Below, in pieces: positions 1 to 64,000 of a stretch of DNA of 64,000 bases. The DNA is taken from NCBI GenBank assembly GCA_025059075.1, contig JANXDZ010000001.1, positions 187,686 through 251,685 on the forward strand, given 5' to 3'. The notes under the pieces were generated by a model. The model saw only the letters and a list, made by a program, of their open reading frames with translations, was not told where the DNA came from and did not search any database. Made by a program: the position numbers and the translations under genes. The first letter of the stretch is position 1. The number at the start of each line of letters is the position of its first letter. This stretch comes from Sulfolobales archaeon. Lineage in GTDB: Archaea > Thermoproteota > Thermoprotei_A > Sulfolobales > Desulfurococcaceae.

Positions 1-640
1 GCCAGCTTATCTCAGCTTTTAATGCTTCAGTAGTAGTCTTGCCTGCTTCTAAAGCCTCTCTAAATGCTGCTCCAATGCCGTATGAAGTATTCATACCCCA
101 GGACTTTGCTGCTAATATAGCCTTCTTATGTTCAGCTGGAATATCTATTTTAGTTAATATTTGGTTAACTAAGTTGCTTGTACTACCTGGCACAAATGCA
201 AAGTCAACTACACACGTCGGCCCCCAGAATCCTCCATAAGCCCTAACTACGTATTGGCCTACTAGAGCTTCATTGCCTTCAATAGCCTTAACAAACTTCT
301 CCATGGACTCTCTAAATGATGGATCTAAGTCATATAGTATTTCAAGAATGGCTGGAGTCTGATAGTGTTCAACAAATGGATCGTCTTCTGGTCTAACGTA
401 GTCTGTCAACCCTCTTAAAACTTCATAGTGCGCAACAACAGACTCTTTGTGGAGTTCAAAGATCTCTGGTGATTGGCCATCGAAGGGCTTCATCTTCTTA
501 ACTGCTTCAACAAATGGCTTACAGTCATCTACGTGGAAGCGGCCCCCTCTCTTCTCCTTATTGATTTTTATTACTTCTCCAAAAGCCCCCAATACTTCAT
601 TAACAGCCTTCTCGAAGAATTCAATTGGTCGAGAGGGCAT
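1..640 (-). CDS. Partial conserved archaeal protein (DUF2193-like), C-terminus off the left edge
   Basis: I translated this frame by hand; it is open from an ATG at 638-640 to the left edge, so about 213 N-terminal residues are present and the C-terminus is missing. The protein begins MPSRPIEFFEKAV and contains QTPAILEILYDLDP, YGGFWGPTCVVDFAF and AKSWGMNTSYGIGAAF. From memory these resemble DUF2193, a family of about 500 residues with no known function, seen mostly in methanogens and other anaerobic archaea. The family call is recollection, not a search result. The gene is reliable because the frame is long and codon use is regular. A TATA-like tract and a short palindrome lie upstream. Confidence 0.75.
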   Translation of the reverse strand, partial: MPSRPIEFFEKAVNEVLGAFGEVIKINKEKRGGRFHVDDCKPFVEAVKKMKPFDGQSPEIFELHKESVVAHYEVLRGLTDYVRPEDDPFVEHYQTPAILEILYDLDPSFRESMEKFVKAIEGNEALVGQYVVRAYGGFWGPTCVVDFAFVPGSTSNLVNQILTKIDIPAEHKKAILAAKSWGMNTSYGIGAAFREALEAGKTTTEALKAEISW

Positions 641-677
641 AACTCACACTACCTCCACCTAACTATATAGATGCCGG

Positions 678-719
678 TAGTATAAAAACTTTTCTATATA
701 AATACTTACATATATGTAA
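678..719 (-). promoter_or_regulatory. Putative promoter with a 14-bp palindrome upstream of the left-edge gene
   Basis: On the minus strand there are TATA-like tracts at about 678-686 and 693-701, and just upstream a perfect palindrome, TTACATATATGTAA, at 706-719. A palindrome directly upstream of a TATA box fits an activator or repressor operator, but in AT-rich DNA a 14-bp palindrome can also occur by chance. The rest of the gap 641-1053 is AT-rich and I saw no coding sequence or other structure in it. Confidence 0.3.
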
Positions 720-1053
720 ATAATTGATAGGTATATACAAATATATCTTTTGTGGTAATTAAGTAGATCATGGTATTACGAACTATCGCATTTAACTTCT
801 ACAATAATTTATGACAACTTTAGTGGAGACCCTGAGATCTATTTAAAGTTCAACGATTAATGATTTATGAACTAAAAATGCCATCATCAGTGTTGTAAAT
901 TGATCAAGTAAACTTCTTGAAATTCATTAAAGCTGTTTTGTAAGAGCGAGTCGTTACAAAAAGCAAAAGTATATTATTTAACTCCCACTAATATCCCTCA
1001 TATATAGCTATTTACAGACTTACATACTGTACAATAATTCCGCTTTAAAATAG

Positions 1054-1128
1054 CGGGCCCGCGGGGATTTGAACCCCGGACCTCCGGCTTAGGAGGCCGG
1101 CGCCCTATCCATGCTAGGCCACGGGCCC
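1054..1128 (-). tRNA. tRNA-Arg (CCU anticodon)
   Basis: A full cloverleaf folds on the minus strand. The acceptor stem GGGCCCG pairs with CGGGCCC, the anticodon arm is CCGGC-CUCCUAA-GCCGG with anticodon CCU, and the T arm is CGGGG-UUCAAAU-CCCCG. The discriminator is G at 1054. No intron is needed. It reads AGG codons, which are frequent in the genes of this window. It lies 43 bases beyond the 3' end of the minus-strand aIF5A gene. Confidence 0.95.
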
Positions 1129-1171
1129 CTGGTTAGGTTCTGTAGTGTATTTACTGTAAAAAATTTTTCAA

Positions 1172-1573
1172 TCATCTAGTTCTCATAATTACTCTTCTAC
1201 CCATTACGCTCCAGTACTCTACTTCAACTCCAGGAGTTATTTTACTGAGTAGCTCTGGATCACTTGGCTTTTCTACTTCGAACGTCTCATAGGTCTCCAT
1301 ATCCATTAATTGAATTGTTGCACCCATATCTGCTATTACTTGAGCAACTCTCTTATCTATAATTGGGACTTCAATCCTCTGATCTGCTGGAGCTACTAGA
1401 GTCTTCTTAGAACCAGTGAATATGCCTACTGCAACTAAGTGTACTTTAGCACTACCGTGTTTACCTGTCTTAGCTTTAGTTGCTTCAACAACTCTACACG
1501 GCTCCCCATCAATTACTATAAAGCTTCCGGGCTTTAAGTCACCTAGTGAAGCATAATTAATGCCCATCTGCAA
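1172..1573 (-). CDS. eif5A: Translation factor aIF5A (hypusine-containing)
   Basis: This 133-residue protein is the archaeal counterpart of eIF5A, which binds the ribosomal E site and relieves stalling at proline-rich and other difficult sequences. The N-terminal SH3-like domain carries the loop [13 protein letters not shown]; Lys38 is the residue converted to hypusine in this family. The C-terminal half (about 70-133) is the OB-fold domain. Length is normal. The start shown gives MQMG; a start two codons later (MGINYAS) is equally possible. No deoxyhypusine synthase gene is nearby. Confidence 0.95.
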
Positions 1574-1717
1574 ATCCCTCGCTCAATCTACTGATGGAAA
1601 CTATAAGTCTAAACCTCCTTAAATAATTATACTGAAGTTCACTAAGCAATGAAGGCTCGGTAAAATAAGGCTTATTAAAGCCGCTTACATAGTAAGAGTA
1701 AGTGTATGAATGTTAGT

Positions 1718-1861
1718 GGGCCCGTAGCTCAGCCAGGTCGGAGCGGCGGGCTCCAGACCAATCTATGGGTCTATAGACCCTCTAATGAGGGAATGATAGA
1801 GGTCTGGAAATACGATCATGGAGAGACCCGTAGGGCGGGGGTTCAAATCCCCCCGGGCCCA
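1718..1861 (+). tRNA. tRNA-Trp (CCA anticodon) with a 69-base intron
   Basis: The mature cloverleaf has acceptor GGGCCCG/CGGGCCC, anticodon arm GCGGG-CUCCAGA-CCCGU with anticodon CCA at 1753-1755, T arm GGGGG-UUCAAAU-CCCCC and discriminator A. An insert at 1757-1825 interrupts the anticodon loop at the canonical archaeal position 37/38. Within it, GGTCTGGA (1801-1808 is GGTCTGGA) is complementary to TCCAGACC across the 5' junction, the kind of anticodon-intron helix recognised by the bulge-helix-bulge endonuclease. Archaeal tRNA-Trp introns sometimes double as box C/D guides, but I found no convincing C and D boxes. Confidence 0.93.
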
Positions 1862-1898
1862 CTACTTTGCTAAAACATTGCTTAAAAAGGAGGTAAAG

Positions 1899-2120
1899 CT
1901 ATTTATTAACTTGCTTAAACGCTTTTTTCTCAACTATAATGCCGTTGCTTCCCAAAGCTATTGATAGCTGCTCTGTTAAATATTTTGCTCCACACGAAGA
2001 GCACTTGTAGTAATAGCTAATCCTCCTACTTCCATCACTTAACTGCTCGCTTTCAGCTACTAAGTGCATTGGTTTGCCACACTTCTTACACGTATATCCT
2101 TTTGAAGCCTCTTGACTCAA
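1899..2120 (-). CDS. Small zinc-ribbon protein, function unknown
   Basis: A 73-residue protein with two CxxC knuckles, CKKCGK near residue 11 and CSSCGAK near residue 40, separated by about 25 residues; this spacing forms a single treble-clef or ribbon-type zinc site. Such small proteins are common in archaea, where they act in RNA, ribosome or transcription complexes, but nothing here points to a specific partner. It stands alone between tRNA-Trp and mtnA. The end VEKKAFKQVNK is basic, consistent with nucleic-acid contact (inference). Confidence 0.65.
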   Translation of the reverse strand: MSQEASKGYTCKKCGKPMHLVAESEQLSDGSRRISYYYKCSSCGAKYLTEQLSIALGSNGIIVEKKAFKQVNK

Positions 2121-2264
2121 TTAAACCATCCTTACTCTACCTATCCTCATCTCCAAGTAGTGATTCTTATAACAGTTTAAATCTCTAAAGCTATTATACT
2201 GTGGCTACGTTTCGCAATGAAAGTTTTGGCTTAAGTTAATTAGCTACTTCTGGGATTTAGATGG

Positions 2265-3359
2265 ATGCATGAGGAGGAGTTGATGGACTTGGCCGATGAA
2301 ATGCCATTAATCACTAGAGCTGTCTGGTGGAGCGATGGGGAAGTCTGCTGGATCAATACTAAGGAGCTGCCGTTCAGGGAAGTTGTAAGATGTACAAATG
2401 ACCCCGTTGAATTAGCCAAGGCAATAGTGGGAATGGAAATTAGAGGGGCGCCAGCAATAGGCGTTGCTGCTGCTCTTGGAGTAGCAGCTTACTCAAAGTC
2501 TTTAGCTGATAGCGGGGTAGAGATAAGTGAATTTAGAGACAAAGTACTTGATGTAATAGAAGTACTCTGGAAGACTAGGCCAACTGCATACAACTTATTC
2601 TGGGCCCTGAGTAAAGTTAAGAAAACTCTGCTGAACTCATATACAATGGATGTAGTACGTGTAGCTAATGAAATAATTAATGAAGCCCTATCAATACTTA
2701 AAGAAGATCTTGAGGCAAACATTAGAATGGGCATTCATGGAGCAAGCCTAATAAACTATGGTTCAACTATACTCACGCACTGTAACGCTGGAGCACTAGC
2801 TACAGCAGGTTATGGAACTGTGGGAGCAGTAGTAAGAATCGCCTGGCGTCAAGGAAAAATAACTAAGTTGATAACTACTGAGACAAGGCCGTTGCTCCAA
2901 GGGGCTAGATTAAATGTATGGGAGTATAGTAAGGAGGGTATACCAGTTACATTAATAACGGACAACATGGTTGGATACGTTATGAAGAGGAATCTCGTTG
3001 ACGCAGTATTCGTTGGAGCAGATAGAATTACTAGAGAAGGCTTTGTAATAAACAAGGTAGGGACATATATGATTGCTCTAGCTGCAAAAAGACACGGCAT
3101 TCCATTCTACGTAGTAGCACCTACAAGCACTATTGACTTAAGCTCTTCAATAAATGAAGTAGTTATTGAAGAGAGAGATCCAGATGAAGTGAGGAAAGTT
3201 ATGAATGAACTCCTAATAACTTTACCCGATGTACCTGTAATGAACCCAGCATTTGATGTAACTGATCCAGATCTTGTCACATGTATAGTGACTGAAAAAG
3301 GCATACTAAGCCCTCCATTTGAGGAGAGTTTAAGAAAAGTGTCGGTAGCTAAAGTGTAA
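2265..3359 (+). CDS. mtnA: S-methyl-5-thioribose-1-phosphate isomerase (aIF2B-like family)
   Basis: This 364-residue protein belongs to the eIF2B-alpha/MtnA superfamily and isomerises methylthioribose 1-phosphate to methylthioribulose 1-phosphate in methionine salvage. Diagnostic stretches are RGAPAIG (60-66), RPTAYNLFWAL (105-115), THCNAGALATAGYGT with the catalytic Cys173, TRPLLQGARLN and VGADRI with the catalytic Asp253. The RPTAxNLFWA motif favours MtnA over the related archaeal ribose-1,5-bisphosphate isomerase. The start shown is the longest; Met7 or Met13 could also be used. No other salvage genes are adjacent. Confidence 0.88.
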   Translation: MHEEELMDLADEMPLITRAVWWSDGEVCWINTKELPFREVVRCTNDPVELAKAIVGMEIRGAPAIGVAAALGVAAYSKSLADSGVEISEFRDKVLDVIEVLWKTRPTAYNLFWALSKVKKTLLNSYTMDVVRVANEIINEALSILKEDLEANIRMGIHGASLINYGSTILTHCNAGALATAGYGTVGAVVRIAWRQGKITKLITTETRPLLQGARLNVWEYSKEGIPVTLITDNMVGYVMKRNLVDAVFVGADRITREGFVINKVGTYMIALAAKRHGIPFYVVAPTSTIDLSSSINEVVIEERDPDEVRKVMNELLITLPDVPVMNPAFDVTDPDLVTCIVTEKGILSPPFEESLRKVSVAKV

Positions 3360-3428
3360 AGTGAACACTTCATTTATCTCATTAAAGCCTATGTAAGTGA
3401 ACCTATGTTTATTAGGATGTAATCACTG

Positions 3429-3474
3429 GTTTAAATACTGAGGCCTCTCTTAGAGTAGGCTCAACTCAGAGAGG
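3429..3474 (+). promoter_or_regulatory. nrdD promoter with an interrupted inverted repeat over the start region
   Basis: A TATA-like element (GTTTAAATAC, about 3429-3438) precedes nrdD. Directly downstream is a two-part inverted repeat: CCTCTCT (3444-3450) pairs with AGAGAGG (3468-3474), and GAGT (3453-3456) with ACTC (3464-3467). The right arm overlaps the purine-rich Shine-Dalgarno sequence just upstream of the ATG at 3483. It could be an operator near the transcription start, or, if transcribed, an RNA hairpin masking the ribosome-binding site. The pairing is seen; the role is inference. Confidence 0.45.
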
Positions 3475-3482
3475 GATTTTAA

Positions 3483-6400
3483 ATGAGCGTTATGGGGACA
3501 TCCATAGATCTGCTATTAAGGAAGTACTCTGAGTGGAGCGACTTTGATGTGCTGGAGAACGCCAATAGGTACCCCGGGCCAACTGGTTTCGCTAGCTATG
3601 TTGCTGAAAGAGCGTTTGATGAAATAGCTCAAGCTACTTTACCTAAGGAGCTAGCTGAAGCACATAGGGATGGCGTAGTGTACATACATAAGCTCCCGTG
3701 GAGCATATACTTGCCGTACTGTACAGGGCACTCTATTCAAAGAATAGTTCAAAAGGGCTTAGTTACGCCAACTATATCATCTAGGCCAGCTAAGCACTTT
3801 GATACATTTGTTGATCATATCGCTAACTACTTAATTACTATGCAACACTACTTCACTGGGGCACAAGCACTATCATCCATCGAATGGTATAGTGGACCAT
3901 TTATAAGGAGGAACTCTCTTGACTACATAAGAGTTAAGCAAAACATTCAAAGACTCCTCTTTAACCTCAATTACCCAAGTAGAGTTGGAATGCAGTGTCT
4001 TTCAGAAGACACTGAAATCCTTACGCCAGAAGGCTGGAAGCAATATAGTGAAGTAAAAATCGGTGATCAAATCTATACTTTCAACATAGAAACACGCAGA
4101 CTTGAAGTAAAGAGAGTAAAGCACGTCTTTGTAGATAGATATAGCGGTAAGATGTATAACTTGCTAAGCAAAACGCAGAACCAATTAATATCTCCTAGAC
4201 ACCGTGTAGTTAGGCTAACGTCTAAGGGCAGGTATAAGTTAGAGCCAATTGAGGACGTTGTAAAGCTAAAGCCACCGATCCCCATACCTACACCAGCAGT
4301 TGCTGAAAACAGTAGTTCAGGCATCGAGTTAAGCGATGAACAAATAAAGCTGGCAGCATGGATACTATCGAGAGGTCGTGTAAGGAAGTCGAAGAATGAG
4401 TTTACTATAGCAATTGCCTTAAGATCCGGGGAATTTTCACCTAAAGATCTTGAGGAGATCACGAGCTTATTAAAATACTTCGACTTAGATTATAAGGTTA
4501 AGGAAGGAGGCCGCGGGAAAGCACGTACTGTAATTAAGCTACCTATTCATTCTTCGAAAAAAGTCCTTGATTTACTTAAAGGAAGTGTAGAAGAGCCCCC
4601 ACTGTGGCTCTATAAATTAAATAGAGCACAAGCAAGGATCTTCATAGAGGTTTACGCTAATGGATCTAGGGGAGTAAATAAGGGTAAGATAAGGATAGCT
4701 ACCAAAAGTCCACTAATGTTGAAAGCGTTAGAGGCTGTAGCCGTCTTGGCAGGATATAGCGTTTCCTCAAGAAAAATCTCTTCTAAGAAGTTCAATGATG
4801 GAACTATCTACTTACTAATGCTCACTAATTCAAAGCACAGCTACATTAGTAGAGTCGTGGAAGTAGACTACGATGGAGTCATTTGGTCAGTTAATACAGA
4901 TAATGAAACTGTGATCGCGAGGAGGAATGGCTGTATATTCATAACTGGCAATACACCTTTCACTAACTTCACTATAGCTTTAGATGCTCCAAGAAGAATG
5001 CTTGATGGCGATTACGCCTACATAAGTGGTGAAAGAGCTAACACTCTCGGTGAATATGAAGTTGAGGCAAGAGTCTTCGTTAAAGCCCTCTCTGAGCTAT
5101 ACAGAGAGGGCGATGCAGTAGGACAGCCGTTTACATTCCCTATACCTACGCTAATGGCTACAGCTAAAATGCTTTGGAATGATCCAGAGGTTTACGAATC
5201 AGTATTTACAGCTGCTTCAAAGAGGGGAAGCTTCTATTGGCTTAATACAAGGATCGTTGATCCTGATGCTACTTACGCCATGTGCCTACACGGCAGTGAA
5301 CGAATAATTTTTAAAGCTAAAGAAGTAATCCATGTAGCTGAAGTTAGAGAATTCTTTAGAAGCTACGCAGGAGTTCTTGAAGCTGAGGAACTCGATGGAG
5401 CTAAGTGGTATACGCCTAGGGAAGAAGTTAGGGTATTAGCTGTTGATATTGAGAGAGGTGAAGCTAAGTGGATGCCTGTAAGAAGGTTTTTAACTAAGAA
5501 GTTTAAGAAGGCAGTTAAGTTAAAGCTAGCTGATGGTAGAAGCGCTTTAGTTTCACCAGATCATCCAGTGCCAGTGTACTTAATGCATGAGGGGAGAGTG
5601 GAAGTACGTAAAGCATTAGAGCTAGTGGACTCAGCTAATAGAAACTATATGGTCCCAGTTTTAGTTAAAGAAGTTGAGGGCAGTGAAGGCTATGGGCGTT
5701 CAATAAGCTTCACAAGTGAAGTCAGAGACTCTAGTGGGTTAGTTAAAGAAGTTCGTGCTTCTAAAGTACGTGGGATGGACTTCAGCCCCATTGATGTGGG
5801 AAGTAGCTTCACATCTCCTAACAGTACATTCATGGAGTTTAGTGAGGCTATAAGTGCTGAATGTAAAAACACTATTATAGAGTCTATTGAAAAACTACGT
5901 GAACCTAGATATCTATGGAATGAGGTGGAGTACTTACCTCAATTCATGTGGACTACTCCACTAAGCTTTAGAAAGATCTTTCTACTTGAGTTGCTGAATA
6001 GCCAGGGATCCTTAAGTAAAGAGGGGTGGAAACTGCATTTATGGAGCATGGGGATGGCTGAGGAGATCATGTTATTAGCCTCTATCACTGGAATGTATTG
6101 TTATTTAAAGAGACTTAGAGAAGGCTTATTTGAAATAACTTTCCTAACAGATGTAAAGAGATCAAGTGGAGAAATAGAGAACTATAAGTTCCATAGGACT
6201 GGGGACTTAGTGTGGGTAGCCATAGATGAAGCTGAAGAAGTAGAACTGGAGAGTGATGAAGATTTCTACGACATTGAAGTTAATGGAAGCCACTACTTCG
6301 TCCATAGCTCGGGAATAGTTACCCATAACTGTTGTAGAATCGCAATAGATCTCAGTGAGTTTAAGCATTTGAACAATAAGTATCAGTTAAGGGATCTAAG

Positions 6401-7364
6401 GGAGTTGAGGAGGGAATCTCTAATTAAGAGGGAAAGAATGAAGTTCAGTGGAGTATGGGCTATACCTGATGTAACTGGAAGCATAAATGTAGTTGACGTC
6501 AACTTACCTAGAGTAGCTTTAGAATCCCGGGGGAATGACAGTGCTTTTTGGGAGAGACTCAGCGATGCATTAACTATAGCTAAAAAAGCCCTGGAGTGGT
6601 TTAGAGCAAGGTACATTAAGTTGTTGAAGGACTATCCAACAATATATAGTATGGTGAGCGAATACTTGTGGGAATTCCCAAGCAGCCACTTTAATACAAT
6701 TGGTTTAATAGGTCTGCCTGAAGCAGCTGCAATAATTATGGGTGATCCAAAGCTATGGATTGAGGGCTCTAGAGGTGAACACCTCAGAGCTGCTGAATGG
6801 ATGAAGAGAGTCGTAGAGTACATAGTTAAAACAGCTAGAGATTGGATGGCTGAAACAGGAGTTCCATGGAATGTAGAGGAAGTGCCTGGGGAAAGTGCTG
6901 CTGCAAAACTTGCGAATAGAGATGCCAGTCGTTACCCAGAGATCCTTAACTACATTCCCGATCCAAGTAACCCTATTTACTCAACGAGCATAGCGCCATA
7001 TTACGCTGAAATTAGTGTTGCTGAGAAGATCGAAATAGAGTCAATAGTGCAAAAGCACTTCACTGGAGGAGTAATGATGCACATATTCTTAAGTGAAGAA
7101 TCAGACCCTGATGCTTTAGCTAGCTTAACTAAGAGATTGATCAATACTGATGTAATTTACTGGAGCTACACACCTGCATTAACCATCTGCAGGAAATGCA
7201 GCAAATCTACTGTAGGAGCATACTCTAGTTGTCCGAAGTGTGGAAGCAGTGAAGTAGATATATGGAGCAGGATAGTTGGTTACTATAGACCTCTTAGGAA
7301 TTGGAATCCATATAGAAGAAGGGAGTTCTATAAAAGAAAACATTACTCATCATCATTAGCCTAA
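3483..7364 (+). CDS. nrdD: Anaerobic (class III) ribonucleoside-triphosphate reductase with two inteins
   Basis: The 1293-residue precursor makes deoxyribonucleotides by glycyl-radical chemistry. Removing two inteins (residues 172-490 and 601-949) leaves an extein of 625 residues. Joined sequences restore the family motifs RVGMQ-TPFTNFT and YAM-CCRIAID; the thiyl-radical cysteine lies in the CC pair right after intein 2. The C-terminus has a zinc knuckle (CRKC...CPKC) and the glycyl-radical site RIVGYYRP with Gly1266. An NrdG activase is not adjacent; two radical SAM genes elsewhere in the window (35750 and 54648) are not obvious NrdG. dcd follows 69 bases downstream, so the two dNTP-supply genes may be co-expressed. 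Confidence 0.95.
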   Translation: MSVMGTSIDLLLRKYSEWSDFDVLENANRYPGPTGFASYVAERAFDEIAQATLPKELAEAHRDGVVYIHKLPWSIYLPYCTGHSIQRIVQKGLVTPTISSRPAKHFDTFVDHIANYLITMQHYFTGAQALSSIEWYSGPFIRRNSLDYIRVKQNIQRLLFNLNYPSRVGMQCLSEDTEILTPEGWKQYSEVKIGDQIYTFNIETRRLEVKRVKHVFVDRYSGKMYNLLSKTQNQLISPRHRVVRLTSKGRYKLEPIEDVVKLKPPIPIPTPAVAENSSSGIELSDEQIKLAAWILSRGRVRKSKNEFTIAIALRSGEFSPKDLEEITSLLKYFDLDYKVKEGGRGKARTVIKLPIHSSKKVLDLLKGSVEEPPLWLYKLNRAQARIFIEVYANGSRGVNKGKIRIATKSPLMLKALEAVAVLAGYSVSSRKISSKKFNDGTIYLLMLTNSKHSYISRVVEVDYDGVIWSVNTDNETVIARRNGCIFITGNTPFTNFTIALDAPRRMLDGDYAYISGERANTLGEYEVEARVFVKALSELYREGDAVGQPFTFPIPTLMATAKMLWNDPEVYESVFTAASKRGSFYWLNTRIVDPDATYAMCLHGSERIIFKAKEVIHVAEVREFFRSYAGVLEAEELDGAKWYTPREEVRVLAVDIERGEAKWMPVRRFLTKKFKKAVKLKLADGRSALVSPDHPVPVYLMHEGRVEVRKALELVDSANRNYMVPVLVKEVEGSEGYGRSISFTSEVRDSSGLVKEVRASKVRGMDFSPIDVGSSFTSPNSTFMEFSEAISAECKNTIIESIEKLREPRYLWNEVEYLPQFMWTTPLSFRKIFLLELLNSQGSLSKEGWKLHLWSMGMAEEIMLLASITGMYCYLKRLREGLFEITFLTDVKRSSGEIENYKFHRTGDLVWVAIDEAEEVELESDEDFYDIEVNGSHYFVHSSGIVTHNCCRIAIDLSEFKHLNNKYQLRDLRELRRESLIKRERMKFSGVWAIPDVTGSINVVDVNLPRVALESRGNDSAFWERLSDALTIAKKALEWFRARYIKLLKDYPTIYSMVSEYLWEFPSSHFNTIGLIGLPEAAAIIMGDPKLWIEGSRGEHLRAAEWMKRVVEYIVKTARDWMAETGVPWNVEEVPGESAAAKLANRDASRYPEILNYIPDPSNPIYSTSIAPYYAEISVAEKIEIESIVQKHFTGGVMMHIFLSEESDPDALASLTKRLINTDVIYWSYTPALTICRKCSKSTVGAYSSCPKCGSSEVDIWSRIVGYYRPLRNWNPYRRREFYKRKHYSSSLA
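3996..4952 (+). other. Intein 1 of NrdD (319 residues), degenerate homing endonuclease
   Basis: The element starts with Cys1 (CLSEDTEILTPEGW), has a block-B-like SPRH (His at intein residue 69), a block F-like VDYDGVIWSVNTDN and ends GCIFITGN followed by Thr as the +1 nucleophile. The penultimate residue is Gly rather than His, a variant known in some active inteins. The middle holds two degenerate LAGLIDADG-type motifs, LAAWILSRGR (119-128) and IFIEVYANGS (216-225); both lack the acidic catalytic residue, so the endonuclease is predicted inactive. Frame and splice residues are intact. Confidence 0.9.
5283..6329 (+). other. Intein 2 of NrdD (349 residues), degenerate homing endonuclease
   Basis: It begins with Cys1 (CLHGSERIIFKAKEVI), has block B SPDHPV (His94), block F DFYDIEVNGSHYFVHSSG and a canonical GIVTHN end followed by Cys (+1). 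All splicing residues are present. Of the endonuclease only one recognisable half remains: FLLELLNSQGS (233-243) stands where an LxGLxDADGS-type motif is expected, with no catalytic Asp. Residues 130-210 are Ser-rich and not recognisable. The insertion site splits the YAM/CCR active-site motif of the reductase. Confidence 0.9.
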
Positions 7365-7433
7365 CTAGGTTCTTTAATGTTCCACAAGATTTAATAATCT
7401 TACCTACTTAGGCCTAGCTTATAAGGTGTTTCT

Positions 7434-7961
7434 ATGATACTGTCTGACATAGATTTAAGGACTCATATAGCTAAGGGGAGAATAGTTATTGAGCCATTTA
7501 ATGAGGATATAATTAGAGAGAATGGAGTTGACCTTAGGTTAGGGAACGAGATCGCTAGATTAAAGAGGACTAATGAACTCCTTGATACAGGGCTTGAGCT
7601 TGATACATCTAAATTCTATACTATCGAAAGAGGAGAATCATTCATTATTTACCCAGATGAAAGAGTTCTAGTGACAACTTTAGAGTACATAAAGCTTCCT
7701 GCTGACGTAATGGGCTTTGTTGAACTAAGGTCCACCTTCGCAAGGATGGGGCTATCAATGCCACCAACGATAATTGACGCAGGGTTTGAAGGAAACCTTA
7801 CACTGGAAGTACATGGTTCGAGTTTTCCAGTAAGAATATATACAGGGCAGAGGTTTGCCCACATAATATTTGCAAAAACTAGTAGCTTAGTTGAAAGGCC
7901 TTATAGAGGGAAGTATCATTGTCAAAGGGGGGTAACTCTACCTAGAATAAGCGATCACTGA
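7434..7961 (+). CDS. dcd: dCTP deaminase
   Basis: A 175-residue member of the dUTPase/dCTP deaminase fold that converts dCTP to dUTP on the way to dTMP. It begins MILSDIDLR, has NGVDLRLG, the phosphate-binding motif ELRSTFARMGLS (near residue 98) and IDAGFEGNLTLEV, and ends with a KYHCQRG segment. Length is typical of archaeal Dcd. It follows nrdD at 69 bases, with its own AT-rich tract before the start. A bifunctional deaminase/dUTPase cannot be excluded from sequence alone. Confidence 0.9.
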   Translation: MILSDIDLRTHIAKGRIVIEPFNEDIIRENGVDLRLGNEIARLKRTNELLDTGLELDTSKFYTIERGESFIIYPDERVLVTTLEYIKLPADVMGFVELRSTFARMGLSMPPTIIDAGFEGNLTLEVHGSSFPVRIYTGQRFAHIIFAKTSSLVERPYRGKYHCQRGVTLPRISDH

Positions 7962-8038
7962 AAAGTTTAAGTAAAGAACCATCTGCTATGTTATAAGTTT
8001 TTAACTTAAGCACGCTGTAGGTCTTTTAGGGATTAGAC

Positions 8039-9136
8039 ATGGTGAGGATAAGGAGGGTAGTTGAACTATTAGAGTCTAAGAACCTTGATTCAGTAATGAT
8101 TACTAGAAGCGATAACTTACAGTATTACCTAAATATAGATATTCTAGCTGACTCAATAGCAATACTCTATGTAAGTCGTAGTGGGGAAGCAGTAATCTAT
8201 ACACCCCCACTTGAGTACCATAGGTTTAGGGATTCGTTAAAGGAATTAGATGTTAAGGCTTTTTCCAAAACCATTAAACTCCCTAATGAAGTAGTTGTTG
8301 AGAAAAGCTTAGAGGAACTAATTATTGATTTAGCTAAAGGCTCCAGTAGAATTGGAGTAGATGTGGAGTCCTCGCCTATAGCTAGTAAGGTGATTAAAGT
8401 AATTGGAGACAAACTAGTAGATGTAACAAGCGACATATATAAGCAAAGAATGGTAAAGGAGAGCAGCGAAGTAGAGGCCATAAGAGAGTCTATAAATGCT
8501 ACTATAGCTGGCATAAAAGCCGTCGCATCCATGTTAAGCAACGATGTAACAGAAGTAGAGTTAGCCGGCCTATTCGAAGCCAGAGCTCGCTCAATGGGTA
8601 GTAGGGAGCAGGCATTTCCCACAATAGTTCTATTCAAGCCCACAAATAGCTATCCACACGGCCTGCCTAGTCGTAGAAGGTTGGGGAAGAGGAACTTAGT
8701 GCTAATAGATGCTGGAGTCAAAGTGAAAGGCTACTGCAGCGACATAACTAGAAGCATACCATGGGGGAGGGCTGTTAAAGAAGAAGTTAAAATCATTGAG
8801 GCAGTAAATGAGGCAGTGGAATCCGCAATAGATAGCATAACTCCTGGAGTAAAGGCAAGTGAAGTAGACTCTACTGCACGAAGAACTTTAGGTAAGTATG
8901 GTTATTCAAAGCACTTCATACATGGATTAGGCCATGGATTTGGCGTGAGCGTACACGAGCCTCCTTACATAACTATAGGCAGTGAGACAGTTATAGAGCC
9001 GGGGATGGTGTTTACAATAGAGCCTGGAGTGTACATACCTGGAGTTATTGGGGTTAGAATAGAGGAAGACGTACTCATTGATAATAGAGGAGCAAGAGTT
9101 CTTACAAATAGTCTCAGTAGAACCATTTATCCATGA
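8039..9136 (+). CDS. Xaa-Pro aminopeptidase/dipeptidase (M24 family)
   Basis: The 365-residue protein has an N-terminal creatinase-like domain (1-135) and a C-terminal pita-bread metallopeptidase domain. The dinuclear metal ligands are all visible: Asp224 (LIDAGV), Asp235 (YCSDITRS), His299 (GLGHGFG), Glu328 (FTIEPGV) and Glu342 (RIEED); His207 (PHG) is the usual proton-shuttle region. It cleaves bonds next to proline in short peptides in the cytoplasm. Its 3' end overlaps by 10 bases the 3' end of the convergent IMPase gene. Confidence 0.92.
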   Translation: MVRIRRVVELLESKNLDSVMITRSDNLQYYLNIDILADSIAILYVSRSGEAVIYTPPLEYHRFRDSLKELDVKAFSKTIKLPNEVVVEKSLEELIIDLAKGSSRIGVDVESSPIASKVIKVIGDKLVDVTSDIYKQRMVKESSEVEAIRESINATIAGIKAVASMLSNDVTEVELAGLFEARARSMGSREQAFPTIVLFKPTNSYPHGLPSRRRLGKRNLVLIDAGVKVKGYCSDITRSIPWGRAVKEEVKIIEAVNEAVESAIDSITPGVKASEVDSTARRTLGKYGYSKHFIHGLGHGFGVSVHEPPYITIGSETVIEPGMVFTIEPGVYIPGVIGVRIEEDVLIDNRGARVLTNSLSRTIYP

Positions 9137-9939
9137 AGCCCTGGAAAGCTGAGAATCCTTGATACTAAGTGGCTTGGACCTACAATTAGTGATTCAATGC
9201 CCTGAACTCCACGAAGATCTATAGTTAGATCACGGCCTTTCTTATCACAAACTCTTAACCCAACTCTCTTGGCTAATGCACAGCCAGCTGCTATATCTAC
9301 ATTCCGTAACTTTCCAGTATCGTTGTATGCTAAGCATATTTTACCAATAGTGACATACGCTAGCTCTAATGCCATTGAGCCAAGTATTCTAAGCCTATAG
9401 CTAATGTCGCTTCCCAAGGACTCTTTAAGAGCCTTATGAGTCTCTGAGCTATATGAATATACGGTGAATATATTGCTACTCTCCTTCCGTAGAAGAACTT
9501 CTCCATTAATGTATGTAAGGCGTTCGTCAAAACTGTATGTCTCCCTATAGAACACGCTAGATATTGCACCAGCAATAATGCCTCCTAAGCACGGCTTATG
9601 AATGCTAGCTATTGCTATTGAAACTGAAGCAAACGGCACTCCATTGATGTAGTTGAGACTGCCATCCAGTGGATCTACTGCAACTATGTATTTCGGCTCT
9701 CTGCACACATCTACTACACCTATTTCCTCACTAACTATCCTTGCACATAAGCCACTTCCCTTAACTAATTCAATAATTAATTGTTCTGCTTCTAGATCAA
9801 CTCTCCTAGTTACATCGCCTGCATAACCTTCCTTAACTACTGTTCCTAAATCACTTCTATTAATCGATTCCCTGAGGAATTTAGCAGTTTCATCAGCTAC
9901 TCTTACAGCAAAACTCCTTAATTCAGCTGGTTTGGCCAA
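9127..9939 (-). CDS. Inositol monophosphatase/fructose-1,6-bisphosphatase family phosphatase
   Basis: A 270-residue Mg-dependent, Li-sensitive-type phosphatase. Motifs: SEEIG (Glu71, Glu72), AVDPLDGSLNYINGVPF (Asp89, Asp92) for metal binding, and a C-terminal NVDIAAGCALAKRVG that corresponds to the family's WDxAAG-type motif with Asn-Val in place of Trp. Archaeal members often act on both inositol monophosphate and fructose bisphosphate, so either osmolyte synthesis or gluconeogenesis is possible. Its start overlaps the end of the B3/B4-domain gene by 17 bases, suggesting a two-gene operon. Confidence 0.88.
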   Translation of the reverse strand: MAKPAELRSFAVRVADETAKFLRESINRSDLGTVVKEGYAGDVTRRVDLEAEQLIIELVKGSGLCARIVSEEIGVVDVCREPKYIVAVDPLDGSLNYINGVPFASVSIAIASIHKPCLGGIIAGAISSVFYRETYSFDERLTYINGEVLLRKESSNIFTVYSYSSETHKALKESLGSDISYRLRILGSMALELAYVTIGKICLAYNDTGKLRNVDIAAGCALAKRVGLRVCDKKGRDLTIDLRGVQGIESLIVGPSHLVSRILSFPGLHG

Positions 9940-10684
9940 AGTATACAGTCCCCCTGCTGACTACTTCTTTAGCATAAGTGTACTTAGTTAAAACACTTTC
10001 AAGCTCCTTTAAAGCTCCCTTAACTGTAGTTACAGGGACTCCCTCTACTCCAGCTGCTATAGCTAATATTTCAGTAGTCTTTAAATCAACGCTTGTTGCT
10101 GCACTATCTCTACATGGGAATAAATGTATGATCTTCTCGTGATCAGCTAGCACTGGCTTTCCTTGAGGTAGTGAGAGAGCCGTAGACGCACCTATAGGAT
10201 TAAAAATCTCTCCGCTTATGCTTAGCCTAATAACTATTTCTGACGAGATCTTCTTTAAATCATATATACCTATGGGGACTAAGTGCTTTAAGCTAACTAA
10301 GTTTCCAGCATCAACTATAGCATTAATTTGTGGAAACGTTCTTGATTTCAATATTCTCCTAAGGATCGCTTCATGGCTAGGCCTTTGTTTAGTTGGATCA
10401 ATTCCTATGCGCCAAAGATACTTCCTATAGATCTTCACCATATAGTTCTCTGAGAGATTAGATAGATCAAGTAGACTCATGTACTTAGAAATGAGCCTCA
10501 CGGCCTCGCCATATATTACAGGATGGATTTCAGTGTTCTGTAGGCCTATTGCAGTAAAGTACGTTATAAACGCAAGAGCTCTTAGACTCTTAGTAGACTC
10601 ATCCACCGCTATATCCACTGAAGGCTTCATGGAATTCAACTCTTGCATTCTCTGCTGGCAACTATTATAAATCAATGCACTCAT
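9923..10684 (-). CDS. B3/B4-domain protein (PheT editing-domain-like)
   Basis: The 253-residue protein resembles free-standing B3/B4 domains of phenylalanyl-tRNA synthetase beta (COG3382). The signature region reads PQINAIVDAGNLVSLKHLVP, then PIGIYDLKK, LADHEKIIHLFPCRDSAATS and a final helical TTEILAIAAGVEGVP. In PheT this domain hydrolyses mischarged Tyr-tRNA; free forms are proposed to edit or deacylate tRNAs, but their substrates are mostly unknown. It is the first gene of a pair with the IMPase. The assignment rests on these motifs; the function is uncertain. Confidence 0.75.
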   Translation of the reverse strand: MSALIYNSCQQRMQELNSMKPSVDIAVDESTKSLRALAFITYFTAIGLQNTEIHPVIYGEAVRLISKYMSLLDLSNLSENYMVKIYRKYLWRIGIDPTKQRPSHEAILRRILKSRTFPQINAIVDAGNLVSLKHLVPIGIYDLKKISSEIVIRLSISGEIFNPIGASTALSLPQGKPVLADHEKIIHLFPCRDSAATSVDLKTTEILAIAAGVEGVPVTTVKGALKELESVLTKYTYAKEVVSRGTVYFGQTS

Positions 10685-10800
10685 ATGCTAGAGCATATTT
10701 AACTTTCAAGCATTAAAAATAGCTACTACTGAAAATACTTTGGTGAAAGAGAGAGGAAATATTTACCGCTAAGATAACTCTAGTAGAGAGAGGATGCATT

Positions 10801-12330
10801 GTGAGAAGAGTATTCGTTTGTAGCGCAATAGATGAAGCCAGTAAGGTATTTAGCGATTCAATATTACTTGCTAAAATAATTTTAGTAGAGAAAGATCTCC
10901 GCATGTTGAGGAAGAAGCTCTCTCAAGCACTACATGAATTAACTCATTACTCTTTGAGAGCTAAGGAAGAGGATATGGTTACTTACGTAAGGATAAGCGT
11001 TGAAGACATGGAGTTAGTTGTTAGGCTACTGAGCTATGGCGAAATACTTATAGCTTGCATGTATGAGAAGGGGGGCGAAGTCCTCGCTGGAAGAAGGGCT
11101 TTTAACTTCATGGATGAGCTCTCACTAAAGGAAGATCCTGTGGCGGGCATTAAAATAAGTAAAGTTAACTTAAGAAATCTTGAGGCTCCTTTAGCTAATT
11201 ACATAACTTTATGTATACAAGAGTTTTCCTCAATATCGATTCCATACATATGGATTGGAAGAAAGCTCTATGATTTAAATATTGAAAGAATCCTCTCCGA
11301 CAAAGATCCTTATGTTTATGAGCTTATAGGAGTGGATGATGGTGGTAGAAGTTATTTAGTTAAGGTATTAAGAGATAAGCTTTCAGACGGCCAACCATTC
11401 GCAATTAAAGGAGTCGTAGAGCCTTTGAGAAGCATTTTGTCTAGATATGCTACAGTACTTAGCCTTATATGGATGAATGACGATGCACTTAGAGAAGAAC
11501 TAGTAAGCAGAGGCCTAGCTGAAAGAGTAGTTGAAGCGGTAATTAAATTCAGGGAGCATATACATGCTCCAAGGGCATTAATAGTAACTAGAGATAAGTA
11601 CAGTGAAAGAGATTACGTATATTACCCTATTACAATAATTGAAGACTATCCTGATCTAGGAAATCTGGAGAGCTACATAGCTGAAAAGAAACAAGCTAAA
11701 GCTGAGGATTTTATTTCAATAATTACAGCAATAGCGGGAGCACTAGCGTTATTCCACTGCAAAGGCTTAGTGCACTTAAACGTTAAGCCACAAAATATAG
11801 TTCTATTCAGCGATGAAAAGCGTGGCATAAGGCCAGCTTTGTCAGGTCACTTAAGAATTAGCCTAAATAATACTACAATAGGAGTAGAACATATAGACCT
11901 CAATTACTCTGACCCAATAGCCTTATTAAAGGGCCGTGCAACATATAGCTATGACTTATATAGCCTTGGGATAACTGCCTACTACATGAGCGTTGGGAGA
12001 AAACACTATCTAAGAACGCTCTTAAATGCAGTAATAGCTAAAGAAGTTTATGGAGTTAAGGTACATTTAGGCGACTTAATTCCTGAAGGATCTTATCCAC
12101 TTGAGTTAATAGATGATTTAGAGGAAGCTTTAAATAAATACGTTAGAGATAAATCCATTGATTTAAAGGAAGTAGTGCAGAACTTAGCAAACATAATCAA
12201 AAAAGATGATGAAAAACTTCTTAAGGAAGTTGATCCAAAGGAACTTAGAGAATTAATTAGAAAAACTACTTCACTAAGTGAAGAAGATCGCTTCAAAGAC
12301 TCTATAGCACTAATAGAGCACTTGCTATAG
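10801..12330 (+). CDS. Kinase-fold protein with lost catalytic motifs (predicted pseudokinase)
   Basis: In this 509-residue protein the second half has the protein-kinase layout: YELIGVDDGGRSYLVKVLRD (N-lobe, Lys188), then HCKGLVHLNVKPQNIVLF (catalytic loop), ATYSYDLYSLGITAYY (helix F, Asp385) and a C-terminal helical lobe. HRD is replaced by HLN (325-327), so the catalytic base is Asn, and where DFG is expected the sequence reads SGH (348-350). Residues 1-150 are a separate domain I do not recognise. It may be a nucleotide-sensing scaffold rather than an enzyme (inference). It starts at GTG behind a purine-rich tract and stands alone. Confidence 0.75.
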   Translation: MRRVFVCSAIDEASKVFSDSILLAKIILVEKDLRMLRKKLSQALHELTHYSLRAKEEDMVTYVRISVEDMELVVRLLSYGEILIACMYEKGGEVLAGRRAFNFMDELSLKEDPVAGIKISKVNLRNLEAPLANYITLCIQEFSSISIPYIWIGRKLYDLNIERILSDKDPYVYELIGVDDGGRSYLVKVLRDKLSDGQPFAIKGVVEPLRSILSRYATVLSLIWMNDDALREELVSRGLAERVVEAVIKFREHIHAPRALIVTRDKYSERDYVYYPITIIEDYPDLGNLESYIAEKKQAKAEDFISIITAIAGALALFHCKGLVHLNVKPQNIVLFSDEKRGIRPALSGHLRISLNNTTIGVEHIDLNYSDPIALLKGRATYSYDLYSLGITAYYMSVGRKHYLRTLLNAVIAKEVYGVKVHLGDLIPEGSYPLELIDDLEEALNKYVRDKSIDLKEVVQNLANIIKKDDEKLLKEVDPKELRELIRKTTSLSEEDRFKDSIALIEHLL

Positions 12331-12404
12331 CTATCAAATAACACTCTCAACTTACTCCAAGTTTATGAAATCTGAAGCATTATTTAGAAGAATGGAACGC
12401 TTTA

Positions 12405-12578
12405 CTAAGGTTTTTCATCCAATAGGACTAGCCTTAAGTAAGAGTATTCCTCTGGAATCTCCTTCAATATCTTAGCCATGGTTTCTCTCTCAACTATCAT
12501 TAGATCTCTATATTTAATGAGTTTTTCAACCATATCTATAGGGATAACGTTCTCTATATAGCTTAAGTCGGTGCCCAC
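12405..12578 (-). CDS. Short open frame after the hydrogenase operon, start unclear
   Basis: The frame is open on the minus strand from a stop at 12684-12686 to a TAG at 12405-12407 and reads like protein throughout (for example HDQVIPRHHITGISL and MVEKLIKYRDLMIVE). The first ATG, GTG or TTG is the GTG at 12576-12578, giving 57 residues, but natural-looking sequence continues upstream to about 12677, where it overlaps the end of the NuoB-like gene. It may be a small last gene of the operon, a gene using a rare start, or one with a frameshift. I do not recognise it. The rest of 12331-12666 shows nothing else. Confidence 0.3.
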   Translation of the reverse strand: MGTDLSYIENVIPIDMVEKLIKYRDLMIVERETMAKILKEIPEEYSYLRLVLLDEKP

Positions 12579-12666
12579 ATGAATGTTGCAAAGGGATATT
12601 CCAGTAATGTGATGTCTTGGGATTACTTGATCGTGTTCATTGAACTTACATAAATAAATCAGTACT

Positions 12667-13143
12667 CTATGGTTCAGCTTTCTTCACCTTCATTTTAACT
12701 TTCTTTTTCGCAATACCTTTAATTAAAGCTATGGCGTAAATTATTGACTCAGGCCTAATGGGGCATCCAGGCACATAGAATACTCCATCCACATTGACTC
12801 CCTCATCCTTTAAGATCTCGAGGAGTTTTGGCACTCCACCCACTACAGAATACGATGCATGCCATATGTTTCCGCCAATAGCACAAGAACCTAGGGCCAC
12901 TATGTACCTTGGCCTAGGCATGGCTTTTAAAGCTCTAATTACTTTAGGCAAGCTTTCTATAGTTATGGGGCCTGTAAAGAGAACTACATCTGCATGTCTT
13001 GGACTTACAACAAGCTTTACTCCAAACCTTTCAGCATCATGATATGGCGTCAGTACATCAAGGGTCTCTATATCGCATCCGTTACAACTACCGCTGTTTA
13101 AATGAAATACCCATATACTCCTTCCTATGACTTTATTAGGCAC
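12667..13143 (-). CDS. Group 4 [NiFe]-hydrogenase small subunit (NuoB/HycG-like)
   Basis: The 158-residue protein carries the proximal [4Fe-4S] cluster that passes electrons to or from the NiFe site. The four ligands are visible: Cys20 and Cys23 (SGSCNGCDIE), Cys87 (LGSCAIGG) and Cys127 (VPGCPIRPE). The short length without extra clusters is that of NuoB-type subunits in membrane-bound, energy-converting hydrogenases. It is the last recognisable gene of the operon and overlaps the preceding NuoI-like gene by 8 bases. The C-terminus is very lysine-rich. Confidence 0.93.
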   Translation of the reverse strand: MPNKVIGRSIWVFHLNSGSCNGCDIETLDVLTPYHDAERFGVKLVVSPRHADVVLFTGPITIESLPKVIRALKAMPRPRYIVALGSCAIGGNIWHASYSVVGGVPKLLEILKDEGVNVDGVFYVPGCPIRPESIIYAIALIKGIAKKKVKMKVKKAEP

Positions 13144-13666
13144 TTAAACCACCAAATCTCATTTCAATTGCTTTTACAAACTTCTCCTGCCTACACTTAG
13201 GATCCATGCTTACGTATCCTTCTGTAGAAGGCGATCTTGTAGCTACATACCTCACTATTCTTACTGTAGCATATGGAGAGTTACATACACTGCACTTAGC
13301 CTCCTCATGAATCAATAGCTCATAGAGATCGCTTACATCATCTGTTGCAAGCTCAAACTCTCTCGTTCCTTTTATAGCTCCAACTGGACATACATCAATG
13401 CACCTCCAGCAGTAAATACACCTGCCTATAAAGTATCTTAGAGTCTTAGTTCCACTACTGCTCAGTAATTCAAGGGCATTGGGTGGACATGCATTAACAC
13501 ATGCTCCACATCCAATGCACTTTGATTCATCAATCTCTATTTTGCCACGGAACTCGCTAGTCATAAGTGGTTCTTCAAATGGATATCTTTTTGTAACTCT
13601 GCCCTTACTACTAGCTATGGTTAGTAAGCTGAGCGGATTCTTCTTCATTTTCATCCTAAGCCCCAT
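13136..13666 (-). CDS. Hydrogenase 2[4Fe-4S] ferredoxin-like subunit (NuoI/HycF-like)
   Basis: A 176-residue subunit with two classical cluster motifs, CIGCGACVNACPPNA and CIYCWRCIDVCPVGA, spaced as in NuoI. These form the electron wire to the NuoB-like cluster. The C-terminal part has an extra CSVCNSP pair and a later single Cys, as in some HycF proteins. It overlaps its neighbours at both ends (16 bases with the large subunit, 8 with the small subunit), which indicates tight translational coupling. Confidence 0.92.
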   Translation of the reverse strand: MGLRMKMKKNPLSLLTIASSKGRVTKRYPFEEPLMTSEFRGKIEIDESKCIGCGACVNACPPNALELLSSSGTKTLRYFIGRCIYCWRCIDVCPVGAIKGTREFELATDDVSDLYELLIHEEAKCSVCNSPYATVRIVRYVATRSPSTEGYVSMDPKCRQEKFVKAIEMRFGGLSA

Positions 13667-15276
13667 CCTAACTTAAGCGTTCTCTTACTACCACTACTGT
13701 CTATTACTAAAACTCTATCTGTACATGAGAAGCAAGGATCTATGCTAGCTATTGTTAATGGAGCATCAGCTAAAGGCTGATCCTTCAGCATGTGCTTAAG
13801 CGCTGGTATGTTCTGGTACGTAGGTGCCCTAACTCGCCATCTAAACGGTCTACCATGCCCTGTTATAATGAAGTGCACGTCCTCTCCTCTAGGAGCTTCA
13901 ACAGCTGAAATAGCTACAACTCCTTCAGGAACTATGAATTCCTCAACTTTTATTGGCCCAGGGGGCATTTGATCTAGTAGTTGTTTAACTATAGATATGC
14001 TCTCCTTTATTTCATCAAGGCGAACCATTAATCTAGAGAAGTTATCTCCATCATCATATACTGGTACATTGAATGAAGCGTATCTATAGGCTGCGTAAGG
14101 AAGATCCTTTCTAACATCTCTTCTAAGACCTGACGCTCTAGCTACTGGGCCGACAACACTTAGTTTTCTAGCGTCCTCCTTATAAAGTACTCCACTCCCC
14201 TTAAGTCTCATTCGTACTTGAGGTATTGAAACCATTAATGATGCAAGCTCTATGTACTCCTTACTAATGGTGTCTAATACTTCAAGTATTTTCTCTTTCT
14301 TAGATAGATCTATATCCCTTCTAACTCCCCCTATGAGGTTCAACCCATACATCTTCCTGCTGCCCGTTAATAGCTCAGCTAAAGTCATTACATGTTCTCT
14401 AATTCTCCACGTATGCATAAACCCCGCGTCATAGCCAAGCAAATGAGCTACTACTCCAACCCACAGTAGGTGGCTATGTATTCTCTCTATTTCTAACACT
14501 ATGCTCCTAATGAATTTAGCTCTCTCAGGAACTTCTATTCCTGCAGCAGATTCAACTACTTGAGCATAACAAGTGCTGTGTTCAAAGCCACATATGCCGC
14601 ATATTCTTTCAGCTATAAAGTTTACTTGCTGATAAGTGAGCTTGGATTCACCTAGCTTCTCTATACCTCTGTGAACGTGAAATCCACGGTATTTTACATC
14701 AATAACTCTCTCCCCCTCTATGTATAATTCAAAGTATTCAGGCTCGTGGAGAGCTGGATGATATGGCCCTATGGGCACGGTGGAAATGGTGTCCACTAAA
14801 GTGAGTCTCTCACTTACAGCTCTTGTGACTGGCCTACTATCGTAGCTATAGTCCTTCCTCAATGGATGAACTCCATTAGGCCAGCCGTGGGGTAGAATGA
14901 GCCTATAAGAGGCTCTTCCAGTAAACTCTATTCCAAATAAATCCCTAGCCTCCATTTCACACCAATCACTTGCAGGCACTATGTCAGATATTGATGGAAG
15001 TTCAGGTTTCTTAGAGTCAGCATAAACTTTTACAACTATGTTTAGTCCTCTATCATCGAGCCCAAATATGTAGTAAATAGCAAAGCAGTTGTTTATAGAC
15101 CTTTCATCTGAGCCAATGCAAGTCCTAAAGAACCCGCCCATGATCTGGTAGATCTCCATGGCTAAAGGCTTTAGAGCATCCGCTGTTGCTGTAATAAACA
15201 ACGCAGATCTAGATGTAACTACTTCAGTGACTCCTCTTACGCCCTTTATCCTTTCAACTATATCACTAAAGCTCAA
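13651..15276 (-). CDS. Group 4 [NiFe]-hydrogenase large subunit, NuoC-NuoD fusion (HycE-like)
   Basis: The 541-residue protein fuses a NuoC-like domain (about 1-145, with EMEARDLFGIEF and LPHGWPNGVHPLRKDY) to the catalytic NuoD-like domain. The four NiFe cysteines are present: ERICGICGFEHS (Cys226, Cys229) and DPCFSCTDR (Cys515, Cys518). This separates it from complex I NuoD, which has lost them, so the complex should make or use H2. The C-terminus continues 23 residues past the last ligand pair without the usual His-containing peptidase cleavage motif, as in other group 4 enzymes. Confidence 0.95.
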   Translation of the reverse strand: MSFSDIVERIKGVRGVTEVVTSRSALFITATADALKPLAMEIYQIMGGFFRTCIGSDERSINNCFAIYYIFGLDDRGLNIVVKVYADSKKPELPSISDIVPASDWCEMEARDLFGIEFTGRASYRLILPHGWPNGVHPLRKDYSYDSRPVTRAVSERLTLVDTISTVPIGPYHPALHEPEYFELYIEGERVIDVKYRGFHVHRGIEKLGESKLTYQQVNFIAERICGICGFEHSTCYAQVVESAAGIEVPERAKFIRSIVLEIERIHSHLLWVGVVAHLLGYDAGFMHTWRIREHVMTLAELLTGSRKMYGLNLIGGVRRDIDLSKKEKILEVLDTISKEYIELASLMVSIPQVRMRLKGSGVLYKEDARKLSVVGPVARASGLRRDVRKDLPYAAYRYASFNVPVYDDGDNFSRLMVRLDEIKESISIVKQLLDQMPPGPIKVEEFIVPEGVVAISAVEAPRGEDVHFIITGHGRPFRWRVRAPTYQNIPALKHMLKDQPLADAPLTIASIDPCFSCTDRVLVIDSSGSKRTLKLGWGLG

Positions 15277-15278
15277 GT

Positions 15279-16154
15279 CTATACACCAAGTACGTGTGTA
15301 ACAATTAACAGAGTTATAAATGTAGTGTGTATAAAGATCATTGTTTTAGGAGCTACGTCAACTCTCGACCTCCCTACAATTGTAGAAGCTACAGTATAGG
15401 CAACCCAGAGCAATGTCATCGCTATTAATGACAGCAGTAAGCCCATAGATCCATAGCCTGTAGTTAGGCCTGCTAATACTATGCCTACAATAAGCTTTAC
15501 CATAGCCTTCCTAAGCAAGTTGGTATAAATTATTACTCCAAGCAAAGGTCCGCTGAACTCTATTAGCCATCCTGAGGCTATTTCAGGCTCAGCTTCAGCT
15601 ATATCATATGGAGTCCTCCCGCTAGCAATGTAGCTAACTATGAGTAGTTCCAATAGTAATAGGAAATATGTCGATCTCCAGCTTGATGGAGGGCTCATCA
15701 ATGGGTTCACAAGGATCGCTAGGCCGACAGTAATCAATAGTGCTGATTCATTAATTACTGCAAGCACTAACTCACGTGAAGCACCTACTATTGAGAATGG
15801 ATTATACGTAGTGAACGGCATTGCTATGTGTATGGCCTGGATTATTGAAAGCAATATTACTGAGGCTGTGAAAAGTTCTATGGACCCAAGCGCTATTGAA
15901 GCTATTGAAGAACTTATGGCAACTATGGATAATGACAAGTAGGTAAAAGCCATGTATAGTGTATGCATAGACTCTCTTGGCAGAACTAGCTCCTTTCTAA
16001 ACAACTTAGTTAAATCTAGCAATGTTTGATGTATAGGTGGACCTATCCTACTCTGAATAGCTGCCTTCAACTTTCTCTCAACACCATCTAAAAGCGTTGG
16101 CAACGTTAATACTGAAGCTAATCCTATTGACACAAGCACTGGTCCATAAGTCAT
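15279..16154 (-). CDS. Hydrogenase membrane anchor subunit (NuoH/HycD-like)
   Basis: A 291-residue protein with about eight hydrophobic segments. The conserved loops include DGVERKLKAAIQSRIGPP near the N-terminus, TPYDIAEAEPEIASGWLIEF in the middle, and a LLRKAM stretch after it. These are the family's acidic and arginine-rich loops that line the quinone/proton-transfer region in complex I. It docks the soluble hydrogenase arm to the membrane. The Glu-rich PYDIAEAEPEI loop is intact. It overlaps the upstream small membrane gene by 4 bases (ATGA). Confidence 0.92.
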   Translation of the reverse strand: MTYGPVLVSIGLASVLTLPTLLDGVERKLKAAIQSRIGPPIHQTLLDLTKLFRKELVLPRESMHTLYMAFTYLSLSIVAISSSIASIALGSIELFTASVILLSIIQAIHIAMPFTTYNPFSIVGASRELVLAVINESALLITVGLAILVNPLMSPPSSWRSTYFLLLLELLIVSYIASGRTPYDIAEAEPEIASGWLIEFSGPLLGVIIYTNLLRKAMVKLIVGIVLAGLTTGYGSMGLLLSLIAMTLLWVAYTVASTIVGRSRVDVAPKTMIFIHTTFITLLIVTHVLGV

Positions 16155-16471
16155 GGCAATGCAACCCCCATTGAAGCTATTAGTGCTACTATCAATAAAG
16201 CCATTGATAAAAGTAAGCCTGTCCAGAGAGAAGCCATAAGAACCGATCTCTCGAGAGATTTCTGTAGCTTAAGCAAGTAATCAGTTGTAGTTTTAGCGAA
16301 AAGAGCTATTAATGACTCAATGTGATTTCCAAAGAGCACAATTTTCCCTAAGACAATGCTTATGAGTGCTGCATGTGCTATGCGTACTCCAATAATTCTT
16401 TCAACAACTTCCTCTAGCTTCCTAAATATAGATGCTCTAACGGCGCTCAAGCCTCTATCCCCCCAAGCCAT
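16151..16471 (-). CDS. Small membrane protein inside the hydrogenase operon
   Basis: This 106-residue protein has an amphipathic N-terminal half and one or two hydrophobic segments, the clearest at the C-terminus (LWTGLLLSMALLIVALIASM). It sits between the NuoN-like and NuoH-like genes and overlaps both, so it is surely part of the complex. The pattern of amphipathic helix, then LQKSLERSVLMASLW, then one membrane helix recalls the C-terminal lateral-helix region of NuoL-type subunits, so it may be that piece as a separate gene. This is inference; it could also be a lineage-specific subunit. Confidence 0.7.
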   Translation of the reverse strand: MAWGDRGLSAVRASIFRKLEEVVERIIGVRIAHAALISIVLGKIVLFGNHIESLIALFAKTTTDYLLKLQKSLERSVLMASLWTGLLLSMALLIVALIASMGVALP

Positions 16472-17940
16472 ACATCCGACTCCCTATACTTCGCCTTGCT
16501 GATGAATGCCAAGCCGCCAGCGCTAGCTACTAGTGATGCTATAAATACGTAGTTTACCACTAATTCGATAGCAGTACATGTAGCGCACACTGCTACAAGC
16601 ACTATTAGAGATAGAGAAAGCATGATTTCTCCAAGCCTCTGCTCCCAAGAAACAGTCACTAGAGGCCTCATGGGTTTTTCAGCAATGCTCCCTGTATATA
16701 TGCTGAAGTACTTAACGGAGTAGGCTATTCCAAAGACTGAGGTTATAACTATAGTAATGAGTAAGGGCATTGAGGCCATGAAGCCCATTAGTAAGAGCTT
16801 CAGTGAATAGTGTAGTGCTAGAAACTTTGATAAAAAGCCTAAAGTCGGAGGCATACCTATTAGTGATAGGAAGCCTAATAGAGCAGGCATGAAAAGCTCT
16901 CTAGAGCTTCTTCCCACAAAGCCTAACCTATATATATCTCTAGTATTCGTGATGTATTCAACGCTACCAGCATTTAGAAATAGCAGCGCTTTAGTTAAGC
17001 CATGGTATAGTGAGTAGGTAAGCAGTAAATCAAGTGTTTCAGCTCCAAATAATGGAATAAGTGCTGCTATTACAGCAAGAACTCCATAGTATGAGAGGGA
17101 GCTGTAAGCTAGGAGCCTTCTGTAATCCCTCTGAGCTATGGACATAAGCACTCCATAGATGGCCGATATAATGCCCATAGAAGTCAGCGCACCTGAGAAA
17201 ACTAAGGTATCTAAATTAAACATGTAGCAACATACAATGAGCCCGTAAACAGCCATTTTTGATGAGAGGCCGCTCAGTATAGCTGCAGTAATGGCTGGTG
17301 ATTCACTGTAAGTATCTATAAGCCATGCATGGAGGGGGATTTGAGCCAGCTTAGCTGCAAAGCCCATAATGAGTAGTAGAGTTATTAATGGATCAGCCCT
17401 TATGCCTAAGTAACTTAGTTCCTGGAGGCTCATTGAAGCAGCCCCACTTATTCCAGTGTTAACTGCAACTAGTCCAAGCATAGTGAATAGCGATATGTCG
17501 CCTGCAGTTGCACATATTAATAAGTACTTGAGGCCTACACTAAGATTCTCAACTCCTTTCTCCATTAAAATTAATATGAACCCCATTAATTCCACTGCTA
17601 TCCAAAGAGTCGTTAACTCAATTAAGTTCTGAGATGTAAAGAACATTTGTATTAAGATGAGCGTTAAGTCAACTCTAGAGTTAAGTGAAGCGAACTTTCC
17701 ATACATAGACTTAAAGTATCCTTCACTATAAATGCTTATAGCTACTGAAGCCACTGAAGAAAGTGCTAAAAACACTAATTGTGCTTTCGTTAACTCTATG
17801 AACCCCAGGGAGGTGAAAAGCCACACCATGTTGAATGCTGCTAGCTTTAATAGAGTTCTTAAGCGGCTCCTCTCATGGAGCATGTAGCTTAAAGCCATTA
17901 CTGTGCTCAATGTAGTCCAGTAAACATACCTCCAGTACAT
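16447..17940 (-). CDS. Hydrogenase antiporter-like membrane subunit (NuoN/HyfF-like)
   Basis: A 497-residue protein with about 13-14 predicted membrane segments. Family landmarks are the Glu in TLWIAVELMGFILI, AAKLAQIPLHAWLIDTYSES with its central Lys and following His, RDYRRLLAYSSLSYYG and HGLTKALLFLNAGS with the second Lys. These residues form the proton or sodium path of Mrp/complex I antiporter-type subunits. It starts one base after the stop of the preceding NuoL-like gene. With that gene it gives two pump modules coupled to hydrogenase turnover. Confidence 0.9.
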   Translation of the reverse strand: MYWRYVYWTTLSTVMALSYMLHERSRLRTLLKLAAFNMVWLFTSLGFIELTKAQLVFLALSSVASVAISIYSEGYFKSMYGKFASLNSRVDLTLILIQMFFTSQNLIELTTLWIAVELMGFILILMEKGVENLSVGLKYLLICATAGDISLFTMLGLVAVNTGISGAASMSLQELSYLGIRADPLITLLLIMGFAAKLAQIPLHAWLIDTYSESPAITAAILSGLSSKMAVYGLIVCCYMFNLDTLVFSGALTSMGIISAIYGVLMSIAQRDYRRLLAYSSLSYYGVLAVIAALIPLFGAETLDLLLTYSLYHGLTKALLFLNAGSVEYITNTRDIYRLGFVGRSSRELFMPALLGFLSLIGMPPTLGFLSKFLALHYSLKLLLMGFMASMPLLITIVITSVFGIAYSVKYFSIYTGSIAEKPMRPLVTVSWEQRLGEIMLSLSLIVLVAVCATCTAIELVVNYVFIASLVASAGGLAFISKAKYRESDVWLGGIEA

Positions 17941-19428
17941 TTAATCCACACCTCTTCTAGCAATAGTATAAAATGAGTAAATTAATGCTGCTGCTATAGG
18001 AATTGTGAGAGCCATTGAAGCAATGATGATCGTTGATGTAGTGAATAAAACTATGGTGAATGGAATTAAGTAATTCAATACTCCAGCTGCAAGAACACTG
18101 AAGCTACTTTTCCTAACCATAGTTTTACTGCCAGTCAAAAGTACTGATGGTTTCCCAAAGTACATCTTAACGTAGGCCAAGCCGTAGATTATTGAGAGAG
18201 ATATTGATGCAGCTACTGAAATAAGCAATGTTGATTCAGTTAGCCCTAAGCCCTTTTCAACTATGAGCATTAGTGCCAGTAATTTAGAGAGGAAAGTAGC
18301 TGTAGGAGGGATGCCTATTAGAGCTGTAAAAGCCATTATTCCTCCAAGGGACGATATTGGAAGAACTTTTGTAGCGCCATGCACTCTGTGCACAAGTCTA
18401 TAGCCATAAGCGATCTCTATAAGGCCTGCATCCAGGAATAGAGTTGCCTTATACATGGAGTGCGATATCACTGACATGTATAATGCTATTAAAGCAATCA
18501 TGGATCGATCGATTAAATAGTATCCTAGAAGGCTTGTTGAAAAACCTGAGCCTGCAAGAGTACTGTATGCCAGTAGCCTCTTACTATCTCTCTGTACATA
18601 TGCCTGTAGACCGCCGTAGAGTGTGGTCAGTAAGCCAAGCACTATTAACGCTATTGGAGTCCATTCACCTAGCTTAAACATATCGCTAATTCTAAGCAGT
18701 CCATAAGTTCCCATGGAGACCATGGCTCCACTTAATAGAGCTGAAGCAGGTGATGGAGCAACGCTATGCGCATCTGGCAGCCAGAAGTGAAGTGGTATAA
18801 GTGCTGACTTAGTTATAAAGCCTATCAGCATTAATGGAATAGCGTAGTTGGGTGCATTAAGTGGAACTATTTTAGCAAATGGTTGTAGGAGTATAGATAA
18901 GTCTGGGCCAGGCACAGCTACTAAAGCAGGAACAGTGAATAGGCTGACGTATATGGTAGTAAAGGCAGACATTTCAAAGGTAGCTGTTGAAACCAGGAGG
19001 TATCTGCTTGAAGTACTAACACTACTCTCAATGCTGTGTTCCTGCCCTAAATTAACTAAGTAGAAGCCAACTAGTTCAGCAATAGTCCACGTGATTATGA
19101 ATAGGAGTACGTTAGGCACTATAAATGACGTAAATATTAACACGGAGAATGCATCTATAGCATAGTTAAGGCCAGCTCCATACCCTAAAGCCCTGGAGTA
19201 CTCTATAGTGTAAGTAGAGGCTAATACCCCTACAAGCGAAGCCGATGAAGCAAAGATCATTGAATGAACATCTATAGCTCCATGTAGATAGGCGAGGAGA
19301 GCTGAGATCCAGATGAAGAACATTCCAAGAGCCTTTAAGTAGATTGCAGCCTTTAATTGAGGGATGCTGCTTAGAATAATAATTATTACTGCAATTACAT
19401 AGGGCAGTAAAGGCAATAGCTCTTGCAT
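17941..19428 (-). CDS. Hydrogenase antiporter-like membrane subunit (NuoL/HyfB-like)
   Basis: A 495-residue polytopic protein with the same channel landmarks as its neighbour: WTIAELVGFYLV (Glu), TKSALIPLHFWLPDAHSVAP (Lys, His), RDSKRLLAYSTLAGSG and SHSMYKATLFLDAGLIE (Lys). The LPDAHSxAPxxASALLSG signature is that of NuoL/HyfB/MrpA-type subunits. It is predicted to translocate H+ or Na+. The gene abuts the NuoN-like gene and begins 3 bases after the ferredoxin gene ends, so it lies firmly within the operon. Confidence 0.92.
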   Translation of the reverse strand: MQELLPLLPYVIAVIIIILSSIPQLKAAIYLKALGMFFIWISALLAYLHGAIDVHSMIFASSASLVGVLASTYTIEYSRALGYGAGLNYAIDAFSVLIFTSFIVPNVLLFIITWTIAELVGFYLVNLGQEHSIESSVSTSSRYLLVSTATFEMSAFTTIYVSLFTVPALVAVPGPDLSILLQPFAKIVPLNAPNYAIPLMLIGFITKSALIPLHFWLPDAHSVAPSPASALLSGAMVSMGTYGLLRISDMFKLGEWTPIALIVLGLLTTLYGGLQAYVQRDSKRLLAYSTLAGSGFSTSLLGYYLIDRSMIALIALYMSVISHSMYKATLFLDAGLIEIAYGYRLVHRVHGATKVLPISSLGGIMAFTALIGIPPTATFLSKLLALMLIVEKGLGLTESTLLISVAASISLSIIYGLAYVKMYFGKPSVLLTGSKTMVRKSSFSVLAAGVLNYLIPFTIVLFTTSTIIIASMALTIPIAAALIYSFYTIARRGVD

Positions 19429-19431
19429 TTA

Positions 19432-19938
19432 CTAAGTCCTCCACGAAGCTAGCTCGTATCTAGCTTTAGCTATAGACTCCGCTGTCCTTAGCTTTGCTAA
19501 GGTGAACACCTCTTTCTCAAATCCATAAATTAGGGCGCCAGTTGGACATATAGCTACGCAGGCCGGGTCGAGGGCTTTATTCCTCAAGTCCCTGCATAGA
19601 TCGCATTTAATTGCTGCCCTGCTCCTATGATCTAGCTCCGGAATACTGAATGGACATGCATATAAGCAAGCTAAACATCCAATGCACTTACTTGGAATAA
19701 CGTATACTGCCCCAGTGGAATCCCTAATCATAGCTCCAGTGGGACAGACTTCAATGCATGGAGCTTTTCTGCAGTGCATACAGGAAATAGGGATGTCTAA
19801 GCCCATGCTAGTTCTATAAACCTTTATAAACGGAGTTCCGTAAAGGAATTCGCACACTGCTTCACAGGATCCGCAGCCTATGCACTTAGCTAAATCTATC
19901 ACTCTAATATATTTCTCCACTTGAGTTAAGTCACTCAC
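19432..19938 (-). CDS. Four-cluster ferredoxin subunit (HycB/HydN-like)
   Basis: The 168-residue protein has four cysteine groups typical of polyferredoxin electron-transfer subunits: CIGCGSCEAVCEF, CMHCRKAPCIEVCP, CIGCLACLYACP and CDLCRD...CVAICP. In formate hydrogenlyase the HycB protein links the formate dehydrogenase to the hydrogenase. Here no formate dehydrogenase is present; instead a GltD-like flavoprotein gene lies immediately upstream (6-base gap), so this subunit probably carries electrons between that flavoprotein and the hydrogenase arm (inference from context). Confidence 0.9.
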   Translation of the reverse strand: MSDLTQVEKYIRVIDLAKCIGCGSCEAVCEFLYGTPFIKVYRTSMGLDIPISCMHCRKAPCIEVCPTGAMIRDSTGAVYVIPSKCIGCLACLYACPFSIPELDHRSRAAIKCDLCRDLRNKALDPACVAICPTGALIYGFEKEVFTLAKLRTAESIAKARYELASWRT

Positions 19939-19944
19939 AGTCCA

Positions 19945-21045
19945 TCACCTAGCGACTAGAGCGAGCTTACCTGCTCTAGCTTGAAGTATGTAATCTACCT
20001 TCCTAGCTACTTGAAGACCCATCCCTAAAGCAGGGCCTATTCTCGACGGCCCTCTGGCAACGTCTCCAGCAACATAGACTCTCTGATTTATTGACAAGCC
20101 CTCCTTCAATACCTCTATGTTACCCTCTTTAGACACCCTTATGTTTAACTTATTTAGGATGCCTTCTTCATTTATATTAAAAGGTGGTGTAGCTACTTCA
20201 CCTGTAGCAAAAATTACTGCATCAGCTTCAATAAAGAACTCACTTCCTGGAATTGGAATAGGCTTAGGTCTACCGGTTTCATCCAGAGATCCGAGCTTCA
20301 TTCTTTGAAACTTCACCCCCTTAACAATTCCTCCTTCAGCCACTATCTCCATGGGTGAAGCTAACTCTATTACATTTATGCCCGCGCTTGCAGCTTTCAT
20401 AAATTCATATACTCCTGCTGGAGCCTCCTTGATTGTTCTCCTATAGACTAAATATGGGTAGGAACCGTTGTTTAACGCTTGCTCAGCTGCATCAATAGCA
20501 CTATGTCCTCCTCCAATTACAATTACCCTCTCCCCGTCTCCAGGCCTTCTACTCGTTAACCCGAGTTCATAGATTCTATGTTTATAGAGATAGGCTAATG
20601 CTGTAGTAACTCCTCTAGACTCTACTCCAGGTAGCTTAGGCAACTTCGACTCCCACGTTCCAGTAGCTACTATTACAGCATCATATTCATCAATAAGCTT
20701 ATCGAGGGGCATTATCTTTTCAATAAAGTCATCCCCTTCATCTCTACGGACTACGTTACCTAAATATACCTTAGTCTTGAGGATGAACTTTACTCCAAAT
20801 GATTCCTCAAGTTCTTTAGCTCCATTGAGTACTGCATCCTTAGAGATCCTCCAAGGAGGTATGGCAAACACCATTAGCCCCCCTGGTAGTGGCAGCTTAT
20901 CGTATACTTCAACTTCATACCCCCTACAGGCTAAGTAGCCAGCTGCTCCTAATCCCGCTGGACCTGCTCCAATTATAGCTACCCTCGATCCAGCCTTACT
21001 TAACTTTTCCCTACAAATGAATGTAAACCGCATTGTTTTATGCAT
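19945..21045 (-). CDS. GltD-like FAD/NAD(P)-dependent oxidoreductase heading the hydrogenase operon
   Basis: A 366-residue flavoprotein of the glutamate synthase small-subunit family. FAD-binding GAGPAGLGAAGYLACRG lies near residue 25, then LPGGLMVFAIPPWR, an NAD(P)-binding VIGGGHSAIDAAEQAL, and the FAD-binding end VYVAGDVARGPSRIGPALGMG. The N-terminal ferredoxin-like FeS domain of true GltD is missing, but the neighbouring HycB-like protein could supply it. It would connect NAD(P)H, and perhaps ferredoxin, to the hydrogenase. The start may be Met1 or Met5. It is the first gene of the operon. Confidence 0.88.
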   Translation of the reverse strand: MHKTMRFTFICREKLSKAGSRVAIIGAGPAGLGAAGYLACRGYEVEVYDKLPLPGGLMVFAIPPWRISKDAVLNGAKELEESFGVKFILKTKVYLGNVVRRDEGDDFIEKIMPLDKLIDEYDAVIVATGTWESKLPKLPGVESRGVTTALAYLYKHRIYELGLTSRRPGDGERVIVIGGGHSAIDAAEQALNNGSYPYLVYRRTIKEAPAGVYEFMKAASAGINVIELASPMEIVAEGGIVKGVKFQRMKLGSLDETGRPKPIPIPGSEFFIEADAVIFATGEVATPPFNINEEGILNKLNIRVSKEGNIEVLKEGLSINQRVYVAGDVARGPSRIGPALGMGLQVARKVDYILQARAGKLALVAR

Positions 21046-21187
21046 AGTGCAGCACCATATCAGTGCAGTTTATAGCTTACTGCTCAACTTACGTTTAGTA
21101 TTTAACAATATATTTTGTTTATAGGAGTAAAGCCTATTAAGACAAAGCATTTGGTAAAGAAATTTTAGTTAACTATGACGCTTCTAC

Positions 21188-21439
21188 TCAACTACTCTTC
21201 TTAGACTTGCCTTCGACTACTATCATTGTTGAAGTAGTCCTAATTTCTGGGAGCTTCCTTATTTTGTTAGTTATTATGTCCCTTACTTTCTCAAGGTTTT
21301 CAGCCTCTATTATTGCTACGACATCGTATATACCATATATAACGTACACCTCCTGGACTTCAGGTATAGAGTAAAGCTCGTCCATAACTCTAGTTTCTGC
21401 ACCTATATCTGTTTGAATCAATACTATTGCCTTAGCCAC
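21188..21439 (-). CDS. Stand-alone RAM-domain (Lrp/AsnC ligand-binding) protein
   Basis: The 83 residues form a single alpha-beta sandwich domain (MAKAIVLIQTDIGAETRVMD, then IYGIYDVVAIIEAENL) like the effector-binding half of Lrp/AsnC regulators, with no helix-turn-helix. In archaea such free RAM proteins form ring oligomers and bind amino acids, or modify the assembly of full-length Lrp proteins. It is separate from the hydrogenase operon, whose first gene starts 140 bases downstream on the same strand. A link to that operon's regulation is only a possibility. Confidence 0.85.
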   Translation of the reverse strand: MAKAIVLIQTDIGAETRVMDELYSIPEVQEVYVIYGIYDVVAIIEAENLEKVRDIITNKIRKLPEIRTTSTMIVVEGKSKKSS

Positions 21440-21661
21440 AGAGCTCGCCCCATATATCTATCTCAGAGAATTATTAATTTCTTTTGCACACGACATCCAC
21501 GAAGTTATCTTTTTACAGCATCTCTACTAACTATATAAAGCTTCATTACTGCATGCATTGAGTTAGAGCTCCACATGGATTTCAATGGAGAATACATGGG
21601 CTGAGAGCTTCTAAGAGAATGTAATTGGAGAAGTTAATTAGGGTCTCTGAGCTTATGTACT

Positions 21662-21996
21662 TTCGGCGTGGCTCCGCCAGCCGCCCACGGGCTCTGTAGA
21701 AGGGCCTGGGGAAACACCGCACTCCACGCAGCGCCACGGCCCCTCAATGGGGCACGGCTAGCAGCCGTGGCAACGGCACAGAAACGAGACGGCCGCCACA
21801 ATATGGCTGTGAAGCAGGTAGGCCGCTGGTGACAGCTGGCTGTAAGCTGCAGAGGAGCTGTGGCGGATTCGTTGAAACGGCCGACCCGTGGGGAGCAAGG
21901 CCGCATCAGGGGATGAATGCTGCGGGATCCCTGGAGTAGGCCGCTTAGCCAAATGCGGTTGATACAGAATGCGGGTTATGGCGGAGCCGCGCTTTG
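21662..21996 (+). ncRNA. rnpB: RNase P RNA
   Basis: A GC-rich island in AT-rich DNA with the conserved features of archaeal RNase P RNA, which processes tRNA 5' ends. The ends pair as P1 (CGTGGCTCCGCC near 21667 with GGCGGAGCCGCG near 21980). Internal landmarks are GGGGAAACACCGC, CAACGGCACAGAAACGAGACGG and, near the 3' end, GATACAGAATGCGGGTTAT, the P4 partner region. A TATA-like GTTAATTA (21633-21640) lies about 26 bases upstream of the inferred 5' end. Exact ends are estimates. Open frames on the opposite strand here are an artefact of GC content. Confidence 0.9.
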
Positions 21997-21999
21997 ACT

Positions 22000-22530
22000 C
22001 TACTTAGAGCTACTTGGTTTCTTAACAAATGACTTCTCTACTTCTATGAGTTCTTCAATGCTCCTCGCTTTTGAATATTCCTCTAAAGGCTCTTTATTTA
22101 ATTCTAGAAAGGTCTTAAGCCATTTAAATAGTCCAGCAAGCTTTAACGCCACCTCTACATGGCCAGTTATGTATAAAGCAGCTATTACTGCTTCAATACT
22201 GCTTAGGATCATTGGCTTACCGTAATTAATGGGGTTTGCTGCAATTAAATATGGAAGCCTCCTATGCTCTCCACGGATCTTGCTAAAATGATCTCTAGAG
22301 ATCTTTTTCCATGAAGCATCTACAACCACTAATCCATGCACATCGATATAAGCCTTATCCCATGGACCAAGAGGTTCTTGTGCAAAGGGATTAAGCACTA
22401 AAGCACTTAGAGGAGGTCTGCGGGTAAGAGTGGCTAGACCTTTTCTAACCATTTTGAGAGCAGTGTTTTTATATGGATCGTCTTCTCTGAAGTGTACAAC
22501 ATAAATCCTTACGCTAATGCCTTTAGACAT
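22000..22530 (-). CDS. tsr3: Tsr3-like rRNA aminocarboxypropyltransferase
   Basis: A 176-residue SPOUT-class protein that adds the acp group to a modified uridine in small-subunit rRNA during ribosome maturation, using S-adenosylmethionine. The family core is visible: LVVVDASWKKIS, RRLPYLIAANPINYGKPM and LSSIEAVIAALYITGH. Length is usual for archaeal Tsr3. The gene is convergent with rnpB and ends a few bases from it. No partner N1-methyltransferase (Nep1) lies in the window. Confidence 0.9.
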   Translation of the reverse strand: MSKGISVRIYVVHFREDDPYKNTALKMVRKGLATLTRRPPLSALVLNPFAQEPLGPWDKAYIDVHGLVVVDASWKKISRDHFSKIRGEHRRLPYLIAANPINYGKPMILSSIEAVIAALYITGHVEVALKLAGLFKWLKTFLELNKEPLEEYSKARSIEELIEVEKSFVKKPSSSK

Positions 22531-22672
22531 TGCTGTATCCCGTAATGCTTTCTTAGTAAAGCAGTACTAAAGGTACTCTTCTATAGATATCTCAAGACTT
22601 AAGCGCTTTAATAACTCTTCTTATAAGCATCTTAAGTACATGGCTTAATTAAAAAGTGTTTTAAAAAGAATT

Positions 22673-24874
22673 CTATTTCTTCTTTCTTAAAAATCCTAGA
22701 GATATAGCGACTCCTACTAGTAGACACACTATACCTGTTGCTGCTATAAGAGGTACGTCTGGAGTAATTACTGTAACTGGAGTTTCTACAGTTTTTGTTA
22801 TAGCAGTAGTTTGAAATACAGTGTTTATAGCAGTAGTAGTGACTACTTCTGTAGTAACTAGAGTCTCAAATTCCGTTGCAGTATGTGTAATGATGCTTGT
22901 ACTAGTAGTAGTTAGGGTCTCAAACTTTGTCGTTGTAACTGTTGTCGTTTCAACAGTTGGAGTTATTATTGGGAGAATAGTTCCAGTAGCATTGGCTGGA
23001 GGACTTATTCCTAATAGAGCTGATATTGTTGGAGCAATACTCGTTGAATGTATATATCCAAGTCTTCCTATGCCTACTCCAGCGCCAACAGCTCCAAATA
23101 CTGCTAGTAATTCACTATAATATGGTAAATCGCTATGAGTGCCAGTAGAAGTCTTCAATGGAACTGCTGATACAAGTACTCCAGTCCTACTGACTCCAGT
23201 TGATGGAGCATAGCCTGGCCTACAGCTGAAGACCACGTCTCCTGCTCTATCCCCAAATAATCCAAATGCCTTTGCCTCTTCTTTAGACATAACTAAGCTA
23301 AATGGAGGTTCACCTGTCGCTGGATCTATGAAGCTATTCAATGCTGCCTTAACTCGCTTAACGACATCCATGTATTCGCTGGGAGCAACTACTCCATCCC
23401 TCTCTCTGCCCGCTAAGTTAATGAATATCTGATTATGACCTACGTAGTAAGCCTTAGTCTCATTCCACAACACATTCCATGCTGCATCTACTTTCAAGAG
23501 CCCTGCGTTCATAAGTATGTTGTTTATGTAAACAAACTTAGATATGCTCCACTGTCCATGGTCTGAGACCACTATTACTGCAGTATTAGTGATGTCAACG
23601 TTTTCAAGAATTGCTTGCGTTATTTCATCAGCCCATACATATGCTCTAACTATATAGTCCCAGTACTTCCCTGCTGAAGCAGGATTGTAGTAGGGCATAC
23701 TTGGATCTATTAATCCAAGGAACTGGTGTTCAACGTTATCAATTATTGAAGTATAAGTGAGCAGTAAATTCCACTCAGTGTTCTTAATTAACCACTTAGT
23801 GAATTCCTTGAAGAATAGGTTTGTTAAATAAACTGTCTCCATAAATGTCTCTTCATTAAACCAGTCATTTACTAATCCATAGTAGTCGCCGTCAGTAACC
23901 ATCCCAGTGTTAACTACTACTTCATTCCAGACTCTAAAAGCTATGGATTCATTGTTGAACCAGGGGCCTTGGAGAGGCCTCATTAAGCTTCTATAGAGCC
24001 TGAAGTTTGTTAGAGATAGATTTAGAGCTTTAAATAGCGGGGCGACAACATATTTTGATCCTCCATAAGTTATAGTTGTATTTATAGGCTTACTCCACTC
24101 TCCTTCACGCAGTATGGCTGCTGCTTTATTAAGATCCTTAACTAGTGGGACTACAGCAAGTAAGTCTGGGTATCCATCGTTATTTGTTTCAGCTAAGTAT
24201 AAGTACCAAGTGTCGTTGCCCATTGTAAAGTTTGATTCATAAGCTGAGTAAGCAGTTGCATTTATGCCTCCACTCCAGTTAACTGCAGGAGTGAATGATA
24301 TGTATCTTGCTCTAGGGACTGAAGTATTTGTTGTATAGAGAATTGATGAAGTTGGCCCAATTGATGCATCATATGGATTGAAGAGTATAGATCTATTGAT
24401 CTTGCTGGCCCAGGCTGGCGGAGTGCTTTGAGGAAAGCTAGCTACAACAGCCTTTAACCCCTGCTTATCTACTGTAACCCATATGGGTTCAACAAGCAGG
24501 AATGATCCATTGAATCCACTCACAGTTTCGTAAACTCTTGTACCAGGCAGGTGTATGCTATTAGCTGTTATGCCATTAATGCCCGGTGGCGCTCCAGTAG
24601 CTATTACTGCGTGACTAACGGCTGTTGATGATGGAAAGCTAGCGATCATTCCATCAGCTACGTAGCCGTTTTTAAGTATGTAGCTGAAACCCGGCAATAG
24701 ACCCCTCGATGTTAAGTTAAACATTATGTCTGCTCTAGCAGCATCAATGCTATAGAGTACAACTTTAGTTGCATAGGGCTTTAATGAACTGGCTCCATGG
24801 GAGTTATTTATAGCTACTAATGAAGCTATAATTAAAGCTAATAAGAACGCTGATAGGATAAACCCAACTCTCAA
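22673..24874 (-). CDS. Secreted, membrane-anchored phosphodiesterase/nucleotide pyrophosphatase-like protein
   Basis: The 733-residue protein has a signal peptide (residues 1-25), an alkaline-phosphatase-superfamily catalytic domain and a C-terminal tail of about 60 Thr/Ser-rich residues followed by one membrane helix and RKKK. Catalytic landmarks are SIDAARADIM (first metal Asp), FPSSTAVSHAVIATGAPPG (nucleophile region), VVSDHGQWS (metal Asp/His) and TGTHSDLPYY (late His). The catalytic domain would lie outside the cell on a glycosylated stalk. The substrate is unknown. It is monocistronic. Confidence 0.85.
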   Translation of the reverse strand: MRVGFILSAFLLALIIASLVAINNSHGASSLKPYATKVVLYSIDAARADIMFNLTSRGLLPGFSYILKNGYVADGMIASFPSSTAVSHAVIATGAPPGINGITANSIHLPGTRVYETVSGFNGSFLLVEPIWVTVDKQGLKAVVASFPQSTPPAWASKINRSILFNPYDASIGPTSSILYTTNTSVPRARYISFTPAVNWSGGINATAYSAYESNFTMGNDTWYLYLAETNNDGYPDLLAVVPLVKDLNKAAAILREGEWSKPINTTITYGGSKYVVAPLFKALNLSLTNFRLYRSLMRPLQGPWFNNESIAFRVWNEVVVNTGMVTDGDYYGLVNDWFNEETFMETVYLTNLFFKEFTKWLIKNTEWNLLLTYTSIIDNVEHQFLGLIDPSMPYYNPASAGKYWDYIVRAYVWADEITQAILENVDITNTAVIVVSDHGQWSISKFVYINNILMNAGLLKVDAAWNVLWNETKAYYVGHNQIFINLAGRERDGVVAPSEYMDVVKRVKAALNSFIDPATGEPPFSLVMSKEEAKAFGLFGDRAGDVVFSCRPGYAPSTGVSRTGVLVSAVPLKTSTGTHSDLPYYSELLAVFGAVGAGVGIGRLGYIHSTSIAPTISALLGISPPANATGTILPIITPTVETTTVTTTKFETLTTTSTSIITHTATEFETLVTTEVVTTTAINTVFQTTAITKTVETPVTVITPDVPLIAATGIVCLLVGVAISLGFLRKKK

Positions 24875-25044
24875 TTAATTCACCCACATTGCTTAAAGTG
24901 CTTAAACCCAGGTTATAAGTTCTCCCATAAACGCCAGGCTTGGATCCACATATATAGAAGCTGTATACATAAAATATAGCTAATCTAAACATTGTGGAAG
25001 CGAAACGAGGCAACATTAAAGCAAATAACTTAGCTACATGAAGT

Positions 25045-25299
25045 GGACATCAGCGAACACTTCACTCCATGTAGCCCCCCACCCCTCTACTTCCACTGGA
25101 GAGCAGGGGGTCTGGTAGAGTGTGAGCTGAAGTCATAATAAAGATAGAGATATCATAAATTATAAAAATTTATAAAGATGAGATCTCTTTAAAGATCGCT
25201 TAGAAGCGTTTGTATAAACCTGGCTGAGTCTCCACACGCTCCCGAGAATTTTCCAGTGGAAGTAGAGGGGTGGGGGCGTAACCAGTGTTCACCATGTCC
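25045..25299. repeat. About 255-base nested inverted repeat, possible structured RNA or MITE-like element
   Basis: A perfect 25-base inverted repeat joins 25076-25100 with 25252-25276 (arm ending CTACTTCCACTGGA). Further paired blocks share nearly the same centre (25167-25180): GGACAT 25045-25050 with ATGTCC 25294-25299, GAACACT 25055-25061 with AGTGTTC 25284-25290, GAGTGTG 25118-25124 with CACACGCTC 25233-25241, AGAGATATCAT 25146-25156 with ATGAGATCTCT 25178-25188, and TTATAAA 25160-25166 with TTTATAA 25169-25175. The whole folds into one long hairpin with an AT-rich tip. No open frame or transposase is inside. The strand is undecidable; I recognise no known RNA family. Confidence 0.8.
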
Positions 25300-25404
25300 T
25301 GATCGAGAAATGTTTAAAAGGCTGCTCCAGTCGAATTGAAGGTTCAATTAACTCCCCAGTTTTCTTATGAATATGCTTAAAATGATCTTTTATTTATATA
25401 AACA

Positions 25405-25511
25405 TTAACTCCCCGGTTTATCCCCTCAAACGCGACTCGAGACGGCTGCGCCAGCCTCTATAAACTTGCATGGCTTGTGGACTCGCGTTTACAGAGCGGA
25501 ACTGGGGAGTT
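25405..25511. repeat. Second stem-loop element with nested stems and a TTAACTCCCC motif
   Basis: AACTCCCCGGTT (25407-25418) pairs with AACTGGGGAGTT (25500-25511; one wobble), and inside it AAACGCGA (25428-25435) pairs perfectly with TCGCGTTT (25483-25490). A small GC hairpin, GGCTG-CGC-CAGCC, lies at 25444-25456. A further copy of the left motif (TTAACTCCCCAGTT) lies at 25348-25361, and a related TTAACTCCCC is at about 62779. ACA follows the inner stem at 25491-25493, which recalls an H/ACA RNA, but the pocket geometry does not fit. The remainder of the gene-free stretch 24875-25796 shows nothing I can name. Confidence 0.5.
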
Positions 25512-25796
25512 AGGATTTATTTAAAAGCCGAAAAGCTTAAGCTACTTAAGGATGTGGAATATTGTGGAGGCTACTTGATGCATTTAGAAAACTGAGGGTT
25601 TAGCTCTAACGTAAGTTTATGGTTTGTTCATTGCCTCACATTGTTTCTCCATAGACAACTACATGAAAAGAGTTTATACGTAACAGTAATAGCAGAAGAA
25701 TAACATCAATCAATATGAAGCTCAAAACAACTACACGGGGCTCTTCTTCCATGTTATACTAAATGTGGACTGCTTCTCTTTTGATATAGTATACAT

Positions 25797-25964
25797 CTAT
25801 GTTTTCTGGATCGCTGGCGATAACTCCATTTTAGCCTTAACTCTGTATTCAACAAATCTGTCTTCAGGTGAAAACCTCGGAGGATGAGGTACAATCACTT
25901 GAGAACTGCATATTGGACAACGATCCTTTAGAGTATACCTTCCGCACTTAATGCATCTCCTCAT
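25797..25964 (-). CDS. nop10: Nop10, H/ACA ribonucleoprotein subunit
   Basis: I read this 55-residue gene by hand; it is too short for most gene lists. It starts MRRCIKCGRYTLKDRCPICS, giving a compact zinc ribbon, and continues with VPHPPRFSPEDRFVEYR, the conserved Nop10 core. Nop10 bridges the pseudouridine synthase Cbf5 and L7Ae in the guide-RNA-dependent pseudouridylation complex. It starts 8 bases after the aIF2-alpha stop codon, the usual archaeal gene order, and is the last gene of the cluster. Confidence 0.93.
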   Translation of the reverse strand: MRRCIKCGRYTLKDRCPICSSQVIVPHPPRFSPEDRFVEYRVKAKMELSPAIQKT

Positions 25965-25972
25965 GAGCCACT

Positions 25973-26776
25973 TCACTTCTTCTCACGCTCAAAACTGAAT
26001 GATACCCCAAGAGTTTTTGAAAGTTCTTCAGCTACATTAACTACGGCATTTAAAGCTTTTTCAGCTTCTCCATATTCTCTCGCTTCAATTTCCACGGTAT
26101 ATCGAGGAGCGCCCATGGTATATATATTGACGTTGACTTCTCGAGAAGCTCTTTCCCCAGCCTCCTTTAAAGCTAAAAGGATCTTCTTTATGTCCTCTAA
26201 GCCCTTTGGCTTAAGGCTTCTCAACATTACTACTCCTCTTATGCTAACTTTTTTCACAGTGATGTGCTTTCTCGCTTCACTTATTAACGGCTCAACCCAT
26301 TCCTCAGGCACTCCTGCTTCAATGAGGGCTTCATGTCCTCTAACAACAGCTTCTTCAAGACCAGTTAATGGATCTCCATAGTGATTATCTAGCTTCCACA
26401 CTACATCTCTATATGCTTCATCAATGCCCCTGCCTAGTTTCTGAGAAACTATTTCAGCTATTTTAGCTCCTTTCATCAATCTCTTATAGTGCTGCATTTT
26501 CCTTCTTCTATCCCCTTCAGCTACTCTCTTTAAGCTAACGTCAACCATCGACTTCACTTTATCAACTCTAATTACTTTAGCAACAACTTTTTGGCCCTCC
26601 TTTACTACTTCCTTTACATCCTTCACCCATCTACTTGAAGCCTCACTCCACGGTAGGTAGGCCTGTAGATCTCCATATTCATCTAGTTTAACGTAAGCTC
26701 CATATTCAAATACCTTATCTACAGTTGCTACAACTAGCTCTCCTACATCAGGGAGAGGTTTTTGAGGCTTGATCAA
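25973..26776 (-). CDS. eif2A: Translation initiation factor aIF2, alpha subunit
   Basis: The 267-residue protein has an N-terminal S1 OB fold (PDVGELVVATVDKVFEYGAY, residues 9-85), a central helical domain and a C-terminal alpha-beta domain (RGVVMLRSLKPKGLEDIKK). It is part of the heterotrimeric factor that brings initiator tRNA to the ribosome. The phosphorylatable region of eukaryotic eIF2-alpha is not obviously conserved. It follows S27e by 17 bases and precedes nop10 by 8, in the widely conserved archaeal order. Confidence 0.95.
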   Translation of the reverse strand: MIKPQKPLPDVGELVVATVDKVFEYGAYVKLDEYGDLQAYLPWSEASSRWVKDVKEVVKEGQKVVAKVIRVDKVKSMVDVSLKRVAEGDRRRKMQHYKRLMKGAKIAEIVSQKLGRGIDEAYRDVVWKLDNHYGDPLTGLEEAVVRGHEALIEAGVPEEWVEPLISEARKHITVKKVSIRGVVMLRSLKPKGLEDIKKILLALKEAGERASREVNVNIYTMGAPRYTVEIEAREYGEAEKALNAVVNVAEELSKTLGVSFSFEREKK

Positions 26777-26793
26777 GCTTCCACCAACTGTAT

Positions 26794-26997
26794 TTACTCA
26801 AGTACTGATAATACTTCAGCATTAATTATTCTCGCTTTTCCACCAGTAGGCTTAACTATTTGTGTTCCACATAAAACACACTTCGCTGGATAACTAGCGT
26901 GGCTGAAGATCACGTTTTCATATCCACATACACTGCACTTAACTTTAATAAAATTACTTCTTGACGTAGGTATTGGAGTTCTAAGCCTCTTTCCCAA
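26794..26997 (-). CDS. rps27e: Ribosomal protein S27e
   Basis: A 67-residue small-subunit protein with the family zinc ribbon: KVKCSVCGYENVIFSHASYP followed by AKCVLCGTQIVKPTGGKARI. Length and motif match archaeal S27e closely. It starts one base after the L44e stop codon and precedes aIF2-alpha, so translation is probably coupled along this operon. Confidence 0.95.
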   Translation of the reverse strand: MGKRLRTPIPTSRSNFIKVKCSVCGYENVIFSHASYPAKCVLCGTQIVKPTGGKARIINAEVLSVLE

Positions 26998-26998
26998 C

Positions 26999-27286
26999 TT
27001 ACTTCACCGCTTCTGAAACCTCTACTTTCTTAAGCCTAATCCCTTCTCTATGAACTATGTAGCCGCACTTAGCGCACTTGAGCTTTAAGACTACTTTTTT
27101 CGTCGTTTTTGCAAATCTCTTTTGCTCAGGCTTCCTCTTACTGCCATAGCCCTCCTGTTTCCTCCTATACCTCCTCTCTCCTTCAGCTAAAGCCCTTCTA
27201 CTCCCAGCTTTATAGATAGTTACTGAGTGCTCTACGTGAGCCTTGCACTTAGGGCAATACGTCCTAATAACCTTGGGTACCTTCAA
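26999..27286 (-). CDS. rpl44e: Ribosomal protein L44e
   Basis: A 95-residue large-subunit protein. The zinc ligands are in YCPKCKAHVEHSVTIYKAG at the N-terminus and LKCAKCGYIVHREGIRLKK near the C-terminus, separated by a highly basic segment. It binds near the E site. It follows the GINS-position gene by 13 bases and is the first ribosomal gene of the cluster. Confidence 0.95.
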   Translation of the reverse strand: MKVPKVIRTYCPKCKAHVEHSVTIYKAGSRRALAEGERRYRRKQEGYGSKRKPEQKRFAKTTKKVVLKLKCAKCGYIVHREGIRLKKVEVSEAVK

Positions 27287-27299
27287 CTTCTTCCCCTGC

Positions 27300-27830
27300 T
27301 TAAGTTAGCCTGGATCCTTCTAGAGGTTTTAAATAGTTATCAACTAACTCCTTTAAAATACTATACACTGGCTCAATTACTCCAAGAGCATACAGCAAGC
27401 ACGCCATCCACAACTCTACGCTAAATACATCCCCCCTCCTCCAGGACTTATCACTAATTGAGAAGTCTGTAGTTGCTTTAACTATAGCTCTCAAGCTTGA
27501 ATCAATGAGAGTGAGGCCTGAGAAATAATCTATGAGGAACCTAATTACTTTAGCTAAAGCAGCTCCAATACCTTTATCAATAGAATTAACTAGTTCCAAC
27601 GAGGGATTAAGCAGTAATTTAGTGTATCTAGCTCTTAAAAACATTGATGCATCTCCCTTAAGCTTATTAAGACTCTCAACAAACATCTCCATGGATAAAT
27701 CACTCACAGCCGCTAGTGAAGCAGCCTCCTTCAATGAATCCATTACTTTCCTAAAGTCCTCCTCAGTGAAGACTATTGGCTTAGCAGACTTCAACTCCTC
27801 CTTAGCGCATATAACGTATCTAATGCTCAC
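27300..27830 (-). CDS. Probable GINS-type replication protein (by position)
   Basis: I do not recognise the 176-residue sequence directly. It is mostly helical (FTEEDFRKVMDSLKEAASLA, then KVIRFLIDYFSGLTL) and ends LVDNYLKPLEGSRLT. Its place between priS and L44e is where many archaea carry a Gins15/Gins51 homolog, a subunit of the Cdc45-MCM-GINS helicase. Its start lies within the end of priS (11-base overlap), which fits a shared replication role. The GINS call is inference from synteny and helical content; alternatives remain open. Confidence 0.5.
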   Translation of the reverse strand: MSIRYVICAKEELKSAKPIVFTEEDFRKVMDSLKEAASLAAVSDLSMEMFVESLNKLKGDASMFLRARYTKLLLNPSLELVNSIDKGIGAALAKVIRFLIDYFSGLTLIDSSLRAIVKATTDFSISDKSWRRGDVFSVELWMACLLYALGVIEPVYSILKELVDNYLKPLEGSRLT

Positions 27831-28968
27831 TTGCCAAAACCTCTACTCCACTAGCTCTTACTAAATATACCAAGCCTTTTAAAGCAAGGTAAAAGCCTAT
27901 GTAAGCCTCCACTTTTTCTACAAACCCCTTCCGTAAATTCACCTTCCTATCTAGAATAGTAATCCCCGCTAAGTCGTAAGCAGGCTTAACTAGTACTTCT
28001 CCATTCATTGCCCTAAAGTCGTGGAAGTTGTAATTGAACTCATCGGATACGTCAAGGGGCTTAGATAAGAGCCCTGACTTACCGTTAATTGAGTTAGAAA
28101 ACCTTGACAGCCTAGAGATATCCATGGTTACTGCTGGATCTATACTGATCTTTAGGGCATCAATTGCGTCGATCACCCGATCATAGTTGTAAGCCTCATA
28201 ATCCCCTATGACTAGAGGGGATTCAACGGACTTTAAATAATCTCTTACTCTAGCCCTTAACCCATATTCATGCCTTCTATGGAAGAGGGCTACATAGCCT
28301 CCGCGTCTCTCTAACTTTACCTTAGGGAACACTCTTCCTGGATCCAGTGAGCCCAGCTGAATATAGTCTACTAACATCCTCCTGGAATCTTTATCGAGCA
28401 GCGAGAGGTGCTTGTCTTCAACTCTAATGTGGAACCCTCTATTTCCCGAAAACATAGTTGATATCTTTGAGGCCCCGAAATCTTCCTCAAGTATTCTCAC
28501 AATGGCTCTAGCATCCATCCAAGCCTTCTTCAGGCACTCATTGCTTAATTGAGGTAAGCTCACTAGATTTGTTGAGCTACATTGAGGACACTTCGCCCCT
28601 CCATTAATCCAGATATACCCACACTTACTGCATATTAAAACTGAGTGGCTGCATTCAGGGTAGTGATCTGCATCTATATCGAATAAGACATCAGCCTCCC
28701 TAAATCCCTTAGATTCCATGTCGGGGTTGCCTGGATCATCGTATGTAGCACTACTATAGTATAGGTGTAGAGGAGGATTCTCAATTACATAATCGTAGAG
28801 CTTGCTCATAGAGGTAAAGTGGAGGTGTCTGACGTAGGATTTTGAGCCAAAAGGCTGTACAGCAACCTCCCTCATTGATAGAAGTGGCGGTTCTTTAAGG
28901 GGCCTCTTCGCATAGTAGTTCCTAATTATTTGCTTTAGGAATTTATTACTCCGTTCTTGGAGCGACAT
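27820..28968 (-). CDS. priS: DNA primase small (catalytic) subunit PriS
   Basis: The 382-residue protein is the catalytic subunit of the archaeo-eukaryotic primase. DVLFDIDADH carries the metal-binding aspartates; an inserted zinc knuckle follows at once (HSVLICSKCGYIW, CPQCSS). The second motif, FSGNRGFHIRVED, binds the nucleotide triphosphate. Its start overlaps the end of pcn by 23 bases. The large subunit PriL is not in the window. Confidence 0.93.
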   Translation of the reverse strand: MSLQERSNKFLKQIIRNYYAKRPLKEPPLLSMREVAVQPFGSKSYVRHLHFTSMSKLYDYVIENPPLHLYYSSATYDDPGNPDMESKGFREADVLFDIDADHYPECSHSVLICSKCGYIWINGGAKCPQCSSTNLVSLPQLSNECLKKAWMDARAIVRILEEDFGASKISTMFSGNRGFHIRVEDKHLSLLDKDSRRMLVDYIQLGSLDPGRVFPKVKLERRGGYVALFHRRHEYGLRARVRDYLKSVESPLVIGDYEAYNYDRVIDAIDALKISIDPAVTMDISRLSRFSNSINGKSGLLSKPLDVSDEFNYNFHDFRAMNGEVLVKPAYDLAGITILDRKVNLRKGFVEKVEAYIGFYLALKGLVYLVRASGVEVLASEH

Positions 28969-29692
28969 AGAATTTTAACCTTCCGCCTTCAGGGAGTATG
29001 AACTCGATCTTGCATGGTATTGCTGAAGCGTACTCAAATACTGCTTCGTCAGCTGCCTGTGATGCTACAGCTATATCTGATAGGTAGTCAATTGAGTAAG
29101 ACGATCTCTCTTCACTATCCGCTGAAAACTCTAGTAACATGCCTCTTTCCTCAGAAAGCTCTAGCTCAGCTTCCCCAAGATCGCTTGTTGTTCTAGCAAT
29201 AAGTGCTCTCTCACTGGGCTTAGTGATGAACTCTACGGCTTCCCCCATGACTTCAAGCTCACTCACTATATCTCTAAATACAGTACTCACCATTCTAGCC
29301 CTTGCTTTAAACTGTATGCTGAGTTCAGGTACTTGCTCAGCTAATGACTGTATCGATGGAAGTATAAACTTCCTGACTCCTCTACCTTTGAGTGCTACTA
29401 CGAGCCTCCCGCTATCCATCACGCCTAGCTCAAGCCTATCGCTTTTAGTAGATCTCTTAAGTACTCTGCTTAGATCGCTTAAGTTTACACCAACGGTTAC
29501 TTCTCCATCAACTTCGAACTCCTCAAAGCCTGTGTGTGGAATAGTGTAGTCAACGAGCACTACCTTAGATGGATCTAGGGATCTAAGCCTTAATCCCTCG
29601 CTGTTAATTATGAAGCTGGCTTCCTCGACGATGTTGCTTATAGATGCTATGGCGTACTTCCACACTCTAGCATCTGGGAACACTAGCCTCAA
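28946..29692 (-). CDS. pcn: PCNA sliding clamp
   Basis: The 248-residue protein starts MRLVFPDARVWKYAIASIS, has the conserved INSEGLRLRSLDPSKVVLVD and the interdomain region, and ends near IPCKIEFILPEGGRLKFYV. It encircles DNA and tethers PolB, Fen1, ligase and other PIP-box proteins; PolB in this window has such a box at its C-terminus. Thermoproteota often have several PCNA paralogs forming heterotrimers; only one is seen here. It is co-transcribed with priS. Confidence 0.93.
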   Translation of the reverse strand: MRLVFPDARVWKYAIASISNIVEEASFIINSEGLRLRSLDPSKVVLVDYTIPHTGFEEFEVDGEVTVGVNLSDLSRVLKRSTKSDRLELGVMDSGRLVVALKGRGVRKFILPSIQSLAEQVPELSIQFKARARMVSTVFRDIVSELEVMGEAVEFITKPSERALIARTTSDLGEAELELSEERGMLLEFSADSEERSSYSIDYLSDIAVASQAADEAVFEYASAIPCKIEFILPEGGRLKFYVAPRTE

Positions 29693-29776
29693 TACACCAT
29701 CCCTCTACTATACTCTCTCACTTATAGTTAATATCGATTATTGATTTCTGCCTGCATAAGCTGGGGGCTTAAAGCT

Positions 29777-30118
29777 TTATTCATACTCTCTCCAGACATG
29801 ACTGCACTTCATGCACTTAAAGAACCTAGTCGATGGCTCGTCTGCAGCTCTAGTTTGTACAACCCAGTAATATGCCTCCCTCCATCCGCACTTTGGACAT
29901 ACGACGTCCTTAGTTACTGGGAGTCCTTTTACTTCCTTACTGCTTAATACAATTGTCTTCTCCCTACTACTATGTTCAACTGTAATGGTGGTTTTATATG
30001 GTGAAGGGCTTTTCTCACCAACTTCAATTGTATTACCGCATTTTATGCACACTAGAACAGTCTTGCCCCCCAAGTCCTTTGGCACCATTAATCCCCCGCA
30101 TTTTTGACAGAACTTCAT
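29777..30118 (-). CDS. tfs: Transcription elongation factor TFS
   Basis: A 113-residue TFIIS-like factor. The N-terminal zinc ribbon is FCQKCGGLMVPK...CIKCGN; the C-terminal one is VCPKCGWREAYYW...FFKCMKCSHVWREYE. The tip loop TRAADEPST holds the Asp-Glu pair that stimulates RNA cleavage in stalled RNA polymerase. All catalytic residues are present, so this is the cleavage-active form rather than an inhibitory paralog. Confidence 0.95.
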   Translation of the reverse strand: MKFCQKCGGLMVPKDLGGKTVLVCIKCGNTIEVGEKSPSPYKTTITVEHSSREKTIVLSSKEVKGLPVTKDVVCPKCGWREAYYWVVQTRAADEPSTRFFKCMKCSHVWREYE

Positions 30119-30142
30119 TTTTCATCCCCCTGTTGCTAGTCG

Positions 30143-30499
30143 CTATATAGCTAACTCACATATATTTCTTGAGTATCCATATAGCTTCCTTAAACACGTT
30201 TCTTCAGCTACTTTGCATAAAGCCCACAGAGTCTTCTGCCTTAAATATATTAATGTAATTGAGTCGCTTGCGCCAAGGAACTTCTTCCCTAAACCACCTA
30301 GAACTCTCCATAGCTCAGCATCTAGTGATGCAAAGTAAGTTACTTCATCCAATGACTTCATATTTCTTAAAGCATCCACTAAGTTACTGCATGTAAACGA
30401 TAGTTCTTCTACAGATTCTCCACGGTAAACGAGCAGGATGTTGCTTAAGCCACACTCATGGATTAAGAGTACTCTAGCTTCTTTCTTCCTACTGCTCAA
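30143..30499 (-). CDS. Unknown protein between rpoL and tfs
   Basis: A 118-residue protein with no motif I recognise. It has a hydrophobic start (ARVLLIHECGLSNILLVYRG), a central helical region (LVDALRNMKSLDEVTYFASL) and several cysteines near the C-terminus. Its start overlaps the end of rpoL by 4 bases, and tfs follows at 24 bases, so it sits between two RNA polymerase-associated genes and may act with them. A function cannot be stated. Confidence 0.7.
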   Translation of the reverse strand: MSSRKKEARVLLIHECGLSNILLVYRGESVEELSFTCSNLVDALRNMKSLDEVTYFASLDAELWRVLGGLGKKFLGASDSITLIYLRQKTLWALCKVAEETCLRKLYGYSRNICELAI

Positions 30500-30771
30500 A
30501 GCTTATCCTCAATTAACTTACTTAGCTCAGAGAGCTGTGCCTTAAGTTCGTCAATTACCTCTCTTAAAGCTCTTTCAACAGGGTAATCCTCCTTGGAGAT
30601 TATCGTTATTTCAACTAAGTCGATTAATGGATGAGGTATTCTATAGGTTGCAAAGTCTATATGTGGATTATTTATGCATGCCTTAGCCACTAAGTTACCT
30701 AAAGTATGGCTTTCTCCCTTGACTACTATGACTAATTCTCTGTCACTGACCTTCCTTGTACTAACCTCCAA
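30496..30771 (-). CDS. rpoL: RNA polymerase subunit Rpo11 (RpoL)
   Basis: The 91-residue protein corresponds to eukaryotic Rpb11 and pairs with Rpo3 in the polymerase assembly platform. The core motif is VVKGESHTLGNLVAKACINN, followed by ATYRIPHPLIDLVEITI and a C-terminal helix (LREVIDELKAQLSELSKLI). It leads the minus-strand run towards tfs and pcn. Confidence 0.95.
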   Translation of the reverse strand: MEVSTRKVSDRELVIVVKGESHTLGNLVAKACINNPHIDFATYRIPHPLIDLVEITIISKEDYPVERALREVIDELKAQLSELSKLIEDKL

Positions 30772-30962
30772 TTACAACACCTGGTGAAAGAATTGAGAAC
30801 GCTCTTAAAAACCTATGAGACAGAAGATCTTGTTCTAGAAGAGGGCCCATCTTCTATACTACATTTAAGCTACTCAATGAGTGTGAGGAGATTTCACTGA
30901 ACTAAAGAAAAGATCCTCTCCAAGCTTCAATCACTTTCCAGGGTTTAAGCTATATGGAGACG

Positions 30963-31038
<76 letters not shown>

Positions 31039-31141
31039 AGTGGATAGTATTAGGTACAGGGGATTTAAATTATTGCGTAAGAATCACATACTTCATGCAA
31101 GCTTTAGTAGCTACTTATCAACCCCTCCTTATTATATTAGA

Positions 31142-31678
31142 ATGAATTACAGGGTTGGGGTTAGAATGAAGATAGTAATGAATTCCCTTAAGAAGAATGA
31201 TGTAAAGGAGTTAGTGAACAATTTCTGTACAGTATTTAGAGAGCTGTGTTTAAAGCTAGGTATTGAGAAGTATAAAGAAGGCCGTAGAGCACTTTTTGAA
31301 GGCACCGCACTCTATGTAATTAACGGAGTTCCCTTGGTCTTTGAGTACAATGGCTTTAAGTATCCAACACTTGTGGCTATAGCTCTAGGAGGCTTAGGCT
31401 CTACTAGCTATGTAGTAGTAGACCAGGGGGCTGTTAAGCACTTACTCAATGGAGCAGACGTAATGGCTCCAGGGATCGTTGAGACAAGCGACTTCCAGAT
31501 AGGCGACGTAGTATCAGTGTGGTCTCCGGATAGAAAGACTGCTTTAGTTGTAGGTAGGGCATTAATGAATTCTAAAGAAGTGCTGATGATAAGGAGGGGT
31601 AAAGCTATAAAGAACATCCATTATGCTGGAGACAAAGTGTGGAAAATATGTCTAGAAGTGTTAAGGAAAATTAAATAG
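31142..31678 (+). CDS. PUA-domain protein of the MCT-1/Tma20 type
   Basis: The C-terminal half is a PUA RNA-binding domain: YVVVDQGAVKHLLNGADVMA then PGIVETSDFQIGDVVSV. The N-terminal half (MKIVMNSLKKNDVKELVNNF, then FEYNGFKYPTLVAIAL) matches the pre-PUA domain of archaeal MCT-1/Tma20 homologs, whose eukaryotic relatives bind the small ribosomal subunit and recycle tRNA. The frame extends upstream to 31040, against the tRNA-Ala gene; homologs start near MKIVMN, so I prefer Met at 31142 or 31166, the latter behind a GGTTGGGG tract. Confidence 0.8.
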   Translation: MNYRVGVRMKIVMNSLKKNDVKELVNNFCTVFRELCLKLGIEKYKEGRRALFEGTALYVINGVPLVFEYNGFKYPTLVAIALGGLGSTSYVVVDQGAVKHLLNGADVMAPGIVETSDFQIGDVVSVWSPDRKTALVVGRALMNSKEVLMIRRGKAIKNIHYAGDKVWKICLEVLRKIK

Positions 31679-31804
31679 AGTTTTAAGAGACTTCACCTCC
31701 TTTAGTTCAGCAAATCATTGTTACTTCAGAAAGCAGTGTTATTTATTTAAAAGCAATGCTGTATGCATAAGCTTAAAATACTTAAAATTTGAGTGAAGCA
31801 AGCT

Positions 31805-33850
31805 CTATGTTCTCATTAATTCTATGTATCTCTCAATATCTATTTCATAAAGAGCTACAATTAAATATGTGGAGTATGTAGTTAAGTCACGTTGCTCACT
31901 TATGAGTGGAATTCTCCTAACCGAAATGAGCTTCATGTAAGTCATCTCCTCAACGCTTATTGGAGAGTTTGAGTAGTAAGTATTGAATATGCTGCCTAGG
32001 CCCGACATATTTGTTTGAACAGCATATACTAACGCCTTTACTAAAGTAGAGTCAAAGGCTTTGTCACTCCACGCTAATGGAAGTTGCATAGGCGTAGGAG
32101 CATTAAGTAAGTTAAAGTACTCAGTTAAGCTATAGCCAGCTGAAACGACGTGATCGGCTAATTTAGCTAAATCAATCGTGGGGGCATAGTATGTCTCTGT
32201 TGCACCAGTAGCTGTTAATGCGAAAATAGGCCTCCCTAAGTTTACTTTAGCGCTGCCCCACAGCGGTTGTTCTACTGTAACTACTTCAGACACAATAAGG
32301 TATGCCTTTGAAGCATTTAGTTCTTTAGCTAAGGAACTCAACCTAGCTGTAGCTCGATACTCATCGCTCACCAATATGCTGGCCAGTAAGGCCTTTTGCT
32401 CATTATCTGAAGGAGGGCTAGCGACAACGTATGCGTTAGTGTAACCAACTATCCAGTATGCATAGCTATCTTCAGCCACTACTAGTGAGTCATCTTCAAT
32501 TAATGAGAGTAAGTCGAGTACATATGATGTACCCGGTTCTTCTGCAAACAAATCTCTAGATAAGCCTCCATAGAACACCCCCGGTTTCCCTCTAACAATA
32601 GTAATGGATGAAGCCCCTTCAGCTAAAACTATTAAGGCCATGAGTCCTGCGAGCAATGCAACTAACGTTCTTCTCAAAGATCTCTTACTTACTCTCATAA
32701 ATACTGTAGCTAACTTAAATAACATTAAGGCTATCATTGGAGCAGCAAGTGCTGTAGCATAAACTGATAGAGATGGATCTATGTAGCCGGAAATAACTGC
32801 AGCAAAGAATCCTACAAGCATTGAAAACAATAGGTACTTCCCTCCCCTAGGCATGCTTCGTGAAGCATTCACTAAGAATACCAATGAAGCTGGTGCAAGT
32901 ATGGCGAACACATTGTAATCAGCTATGGGTCTATATGACTTAGAGTAGAATTCTCCAGCTGCCTGAAGAGCGAATGCCCTGTCTACGATGAGCGAAATAG
33001 CTATAGCAGAGAGTATAGAGAATGCAATTAACGATAGCTTAGCTGCACTCATTAACGACTCTAAAGCTATTCTCCTTAGCACTACTAAATCTATTGATCC
33101 AGCTGTAATTGCTAAAGCTAGAAGCATTAATGAAAGTAATTGGGGGAAAGTGAAGTACTTCAATCCCACTATTACTTGAATAGCTGGCGGCACAGTTAAT
33201 ATGGCTGCTCCATAAATTACTTCCCTGAACTCTATTCCTCTAGAAATTATCCTATAGAATAAGTAAGTTGAGTAAGCCACTATAGTGATCCATGCATTGC
33301 TCCAAAAGATCCAGATAAGTACTGCAAGGACTATGCCCACTAAACACCAAGAATTTCTCTTGCTATCTAAATACTTAGATGTAACTATGGCTAGGAAAAG
33401 GCCTAGTGGAGCTATGGTATATGTGCCGAACATGTTTGCTCTAAACCAGTAGCTTACTGCTGGATTAAAGACCAGTAGTAGAGATGATATGCCAGCAACA
33501 AGATCATTCTTGAATGCCTCGCGAGATAATGCATAAGCTCCAGCAATCAGCGCAAGCCCCATTGCTACTGTAAACCACTCTAATCCTACACCTACTTTAG
33601 CTAGAGTGTAGGTCAATAGAGTCGGTAGTTTAAATAGGTTTACTCCGTTTGGATAAGCTAACCTATAGTTAATGAAGTCGTTAGTAACTGCGAAGTGTTT
33701 GTAAACTACTTTATGGAACCACGAGCAATTGTCATCAGCTATATTGCTATAGCTAACGAATACATACGATAGAAGTACTATTATAATGAGTGAGGCTACT
33801 AATAGTGTAAAGCCATAGATGTTCGCAATCTTATGGATCACACTAGTCAC
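31805..33850 (-). CDS. STT3/AglB-like membrane protein lacking the oligosaccharyltransferase motifs
   Basis: A 681-residue protein with about 11-13 membrane segments in the first 410 residues and a soluble C-terminal domain, the layout of archaeal AglB. The first loop (DDNCSWFHKVVYK then NYRLAYPNG) resembles STT3. The soluble domain has LVVAEDSYAYWIVGYTNAYV where AglB has WWDYGYWI, so the sequon-binding WWDYG reads EDSYA, and the acidic motif after RANMFG is replaced by TYTIA. It is either a paralog with another task or a degenerate transferase. It is not clustered with other glycosylation genes. Confidence 0.6.
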   Translation of the reverse strand: MTSVIHKIANIYGFTLLVASLIIIVLLSYVFVSYSNIADDNCSWFHKVVYKHFAVTNDFINYRLAYPNGVNLFKLPTLLTYTLAKVGVGLEWFTVAMGLALIAGAYALSREAFKNDLVAGISSLLLVFNPAVSYWFRANMFGTYTIAPLGLFLAIVTSKYLDSKRNSWCLVGIVLAVLIWIFWSNAWITIVAYSTYLFYRIISRGIEFREVIYGAAILTVPPAIQVIVGLKYFTFPQLLSLMLLALAITAGSIDLVVLRRIALESLMSAAKLSLIAFSILSAIAISLIVDRAFALQAAGEFYSKSYRPIADYNVFAILAPASLVFLVNASRSMPRGGKYLLFSMLVGFFAAVISGYIDPSLSVYATALAAPMIALMLFKLATVFMRVSKRSLRRTLVALLAGLMALIVLAEGASSITIVRGKPGVFYGGLSRDLFAEEPGTSYVLDLLSLIEDDSLVVAEDSYAYWIVGYTNAYVVASPPSDNEQKALLASILVSDEYRATARLSSLAKELNASKAYLIVSEVVTVEQPLWGSAKVNLGRPIFALTATGATETYYAPTIDLAKLADHVVSAGYSLTEYFNLLNAPTPMQLPLAWSDKAFDSTLVKALVYAVQTNMSGLGSIFNTYYSNSPISVEEMTYMKLISVRRIPLISEQRDLTTYSTYLIVALYEIDIERYIELMRT

Positions 33851-33996
33851 CCTTCAAGCTTCTTAAGCTCCTCTACTAGAAATAAAACCATTGCTAAAAT
33901 ACCCTTATGCTACTTCATGTAGTGAAAGTTGTTTTAGTTAAAGATATAAGTGTAGCCGGGGATTTGGACTACGCAGCGTCTCGTTTGGGAGGATGT

Positions 33997-34374
33997 ATGC
34001 CGCCTAAGAAGCGTGTTTCCAGAGGTATAGCTGCGCAAATACTTAGCTTTGATACATTTAATAACTTCTTATTTAAACTATCTACAATAGCATTGATTAT
34101 GACAACGCTCGCTATACTAAGTGAGTGGCCAAGTAGTTTAAGTTACTATGCTATCTTCCCAACAACAGTTGGTTATAGAGCCCTTGGCCTATCAACAATG
34201 GTAACAGCTTTTGCACTAATGTCTGTATTAATAGCGCTTCTATTGCCGAAGTATTTAAAGTACGTAGAGCGAGGAAGCATCATTGAAACCGATCTGGGGT
34301 TCACTCTCTTAGTATTAGCTTCAGTTACAGAAGTCGTAGCAGTGATTGTAATATTAGCTATATCACGCCCATAA
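33997..34374 (+). CDS. Small membrane protein, unknown function
   Basis: From the ATG at 33997 the product has 125 residues with a basic N-terminus (MPPKKRVSRGIAAQIL) and three hydrophobic segments (FKLSTIALIMTTLAILSEW, STMVTAFALMSVLIALLLP and TLLVLASVTEVVAVIVILAI). A strong Shine-Dalgarno GGGAGGA lies a few bases before this ATG, so I choose it over the longer frame from 33907. It is divergent from the AglB-like gene. I recognise no family. Confidence 0.65.
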   Translation: MPPKKRVSRGIAAQILSFDTFNNFLFKLSTIALIMTTLAILSEWPSSLSYYAIFPTTVGYRALGLSTMVTAFALMSVLIALLLPKYLKYVERGSIIETDLGFTLLVLASVTEVVAVIVILAISRP

Positions 34375-34424
34375 CTGAGGAAGCTAAAAGCCTTGTCTAA
34401 TGAATAGAGGTCATGGATGCAGCG

Positions 34425-34958
34425 TTACCAGGGCCTATTCTTTAATTTCAATGTATATGCGATGTAGTTAGTTGCAATGTGTAGGAGAGCTATTGCTGCA
34501 AGCGATAATGCTATGAAGCTAAGATCGTTAAATATAGACAAATTTCCCAAAGCTAAATGGGTCAATGTAGCAAAGAGAGCGAAGTCCAATTGATCCAGTA
34601 GTGGTGCAGGATCACCTCTTCTTAATCCAAGCCTCCTCTTTATAAATGAGCCAGTTAAGTCTCCTAAGAGAGCTGCTGCTGATGCCGTTAACAACACTGG
34701 AATCAAGCTAGTGGAGTTAAAGTACGTTGATAGAGCTAGTGATGCCATATATCCTCCGAGTAAGCCTGTCGTCAACCCCTCCCAAGTCTTTCCATCGCCA
34801 AAGACTCTTTTCCCATCAATCCAGAGCCTTCCTCCATCGATAGGCTTTGATCCATTTATTAAGACAGGCATGGCGTTTGCAATCATGGGGGCTCCGTAGA
34901 ATTTAATGAAGTTCTCTAAGAAAGCACTTAGTTCAACAAGGCTCAATCCATGTGACAC
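34425..34958 (-). CDS. carS: CDP-archaeol synthase
   Basis: This 177-residue membrane enzyme activates digeranylgeranylglyceryl phosphate with CTP, a core step in archaeal ether-lipid synthesis. Signatures are the N-terminal MIANAMPVL, the nucleotide-binding GDGKTWEGLTTGLLGG and the C-terminal LLGDLTGSFIKRRLGLRRGD followed by LLDQLDF. About five membrane segments are seen. Its start overlaps the end of the RadB-like gene by 26 bases. Confidence 0.93.
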   Translation of the reverse strand: MSHGLSLVELSAFLENFIKFYGAPMIANAMPVLINGSKPIDGGRLWIDGKRVFGDGKTWEGLTTGLLGGYMASLALSTYFNSTSLIPVLLTASAAALLGDLTGSFIKRRLGLRRGDPAPLLDQLDFALFATLTHLALGNLSIFNDLSFIALSLAAIALLHIATNYIAYTLKLKNRPW

Positions 34959-35565
34959 CTTGACTACTTATTTCAAACAATACACGTTTCTCTCTAAAGT
35001 CACGTGGTTTCATTACTTTTAGAGCTCTCTCCCCATTGCTTTTAGTAAGTTGGAGGATTACGTCAAACCAGTACTCAAGTACTTTCATGCCGCTTGCAGC
35101 TACATCGCCTTCATCAATGGCCCGCACTTGAGCAGATGCAAAGACTACTCCTCTGCATTCCTCCGCCCACTTTCTCATCAATGAAGCGTTTAGCCCAAGT
35201 TTCTCTACGGAGTACTCTGAATATGCTTCAAGTCTATAGAGGGAGTTAATGCTATCAATGAAGAGGGCCTTGAAGTCCATGGACTTAAGTATTAAGGCCA
35301 TTAAGCTATAGGCTATTTGTTCATCAAGTGAATAGACCTCTGTGAAAACAACGTTCTCATAGTCTTGAGCAACGCTAGCCACTCTAGCCATATACATTGA
35401 TCCTTCAGTGCTTATAAATATAGATCTAAATCCATTTAGTGAAAGCCTTCTAGCGATGTGCAGCAATAAAGCAGTTTTCCCAGTGGCTGCTTCACCATAG
35501 ACAAGTACTGTAACAGGCTCTTCCCCTATAACTGAATCAATGGAGCTACACCCAGTATAGTTCAA
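34933..35565 (-). CDS. RadB-like RecA-family ATPase
   Basis: A 210-residue RecA-fold protein without the N-terminal HhH domain of RadA. Walker A is VYGEAATGKTALLLHIAR (near residue 25), Walker B is KALFIDSINSLYRLE, and FASAQVRA corresponds to the sensor region. The size and N-terminal TGCSSIDSVIG, like LDxLLGGG, place it with RadB and related archaeal RadA paralogs that assist recombination. A KaiC-like regulatory ATPase is the alternative. It overlaps carS. Confidence 0.75.
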   Translation of the reverse strand: MNYTGCSSIDSVIGEEPVTVLVYGEAATGKTALLLHIARRLSLNGFRSIFISTEGSMYMARVASVAQDYENVVFTEVYSLDEQIAYSLMALILKSMDFKALFIDSINSLYRLEAYSEYSVEKLGLNASLMRKWAEECRGVVFASAQVRAIDEGDVAASGMKVLEYWFDVILQLTKSNGERALKVMKPRDFREKRVLFEISSQGVTWIEPC

Positions 35566-35749
35566 TAGTTAAACACCTTACTTGAATTCCTCACTCAATA
35601 AGTTAGAAGCTGTAATGAATTAATAAGAGTACTGGTCATAGCTTAAGTGAAAGTTATTGATGGGTCCATAATGATAAGATCGTCATTTATCTACTGAAAA
35701 ATTTATAAGGCATCTCAACTCCAAGAAGCATTAGTTAACGTGAATTATT

Positions 35750-36898
35750 ATGAAGTGGAAGTTGATAAGCGTAAGAACAGGAGTTTGCAAACTATGCGGC
35801 TCAAAGAATGGAGCTATTAGTGCAGCTATCGGCGTATGTATAAAGTGCCTTAGGGAGAGGTTTAACGAAGCTAGATCCATAGTTGACGAGAGTAGGAGAA
35901 CCCTAAGATCTAAATATAGCCTCCTCCCAGCCCCTCCTCAGGGCAGTGGATTAATTTGCGCTCTCTGCTCAAATAAATGCTCGATCCCTGATGGGGGCAA
36001 AGGGTATTGTGGAGTAATATACAATAACCACGGGAGGTTAAGTTATTTAACGGGCTCATTTAGAAAAGCGATAGGGCTGTACTACTATGATCCTCTTCCA
36101 ACGAATTGCGTAGCAGACTGGGTATGTCCAGGATGTACAGGCGCTGGACACCCAAAGTACTCGCTTTCGCCAAGAGGGCCTGAGAGAGGATTCTACAACA
36201 TTGCTGTATTCTATGGAGCATGCAACTTAGACTGCCTATACTGCCAGAACTGGGAGTATAGGGAAATGGCGTCGAGAGGAAAGCCAGAGCTATCAGTTGA
36301 AGACTTAGTTAGCGCAGTTAATGAAAGGACTACGTGTGTGTGCTTCTTCGGAGGAGATCCTGGTCCTCAAGTAGTCCACGCTCTTATGGCTGCAAGATCC
36401 ATGGTTAAAAGAGCTAAGGAAATTGGATTAAAGGTATTCCGGATCTGTTGGGAGACTAATGGATTAATGAGCCCTAGGATAGTTAATGAAGTAGTTGAAT
36501 TAAGTCTATCTACAGGGGGTGTAGTGAAAGTAGATGTTAAGGCGTGGAGCCCCGAAGTATACTATGCTCTTACAGGCAACTATGGTAGAGAGGTTTTTAA
36601 AACAATTGAAATAATTGCAGAAAGATTTAATGAGAGGCCTAAGCCCCCTTTACTCGTTATAAGTACTCTATTAGTTCCAGGCTACATTGATGAAGTTGAA
36701 GTTGAAGGCATTGCTAAGTTTATAGCTGAATTAAGTAAAGACATACCTTTTAGGCTACTGGCATTCCACCCAGACTACGCTATGAACGATCTTTCTCCTA
36801 CGAGTAAGAGCCATGCTAGAGCCGCCTATAACATTGCCTTAAGGCACGGTCTAACTAACGTGAGTATAGGTAATTGGTGGCTTCTCAGGGACTACTAG
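35750..36898 (+). CDS. Radical SAM protein (PflA/AmmeMemoRadiSam-like) with N-terminal zinc-ribbon cysteines
   Basis: The 382-residue protein has a radical SAM cluster motif, ACNLDCLYCQNW (Cys158, Cys162, Cys165), in a TIM-barrel-like domain with FFGGDPGPQ as the SAM-binding GGD-type motif. Before it are cysteine groups likely to bind zinc or iron: CKLC (13-16), CIKC (30-33), CALCSNKC (70-77) and Cys87. It resembles archaeal pyruvate-formate-lyase-activase-like proteins of unknown substrate. It is not a typical NrdG, which is much shorter. Its 3' end overlaps the next convergent gene by 14 bases. Confidence 0.82.
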   Translation: MKWKLISVRTGVCKLCGSKNGAISAAIGVCIKCLRERFNEARSIVDESRRTLRSKYSLLPAPPQGSGLICALCSNKCSIPDGGKGYCGVIYNNHGRLSYLTGSFRKAIGLYYYDPLPTNCVADWVCPGCTGAGHPKYSLSPRGPERGFYNIAVFYGACNLDCLYCQNWEYREMASRGKPELSVEDLVSAVNERTTCVCFFGGDPGPQVVHALMAARSMVKRAKEIGLKVFRICWETNGLMSPRIVNEVVELSLSTGGVVKVDVKAWSPEVYYALTGNYGREVFKTIEIIAERFNERPKPPLLVISTLLVPGYIDEVEVEGIAKFIAELSKDIPFRLLAFHPDYAMNDLSPTSKSHARAAYNIALRHGLTNVSIGNWWLLRDY

Positions 36899-37244
36899 GA
36901 GGAAGTACTTCCTCCTTAGTTATTAGCTTAAGTATTTCCTGAGAAGCATTTCTACTAATTACCTCTATTTTCTCATATAGTTCAACCTCAATGTTATTTA
37001 CTTTAATTCTTCCATTAGCTACGTCAAAGTCTAAGACTATGTTAATTATAACATCCTTAGGTATTTGATACTTCTCTACAATAACGTTGTATATTACTGC
37101 ATTAATGTCGGATAACTGTTTATTCACAGTCTTAGAACTTATTTCACCACTCCTATACTTTTCTCTTAAAACAGCGTTTACAACTCTCCTAAGCTTAATT
37201 GCGTAACCTCCGAGCCTTAATGGCCCTGTCTTTACTACAGGCAC
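36885..37244 (-). CDS. Conserved crenarchaeal protein (DUF2258-like)
   Basis: A 119-residue protein starting MPVVKTGPLRLGGYAIKLRR, with a long helix (NKQLSDINAVIYNVIVEKYQ) and a beta region (IVLDFDVANGRIKVNNIEVE). This order resembles DUF2258, a family of small proteins mostly from Thermoproteota, from memory. Nucleic-acid binding has been suggested for such proteins but nothing here shows it. The 296 bases upstream to the next gene (37245-37540) hold no evident feature. Confidence 0.65.
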   Translation of the reverse strand: MPVVKTGPLRLGGYAIKLRRVVNAVLREKYRSGEISSKTVNKQLSDINAVIYNVIVEKYQIPKDVIINIVLDFDVANGRIKVNNIEVELYEKIEVISRNASQEILKLITKEEVLPPSSP

Positions 37245-37540
37245 ATTCTCACCAACTTAATAATTCCACTAGATGGTGTAATATTCGTATCGCTAGCTAT
37301 AGCATCCATGCTTTTGTCATACTGCTTAACATTACTAATCCACAGCTTCTTTAATCCACAAATACATGGATTTAAGCATTTGTTTAAAATAGTTAAATTA
37401 TAATACTCCGCGTTATTTCTAAGTTAATGGTGCAGATACATGAGCCCTCTGCATCCATGGATCCTCTGCTTAAGCTTCCATCAACTGAGGGAAGATATCA
37501 AAGCTCTAGTTGATAGGCACTCAATTCATGGAACTCCAGG

Positions 37541-38923
37541 GTGAATTCATTGAAGTATGATGCAGTTATTATAGGATCTGGGATTGGTGGCTATCCAGCT
37601 GCATCGTATTTAGCTAGTAGAGGTCTCAAAGTAGCTGTTATTGAAGAGCATTTAGTTGGAGGTGAGTGTACAAACTATGGATGTGTTCCAAGCAAAGCTC
37701 TCTATCACATAGCAGAGTCAGTTAAGGCTATTGAAAAGATCGGTGGTAGGGCTGAGTACAATTGGACAAACATGTTGGAGTGGGCTAAGGGCATTGTTAG
37801 TGAAGCCAAAAGAGGCATAGAGTACTTACTGAAATCTAAAGGAGTAGACATATATTATGGGAAAGGAGTTGTAAAGAACCCGCGTGAAGTTAAAGTAGTT
37901 TTAGAGGGTGAAGTGATTGAGCTTAAAGCCAATAAAGTGTTACTGGCGGTGGGAACGGATCCCGCTGATCTACCTAACATGAGGTTTGATAAGCAGGGGA
38001 TAATAAGTAATAGAGAAGCCCTTTACTTAAGTGAAAAACCCGAGAGAATAATAATCATTGGAGGTGGTGTAGTAGGGGTTGAGCTTGCAAACATTTATTC
38101 AGCACTAGGCATTGACGCAACGATCATTGAAGTAATGGAGCACATCCTTCCCTTCACAGACAAGGACATAGCTCTGGCAGTTAAAATGCACTTATCCAAT
38201 AGAGGCGTCAAGGTGCTTGAAAAAACAACAGCTATAAGAGCGGAGAAGCTTTCCAACGGAAAATACTGTGTAGAGCTTTCTACAGGTGAAAGACTTGAGG
38301 TAGACAAAGTTGTAGTAGCTGTTGGTAGAAAGCCTAAAACTAATGACATAGGCTTAGAAGCCATTGGAGTTGGGGTGGATGAGAAGGGGTTTATAAAAGT
38401 GGATGAAAGGCTTGAAACAAATATAGCAGGTATACATGCAGCTGGAGATGTTGTAGGAGGCCCTCTACTCGCCCACAAGGCTCTTCTTGAGAGCATTTCA
38501 GCAGCCATGTACATTGCAGGAGAAGAGGGGTTTAAAGTTAACTACAGACTAATTCCATTAACCATATTCAGCGGCCTTGAAGTTTCATCCGTGGGATTAA
38601 CTGAAAGAGAGCTGCAGAGAATGAACATAAAGTATGTGAGGGTAAAAGTGCCGCTCTCCTTCCTCTCAGCAGTTAAGATAAAAGGTCATAGGAATGCTTT
38701 TGCAAAGGTATTACTCAATGAAGCGTTTAACGAAGTCTATGGAATTCACATAGTGGCGCCAAGTGCGTCGGAAGTGATATCAGCATACATGCCGCTTTAC
38801 CTTGGAAAAGTAGCCTTTAAAGAGGCCTCTCATACACCATATCCACACTTAACAGTCTCTGAATCCCTAAGAGATCTTGCTGAATACATAGTGGGAGAGC
38901 CAGTGCATTTTTTAAAGAAATAA
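37541..38923 (+). CDS. Dihydrolipoamide-dehydrogenase-like flavoprotein disulfide reductase
   Basis: The 460-residue protein has the FAD motif GSGIGGYPAASYLASRG, the redox-active disulfide GGECTNYGCVPSKAL, an NAD-binding IIGGGVVGVELANIYSALG, a second FAD motif GIHAAGDVVGGP and the C-terminal catalytic HLTVSESL (family HPTLSE; His and Glu kept, Pro changed to Leu). It could be an E3 subunit or a related disulfide/CoA-disulfide or mercuric-type reductase. No 2-oxoacid dehydrogenase genes are nearby, so the partner is unknown. Confidence 0.87.
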   Translation: MNSLKYDAVIIGSGIGGYPAASYLASRGLKVAVIEEHLVGGECTNYGCVPSKALYHIAESVKAIEKIGGRAEYNWTNMLEWAKGIVSEAKRGIEYLLKSKGVDIYYGKGVVKNPREVKVVLEGEVIELKANKVLLAVGTDPADLPNMRFDKQGIISNREALYLSEKPERIIIIGGGVVGVELANIYSALGIDATIIEVMEHILPFTDKDIALAVKMHLSNRGVKVLEKTTAIRAEKLSNGKYCVELSTGERLEVDKVVVAVGRKPKTNDIGLEAIGVGVDEKGFIKVDERLETNIAGIHAAGDVVGGPLLAHKALLESISAAMYIAGEEGFKVNYRLIPLTIFSGLEVSSVGLTERELQRMNIKYVRVKVPLSFLSAVKIKGHRNAFAKVLLNEAFNEVYGIHIVAPSASEVISAYMPLYLGKVAFKEASHTPYPHLTVSESLRDLAEYIVGEPVHFLKK

Positions 38924-39293
38924 GTTAATACTGTAGCAAAGTTCTTTATTCATTGATGCAATGTTGTTGGAGGAGCTTACTTTTAATGCTATACAGTCAC
39001 TTTGTTCTAAAAGCTCATTCCTAGATCACTCACTTGAGCTAACAAAAGTCGTCCCAATTCATTCAGTGCTCGTAGTGCAGAGGCCTTAAGGTATTCTTAA
39101 ACGTCTTAGCTAGCGTAAGTCCAAGGGAAATGCATGGGGATATGAATGAAGCAATGAAATCAATCATTATGGAAGCTGAACTTCATCTACGCACAGGGCA
39201 TAGTCTTTAAATAGTAAAGCAATGGCTGTAGAGAGCTCCTTAATGTATTAAAACCTGAGCTCGTTAACCTACTACTAATGGTGGGGTTTCTTA
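38924..39293. other. Gene-free stretch with a short open frame
   Basis: On the plus strand a 42-codon frame (about 38963-39091) begins MLLEELTFNAIQSL and ends VVQRP. It has no neighbours of its kind and I cannot tell a small gene from a remnant or chance. No repeats or RNA genes were seen. The end of the stretch contains the likely promoter of the nucleotidyltransferase gene and a GGTGGGG ribosome-binding site before its TTG start. Confidence 0.3.
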
Positions 39294-40412
39294 TTGTCTA
39301 GGGTTGCAGTAGTCTTAGCTGGTGGTAAGGGCACTCGTTTAAGGCCTTTAACTGACGTTGTCCCTAAGCCCCTTATACCTATAGCTGGAAGAACTATTAT
39401 TGATTACATAATTGAGTGGCTTAAGCTCAACGGCTTCACTAAGTTCATTGTTGTAGCTAAGTACCTTGGAGAACAGATCATTGACCACTTCAAGCACTCA
39501 AGTGAGGTAAGAGCGGAACTCCTTGATTCAAAGGATACTGCAGATGCTGTTAGACTAGTGGCAGGTGAAATAAGTGAAGAACACTTCCTAGTGTCTATGG
39601 GTGATGTTCTTTGCAATGCTGACTTCAATGCCTTTTATGAATACCATGTTAGAAGAGGAGATGTAGCTACCATAGCTCTTAAGGAGGTAGATAACCCGCT
39701 TCCCTACGGACTCATATTAATTGATGGAGATAGTAGAATAACGTTGTTTACAGAGAAGCCTAAATCAATTGAACTACTGATCCTGAATACAGCTCACCTT
39801 AAGTTAAGGAGTAAGAGCCTTTACTCAAACTTAGTTAACGCTGGATTCTATATGTTTAACTGGGATATACTTAGAGTACTTGAGGAAAACAATGGATTAA
39901 TGGATTTTGGCAGACATGTATTTCCATATCTACTTGAGGAGGGCTACAGAGTCAATGGCTGGATCATGGGTGAAGCTTATTGGGAGGATGTAGGGCGGGT
40001 AGAGAGCTTGAAGAAAGCAACGTGGGATCTATTGGATGGAAGTATAGCTGGCTATAGACCTCTAGGCGAAGAATATTCTCCAGGGGTGTATGTAGGCAGG
40101 AGAGCGCGTATAGATGGAACAGTTATTCCACCTGCTTACATAGGTGAAGAAGCTGTTGTTGAGTATGGAGCAGTAGTAGGCCCATATGTTTCACTGGAGA
40201 AGGGCTCCATAGTTAAGGCTGGAGCTAGAGTTTCATACAGTATTCTGTGGAGGAATAGCCTCGTTGGAGAAGGCTCAGCAATACATGACTCAATTATAAT
40301 GAATGATGCAGCTGTACTCAGAGGAGTTAAGGTAGTGCATTCAATAGTGGGTTCATTCAACATAGCATCAGCGAACTTAAGTGAGGCAGTAATTGAACCC
40401 AGGGGTGGTTGA
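39294..40412 (+). CDS. Sugar-1-phosphate nucleotidyltransferase with left-handed beta-helix tail
   Basis: The 372-residue protein starts with the nucleotide-binding signature VLAGGKGTRLRPLTDVVPKP and has YWEDVGRVESL in the transferase domain (1-245). The C-terminal part has hexapeptide-like repeats (VGRRARIDGTVIPPAYIGEE and following) forming a left-handed beta-helix. It makes an NDP-sugar, probably GDP-mannose or a (d)TDP/UDP-glucose type. The start is a TTG with a GGTGGGG site upstream. It overlaps the following phosphohexomutase-like gene, suggesting joint action in sugar activation. Confidence 0.88.
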   Translation: MSRVAVVLAGGKGTRLRPLTDVVPKPLIPIAGRTIIDYIIEWLKLNGFTKFIVVAKYLGEQIIDHFKHSSEVRAELLDSKDTADAVRLVAGEISEEHFLVSMGDVLCNADFNAFYEYHVRRGDVATIALKEVDNPLPYGLILIDGDSRITLFTEKPKSIELLILNTAHLKLRSKSLYSNLVNAGFYMFNWDILRVLEENNGLMDFGRHVFPYLLEEGYRVNGWIMGEAYWEDVGRVESLKKATWDLLDGSIAGYRPLGEEYSPGVYVGRRARIDGTVIPPAYIGEEAVVEYGAVVGPYVSLEKGSIVKAGARVSYSILWRNSLVGEGSAIHDSIIMNDAAVLRGVKVVHSIVGSFNIASANLSEAVIEPRGG

Positions 40413-41712
40413 GTTGGTCTATAAATTCATTAGAGGGAGAATAGTTGGTGTACCTAACTTAGAGCTAACTCCTGAAGATGCAGCTAATATAGGGAGCGCT
40501 ATTGGCTCGTGGTTTAAGCCTGGCTCAGTTGCAATAACTGGGAGAGATTATTACGCTAGCTCAAGGATGATAAAGAGAGCTCTGACGTCTGGGCTTATGA
40601 GCGCTGGCGTAGAAGTATTAGATCTCCATGCCTCTACAGTTGGAGAAATATCGTTCAGTATAAAGAGGTTTGGGGCTAGGGGAGGGGTCTCAATAACTTA
40701 TTATCCAGTGTATAAGGATCACGTGCAGTTGAGAGTGTTTTCCTCTCCTGGAGTAGAGCTTGTAGGAGATGAATTGCTGAGTGCAGTGAAGGGGGATTGT
40801 AGGAGAGTGAAGCCACAGGAGGTTGGCTGGCTTTCCTACGCTGAGTACATTCACCAAATTTATATATCTGCATTGCTAGCATTTATTAATGCAGATTTAG
40901 TTGGATCAAGGAAGTTCAATATAGCCGTTTCAACAAGCCATGGCCCCAGTGACTTGATACTACCTGAGTTGCTGAGCCAGCTCCACGTTGATGCAATTGT
41001 TTTAAATAGCTCAAGGAGTATTCCACAAGGCTATGAGTATCCACTTGTAGAGGAAGTGAGCAAGGCGTCTGAAGTAACTCAAGCTGCTGGATTAGACTTT
41101 GGAGCTGTGATTAGTAATGACGGATCATCTATTTCCATAATTGATGGAGGCGGCAGAGTGCTTTTAACTGAAGAAGTTGTTGTAGCTTTAAAGCCCTTAA
41201 TTCAAGTGAACTCAAGCATTATTGCTTCAAGCGATGTCTTTAGCACTGTGGATGTGGAGTTAAGTGATTTAGGGGTTTTAGTTAAGAGAACCGGGGTTCT
41301 TGAAGGAGCAGTATTAAAGGAGGCTTCTAAAGCAAGGCCTTTCGTAGGTTTTACTAGCGTAGGAGAGTTCGTGCACCCGCTATTTAGCTTAGGCTATGAC
41401 GCTATACTCACTTTACTAAGGATCCTGGAATCACTAGCTACATCTGATAAAAAACTGTCTGATTTAATAAGTAAGTACTCTACAAATGGCTACTTAGAGT
41501 ACGTTATTGGAGACAACATTCTAAATGTAAGGAACTCTATATGTGTAGAAGAAGTCTACTGTAGAAGCATGATAGGTGGATACAGGCTGAGGATAAATAA
41601 TGTAAATACAGTATTACTTCATGATACACTTAGCAACGGAACTAGAGTACTTGTAGAAAAAGTTCAGGGATACGAAGAAGTAATTAAGAAGATAAAAAGC
41701 CTCCTCAAGTAG
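40393..41712 (+). CDS. Phosphohexomutase-family pseudoenzyme
   Basis: This 439-residue protein keeps the phosphoglucomutase/phosphomannomutase layout but not its active site. Where the family has GGVxITASHNP, with the phosphoserine, it reads GGVSITYYPVYKDHVQLRV; the metal-binding DGDADR loop is replaced by ISNDGSSISIIDGGG. It is therefore unlikely to transfer phosphate and may regulate or scaffold the overlapping nucleotidyltransferase (inference). It starts at TTG 40393 or, better placed by the coupled stop, GTG 40405. Compare the intact family member at 62922. Confidence 0.75.
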   Translation: MNPGVVELVYKFIRGRIVGVPNLELTPEDAANIGSAIGSWFKPGSVAITGRDYYASSRMIKRALTSGLMSAGVEVLDLHASTVGEISFSIKRFGARGGVSITYYPVYKDHVQLRVFSSPGVELVGDELLSAVKGDCRRVKPQEVGWLSYAEYIHQIYISALLAFINADLVGSRKFNIAVSTSHGPSDLILPELLSQLHVDAIVLNSSRSIPQGYEYPLVEEVSKASEVTQAAGLDFGAVISNDGSSISIIDGGGRVLLTEEVVVALKPLIQVNSSIIASSDVFSTVDVELSDLGVLVKRTGVLEGAVLKEASKARPFVGFTSVGEFVHPLFSLGYDAILTLLRILESLATSDKKLSDLISKYSTNGYLEYVIGDNILNVRNSICVEEVYCRSMIGGYRLRINNVNTVLLHDTLSNGTRVLVEKVQGYEEVIKKIKSLLK

Positions 41713-41793
41713 CTCTTCGACATTAAATGAGTCAACTATTCATAAGACTTTAAGAACTAAAAACCCAAACCACTTCACTAGGTATAGCAAGCA

Positions 41794-41878
41794 GCGGGGG
41801 TGCCCGAGCATGGTCAAAGGGGTCGGGCTTAGGACCCGATGGCGTAGGCCTGCGTGGGTTCGAATCCCACCCCCCGCA
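41794..41878 (+). tRNA. tRNA-Leu (UAG anticodon)
   Basis: The class II tRNA has acceptor GCGGGGG/CCCCCGC, anticodon arm UCGGG-CUUAGGA-CCCGA with anticodon UAG, a long variable arm (UGGCGUAGGCCUGC) and T arm GUGGG-UUCGAAU-CCCAC. The discriminator A fits leucine. No intron is needed. Confidence 0.95.
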
Positions 41879-42020
41879 CTTATTTAAACTTTATTAGCGC
41901 CGTAGAACCTTGACTCACTTCTCTTCCATGAGCTAAGTAATTTCTTTACAGTAAGAGAAATGGCTTTAGTTAGTGTTTGGTTTATTTTAAGTAACTCAGC
42001 ACTCGGCATATTGACTTCAC

Positions 42021-42028
42021 GTATTTAA
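42021..42028 (+). promoter_or_regulatory. TATA box of the SRP RNA gene
   Basis: GTATTTAA is centred about 26 bases upstream of the inferred 5' end of SRP RNA at 42051, the usual archaeal TATA-to-start distance. No other good TATA element lies between tRNA-Leu and the RNA. Confidence 0.5.
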
Positions 42029-42050
42029 CCCCCTAAGCAAAGTATATTAA

Positions 42051-42350
42051 TGGCCGCGGGTAGGGCCTCTCTACCCTCAATAAGAGGGTAAGGGCCAGAT
42101 AAATCCCGTGGAGGAGCTGCTGCATCCACTAACCCCCATGCCATACAATGAACTCCGCCCCTTGGGGCCTGTAGTGGCGGAGCTCCTCTCGGAGGAGAGG
42201 AGTTAACCGCCTTAGCTAGGGGAACTAGGCCAGGCCCGGAAGGGAGCAACCTAACCCTGGCTACAGGCGTTCAAGGGTTAACGGAGCTGAGGAAGGCATG
42301 GAAGGGCTCTAGTGGGCTATGCAACAGCTCTTCACGGGAGGCCGCGGCCA
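42051..42350 (+). ncRNA. ffs: Signal recognition particle (7S) RNA
   Basis: The ends pair perfectly (TGGCCGCGG at 42051 with CCGCGGCCA ending 42350), giving a 300-base RNA typical of archaeal 7S RNA. The SRP54-binding helix 8 is recognisable as CCAGGCCCGGAAGGGAGCAA around 42229-42248, with the GGAA tetraloop and the asymmetric AGCA side. The Alu-like 5' region (TAGGGCCTCTCTACCC...GGGTAAGGGCC) can also be paired. It works with SRP19/SRP54 in membrane targeting. Opposite-strand open frames here are artefacts of base composition. Confidence 0.95.
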
Positions 42351-42405
42351 ATTAGCTTAAAAGTTAAGTACACATAAATACCCTGCGTCAATATAACTCA
42401 ATAGA

Positions 42406-42489
42406 GCCGGGGTCGCCTAGCCTGGTAGGGCGCCGGCCTGCTAAGCCGGTGGGGGAAACCCCGCGCGGGTTCAAATCCCGCCCCCGGCG
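42406..42489 (+). tRNA. tRNA-Ser (GCU anticodon)
   Basis: The class II tRNA has acceptor GCCGGGG/CCCCGGC, anticodon arm CCGGC-CUGCUAA-GCCGG with anticodon GCU, a long variable arm (UGGGGGAAACCCCGC) and T arm GCGGG-UUCAAAU-CCCGC. The discriminator G fits serine. It lies 55 bases after SRP RNA. Confidence 0.95.
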
Positions 42490-42619
42490 TTCAGTTATCT
42501 GAGTCCAAATTTTCTCCCACCTTATTAAGCCCGGAAATAATGAGTTTGATGTGAGGCGTGAGATCTATAGGGGAAGAGGCTTGAGCACTACAAGCGGATT
42601 ATAGCTCGATTTAGTGCAG

Positions 42620-42881
42620 ATAGTGAAATAACGTTCTGCTTCCTAGACTACCTCCTTAGCCAAGGAGAGCTCTTCTGCCACGCTTCTCAACGATCCTCTA
42701 AGCTTGTTAGCTAACTCTATGCACTCACCCTTGGAGTAGCATCCTCAGTTAATGTAGTGGAAGGCAGACGCTGCTAGCGATGAGGAAGCATTATTTCACT
42801 CAGCTTTGTTTCAACATGCGTTAGTAAGGCAGATAGTATCTGCTTTAAGTCCCCATTCAGGAGGGGAAGATAGTTCCACAT
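42620..42881 (-). pseudogene. Remnant of a helical protein gene
   Basis: Read on the minus strand from an ATG at 42879-42881, one frame gives MWNYLPLLNGDLKQILSALL up to a stop near 42774. Another frame then gives natural-looking sequence, including ECIELANKLRGSLRSVAEEL followed by SLAKEVV and AERYF, broken by two stops. The two parts look like one helical protein split by a frameshift and stop codons. I cannot name the family. The rest of 42490-42914 shows nothing. Confidence 0.4.
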
Positions 42882-42914
42882 AGACTTAGGCTTAGGAAGG
42901 TATTTTAAAACTAA

Positions 42915-44198
42915 TTAATAAACAATTCTTGCCTTACGACGCTTCAAGAATAGCAGTGTAAGTATGGCTAATGGCACTATTACTAGGGTTGCTAGAAAAG
43001 GCCATACTTGCTCATACCACGGTTCCTCCAATATGGTTATGGAGAAGTCTATCGTTTTTGTAACGTTATCGCTTAACCCCATTATAGTTACAACGTATGT
43101 TCCTTTCTCCGCGGCTGGACTCACTTCAATAATGAGTGTTGTTAATAGTGGAGGTATAACTGTTTCTTCCTCAAATCGCCAGATAACTCCTTGAGGTGCA
43201 TTTATAAGAGTTAGTGCAACACTTCGAGGCTGCTCTCCAGTGTACTCAATGTGAACACTAACTGTTGCAGAGCTTCCCTTATAAACATGTATACTGCTGG
43301 GATTAACTAAAATAGTGAAATCAAAGGCTTTTGCAAATGTAGCCAATAGGTATGTTGAACCGCGAATAAATACTGTAGTGGGATTCGCTAATTCATCATA
43401 AATAGATCTCGTTGTAGTTGTTGCAGCCCATTGTTTAAAGACGTAGCTTGGGTTTGGTATAGCCTTTATAGTTATATGTGATTCATAGTCTACCCAGTAC
43501 AAGCCGGGTGGGGGATTAGTTGTGCCTTTACCTGCTTCAGCTCCTATACCTAATATGTACTCGATGTGGTAGATTTGAGTAATGTTTTTAGGTTCTGTAA
43601 CCGCTACGCGGGCGGATTGTGGATTATGACTAGCATATCTCTTGTCTTCTATAGCTGAATTTACGAATTCAACGTACGTGAAAGTATGTTCTGAATCTAC
43701 ATCCCACCAGAAACTAACTGGGAGTTCACTGGGTCTATAAGACAAGCCGTCTATTACAATAACAGTTCCTACAGCGTCGAAATCTAAACCCTCTGCTGAG
43801 AAAACCCACATATACTGAGTCTTATAGCTAGCTGAAATAAAGCCTCCACTAATTGGTGCTGCGATAAGCCCACTTCTCCCAAACCATAATCCGCTCGCTG
43901 ACTCCCAGACATATCGTTTCCCTGCAGTAATTGAGGGAATAATAGGTATCCACTCATATACGTGTGTTGAGCCAACAACCCACGTGAAGCTTACGGGTAG
44001 ATCTTTTAGAGAGTAGTTTACAGCATCAACAATGAGTATTGGTGTGTGTGGAGAAATATCGGAGCCCAATCCGCTTACTGAAAATGTAACTTCAACGATC
44101 TCCTCTCCGGCTTTAACAACGCTAGTTGTTATTGACTGAGTAGTACAGCAAGTAATAGCGATCAAGAGTATTATTGGGATTAAACCAAAGTACTTCAT
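42915..44198 (-). CDS. Secreted surface protein with beta-repeat domains and C-terminal anchor
   Basis: A 427-residue protein with a signal peptide (MKYFGLIPIILLIAITCCTT) and a C-terminal membrane helix followed by KRRKARIVY. The middle holds beta-rich repeats, two of which align (LGSDISPHTPILIVDAVNYS and LDFDAVGTVIVIDGLSYR, each followed by a PVSF segment), then an InlB/Flg-new-like repeat (GTTNPPPGLYWVDYESHITI), and an Ig-like region near 300-395. Such proteins decorate the archaeal cell surface. The substrate or partner is unknown. It is monocistronic. Confidence 0.75.
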   Translation of the reverse strand: MKYFGLIPIILLIAITCCTTQSITTSVVKAGEEIVEVTFSVSGLGSDISPHTPILIVDAVNYSLKDLPVSFTWVVGSTHVYEWIPIIPSITAGKRYVWESASGLWFGRSGLIAAPISGGFISASYKTQYMWVFSAEGLDFDAVGTVIVIDGLSYRPSELPVSFWWDVDSEHTFTYVEFVNSAIEDKRYASHNPQSARVAVTEPKNITQIYHIEYILGIGAEAGKGTTNPPPGLYWVDYESHITIKAIPNPSYVFKQWAATTTTRSIYDELANPTTVFIRGSTYLLATFAKAFDFTILVNPSSIHVYKGSSATVSVHIEYTGEQPRSVALTLINAPQGVIWRFEEETVIPPLLTTLIIEVSPAAEKGTYVVTIMGLSDNVTKTIDFSITILEEPWYEQVWPFLATLVIVPLAILTLLFLKRRKARIVY

Positions 44199-44300
44199 GT
44201 ATACTACCGGTTACACTAGTGTCTTATAGCTCCCTATTCAACCTTCTCTTCATCATTTACTAATTGTTAGTAGACTGTAGGAGCCTCCCTCCATAGATAT

Positions 44301-44535
44301 TTAGGCCAGCTTTTCTATGCACTCACAAAGCTTATCTACTCCGCACTTTTTAAGACTCTTTAGACGCTTAAACCAAGCTTCTCAGCCTTCACTACGTCCT
44401 CGGCATAAATGCATTCTTTGAGTTTTTAAGGTTTAGCTTCGTTTTCAGCAATTTTCTCGATAACTCCAGCTTTGCCAATGTTTTTAACGTTTTCGTAGTC
44501 TCCACGAGATAGCAGTTAGCCCTCTAATCATCCTC
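44301..44535 (-). pseudogene. Remnant of a small helical protein gene
   Basis: One minus-strand frame reads DYENVKNIGKAGVIEKIAEN, a stop, then LKECIYAEDVVKAEKLGLS, a stop, and RVLKKCGVDKLCECIEKLA before a final stop at 44301-44303. The pieces stay in helix-like, coding-style sequence but are cut by in-frame stops, so this looks like a decayed gene. I do not recognise the family. Confidence 0.4.
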
Positions 44536-44639
44536 CCTCAAGTTTTAAAACTAAAACTTTCTCTAGCGTATCTTACGAGCTATTATGTGGTTTCTGCAGC
44601 AAGAACTTCTACTGCCGTGTTCTACATTATAGCCACCTC

Positions 44640-45900
44640 GTTTTCAGCGTTACCTATAACATTAGGGGCTACTTTAAGATCAGTAGGATGCTGCAAGTAT
44701 AGTTATAGCAATAGCGGCACTTACAGCTAGTAGTAATGTTAGCAGGTAGCTCGCGTACTCAGATGTGTAGATTGTTACTAGCGTCACTAGCACTCTCAGT
44801 TACAACTATGATAGTGTTCCTCTACTTATTAGCTAAGTGCATAGTACAAGTGGAAGAAGATGAAGTAGACCGGAGGCGATTAGCCTCTATCAAAGGCTTC
44901 TTCAAGGGGCTACTAAAGTTTACGCACATACTACCATTTTGTTTGCCGTTGGTGCTTTATATCCATGCTTACATAGGTGTTCACGTACTATCCCACGCCT
45001 CTTGCTCCACAGTCGTGGACGTATCCTCCGCTGGAACATGTACGGTGCTGCTTGAACAGCGTGCAGCAATAGCTTTCACATACTTTGAGAGCCTCTCAGG
45101 AAGCTAGGGGAGCGTAGGTGGAACGTAGTCTGTATCTGTTGGAATAGGATACAAGGACAACGTGCTGCTGGGAAGCGGCATGGGCAGGGAGGTGCAAGGC
45201 GTCCCCTACTATTACATAAGCATTACATCCACAAGTTCCATTTAAGTTACGCTAAAGTCAGGTTGCGTCCTGGAGTGTCTGATAACATTAGAGGGGTAAT
45301 GGTCATGGATGTAGGTGGCATACCCTATGCTGTTGAAGTAACTAGCGTAGTTTTCCACATAAGGTATGTTCTACCCTAGTCATAGTGCAGCACCCTATAA
45401 CAATAATGGTTAAAAGCTGGGTTAGTGAAGGCCTTTAATTAATCGTTCAGTTTACGCCAAGTAAATAGGCTACAACGCGACTAGCGCCATGGTTTAGTGT
45501 TTTTCAGTGGACTAGCTTTACAAAACGCGTTAGAAGTGGTGGCTATAGAGCTCCTTTATACTCATTGCTCAATGCATCTGAGAGCAATATACTCACGATG
45601 CTGTAATTGCACTAACCTATAGACATTACGGCATTATTATACTTCCTCAATTAGCGGAAGTTCCTATGTTGCACTAATTATAGCCGTTCTTAAATTAGGG
45701 CGCTGTCATGGGATCAACTGATGTTGCATAGCTTCGTGGACTATTATGTAATGCGACTCAATGGGTCCTCCACTCTACTAAGCCAGCGGGGATTTACGCA
45801 GGTTTGAATTCCACATCTAGCACTGCATTTCTGTCTAACAGCTTACAAGAGTTGCCTTCATGTTTTAACGTGAATTGTAGAAGTACTTGAATTACTTAAT
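44640..45900 (+). pseudogene. Decayed coding region, probably a membrane or surface protein
   Basis: Several plus-strand frames carry protein-like fragments separated by stops and frame changes: a 123-codon frame at 44736-45107 with one hydrophobic segment (LLLASLALSVTTMIVFLYLL), then SGMGREVQGVPYYYISIT near 45175, GVMVMDVGGIPYAVEVTSVV near 45300, GGYRAPLYSLLNASES near 45540 and KPAGIYAGLNSTSSTAF near 45785. No frame spans them. They may be pieces of one surface protein gene or of two. The stretch between 44199 and 46046 holds no intact gene besides the doubtful 44736 frame. Confidence 0.4.
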
Positions 45901-46046
45901 GTTTTTATGCTTGAAGAACCTATTTTCAAAGTAGTTAATTGGGGCTGTGGGCCCTCGCGCTATTGGGCTCGATGGCTACCATGAATCCACGGGGATACCC
46001 AAGTCCCTGTAGGCGAGGTGGAAGACCCTGAATATGAAAGACATAA

Positions 46047-46490
46047 ATGGAAGTCCAGGGGCAAAGGGTGTATGATGTGAGTATAGAGTACGCAGAGTTG
46101 CTGTTCAGACGTGCGAGAATGTATCTTGAGTCAGCTGTAGTCAACTTTTCTAGTGGCAGATTCGATGTTGCTGCAGTAGAAGCCGAAATAGCTGCTCAAC
46201 TGGCTTTAAAGGCCTTGATAGCTAAGCTAGGGTTTGAGCCTCCTCGCGCACATGCTATAAGGCAACTGCTATCGTTTGTAATAGACAACAGACTATTGCA
46301 AAACGAGATTTTAGAAGACATTAAGAACTTCATTAAACACAATCGCGAAAAGCTCATAGTACTCGAAAGAGCGAGGGCTGCAGGTCAGTACAGCGGGCTG
46401 CAGGTTGATCGCGATGAAGCAGAGATCTCGGTTAGCTGTGCTAAGGAGGTGTTAAGCGTTGTCGAGAAGTGTTGGAAACTCATTGCTTAA
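46047..46490 (+). CDS. HEPN-domain protein (toxin of a HEPN/MNT pair)
   Basis: A 147-residue, all-helical protein with the HEPN pattern: YAELLFRRARMYLESAVVNF, then FDVAAVEAEIAAQLALKALI and RAHAIRQLLSFV, ending in a helix with LERARAAGQYSGLQVDRDEA. In MNT-associated HEPN proteins this last part carries the Arg and Tyr of the RNase/AMPylation site. HEPN/MNT modules are toxin-antitoxin systems in which the MNT protein adenylylates the HEPN RNase. The start is uncertain: ATG 46047 or GTG 46068 or 46077. The MNT gene overlaps its end. Confidence 0.82.
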   Translation: MEVQGQRVYDVSIEYAELLFRRARMYLESAVVNFSSGRFDVAAVEAEIAAQLALKALIAKLGFEPPRAHAIRQLLSFVIDNRLLQNEILEDIKNFIKHNREKLIVLERARAAGQYSGLQVDRDEAEISVSCAKEVLSVVEKCWKLIA

Positions 46491-46809
46491 CAGGATGCGT
46501 ATATTGAGAAACTGGCATGTCATCGCAGATAGAGTAGCCGGCATAGTGAGCCAGCGTATACCTAGTGTAGAGGTATATGCTTTTGGCAGCATCGTAGAGG
46601 GCAAAGTTACTGGAGCCAGCGACATAGACTTACTCATAGCTGTACCCGATGACCACGATGAGCTAGAGGCATACATAGAGCTCTCCAAGATGCTGGAAGA
46701 GCAGCTGGGTAGCACTGCCTACATTGTAGACCTCCACGTAGTGTGTAAAAACAATATAGATAAACCACCATATAAGTGGTGGCTTGGAAAGTCAATTAGG
46801 ATTCTGTGA
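46459..46809 (+). CDS. MNT-type minimal nucleotidyltransferase (antitoxin)
   Basis: Up to 116 residues with the polymerase-beta-fold core VYAFGSIVEGKVTGASDIDLLIAV: the GS motif and the DxD metal site Asp-Ile-Asp. The late acidic residue is in YIVDLHVVC. It is expected to adenylylate the HEPN partner. A GGAGGTG site lies 7 bases before TTG 46459, favouring that start and a 32-base overlap with the HEPN gene; ATG 46495, just after the HEPN stop codon, is the alternative. Confidence 0.85.
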   Translation: MSRSVGNSLLNRMRILRNWHVIADRVAGIVSQRIPSVEVYAFGSIVEGKVTGASDIDLLIAVPDDHDELEAYIELSKMLEEQLGSTAYIVDLHVVCKNNIDKPPYKWWLGKSIRIL

Positions 46810-47210
46810 ATCAGTATCTAGGCTGCGAAGCTATTGAGAGGGTCGCGAGTTAAATATTTCGACGCGAGAAAGACGTTGCTGTGCCTGCATTGCAGTGCTA
46901 AGCTAAAGAATAGTGGTAGAGTCCTTAGCTATAGCCAGTGGGGGTTATGATTTTTACTTAATATACCCATAGTCTATAATTTTTCCACGAGAATTCCGCG
47001 AACTCCAATGTTATCTTCTCCCCAGCGATCTTGCCTTCTTCCAGCCTTAAAAGGTAGGGGTTCCTAAAGGAATGCTTAAGGCTACGTTCCCTAACTTAAG
47101 CCAGCTTTAGCTTTGCATTCAGTCACCTATCGGATGTCCGTAAACATGATCTACTTTTACTACCATTAATTAAAGTGGAAGGGTAGGGATTTTAATAAAT
47201 GGATAATGTC
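46810..47210. other. Gene-free stretch with a short coding-like remnant
   Basis: On the minus strand at about 46958-47095 an open frame reads RNPYLLRLEEGKIAGEKITL then EFAEFSWKNYRLWVY and stop, without a start codon. On the plus strand near 46830-46950 a frame has a CxxC pair (LLCLHCSAKLK). Both may be relics of lost genes. I cannot identify either. Confidence 0.3.
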
Positions 47211-47996
47211 TTACTCTAGGGTAGCTTTATTGAAGATCTCCGCGGCAACTATGACGAATGCTGTGGACGCAATCACGAGTACTGTTGTTTCTATCGTAGG
47301 TGTTAGACATGGATGCACGTCTCTTAATATTGAAACACCTGTTAAATGATACCTACATAGATCCACAGCATATGTTAGCGGTGATACTAGAGCTATTATT
47401 CTCATCCACTCAGGTGCCATATTTAGCGGAAACATTGCTCCACTCAGTATCGTCATTGGCATTGTTATAGCACCTACGATGAGCTGAAAGCCCTCCGGAC
47501 TTTTGATCGCGGATGCAATCGCTATGCCTAGCGATGTAAAGCCTAGCCCCATGATGAGTCCTGTTATAACTATGTACGGTAGTGAAGCCAGATCTAGTTT
47601 GTCTGTTAATATAAAACCTATTGCAAGCATTACTATTGCATTAAAAGTAGAAGTCAAGGCATCTCCCAGCGCTCTACCTAATATTGTTAATGACCTCGAG
47701 ACCGGTGCAATAAGTACTTCTTTTAAGAAACCGAATTGTTTATCCCAGATAACTGATATTCCGCCCATAAAACTTGCTTGAAATATTGATATTGCATACA
47801 TTGCGGGTAGTAGAAAAGCTAAGTAGTCTAATCCTTTTAATATGAATCTCGAAACGGGGTTCAGCGCGCTAGCCATTCCAAGACCAAATAGAACCAGCCA
47901 CAATATATTGTTTAAGAATATTCCTATGATTCTAGACCTAGCTCTCATAAATCTCTTTACCTGCCTATACATCATAACGTATATTTGCTCTATCAT
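47211..47996 (-). CDS. ABC-2 type transporter permease
   Basis: The 261-residue protein has six hydrophobic segments and the ABC-2 pattern (YRQVKRFMRARSRIIGIFLN at the N-terminus, IVGAITMPMTILSGAMFPLN before the fifth segment). With the ATPase gene just upstream (6-base gap) it forms an exporter of the DrrAB type. The substrate is unknown; drug, lipid or peptide export are all possible. Confidence 0.88.
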   Translation of the reverse strand: MIEQIYVMMYRQVKRFMRARSRIIGIFLNNILWLVLFGLGMASALNPVSRFILKGLDYLAFLLPAMYAISIFQASFMGGISVIWDKQFGFLKEVLIAPVSRSLTILGRALGDALTSTFNAIVMLAIGFILTDKLDLASLPYIVITGLIMGLGFTSLGIAIASAIKSPEGFQLIVGAITMPMTILSGAMFPLNMAPEWMRIIALVSPLTYAVDLCRYHLTGVSILRDVHPCLTPTIETTVLVIASTAFVIVAAEIFNKATLE

Positions 47997-48002
47997 ATTG
48001 CA

Positions 48003-48998
48003 TCACCTTGTTCTAGCCCTATGGATCATTCTTGCAAAGTCCACGAATCCCCCTTCGCTATCTCTAATTTCTCTTCCCGTTAGATGTATAAACACGTCAT
48101 CTAATGTAGGTCTTCGATAATTGACTTCCTTTACTTTTACCTTGAGTTTCTCAAGATATTTTAGTATTTCTGGTACAGCCTCTGAAGCTTTCTCAACTTG
48201 AAGGGCTAAAACATTGTCTTGAATATGCTTACAACTCCAAACATCTGCCAATTGTAAAGCACGGCATATGCCTTCATTATTGTCTCCATAGAGCTTTACA
48301 TACACTACATCCGATCCGACCCTGGATTTGAGATCATCTACAGTGCCTAAAGCTATTATTCTTCCACGATCTATGATCGCGATCTTGCTGCAGAGGGCCT
48401 CTGCTTCGTCCATATAGTGTGTTGTTAGAAATATTGTTGTTTTATATTCTCTATTTAGTTCATTTATGTATTCCCATATATGAACTCTAGTTTGGGGATC
48501 TAAACCTATTGTTGGCTCATCTAGAAATAAAATTCTAGGTATGTGTATTAAGGCTCGAGCTATTTCTAGCCTTCTTCTCATGCCACCCGAATACTTTCTC
48601 ACGGGTTTATCTTTATACTCATGTAATTCAACAAATTTTAAAGCCTCTTCAATTCTTTCACGGAGACTCTGACCCCCTAATCCATAGAGTCTACCGTGGA
48701 TGTATAAGTTTTCGTAGCCAGTCAACTCTTCGTCTAGTGATGGGTCTTGAAATATTATTCCAATGATTTTCCTAACTTTCTGAGGTTCTCTGACAATATC
48801 GTAACCATCTACGGTGGCTTTTCCCGAAGTTGGTTTTAATATTGTTGCAAGTATGTGAATGGTTGTCGTCTTTCCAGCTCCATTAGGGCCGAGGAATCCA
48901 AAGATCTCTCCTTCTCTAACTGTAAAACTTATTCCCTTTACAGCCTCAATGCTGCCATATCTTTTCGCTAGATTCTCGACAATTATGGCTTCTTTCAT
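48003..48998 (-). CDS. ABC transporter ATP-binding protein (DrrA-like)
   Basis: A 331-residue ATPase with Walker A GPNGAGKTT, Q-loop IIFQDPSLDEELT, signature YSGGMRRRLEIARAL, Walker B ILFLDEPTIGLD and H-loop TTHYMDEAE. The C-terminal 90 residues form the DrrA-type extra domain ending near RRPTLDDVFIHLTGRE. It energises the downstream permease. It lies between the PadR regulator and the permease in one operon. Confidence 0.93.
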   Translation of the reverse strand: MKEAIIVENLAKRYGSIEAVKGISFTVREGEIFGFLGPNGAGKTTTIHILATILKPTSGKATVDGYDIVREPQKVRKIIGIIFQDPSLDEELTGYENLYIHGRLYGLGGQSLRERIEEALKFVELHEYKDKPVRKYSGGMRRRLEIARALIHIPRILFLDEPTIGLDPQTRVHIWEYINELNREYKTTIFLTTHYMDEAEALCSKIAIIDRGRIIALGTVDDLKSRVGSDVVYVKLYGDNNEGICRALQLADVWSCKHIQDNVLALQVEKASEAVPEILKYLEKLKVKVKEVNYRRPTLDDVFIHLTGREIRDSEGGFVDFARMIHRARTR

Positions 48999-49005
48999 CG
49001 CGCCA

Positions 49006-49479
49006 TCATCTCGAGTAGATCTTGAGTCTCAGTTCTTCCAATGTGTTAGTAAAGACATCTATTTGTTTCTTCAGTAATTGAGTCTCTTCGGGTGTAGCTT
49101 TAGGTAGAAGTTCTATGATCTTGCGAATTGATTCCATTAATTTAGCTCCTCCAAGTTCATTGAATGTTTTCACGCCTTTTGCAATGTTTTTAATGAAGTC
49201 TACTTTACTGGAGTTCTTGTTTAGAAACTCTAAGCCTTTGTCAGTGATCTTGTATATCTTTAAGCTCTTTTTACCTCTGTAGGCGATGTGTGTAAATTCT
49301 ATAAATCCATCTTTTAAAAGCTTACTTAGAACTGGATATAGAATTCCAGGAGATTTAGGTACATGGAACTCCTCTTCTATTCTCTTCATGAGTTCGTATC
49401 CGTGAGCAGGTCCCCTAGAAAGCACATGCAATACCATGAGAGCGGTATTAAACTTGATTTCGCGATACTCTCTCAACAC
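49006..49479 (-). CDS. PadR-family transcriptional regulator
   Basis: A 157-residue winged-helix protein: ALMVLHVLSRGPAHGYELMK, then FHVPKSPGILYPVLSKLLKD, which contains the recognition helix, and a wing with RGKKSLKIYKITDKG. The C-terminal half forms a dimerising coiled-coil helix. PadR proteins commonly repress the adjacent exporter and are released by its substrate. It starts at GTG behind a GGTGA site and is followed directly by the ABC genes. An 18-bp palindrome in its promoter is the likely operator. Confidence 0.9.
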   Translation of the reverse strand: MLREYREIKFNTALMVLHVLSRGPAHGYELMKRIEEEFHVPKSPGILYPVLSKLLKDGFIEFTHIAYRGKKSLKIYKITDKGLEFLNKNSSKVDFIKNIAKGVKTFNELGGAKLMESIRKIIELLPKATPEETQLLKKQIDVFTNTLEELRLKIYSR

Positions 49480-49491
49480 TTATTCACCAAG

Positions 49492-49519
49492 ATATATCTA
49501 TAGATATATTTTTATATAT
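49492..49519 (-). promoter_or_regulatory. PadR operon promoter with 18-bp palindromic operator
   Basis: ATATATCTATAGATATAT (49492-49509) is a perfect palindrome 12 bases upstream of the GTG start of the PadR gene. A TATA box (ATATATAAA on the minus strand, about 49511-49519) adjoins it, so the palindrome covers the expected transcription start. A bound dimer would block initiation: autorepression of regulator plus exporter (inference). Confidence 0.6.
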
Positions 49520-49574
49520 TTCAGTCAGTTTAAAAACTTAACAGTGTGCAGCGAAAACCCATAGGTGTTATACT

Positions 49575-50735
49575 GTGAAAATTGCTTTAGTAAGTGACTG
49601 GTATTATCCAAAAATTGGCGGCGTGGCTTCGCATATGCATAATTTAGCAGTGAAGTTAAAAGAGAGGGGACATCAAGTCTCCATTGTTACAAACAACCGG
49701 CTAACTGGAAAGGAAGAGGAGTTGAGAAAGCGAGGTGTAGATCTATTGAAGGTCTCCGGGGTCATAGACCCCGTATTTAATGTTAACCTCACTTACAGCT
49801 TGAAGTCTTCCAAAGAATTAACGAAGTTCCTCGAGGATTTTGACGTAATTCACTCACACCATGCGTTTACCCCACTCTCATTGAAGTCCCTAAAAGCGGG
49901 AAGAGAGTTGGAGAAAGCTGCTTTGCTCACAACGCATAGCATTTCGTTGGCTTATGATTCTCGTCTCTGGGATGTCATTGGGCTCACTATACCATTATTT
50001 TCAGAATACCTAAAATACCCTCACAGAGTCATTGCAGTCAGCAAAGCTGCTGAAGCATTCATAAGGCACTTCACAAACATCCCTATTTCAGTAATACCTA
50101 ATGGAGTTGATACAAGTGTATTCCGACCGGTGAGAAATAAGGATGCCGTTAAGGCCAAATTCGGGGTCTCCGGCAAAGACGTGGTCTTGTATGTAGGTAG
50201 AATGAGCTATAGGAAGGGTCCGCACGTGCTCTTAAATGCCTTTGCAAGTATCGATAACGACAAGGCCGTTCTTGTAATGGTGGGCTCTGGCGACATGTTA
50301 CCATTCCTTAGAGTGCAAACAAAGTTTCTGGGGATAGAGGACAAAGTTGTATTCATGGGCCATGTTCCCGACGAAATCCTTCCAGAAGTGTATAGAATGG
50401 GGGACATATTTGTAATGCCCTCTATAACATCCGAGGCCTTTGGAGCAGTGATCTTAGAGGCGATGGCTTCAGGTCTTCCAATAGTGGCAACTGCAGTTGG
50501 GGGGATTCCCGAAATTCTTGAAGAGAGTGATGCGGGGCTTTTAGTCACCTCTGGCAATGAGTTAAAACTTAAAGAAGCGATCTTAACTCTACTAAGTAAT
50601 AGCTACCTCCGCGATTTATATGGAGAAAATGGAAGAAAGACCGTTGAAGAGAAGTACTCTTGGGATAAGATAATTCCGAAAATCGAATCATTATATAAGG
50701 AAGTCATAAGTGAAATCCCCTCTTTTAGAAATTGA
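49575..50735 (+). CDS. GT4-family glycosyltransferase
   Basis: A 386-residue GT-B enzyme. It begins MKIALVSDWYYPKIGGVASH (glycine-rich acceptor loop), has YVGRMSYRKGPHVLLNAF at the domain border, and the donor-binding SEAFGAVILEAMASGLPIVA with the family's paired glutamates. It resembles transferases that add GlcNAc or mannose to lipids (PIG-A-like). The start is GTG. It is divergent from the PadR operon and has no glycan genes beside it. Confidence 0.9.
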   Translation: MKIALVSDWYYPKIGGVASHMHNLAVKLKERGHQVSIVTNNRLTGKEEELRKRGVDLLKVSGVIDPVFNVNLTYSLKSSKELTKFLEDFDVIHSHHAFTPLSLKSLKAGRELEKAALLTTHSISLAYDSRLWDVIGLTIPLFSEYLKYPHRVIAVSKAAEAFIRHFTNIPISVIPNGVDTSVFRPVRNKDAVKAKFGVSGKDVVLYVGRMSYRKGPHVLLNAFASIDNDKAVLVMVGSGDMLPFLRVQTKFLGIEDKVVFMGHVPDEILPEVYRMGDIFVMPSITSEAFGAVILEAMASGLPIVATAVGGIPEILEESDAGLLVTSGNELKLKEAILTLLSNSYLRDLYGENGRKTVEEKYSWDKIIPKIESLYKEVISEIPSFRN

Positions 50736-50947
50736 AAGTTAGCTTTGTGGTTTAGTAGTTCTTGTATTTTTCTGCTGCTCCAACAATTAGTGTCTGAATA
50801 TAGGCTTATTCACTAGGGATCGTATTGATGTATATAAGAGCGCAGCGTATCTCCTTACTCCACGATCTCTTGACTAAAGTACTTATGTCGAGATAATGCA
50901 TGATTATACATTGATTTAACGTTTCCTTAATTACCTTAGGGAAGCAC

Positions 50948-51130
50948 TTAAACCCACTTTCCCTTCATCCACTTAATTTTATCAAATTCCGCGTCCTCTG
51001 ATGCTATAGCGTTAACACTGTTTCCCTTCATGTCCCCAAGTGGAGGGTGTCTGAGGGCTTAGCGTCATGTATACCTACGCCTGCCATAGTGTTTAAGTAT
51101 ATGAGGGGTTGCATCTATGAAGACTTTCAC
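50948..51130 (-). pseudogene. vapC: Remnant of a VapC (PIN-domain) toxin gene
   Basis: The start GTG overlaps the vapB stop codon (GTGA) and reads VKVFIDATPHI, a PIN-domain N-terminus with the first catalytic Asp. After interruption by frameshifts and a large deletion, the end reads GNSVNAIASEDAEFDKIKWM, a PIN C-terminus with its late acidic motif. Only about 60 codons remain of the usual 130 or so. No active RNase can be made. Both ends being recognisable makes decay rather than chance likely. Confidence 0.65.
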
Positions 51131-51376
51131 TCAAACTCCTCCTCGAGATAGACTCTACTTAGCTTACCTAGCTTAGGCTCACTTTTACTTCCAATTCCCT
51201 TCAGTACTTCAACGTGCTTTATAAATGCTGCCTTCAGCTCATCGATGTCAACCCCCTCTTAATGGGCCTAAGCAGTATTCCATCTCTAATTTCTAAAGCA
51301 AGTTCATCATCTTCCTCCATTCCTAAAGCATTACATATGGCTTTACGCAAGATCAAGTATCCTTTTTACTAACCAT
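51127..51376 (-). pseudogene. vapB: Frameshifted VapB antitoxin gene
   Basis: The minus strand encodes MVSKK, then after a one-base shift YLILRKAICNALGMEEDDEL and ALEIRDGILLRPIKRG, then after a second shift VDIDELKAAFIKHVEVLKGI and KLGKLSRVYLEEEFE. Together this is a typical archaeal VapB: AbrB-like DNA-binding part followed by the toxin-wrapping tail. Two frameshifts inactivate it. Of the gene-free stretch 50736-51606, the parts outside this vapBC relic show nothing I can support. Confidence 0.65.
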
Positions 51377-51606
51377 TAGCTTTTGAATTAAACAAGTTCA
51401 CCTATAGGCTAAAACTATTCTCAAAGCATTTATTGGTGCTTTAATGCTATGTCGTTCATATTGAATGCTCTGTTGCATATATAGCAACTTTATTAAACTC
51501 CCGGCATTCTCAGTTCCCCTTTATGGACATTAGATACTTACTCTAATTGTTTATTTTAGTGTAAAATATAGCTATAGAGCTGAGAGCCAGCGCTAATGAG
51601 GAGTAA

Positions 51607-52617
51607 TTGATGAATGGTGCTAGAGAGAGTAAAGCATTAATAATAGCTGGATATGGTGGACACTCTGGCTATGCATTTGCTATAATCCATGAGTTACTAC
51701 AGCTTGGTTTTAAGAAGAGCCTTGTGCTAGTAGCTGAAGGATATGGTTTTTTAGTTGAGAAGTTTAAACCTTATGGAGAAGTAGTTGTCCAAGCTTTGCC
51801 GCGGAGGCCTGGAGAACCTTTGTATCGAGGAGTTCACAGATGGTTTAAAGCATTTAATCAGTCATTAAAGCTCTTAATGAAGCACAAGGTTACAGCTGTT
51901 TTTGCAAGCGGTTCAAACTTCTCACTACCACCATCTATCGCTTCAAGGATCGTTAGTAGAGCTAAGCTATACACTGTTGAGGCCATAGAGCGCTTTACAA
52001 AACCATCTAAAGCAGTCAAGATACTCGGGAAAATAGGTGCCACAGTCTTCCTCCACTGGGAGGAACAGCTTGAAATGTATCCAAAGGGGGTAGTTGTGGG
52101 ACCTGTTTACGAACCCCCCCTCTATGAGCCTAGAGATGAAGGCTATGCATTAGTTACTACAGGAACCCTTGGCTACAAGGAATTATTTGATGCAGTGGAG
52201 AGACTAGGTCTTGAAAGAGTTGTACTACAGACGGGTGACGTTAACCCAGAGCCCTACATTAATAGAAATCCACGCTGGATTGCCTTTAAGTACACAAGCG
52301 ATATCCATAGATGGATAGCTGGAGCAAGCCTCGTCATAACGCAACAGGGGTTAACAGCAGCTATATCTAGGCTAGCTTATGGAAAGCCAACAATTATAGT
52401 TTGGAACCCCCGCGTATCTCTTGGAGCCGTGAAAAATGATGTAAGGATTTATGCTGAAAAACTTGAAGCCCCCTTTATAGATGAAGTAGAGCTACATGCC
52501 CTCAAGAAAGCAATGGACTCTGTAAAAAGCGCTAGGAAAGCCTTCTCTAACGGCAGCCGTAAAATAGCTGAAACCATGCTTAAACAGATCACTAATGCAT
52601 GGTTCTCCCCCAAGTAG
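51607..52617 (+). CDS. Alg14-Alg13-like fused glycosyltransferase
   Basis: A 336-residue protein. The N-terminal half (1-165) resembles Alg14/EpsE membrane-recruiting proteins: LIIAGYGGHSGYAFAIIHEL and FASGSNFSLPPSIASRI. The C-terminal half (170-325) is a GT28-like donor-binding domain: DEGYALVTTGTLGYKELFDA and GASLVITQQGLTAAISRLAY. In eukaryotes these are separate subunits adding the second GlcNAc to dolichol; here one chain could do both, probably in archaeal N-glycan or lipid-sugar assembly (inference). It is monocistronic. Confidence 0.78.
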   Translation: MMNGARESKALIIAGYGGHSGYAFAIIHELLQLGFKKSLVLVAEGYGFLVEKFKPYGEVVVQALPRRPGEPLYRGVHRWFKAFNQSLKLLMKHKVTAVFASGSNFSLPPSIASRIVSRAKLYTVEAIERFTKPSKAVKILGKIGATVFLHWEEQLEMYPKGVVVGPVYEPPLYEPRDEGYALVTTGTLGYKELFDAVERLGLERVVLQTGDVNPEPYINRNPRWIAFKYTSDIHRWIAGASLVITQQGLTAAISRLAYGKPTIIVWNPRVSLGAVKNDVRIYAEKLEAPFIDEVELHALKKAMDSVKSARKAFSNGSRKIAETMLKQITNAWFSPK

Positions 52618-52782
52618 TTCCCAAGTAATTAAGGATCTGTATTAATCAACTTCTCTATAAAGCTACGGCAGTAAGCGTGGTACCGCGCTTCATTAAGAGA
52701 TCTAATGCAAGTAGTCTTGATGAATGTGGAAACTAAAGCATTGCCATACTTATAGATGCACACTAGGGAGAGGAAGCTAGTC

Positions 52783-53865
52783 TTAAGGCAGTAATGCGAG
52801 TATGAGTATTATGAGGGTAGCTGTACTAGTGATATAACTTATGAGTGGCTTTTTCAACAACTCCCTTAGTGCTTGACCTCCATCAGTTATAAATAATGGC
52901 ACTGAATTTATTGCCCCGAGGCTGAAGTTAACTATGTATAGCCAGTACATTATTAGGGCAAGCGCTAGTGCTGCATGGACTCCAATTGATTCAGCTATAG
53001 ACTTATTTGGAGCAAGCTGTACTACTTCAATACCTATTCTACTTCCAGCAGGCTTAGTGAAGCCAATGATTTCCTCAGCGCCATTAGGCCAGATGACTTT
53101 AATTAACACATCTTTAGCTTCACTAACGTTGGCGGCTCTACTTAACGAGTCAATAGTCGCTGGCTCACCATTTATTTCAGTAATTATAGTGTATGGTCTT
53201 AAGCCAATTGATTCAGCTATACTGCCGGCCTTCACATCTAATATCAATAAGCCACTTGAGTTAATAAGCAGCGGCAGTGTCAGTAATGCGATTAGACCTA
53301 GTGCTACGTTTGAAGCAGGTCCAGCCATTAAGGAAAGAACTTTTGACTTAACATTAGCATTGTTATAGGATTCTTCATCTAGCTCAATAAATGCTAGTGG
53401 CAGTATTGCCACTAATGCAAACCCCGCTTTCTTAACTCCAATGCCCCTAGATCTAGCTACAATAGCGTGGCTGAATTCATGTATTGAAGCAGCTAGAGCT
53501 ACGGCTAAGACGAAGAATAGTAAGTCCATGCCTCTCACGTTTAATCCAGGTACAAGGAGCTGTGGCTTAAGTTCTTCAGGAATCATAATTAAACCTACCC
53601 TAGCTGCAGCTGATGAAATCATGGTTACGTAGAATGCATATACACTGTACAGCGCTAGTGGTATTGAAGCATAGCTAATTACTGAAGCCAGCTTACTCTG
53701 CCTAGGGCTATAGGGCCTCCTATAGACTAACGCTACTCCATAAACTAACTTTAATTCACGCTTGTTAAACCACTCTTTCTTCAATGAGTAAGCTATGTTT
53801 ACACAGAGCCAGAAGGAGGCTAAGCCAATTGTAAATACTATGAGCTCGCTCAAAGCACTTCCCAC
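52783..53865 (-). CDS. Site-2-protease-type membrane metallopeptidase (M50)
   Basis: The 360-residue protein has several membrane helices, the zinc motif SIHEFSHAIVAR (His129, Glu130, His133) in one helix, and the third ligand region INSVPLFITDGGQAL (Asp328), where the family usually has DGG after an NxxP. A PDZ-like domain lies between them (LLILDVKAGSIAESIGLRPY). It cuts within the membrane, releasing regulators or clearing signal peptides. It is divergent from the nucleotidyltransferase gene. Confidence 0.9.
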   Translation of the reverse strand: MGSALSELIVFTIGLASFWLCVNIAYSLKKEWFNKRELKLVYGVALVYRRPYSPRQSKLASVISYASIPLALYSVYAFYVTMISSAAARVGLIMIPEELKPQLLVPGLNVRGMDLLFFVLAVALAASIHEFSHAIVARSRGIGVKKAGFALVAILPLAFIELDEESYNNANVKSKVLSLMAGPASNVALGLIALLTLPLLINSSGLLILDVKAGSIAESIGLRPYTIITEINGEPATIDSLSRAANVSEAKDVLIKVIWPNGAEEIIGFTKPAGSRIGIEVVQLAPNKSIAESIGVHAALALALIMYWLYIVNFSLGAINSVPLFITDGGQALRELLKKPLISYITSTATLIILILALLP

Positions 53866-53914
53866 AGCTTAAAGTATTAAACTACTGGAACTACCTTTAA
53901 AACCTGTAATCTCA

Positions 53915-54661
53915 GTGAAAAAGCCTGTAGGCCGACTACCTATGGTTAGAGAGAAGGTAGCTAGAGCTCCAGAGTATAGAGAAGTAGTGTATGATGAGAG
54001 TAGGTGGATGCTTTTAAAGAAATTAAGAGAAGAGGCTCAGAGAATAATGATTGCTCTAGCTAGCAGTGGATTAGAGTCCTACGTACATGGGAGCATAGCT
54101 AGAGGAGACGTATGGGAGGGCAGCGATATAGATGTAGTATTGCTAACTCCTACTCCAAGCTATAGAGTTGAAATATCTCTAGAGTCTTCAGGCTACGTTA
54201 TTAGAGATAAGTACATAGTTATGGCTACTCCAGGGAGTACTCCTAAGGCATACTTACTGTTAGATGAAGCCGGCAAGAGAGTAGTTAGCTTCCCGCTATT
54301 AAAGTTGCAGAAGAGAGAGAGTGAGTTCTACTACTTTAGTGGAGTAATTGGGTTAAGTGAGCTTTTAAAGGGAGTTAGAGTTCCTGGAGTAGATAAGAGG
54401 CTTGTACTCATAGAGCCAACGCAGAGAGGGCATAGAGAGGCCCCAGTAATAGGTTTTGAGTCAAGAGTAGCTGAAGTACTGAACATAAGTGTAGATACTG
54501 TTTTAGAGAGAACTAGAGTTCTCACAAGAAGGGATGAAATAGGCCGTACAGGAGTATTCATAAAGCACCGTGTGATAAGTGAAGCATCAATTGAGGAAGC
54601 ATTAAATGAGCTAGCTGAGAAAAACCAGTGGGTTAGGAGGATCTTTATTGAACGCTCCTAG
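53915..54661 (+). CDS. Archaeal nucleotidyltransferase-fold protein
   Basis: A 248-residue protein with a polymerase-beta-type core: YVHGSIARGDVWEGSDIDVV, giving the GS motif and the Asp-Ile-Asp pair. The C-terminal region (GFESRVAEVLNISVDTVLER) looks like a winged or helix-turn-helix segment, as in COG2413 proteins. The substrate is unknown. It overlaps the next radical SAM gene by 14 bases, so the two likely form an operon and may modify a common target. Confidence 0.82.
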   Translation: MKKPVGRLPMVREKVARAPEYREVVYDESRWMLLKKLREEAQRIMIALASSGLESYVHGSIARGDVWEGSDIDVVLLTPTPSYRVEISLESSGYVIRDKYIVMATPGSTPKAYLLLDEAGKRVVSFPLLKLQKRESEFYYFSGVIGLSELLKGVRVPGVDKRLVLIEPTQRGHREAPVIGFESRVAEVLNISVDTVLERTRVLTRRDEIGRTGVFIKHRVISEASIEEALNELAEKNQWVRRIFIERS

Positions 54662-55667
54662 AAAACTGTACTACAGCCTTAGGACAGGTTATGTAATTGG
54701 CTCCCTTCCCCCTGGGTGCAGATATTGTATACTTGGAGGAAAAATAGTGATCTTCATAACTGGCCTATGCTTAGACAACTGCTGGTATTGCCCAATATCT
54801 AGGGAGAAGTTTGGGAGAAAAACGATCTACGTTGATGAAGTTAGAGCTGCTAGTTACAGCGACGTAATCGATGAAGCATATAGAGTAGGAGCTCTTGGAG
54901 CTGGGATAACTGGAGGAGACCCCATAATACCTCTTGATGTTACAATCAATATGATTAGGTTACTTAAGGACGAGTTTGGAGAGGGATTCCACATACACCT
55001 TTACACCACTGGCAGACTTATTGATGATAACGTTTTGGAAGTGCTTGAATCAAGTGGATTAGATGAGCTCAGAATACATCCCTATAAAGCTGAGTACATA
55101 AGAGTTATTGAAAGAGCCATTGAGTATAGCTTCGACGTAGTTGTTGAAGTACCGTTCATACCGCTACGTAGCTATGTGAACTACATCAAGGATCTTTTAA
55201 TGAAGCTTGATGGAGTTGGAGTTAACTATGTAAACATAAATGAATTCGAAGTATCTGATTCAAATGTTGAAGCAACGTTGCTAAGAGGCTTAAAGCCCCT
55301 GGGCTTTACTCTTGAAGGCATAGAAACTCCCGCAATAGAGTTCGTTAAGTGGGTCTTAGAGACCGTTAAGAACTTAAACGTTCACTACTGTACAGTAGAG
55401 TTCAAAGACAGAGTTCAATATAGGCTGAGGATGGTTAGGAAGGCTTTAACAGTATTTGGACTCCATGAGGCTCCAACAATAAACGGCACTTTGATAAGTG
55501 TAGAGACATTTAATGAAGTTCAGGATCATACTATAAGGTTCAATGACAGGAACTACTTAATTATGGGCAAGCCCCTCCTCAAGAGCAGGAGCATTAAAGG
55601 AGTCTTAAGGGAATATTATCCAGGTGGAGAAAGTGAAGCACTCTACGAAAGAGACGTGTTATATTAG
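54648..55667 (+). CDS. Radical SAM protein, unknown substrate
   Basis: The 339-residue protein has the cluster motif GLCLDNCWYCPIS (Cys41, Cys45, Cys48), preceded by an unusual CRYC pair (Cys24, Cys27) and followed by GITGGDP, the SAM-binding motif. It resembles COG2108 archaeal proteins. The start is TTG 54648 behind GGAGG, inside the end of the nucleotidyltransferase gene. It is not a typical NrdG. Its 3' end overlaps the pelota gene by 4 bases. Confidence 0.83.
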   Translation: MNAPRKLYYSLRTGYVIGSLPPGCRYCILGGKIVIFITGLCLDNCWYCPISREKFGRKTIYVDEVRAASYSDVIDEAYRVGALGAGITGGDPIIPLDVTINMIRLLKDEFGEGFHIHLYTTGRLIDDNVLEVLESSGLDELRIHPYKAEYIRVIERAIEYSFDVVVEVPFIPLRSYVNYIKDLLMKLDGVGVNYVNINEFEVSDSNVEATLLRGLKPLGFTLEGIETPAIEFVKWVLETVKNLNVHYCTVEFKDRVQYRLRMVRKALTVFGLHEAPTINGTLISVETFNEVQDHTIRFNDRNYLIMGKPLLKSRSIKGVLREYYPGGESEALYERDVLY

Positions 55668-56740
55668 CTTCTAGCTTCACGATGCATTAGTGAATAACGC
55701 AGGATCGCTATGACTCCGCCAAATGACTCCACTTGGGCTTCAACACTGCTTCCTCTAGGAACTATAATTACCTCAGAGCCCTTAGCATAAGCTTCTTCAA
55801 TTAATTTCAATAACCTCCCCCTTTCCTCGTCATTGCTTGTCTTTAGAGAGCTTTCAGATACAAGCAATGTTTTTACAGCACTACTTATAACTGCTTCTTC
55901 AACTTCTCTTAACCCATAAGCTACCATGGATTCACTTATTTGGAGTAACTTAGTGAATTCATTGAATGCTTTCTCAGCCTTCATTAACTCAACGTCTTTT
56001 AGTGCGCTAATAACAATATCCCTTTTGCTTAGCTCAAGGAGTCCTGCGTAACCTCCCATTGATGTAGAATCGTAATGCAGAAGTACTTTTCTATGGATCT
56101 TCTCAAGCACCTTATTGCCAATTCTATGTTTTAACTGACCTGGCCCTCCAACGATTACTACGTTGACTCCATGCCTGTCGACAAGCTCTATAATTGAGTC
56201 AGCAGCTTTACTTAAGTAGTTCTCAAGTTCTTCTTCAAAGCTAGGGCTGTCTTTTCCAGGCAGATGGGAGTATAACTCAAGTAGCTTTTGTAAACCCTGA
56301 TTGGTTAGCAAGGCCACTCCAATTTCCTCATAGTCTATTGCTACTAACAGCACATTTTCCCTGGAGCTAGAGGCTTTCTCCAACCTATTTAACAATACTC
56401 TAGGCCACTTCTCTTTATACAATGCTACTATTGAGCCTATGCCCATGCTTAAAGCATGGTGTTTGCCTATGACTCCATATTCATCAGGTCCCTCTACAAC
56501 TACTCCTTTCACTCTAAGTTTATCGCTGAACTGCTGGTACTCTACTTCTTCAACTCTTATAGCTATATTCATTGGGATCCTCCTGCTCTCACCGCTTCCC
56601 TCAAACTTTACTTCCCTAGTGGTTTTTGAAGCAACTATATCCCCGCTCTCAATGACTGTGTAAAGGATCCATAGGTCATCAGGAGTCTCTAGTTGTAACA
56701 CTATGTAGCCTTTATCAAGCCTTTTCTCAACTACCCTCAC
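55664..56740 (-). CDS. pelA: Pelota (aPelota), ribosome-rescue factor
   Basis: The 358-residue protein has the three Dom34/Pelota domains. The N-terminal Sm-like domain includes TPDDLWILYTVIESGD and a conserved REVKFEGSGESRRI; the centre has VLLVAIDYEEIGVALL and IVGGPGQLKHRIGNKVLEKI; the C-terminal domain has VMAYGLREVEEAV-like sequence (seen as MVAYGLREVEEAVISS). It lacks the GGQ of release factors, as expected. With aEF1A and aABCE1 it splits stalled ribosomes. Confidence 0.93.
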   Translation of the reverse strand: MRVVEKRLDKGYIVLQLETPDDLWILYTVIESGDIVASKTTREVKFEGSGESRRIPMNIAIRVEEVEYQQFSDKLRVKGVVVEGPDEYGVIGKHHALSMGIGSIVALYKEKWPRVLLNRLEKASSSRENVLLVAIDYEEIGVALLTNQGLQKLLELYSHLPGKDSPSFEEELENYLSKAADSIIELVDRHGVNVVIVGGPGQLKHRIGNKVLEKIHRKVLLHYDSTSMGGYAGLLELSKRDIVISALKDVELMKAEKAFNEFTKLLQISESMVAYGLREVEEAVISSAVKTLLVSESSLKTSNDEERGRLLKLIEEAYAKGSEVIIVPRGSSVEAQVESFGGVIAILRYSLMHREARS

Positions 56741-56929
56741 TACGACTCCCCGTAGGCTGTTGCTTATGTTTATAAGCTTAATATTTCAATGTATTTTCAA
56801 TATTTTTGGCGTTAGTGAAGTTCTCCTGCAATCAGCTTTGTCGTGAAGAATGAGGAGTAGGATTGATGAGAGCTATGTGGCATTAGGCTTGATTAAGCTC
56901 TGCGACCTGTAAGCGAAGCTAATGAATCC

Positions 56930-57538
56930 ATGGATAGAGCTAGCTTTACTTACATTTGGAAATTTTCAAAAAAGTATAGAGTGCTATTTGAACGCCGCCA
57001 GTATTTTTTAGCTCAATTAAACTCTCGCTATTTATGGAGAAAAGCTTTGCCCAGCGTTATTGAGTCAGAGGTATTGATTAGAGTTGTTGAGCCTAGGGAT
57101 TTAAGGGAGGTTTATGAAGTTGAATCAATGAGCTTTACGGGGAGCCTTACTTACGACTTTTCAGTATTTTTATTTTATTACGTTACAGCCCACGACTTGT
57201 TTCTTGTAGCAGAAGCTCTAGGGAGAGTAATTGGATACATTATTGGGTTAATTGAAGTGCGCCGCAGGGAGATTCTTGGCCACGTAATTTCAATAGCCAT
57301 ACACCCTCTATACAGGGGTTTAGGCATAGGCAGCAAGCTCTTGAAAGCTCTTGAAGAGAGGCTTACTTCAAGGGGTGCTCTAAGGATATTCCTTGAAGTA
57401 GATGTATTAAATAAGCCGGCCATAAGCTTCTATAGGAAGCATGGATACGTAATTTCAGGAATATTAAAGAATTACTATGGAGTAAGCGATGCATACATCA
57501 TGGTTAAAGAAGTTGGAGCTTCATTAAAACAATTTTAG
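56930..57538 (+). CDS. GNAT N-acetyltransferase (RimI/Ard1-like)
   Basis: The GNAT core occupies residues 48-200: LIRVVEPRDLREVYEVESMS, the acetyl-CoA motif ISIAIHPLYRGLGIGSKLLK, and FYRKHGYVISGILKNYYG. This is the RimI/Ard1 type that acetylates protein N-termini in archaea. The first 47 residues (with FSKKYRVLFERRQYFLAQL) are a basic extension not usual in the family; an internal TTG at the LIR codon could be the true start. It lies 22 bases upstream of polB. Confidence 0.85.
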   Translation: MDRASFTYIWKFSKKYRVLFERRQYFLAQLNSRYLWRKALPSVIESEVLIRVVEPRDLREVYEVESMSFTGSLTYDFSVFLFYYVTAHDLFLVAEALGRVIGYIIGLIEVRRREILGHVISIAIHPLYRGLGIGSKLLKALEERLTSRGALRIFLEVDVLNKPAISFYRKHGYVISGILKNYYGVSDAYIMVKEVGASLKQF

Positions 57539-57559
57539 GTAGTTAAGTAATTAATAGCA

Positions 57560-59962
57560 TTGGGGGAATTTGTGGATAAGGAACTGTTGACTTTCTACGT
57601 GCTGGACGTATCATATGAAGTTGTGGGTAAGGAACCTCACATAATTATATGGGCTATATCACGTGATGAGAGAAGAGTATTGTTAAGAGATAGGAGGTTT
57701 AGGCCATACTTCTACGCAATACTAAATGAAGATGCTGCATTAGATAACTTAATCTCTAGAGTAAAGGCATGTTCTAAGCCTTCGTCTCCAATAATAGGTG
57801 TAGAAGTAGTTGAAAGAAAGTACTTTGGAAAGCCTGTGAAAGCTCTAAAAATAACCACTGTTATCCCAGAGTATGTGAGAGAGTATAGAGAGGCTTTATC
57901 GAGAATTCCTGGAGTTAGAGAAGTCGTTGAAGCAGACATAAGGTTCTCAATGAGGTACTCTATAGATAACGACATCCATGCCTGCCAATGGCATGTAGCT
58001 GAAGTAATTAAGCTAGGTAGAAGCCATGCACATAGAGTTGACTATGAATACGAAGTGATAGGCTTTATAAAAAGCATTGAAGACACTACTCCTCCAAAAA
58101 GCCTCAGGCTACTTGCATTCGATATAGAAGTCTACTCATCTGGATATCCAAGGCCTGAGAGGGATCCAGTAATAGTAATATCCTTGGTAAATGACCGAGG
58201 AGAAGTACGTCAGCTAACTGCAATGGATAAGAATGACAGAGACTTAATACTTGAATTCATAGACTACGTGAAGAACTACGACCCTGATATAATCTTAGGC
58301 TATAACAGCAATAGGTTTGACTGGGTTTACTTAGTTAATAGAGCTAAGTACTTAGGCATAAAGCTCGATGTAGGAAGGAAAATTGATGGAGAGCCCAGGC
58401 AGAGTACTTATGGACACATATCCATACCTGGCAGGCTAAGTGTAGATCTATATGATTACGCTGAGGAAATAACTGAAGTAAAAGTGAAGAGTCTTGACGT
58501 AGTTGCAGAATACTTGGGAGTAATGAAGAGAGAGGAGAGAACCCTTATAAATTACACTGATATACCTATGTACTGGGATAACTTAAGCCTTAGAAGCACA
58601 CTCCTTAAGTACGCTATGGAAGATGCTATATCTACTTATAGAATTGGGGAAAAAATGCTTCCATTTGCAATGCAGTTAGCAAGTATCACTGGTCTTCCAC
58701 TAGATCAAGTTGGATCGGCAAGCGTTGGAAACAGGCTTGAGAACTACTTAATGAGGGAAGCCTATAAGATAGGGGAGCTAGCTCCAAATAGAGAGGAGAG
58801 GCCTTATGAATCCTATAAGGGCGCAATAGTTCTTTCGCCAAAAAGAGGTATACATAGCAATATAGCAGTATTAGACTTTTCAAGCATGTATCCAAACATA
58901 ATGATGAAGTACAATATCGGCCCAGACACTTACGCACTCGTGGAGTGTGATACAGGCAACGATTACATAGCTCCTGAAGTAGGGCACTGCTTTAAGAAGA
59001 CTCCAGAGGGGTTCTTTAAGAAAGTTCTTACAAAGCTCATAGACTTAAGGAAGGCTGTAAGAGAGGAGCTAAAGAAGTACCCTCCAGAAAGCCCTGAGTA
59101 CAGACTCCTCAATGAGAGGCAGCGGGCTCTTAAGATACTTGCAAACGCCTCCTATGGATACATGGGTTGGATTGGAGCTAGGTGGTATTGCAAGGAGGGA
59201 GCTGAAGCTGTAACTGCCTGGGGTAGGGAGACTATAATGAAGGCTGTTGAAGAAGCTAAGAGGCTTGGACTAGAAGTAATTTATGGAGACACAGACTCTT
59301 TATTCGTAAAGTACGATGAAGTAAAAGTAAAGAAACTCACTGATTATGTAGAGAGTGAGCTAGGCTTTGATATAAAGATGGATAAAGTTTACGTAAGAGT
59401 CTTCTTTACTGAAGCGAAGAAAAGATACGTTGGCTTAATGACTGATGGAAGGATCGATATAGTTGGATTTGAAGCCGTTAGAGGGGATTGGGCTGAAATA
59501 GCTAAAGAAGTTCAGGAGAGAACAGTTGAAATACTGTTAAAAGAGATGAGTGTTGATAAAGCTGTAGAGTATGTAAGGAGCATAATATCAGATCTTAGGG
59601 CTGGCAAGATCCCCTTAGAGAAGCTAGTCATATGGAAGACTCTAACTAAGGCCCTCGATGAATATGAAGTAGATGCTCCACACGTAGTTGCTGCACAGAA
59701 GCTAATGAAGATAGGCTATAGAGTCAGTGTAGGCGATAAAATAGGCTATGTAGTCACTAAAGGCGTTGGAAAAGTATCTACAAAGGTTGAGCCAGCAGTA
59801 CTTGTAAAGGAACATGGCTTAATTGATATAGGTTACTACATTGATAGACAAGTGATTCCAGCTGCCCTAAGGATCCTGGGATACTTTGGGGTCACTGAAC
59901 AACAATTAAAAAGTGCGGTCAGTGGACAGAAAAGCATATTTGATTACTTTAGTAAAAAATAG
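57560..59962 (+). CDS. polB: Family B DNA polymerase with C-terminal PIP box
   Basis: An 800-residue replicative-type polymerase. The proofreading exonuclease has LLAFDIEVYS (Asp188, Glu190) and ILGYNSNRFDW. Polymerase motifs are LDFSSMYPNIM (A, 439 on), ALKILANASYGYMG (B) and VIYGDTDSLFVKY (C, 575-580). The end QKSIFDYFSKK is a PCNA-interacting box (Gln790 to Phe797). Start: TTG 57560, or GTG 57572, which has a GGGGG site at better spacing. No intein is present. dnaG lies convergently behind it. Confidence 0.96.
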   Translation: MGEFVDKELLTFYVLDVSYEVVGKEPHIIIWAISRDERRVLLRDRRFRPYFYAILNEDAALDNLISRVKACSKPSSPIIGVEVVERKYFGKPVKALKITTVIPEYVREYREALSRIPGVREVVEADIRFSMRYSIDNDIHACQWHVAEVIKLGRSHAHRVDYEYEVIGFIKSIEDTTPPKSLRLLAFDIEVYSSGYPRPERDPVIVISLVNDRGEVRQLTAMDKNDRDLILEFIDYVKNYDPDIILGYNSNRFDWVYLVNRAKYLGIKLDVGRKIDGEPRQSTYGHISIPGRLSVDLYDYAEEITEVKVKSLDVVAEYLGVMKREERTLINYTDIPMYWDNLSLRSTLLKYAMEDAISTYRIGEKMLPFAMQLASITGLPLDQVGSASVGNRLENYLMREAYKIGELAPNREERPYESYKGAIVLSPKRGIHSNIAVLDFSSMYPNIMMKYNIGPDTYALVECDTGNDYIAPEVGHCFKKTPEGFFKKVLTKLIDLRKAVREELKKYPPESPEYRLLNERQRALKILANASYGYMGWIGARWYCKEGAEAVTAWGRETIMKAVEEAKRLGLEVIYGDTDSLFVKYDEVKVKKLTDYVESELGFDIKMDKVYVRVFFTEAKKRYVGLMTDGRIDIVGFEAVRGDWAEIAKEVQERTVEILLKEMSVDKAVEYVRSIISDLRAGKIPLEKLVIWKTLTKALDEYEVDAPHVVAAQKLMKIGYRVSVGDKIGYVVTKGVGKVSTKVEPAVLVKEHGLIDIGYYIDRQVIPAALRILGYFGVTEQQLKSAVSGQKSIFDYFSKK

Positions 59963-59966
59963 TGCA

Positions 59967-61163
59967 TTAATGTAGGTCACTGTAAGTAAGTATAGTGATT
60001 TCCCTAGGCTTATTAACTATATTACCTAGTTTTACACCTACTATGATCTTTATGTTCTTCTCTAAAGCTACATCTAGCAGTCTTTGAGTAATTATGCCGT
60101 CAAACACTATTGCATTAATGCTCCCTTCATTAAGCTCCTGCAATTTAGTAACTAAGTCTCTTACAGGCAGCTTTTCTACGTGATTCCACTGAGCATCTAA
60201 GAGTACTGCCTCTAGAGTTCCGTTAAGGCTTTTCGCAGTCTCAATGATGCTTATTGGCATTGCCAATACTTCCCTAGACTCTTCGATTAGTTCTTCTAAA
60301 GCTTTAGCTCTTTCAACTACTTGAACTTGCTTTCTCTGTTCCTTTACAACTTTCTCCAACGAAGTTGCCTTACTTAAAGCCTCATTTATTTCCTTTCCAG
60401 AGAGTTCTTCTACTTCTCTACCTGGTGGAGCTCTAGCTATGTAATCGATCTTTACATTATTTTTAAGTAACTCCTTCAGTATCATGTCTCCAGCTCTATC
60501 GCCGTCTAGGAAGGCTATTACTTTTTCCTTTCTTTCAGCAAGATCCTTCACACTCTTAGGTATCTCAGCTCTAGCTCCACCTATTTCCACTGCATTAGTA
60601 TATCCATACCTCAGTAAGTTAATTACGTCTGCTCTACCTTCTACAATGATTAACTCACTAGCTTTCTCTATGTCTGGGCCTGCTGCTAGTCCTTCAGATC
60701 CATATTTTATTGGCTCAGGTTTTCTAAGTACTGTTTCTACCTCTATGAGTAGCTCTCTTACGTCAGGGACTTCCTCCTTACTCCAATTGAGTAGTATTTC
60801 CTTAGCTCTATCAACTATCTTCCTGATCTTCTCAAGCCTTAGATCAACTATTTCACTTACCTCTACTTTAGCGTTATATGGCCCTACTTTATCGACGCTC
60901 TCAATTAGAGCAGCTACTAAAGCTGTTTCAACTCTATCTAGATTGCTTGGTATAATTATTTCACCACTACACGTATTTCCATGAGTCCTCAAGTTTACTT
61001 GTATTCTACCTATCCTCCCACTCTCCTGCAACTCCCTTAAGTCAAGTTGTCCTCCGAAAAGCCCTTCTGTTTGACCGAATATAGCTCCAATAACATCCGG
61101 TTTCTCCACTATGCCATCTACGTGTACTTTAGCCTTAACTAAGTATTTAGCCACCTCCATCAC
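59967..61163 (-). CDS. dnaG: Archaeal DnaG-like protein (Toprim; exosome-associated)
   Basis: The 398-residue protein starts MMEVAKYLVKAKVHVDGIVE, has GAIFGQTEGLFGG, and the Toprim domain with ELIIVEGRADVINLLRYG (Glu) and VIAFLDGDRAGDMIL (Asp-x-Asp). Archaeal DnaG lacks the bacterial zinc and helicase-binding domains; it is a poly(A)-binding part of the RNA exosome and may also prime. It is convergent with polB, 4 bases apart. Confidence 0.94.
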   Translation of the reverse strand: MMEVAKYLVKAKVHVDGIVEKPDVIGAIFGQTEGLFGGQLDLRELQESGRIGRIQVNLRTHGNTCSGEIIIPSNLDRVETALVAALIESVDKVGPYNAKVEVSEIVDLRLEKIRKIVDRAKEILLNWSKEEVPDVRELLIEVETVLRKPEPIKYGSEGLAAGPDIEKASELIIVEGRADVINLLRYGYTNAVEIGGARAEIPKSVKDLAERKEKVIAFLDGDRAGDMILKELLKNNVKIDYIARAPPGREVEELSGKEINEALSKATSLEKVVKEQRKQVQVVERAKALEELIEESREVLAMPISIIETAKSLNGTLEAVLLDAQWNHVEKLPVRDLVTKLQELNEGSINAIVFDGIITQRLLDVALEKNIKIIVGVKLGNIVNKPREITILTYSDLH

Positions 61164-61336
61164 CCATGATTAAGTGTTAAGCATGCATTAAGTTAAACTG
61201 TCACTACCTTAGTTCCACAACTTACTTGACTCACTTAAATAGTTTGAATAAACTATGGTGGAGTAGCGTTGTGCAAAGATCTTTTAAAAGAATTCCTATT
61301 AACTAGTTGCAGTAGTTTAAATCTGGGTGGAGTAAG

Positions 61337-61651
61337 TTGAATAGTCGAGCTATTGAAGAAGCTACTTTAGTTAGAGTAAAGAACGTTGGGGAAGGAGTCA
61401 TAGGCGTAGAAGTAAGCTTACCTAATGCACCTCCTCTAATAGTGATAGCTGGAAAGAGGGGCTTCATAATGTGTGGGTACCTTGATATAATTACTGCAGA
61501 TAAGCTTAATGCAGTAGCAGCTAGAGTACGTGGAGTGAAGAATGTTGAGGAAATGTTGAGTGGAGAGATAGAGACTGCTACTTCTAGAGCCATGGAGTTA
61601 GGTATTAGAGCTGGAGTAAAAGTTAAAGAAGTAATTGACTTATTAAGCTAA
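61337..61651 (+). CDS. DUF1805 protein
   Basis: A 104-residue single-domain protein with the family pattern: PPLIVIAGKRGFIMCGYLDI, then TADKLNAVAARVRGVKNVEE. DUF1805 folds into a small alpha-beta domain of unknown role, found mainly in archaea. It starts at TTG with a strong GGTGGAG site. tyrS follows after 19 bases, so the two are probably co-transcribed. Confidence 0.85.
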   Translation: MNSRAIEEATLVRVKNVGEGVIGVEVSLPNAPPLIVIAGKRGFIMCGYLDIITADKLNAVAARVRGVKNVEEMLSGEIETATSRAMELGIRAGVKVKEVIDLLS

Positions 61652-61670
61652 AGACAGTGAGGAGGGTTAA

Positions 61671-62756
61671 ATGGATTTAGATGAAAAATACGATCTAATA
61701 ACTAGGGGTATAGTTGAAGTAATTACAGCAAGTGAGTTGAGAAAACTTCTGGAAAATGTTGATAAGCCTAAGGCATACATAGGCTTTGAGCCAAGCGGCT
61801 TAGTCCACGTAGGCTGGCTTATATGGATGAATAAGGTAAGGGACTTCATTAAAGCTGGAGTAGATATGTACGTACTTGAAGCTACTTGGCATGCGTACAT
61901 AAACGATAAGCTGGGCGGCAATATGGATCTGATAAGGACAGCGGCTAAGTTCGTTAAAAAAGTCATGGAGGCATATGGAATAGACGTGTCTCCAATAAAG
62001 TTTGTTGACGCTGAAGACTTAGTAAGCGATAAGAAGTACTGGGAGCTAGTAATAAAGTCGGCTAAAAACGTTTCTTTAGCTAGAGTTAAGAGAGCTCTAA
62101 CAATTATGGGTAGAAGAGCTGGAGAAGCTGAATCAGATGCTTCAAAAATCATTTACCCACTAATGCAAGTTGTAGACATAATGTACTTAGATCTAGATAT
62201 AGCCCTTGGAGGAACTGATCAGAGGAAAGCACATATGTTGCAGAGAGACATAGCTGAGAAAATGGGGTTAAAGAAAGCTATTGCAGTCCATACACCGCTC
62301 TTAGTGAGTCTAAGTGGTCCAGAGAAAAAGATGTCTGAAGAATTGGAAGTAGATGACTACTTATCTGAGGTAAAGATGAGTAAGAGTAAGCCTGAAACAG
62401 CTATATTCGTCCACGACTCTCCTGAAGAAATAGAGTTAAAGATAGCTAGAGCATACTGTCCTCCAAGGGAAGTTGAATTAAACCCCGTAATCCAACTAGT
62501 TAAATACGTACTTTTCTCAAGGAAATTTACATTACGCATTGAGAGGTCAATGAAATATGGTGGAGACTTAGAAGTAAATAGCTTTAGCGAGCTGGAGAAA
62601 ATGTATGAGGAAGGAGCTGTTCATCCACAAGACCTGAAGAGATCCGTAGCTAAAGCTCTAGCTGAGCACTTAAAGCCCATTAGGATATTTATTGAAAGCG
62701 ATCAAGAGGCAAGAGAGTTGCTGTGGAAACTGAATCGGGCTAAGATAACTAGGTGA
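61671..62756 (+). CDS. tyrS: Tyrosyl-tRNA synthetase
   Basis: A 361-residue class I synthetase. The HIGH motif appears as SGLVHVGW within IGFEPSGLVHVGWLIWMNK, tyrosine-binding residues are in QVVDIMYLDLDIALGGTDQR, and the KMSKS loop is VKMSKSKPETAI. The length and the short C-terminal domain match archaeal/eukaryotic-type TyrRS. It follows the DUF1805 gene and has GAGGAGG upstream of the ATG. Confidence 0.95.
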   Translation: MDLDEKYDLITRGIVEVITASELRKLLENVDKPKAYIGFEPSGLVHVGWLIWMNKVRDFIKAGVDMYVLEATWHAYINDKLGGNMDLIRTAAKFVKKVMEAYGIDVSPIKFVDAEDLVSDKKYWELVIKSAKNVSLARVKRALTIMGRRAGEAESDASKIIYPLMQVVDIMYLDLDIALGGTDQRKAHMLQRDIAEKMGLKKAIAVHTPLLVSLSGPEKKMSEELEVDDYLSEVKMSKSKPETAIFVHDSPEEIELKIARAYCPPREVELNPVIQLVKYVLFSRKFTLRIERSMKYGGDLEVNSFSELEKMYEEGAVHPQDLKRSVAKALAEHLKPIRIFIESDQEARELLWKLNRAKITR

Positions 62757-62921
62757 TGCTGTGTCATTACAATTAAATGTATTTAACTCCCCAAGGATTG
62801 GAACTTCGCAAAGGTTAAGCAAGTGCCGTTATTTATTCCACTACTCCTACTACCAAGCTACAGAGCTCTCTACTTCGCCTTTAATGGAGAGAGCGTTTAC
62901 AAAATGCTTTAGGTGAATTAA

Positions 62922-64000
62922 TTGAAGTTGTTTGGAACAGCTGGGATAAGAAAGATCTACCCGGATGAAGTCAACCCATACTTAGCCTATAAGCTCGGCC
63001 TTGCTGTAGCTGAAATAGTTGGAGGTGGAAATGGCTACTTAGTCCACGATACACGCATTACTAGTCCAGCACTAAGCTTGGCATTCATGAGTGGATTAAT
63101 GGCTGGAGGCATGAATGCTTTTTACATTGGACTAGCTCCTACGCCTGTAGCTGCCTATGCATCAATGTGGCATGGGAGGCTCGGAGTCTCTGTAACAGCC
63201 AGCCATAATCCACCTGAGTACAATGGATTTAAGTTCTACGATCACGAGGGCTATGAGTACACTAAGCATCTTGAAGAGAGAATTGAGAGTATTGTAAGTG
63301 AAGTAAAGGAAAGCGAGTGGTTTAGATCTGGGAAGTTCTATTTCTCTCCAGAAGTAGTGGATGAATACATTGAAGACGCTGTCGCCAGACTTGAGCCTGA
63401 AAAGAAAGTTATTGAGCCGAGGATAGTTTTAGATTTAGCTAATGGAGCCGGCTCTACAGCTACTCCAACTATATTGAGGAGAATTGGCGCTAAAGTGTAT
63501 ACAATTAATGGAGATCCTGATGGCTTCTTTAAGGCAAGGCATCCTGAGCCAAGAAAGGACGTGCTGGAGGAATTCCTTCCAGCATATAAGGCGTTTAACC
63601 CAGACTTAGTTTTGGCTCACGATGGTGATGCAGATAGGCTTGCAGCACTATCTCCAAGAACAGGCTTCATTAAGCAAGACAGGTTGATAGCGCTTTATGC
63701 AGCCTTACTGCTTAGGGAAAGGAGGGGGACTGTCATAGTATCAGTGGATACTGGGAGAGTAATTGATGAAGTTGTTGAAAGACTCGGGGGGAGAGTTGAG
63801 AGATGTAGGCTCGGCAAAGTACATGAGAAGTTGAAGGAAGTTGGTGCTTCAAATGTAGTGCTTGCAGCAGAGCCATGGAAGCTAATAGATCCAACGTGGG
63901 GGCCGTGGGTTGATGGAGTTTGGCAGGCAGGCTTGTTGACTAAGGTAATTATTGAAGAAGGCAGGTTTCTCGACGAATTTCTTGAAGCAATGAACATACC
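62922..64000 (+). CDS. Phosphomannomutase/phosphoglucomutase, C-terminus off the right edge
   Basis: I translated this by hand; the frame is open from TTG 62922 to the right edge (about 359 residues). It has LKLFGTAGIRKIYPDEVNPY, the phosphoserine motif VSVTASHNPPEYNGFKFY, the metal loop LAHDGDADRLAAL, and the sugar-binding start VLAAEPWKLID. All active-site loops present so far are intact, unlike the relative at 40393. It interconverts hexose 6- and 1-phosphates for glycan precursors. AGGTGA precedes the start by a few bases. Confidence 0.93.
   Translation, partial: MKLFGTAGIRKIYPDEVNPYLAYKLGLAVAEIVGGGNGYLVHDTRITSPALSLAFMSGLMAGGMNAFYIGLAPTPVAAYASMWHGRLGVSVTASHNPPEYNGFKFYDHEGYEYTKHLEERIESIVSEVKESEWFRSGKFYFSPEVVDEYIEDAVARLEPEKKVIEPRIVLDLANGAGSTATPTILRRIGAKVYTINGDPDGFFKARHPEPRKDVLEEFLPAYKAFNPDLVLAHDGDADRLAALSPRTGFIKQDRLIALYAALLLRERRGTVIVSVDTGRVIDEVVERLGGRVERCRLGKVHEKLKEVGASNVVLAAEPWKLIDPTWGPWVDGVWQAGLLTKVIIEEGRFLDEFLEAMNI

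Follow-up and report, generated by a model that had tools for sequence, protein, structure and literature searches.

The 255-base intergenic inverted repeat at 25045–25299 of the window, the 64,000-nucleotide stretch of a Sulfolobales archaeon genome analyzed here, is very probably a chromosomal replication origin of the oriC1 (Orc1-1/ORB) type, as predicted from its sequence. The initial annotation described the element as a nested hairpin; its hairpin-like look is, in all probability, a by-product of two near-identical origin recognition boxes (ORBs) that face in opposite directions. We are highly confident that it would represent a known kind of element, now found in another genome and far from its initiator gene. 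We found no origin description for Desulfurococcaceae in the open-access literature searched, and the element provides a precise, testable prediction for this family.

Predicted origin architecture

The features that make up the predicted origin are as follows.

25045–25299, no strand: reported 255-base element, a predicted ORB–unwinding element–ORB origin core plus a weak outer inverted repeat (AGTGTTC..ATGTCC)
25076–25101, minus strand: ORB-left, full, G-tail leftward (outward); TCCAGTGGAAGTAGAGGGGT, 2 mismatches to the published common ORB, 40.2 bits with a position weight matrix (PWM)
25091–25115, plus strand: possible degenerate third ORB, TTCCACTGGAGAGCAGGGGGTCTGG, head-to-head with ORB-left and sharing a dyad with it; 14.8 bits
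25102–25250, no strand: spacer with AT-rich core, candidate duplex unwinding element (DUE) by AT profile; not significantly structured alone
25208–25217, plus strand: GTTTGTATAA, probable ucm/UBP site inside the unwinding element, by conservation and position between the ORBs
25251–25276, plus strand: ORB-right, full, G-tail rightward (outward); TTCCAGTGGAAGTAGAGGGGTGGGGG, 40.3 bits with the PWM (the top score of the contig), 0 mismatches to the family pattern

Each arm of the inverted repeat matches a full archaeal ORB (TTCCAGTGGAAGTAGAGGGGTGGGGG) and reads TCCAGTGGAAGTAGAGGGGTGGGGG from 5′ to 3′ toward its G-run. The left box lies on the minus strand and the right box on the plus strand, with G-tails pointing outward and about 174 bp from start to start. 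The PWM scores come from a matrix trained on relatives only, with the window excluded. When the published cross-archaeal ORB motif, TCCA[CG]T[TG]GAAA[TC][GA]AAGGGGT (Ori-Finder 2, PMC4164010), was searched at up to two mismatches, exactly two sites were found in the 396-kb contig, and these are the two arms. Perfect matches to a looser ORB core, TCCANTGGAANNNNNGGGG, are likewise confined to the two arms over the whole 1.34-Mb genome. BLASTN of the locus against 40 family genomes returned matches of 27–29 nt in two of them (G001 and G002), covering the arms only, which was itself a clue to ORB identity. The possible third ORB ranks third in the contig, close to the background of 13–14 bits.

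Between the arms, AT content reaches 83–87% at 25140–25189, with 62% for the whole spacer. In Sulfolobus oriC1, the DUE lies between ORB2 and ORB3, with an 11-bp ucm halfway along; none of the three sites (ORB2, ORB3, ucm) is dispensable in vivo (PMC12141716). The counterpart of ucm in the window is probably GTTTGTATAA, an assignment made from position and conservation rather than from the published ucm letters. Of 19 candidate origins, some of them with weak ORB pairs, 15 contain this motif without mismatch and the other four contain it with one or two mismatches.

By analogy with Sulfolobus, an Orc1-1 monomer (gene G000:C14:58054) would bind each ORB with fixed polarity, and the occupied pair would load MCM helicase onto the DNA between the boxes. 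The AT-rich stretch would then melt, a UBP-like protein on ucm may help MCM to leave, and replication would run in both directions from the element.

Conservation and gene neighborhood

Among the 40 family genomes, the pattern TTCCANTGGAANNNNNGGGGNGGGG (at up to two mismatches) occurs in 10, and the reversed-pattern control gave 0. Nine relatives carry a minus-then-plus ORB pair, some with a weaker second arm, spaced 158–186 bp apart, or 309 in G029. In most family genomes with an ORB pair, GTTTGTATAA lies between the boxes. G001 and G002 both have the arms, again inverted and enclosing AT-rich DNA, and the RNase P RNA gene follows directly downstream. The same-genus genome G017 is uninformative: Tsr3 and aIF2-alpha were not found in it either, so its assembly probably lacks this region.

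The pair recurs at a particular locus, for which the window has the following neighbors.

21668–21990, plus strand: RNase P RNA gene (Rfam RF00373, 176.5 bits), the usual neighbor of the origin in the family
22000–22530, minus strand: Tsr3 (Ribo_biogen_C; PF04034, 2.5e-43), a conserved neighbor

The ORB pair adjoins Tsr3 (PF04034) in nine family genomes and sits about 100–340 bp from the RNase P RNA in nine family members; in the window the latter distance is 3.1 kb, a span that includes Tsr3 and a phosphodiesterase gene. A further Desulfurococcales record (L075) has the same ORB pair, with RNase P RNA as its neighbor in the same 100–340 bp range. Altogether, the ORB–AT-rich core–ORB anatomy adjoins RNase P RNA/Tsr3 in at least 10 relatives. 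Such recurrence makes a simple assembly artifact unlikely. The initial annotation rightly called the region gene-free: no gene lies between 24875, upstream of the phosphodiesterase gene, and about 25800, where Nop10 is found.

Comparison with oriC1 and distance from the initiator gene

oriC1 has been defined experimentally in Sulfolobus (PMC12141716; PMC4010727). The element in the window shares with the Orc1-1-dependent oriC1 of Sulfolobus/Saccharolobus (ORB2–DUE/ucm–ORB3) the inverted full ORBs, the outward G-tails, and the AT-rich core with a conserved motif. It differs in having a perfect 25-bp match between its two ORBs, whose starts lie about 174 bp apart, in carrying two strong ORBs rather than three, and in having orc1-1 on a separate contig. 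The oriC1 of Aeropyrum pernix (Desulfurococcales) corresponds to Sulfolobus oriC1 (PMC10769869). This order-level relative has an Orc1-1-type origin, and we compared it at the level of the Orc1 protein (2v1u).

We also searched the order for GTTTGTATAA at 27–57 bp from TTCCANNNGAA. The combination occurs in 13 of 214 genomes, and the reversed control gave 0 of 214. Eight of the 13 belong to one family of larger genomes (f9), which we call Sulfolobaceae-like, a label of our own that is based partly on the oriC1–orc1-1 layout. A close orc1-1 homologue (51–59% identity) is adjacent in six of these eight loci; apart from one locus that is truncated, all show the ORB–ucm–ORB layout and an additional ORB. 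In its layout, the window element is a homologue of the oriC1 that lies next to orc1-1 in Sulfolobaceae-like genomes, and the ORB–ucm–ORB core would be common to them and Desulfurococcaceae, with the link to the initiator gene broken in the latter.

The genome encodes two Orc1/Cdc6 proteins. One, G000:C14:58054-59130, is of the Orc1-1 type (TIGR02928, 413 bits), and its best PDB match is 2qby_A (Sulfolobus Cdc6-1; E 1.7e-126), followed by 2v1u (Aeropyrum). Its gene is not adjacent to the origin but sits on contig 14. In the complete circular chromosomes of three relatives, the origin-to-orc1-1 distance is about 125 kb (G001), 136 kb (G002), and 137 kb (G020), and no ORB cluster was found beside orc1-1 in the four genomes examined. 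An initiator gene adjoining the origin is usual among archaea but not universal, and the element would be a counter-example to this replicator-next-to-initiator rule. The gene for the second paralogue, G000:C11:166302-167408 (NF001623, 623 bits; best PDB match 1fnn, a Cdc6), is separated from the origin by about 46 kb, and its surroundings (locus L043) showed no ORB cluster that includes the ucm motif.

The distant orc1-1 gene leaves some room for reading the element as an Orc1-binding regulatory site, or as a degenerate or dormant rather than active origin. Base composition, likewise, provides no clear signal. We computed GC and AT skew on the 396-kb contig and on a 400-kb sample of G001; GC skew in the contig dips weakly to a local minimum at about 219 kb, compared with 212.9 kb for the origin, and gene strand dominates the curve. 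A regulatory or dormant site is nevertheless improbable, as constraint acts on the full ORB–unwinding element–ucm–ORB layout across genera, and the pattern used revealed no second ORB pair in the window's genome, G001, or G002. Since the assembly of the window's genome is 92% complete, another origin may be missing from it.

Inverted repeat, fold, and copy number

Letter by letter, the 25-bp arms at 25076–25100 and 25252–25276 are exact reverse complements. Among perfect inverted repeats whose arms lie no more than 600 bp apart, none in the window is as long; the runner-up is a 16-bp palindrome. The initial annotation was therefore correct about the 25-bp repeat, the strongest of its kind here. 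Its further claim of several complementary blocks nested around the same center is weaker. The inner 149 nt without the arms fold no better than shuffled sequences (z = −1.25), and the outer block (GGACAT/ATGTCC plus AGTGTTC) pairs weakly and with gaps (p about 0.017), with no counterpart to its pairing seen in the relatives compared.

The very stable predicted fold of the 286-nt segment (−110.6 kcal/mol, z = −7.95) would fit transcription of 25045–25299 into a structured non-coding RNA or a long-hairpin precursor. This stability, however, is carried by the ORB arms, as the score of the inner region indicates. In relatives, the two arms can match at as few as 16 of 25 positions, with up to nine differences. 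At the low-information positions of the ORB they agree at 51 of 100, compared with 43 by permutation (p 0.06). The compensatory stem changes at the syntenic site that the initial annotation named as a sign of an RNA were not seen in these genomes. Instead, ORB letters are mostly kept, the arms drift at other positions, and the outer pairing is lost, which argues that the binding site is conserved and not the stem. Such variation would be expected of two independent protein sites. Sulfolobaceae-like genomes, moreover, carry these sites as separate ORBs, in the same and in opposite orientations, and no Rfam family reached threshold. An RNA is thus already largely refuted and very improbable.

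At both gathering and relaxed thresholds, Rfam returned only chance matches to eukaryotic miRNA hairpins, far below cut-off. The same search agrees with the initial statement that the element is not SRP RNA, RNase P RNA, 5S RNA, or a tRNA.

The terminal-like inverted repeats and the intergenic position would suit a MITE or a different mobile element with inverted repeats, but this reading is scarcely credible: a single copy exists in the 1.34-Mb genome searched (92% complete), with none of the dispersed copies expected of a mobile element, the arrangement adjoins the same genes in many relatives, the arms fit the published Orc1/Cdc6 site, and the absence of a transposon was borne out. The replication origin reading also retains part of another early proposal, a long hairpin with a chromosomal role; the role stands as a prediction, and the operative feature would be two oppositely oriented protein-binding sites rather than a hairpin. 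For sequence scans in general, this is a caution that inverted ORB pairs can mimic RNA hairpins or MITEs.

Flanking genes and repeats

A more speculative reading, which we regard as improbable, is that the chromosomal origin of this family has parted from its initiator gene and become bound to the RNase P RNA/Tsr3 locus, so that origin firing and RNA-processing gene expression could influence each other. On the other side of the element, a minus-strand cluster at 25800–29692 contains Nop10, aIF2-alpha, two short ORFs, and primase-like and PCNA-like genes. Nop10 and aIF2-alpha were confirmed by Pfam and the rest were assigned by eye, including one of the short ORFs, which is recognizable as a zinc-finger ribosomal protein.

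Other repeats accompany the origins. In G001 and G002 (L007 4860–5400 and L008 4860–5520), several extra repeats of the type GGTTCCAGGGGTAGGATGCCGGTGGA are present, some merging with ORBs; they are possibly the sites of another initiator, and none was seen in the window. Beside the origin in the window, TAACTCCCC[AG]GTT occurs at 25349–25361 (plus), 25406–25418 (plus), and 25500–25512 (minus), and nowhere else in the 396-kb contig as a perfect copy. The segment 25407–25512 can form a stem-loop (z −2.9 for 25330–25540), and this region has no Rfam match. These copies could be sites for a second initiator or regulator, or part of a small RNA.
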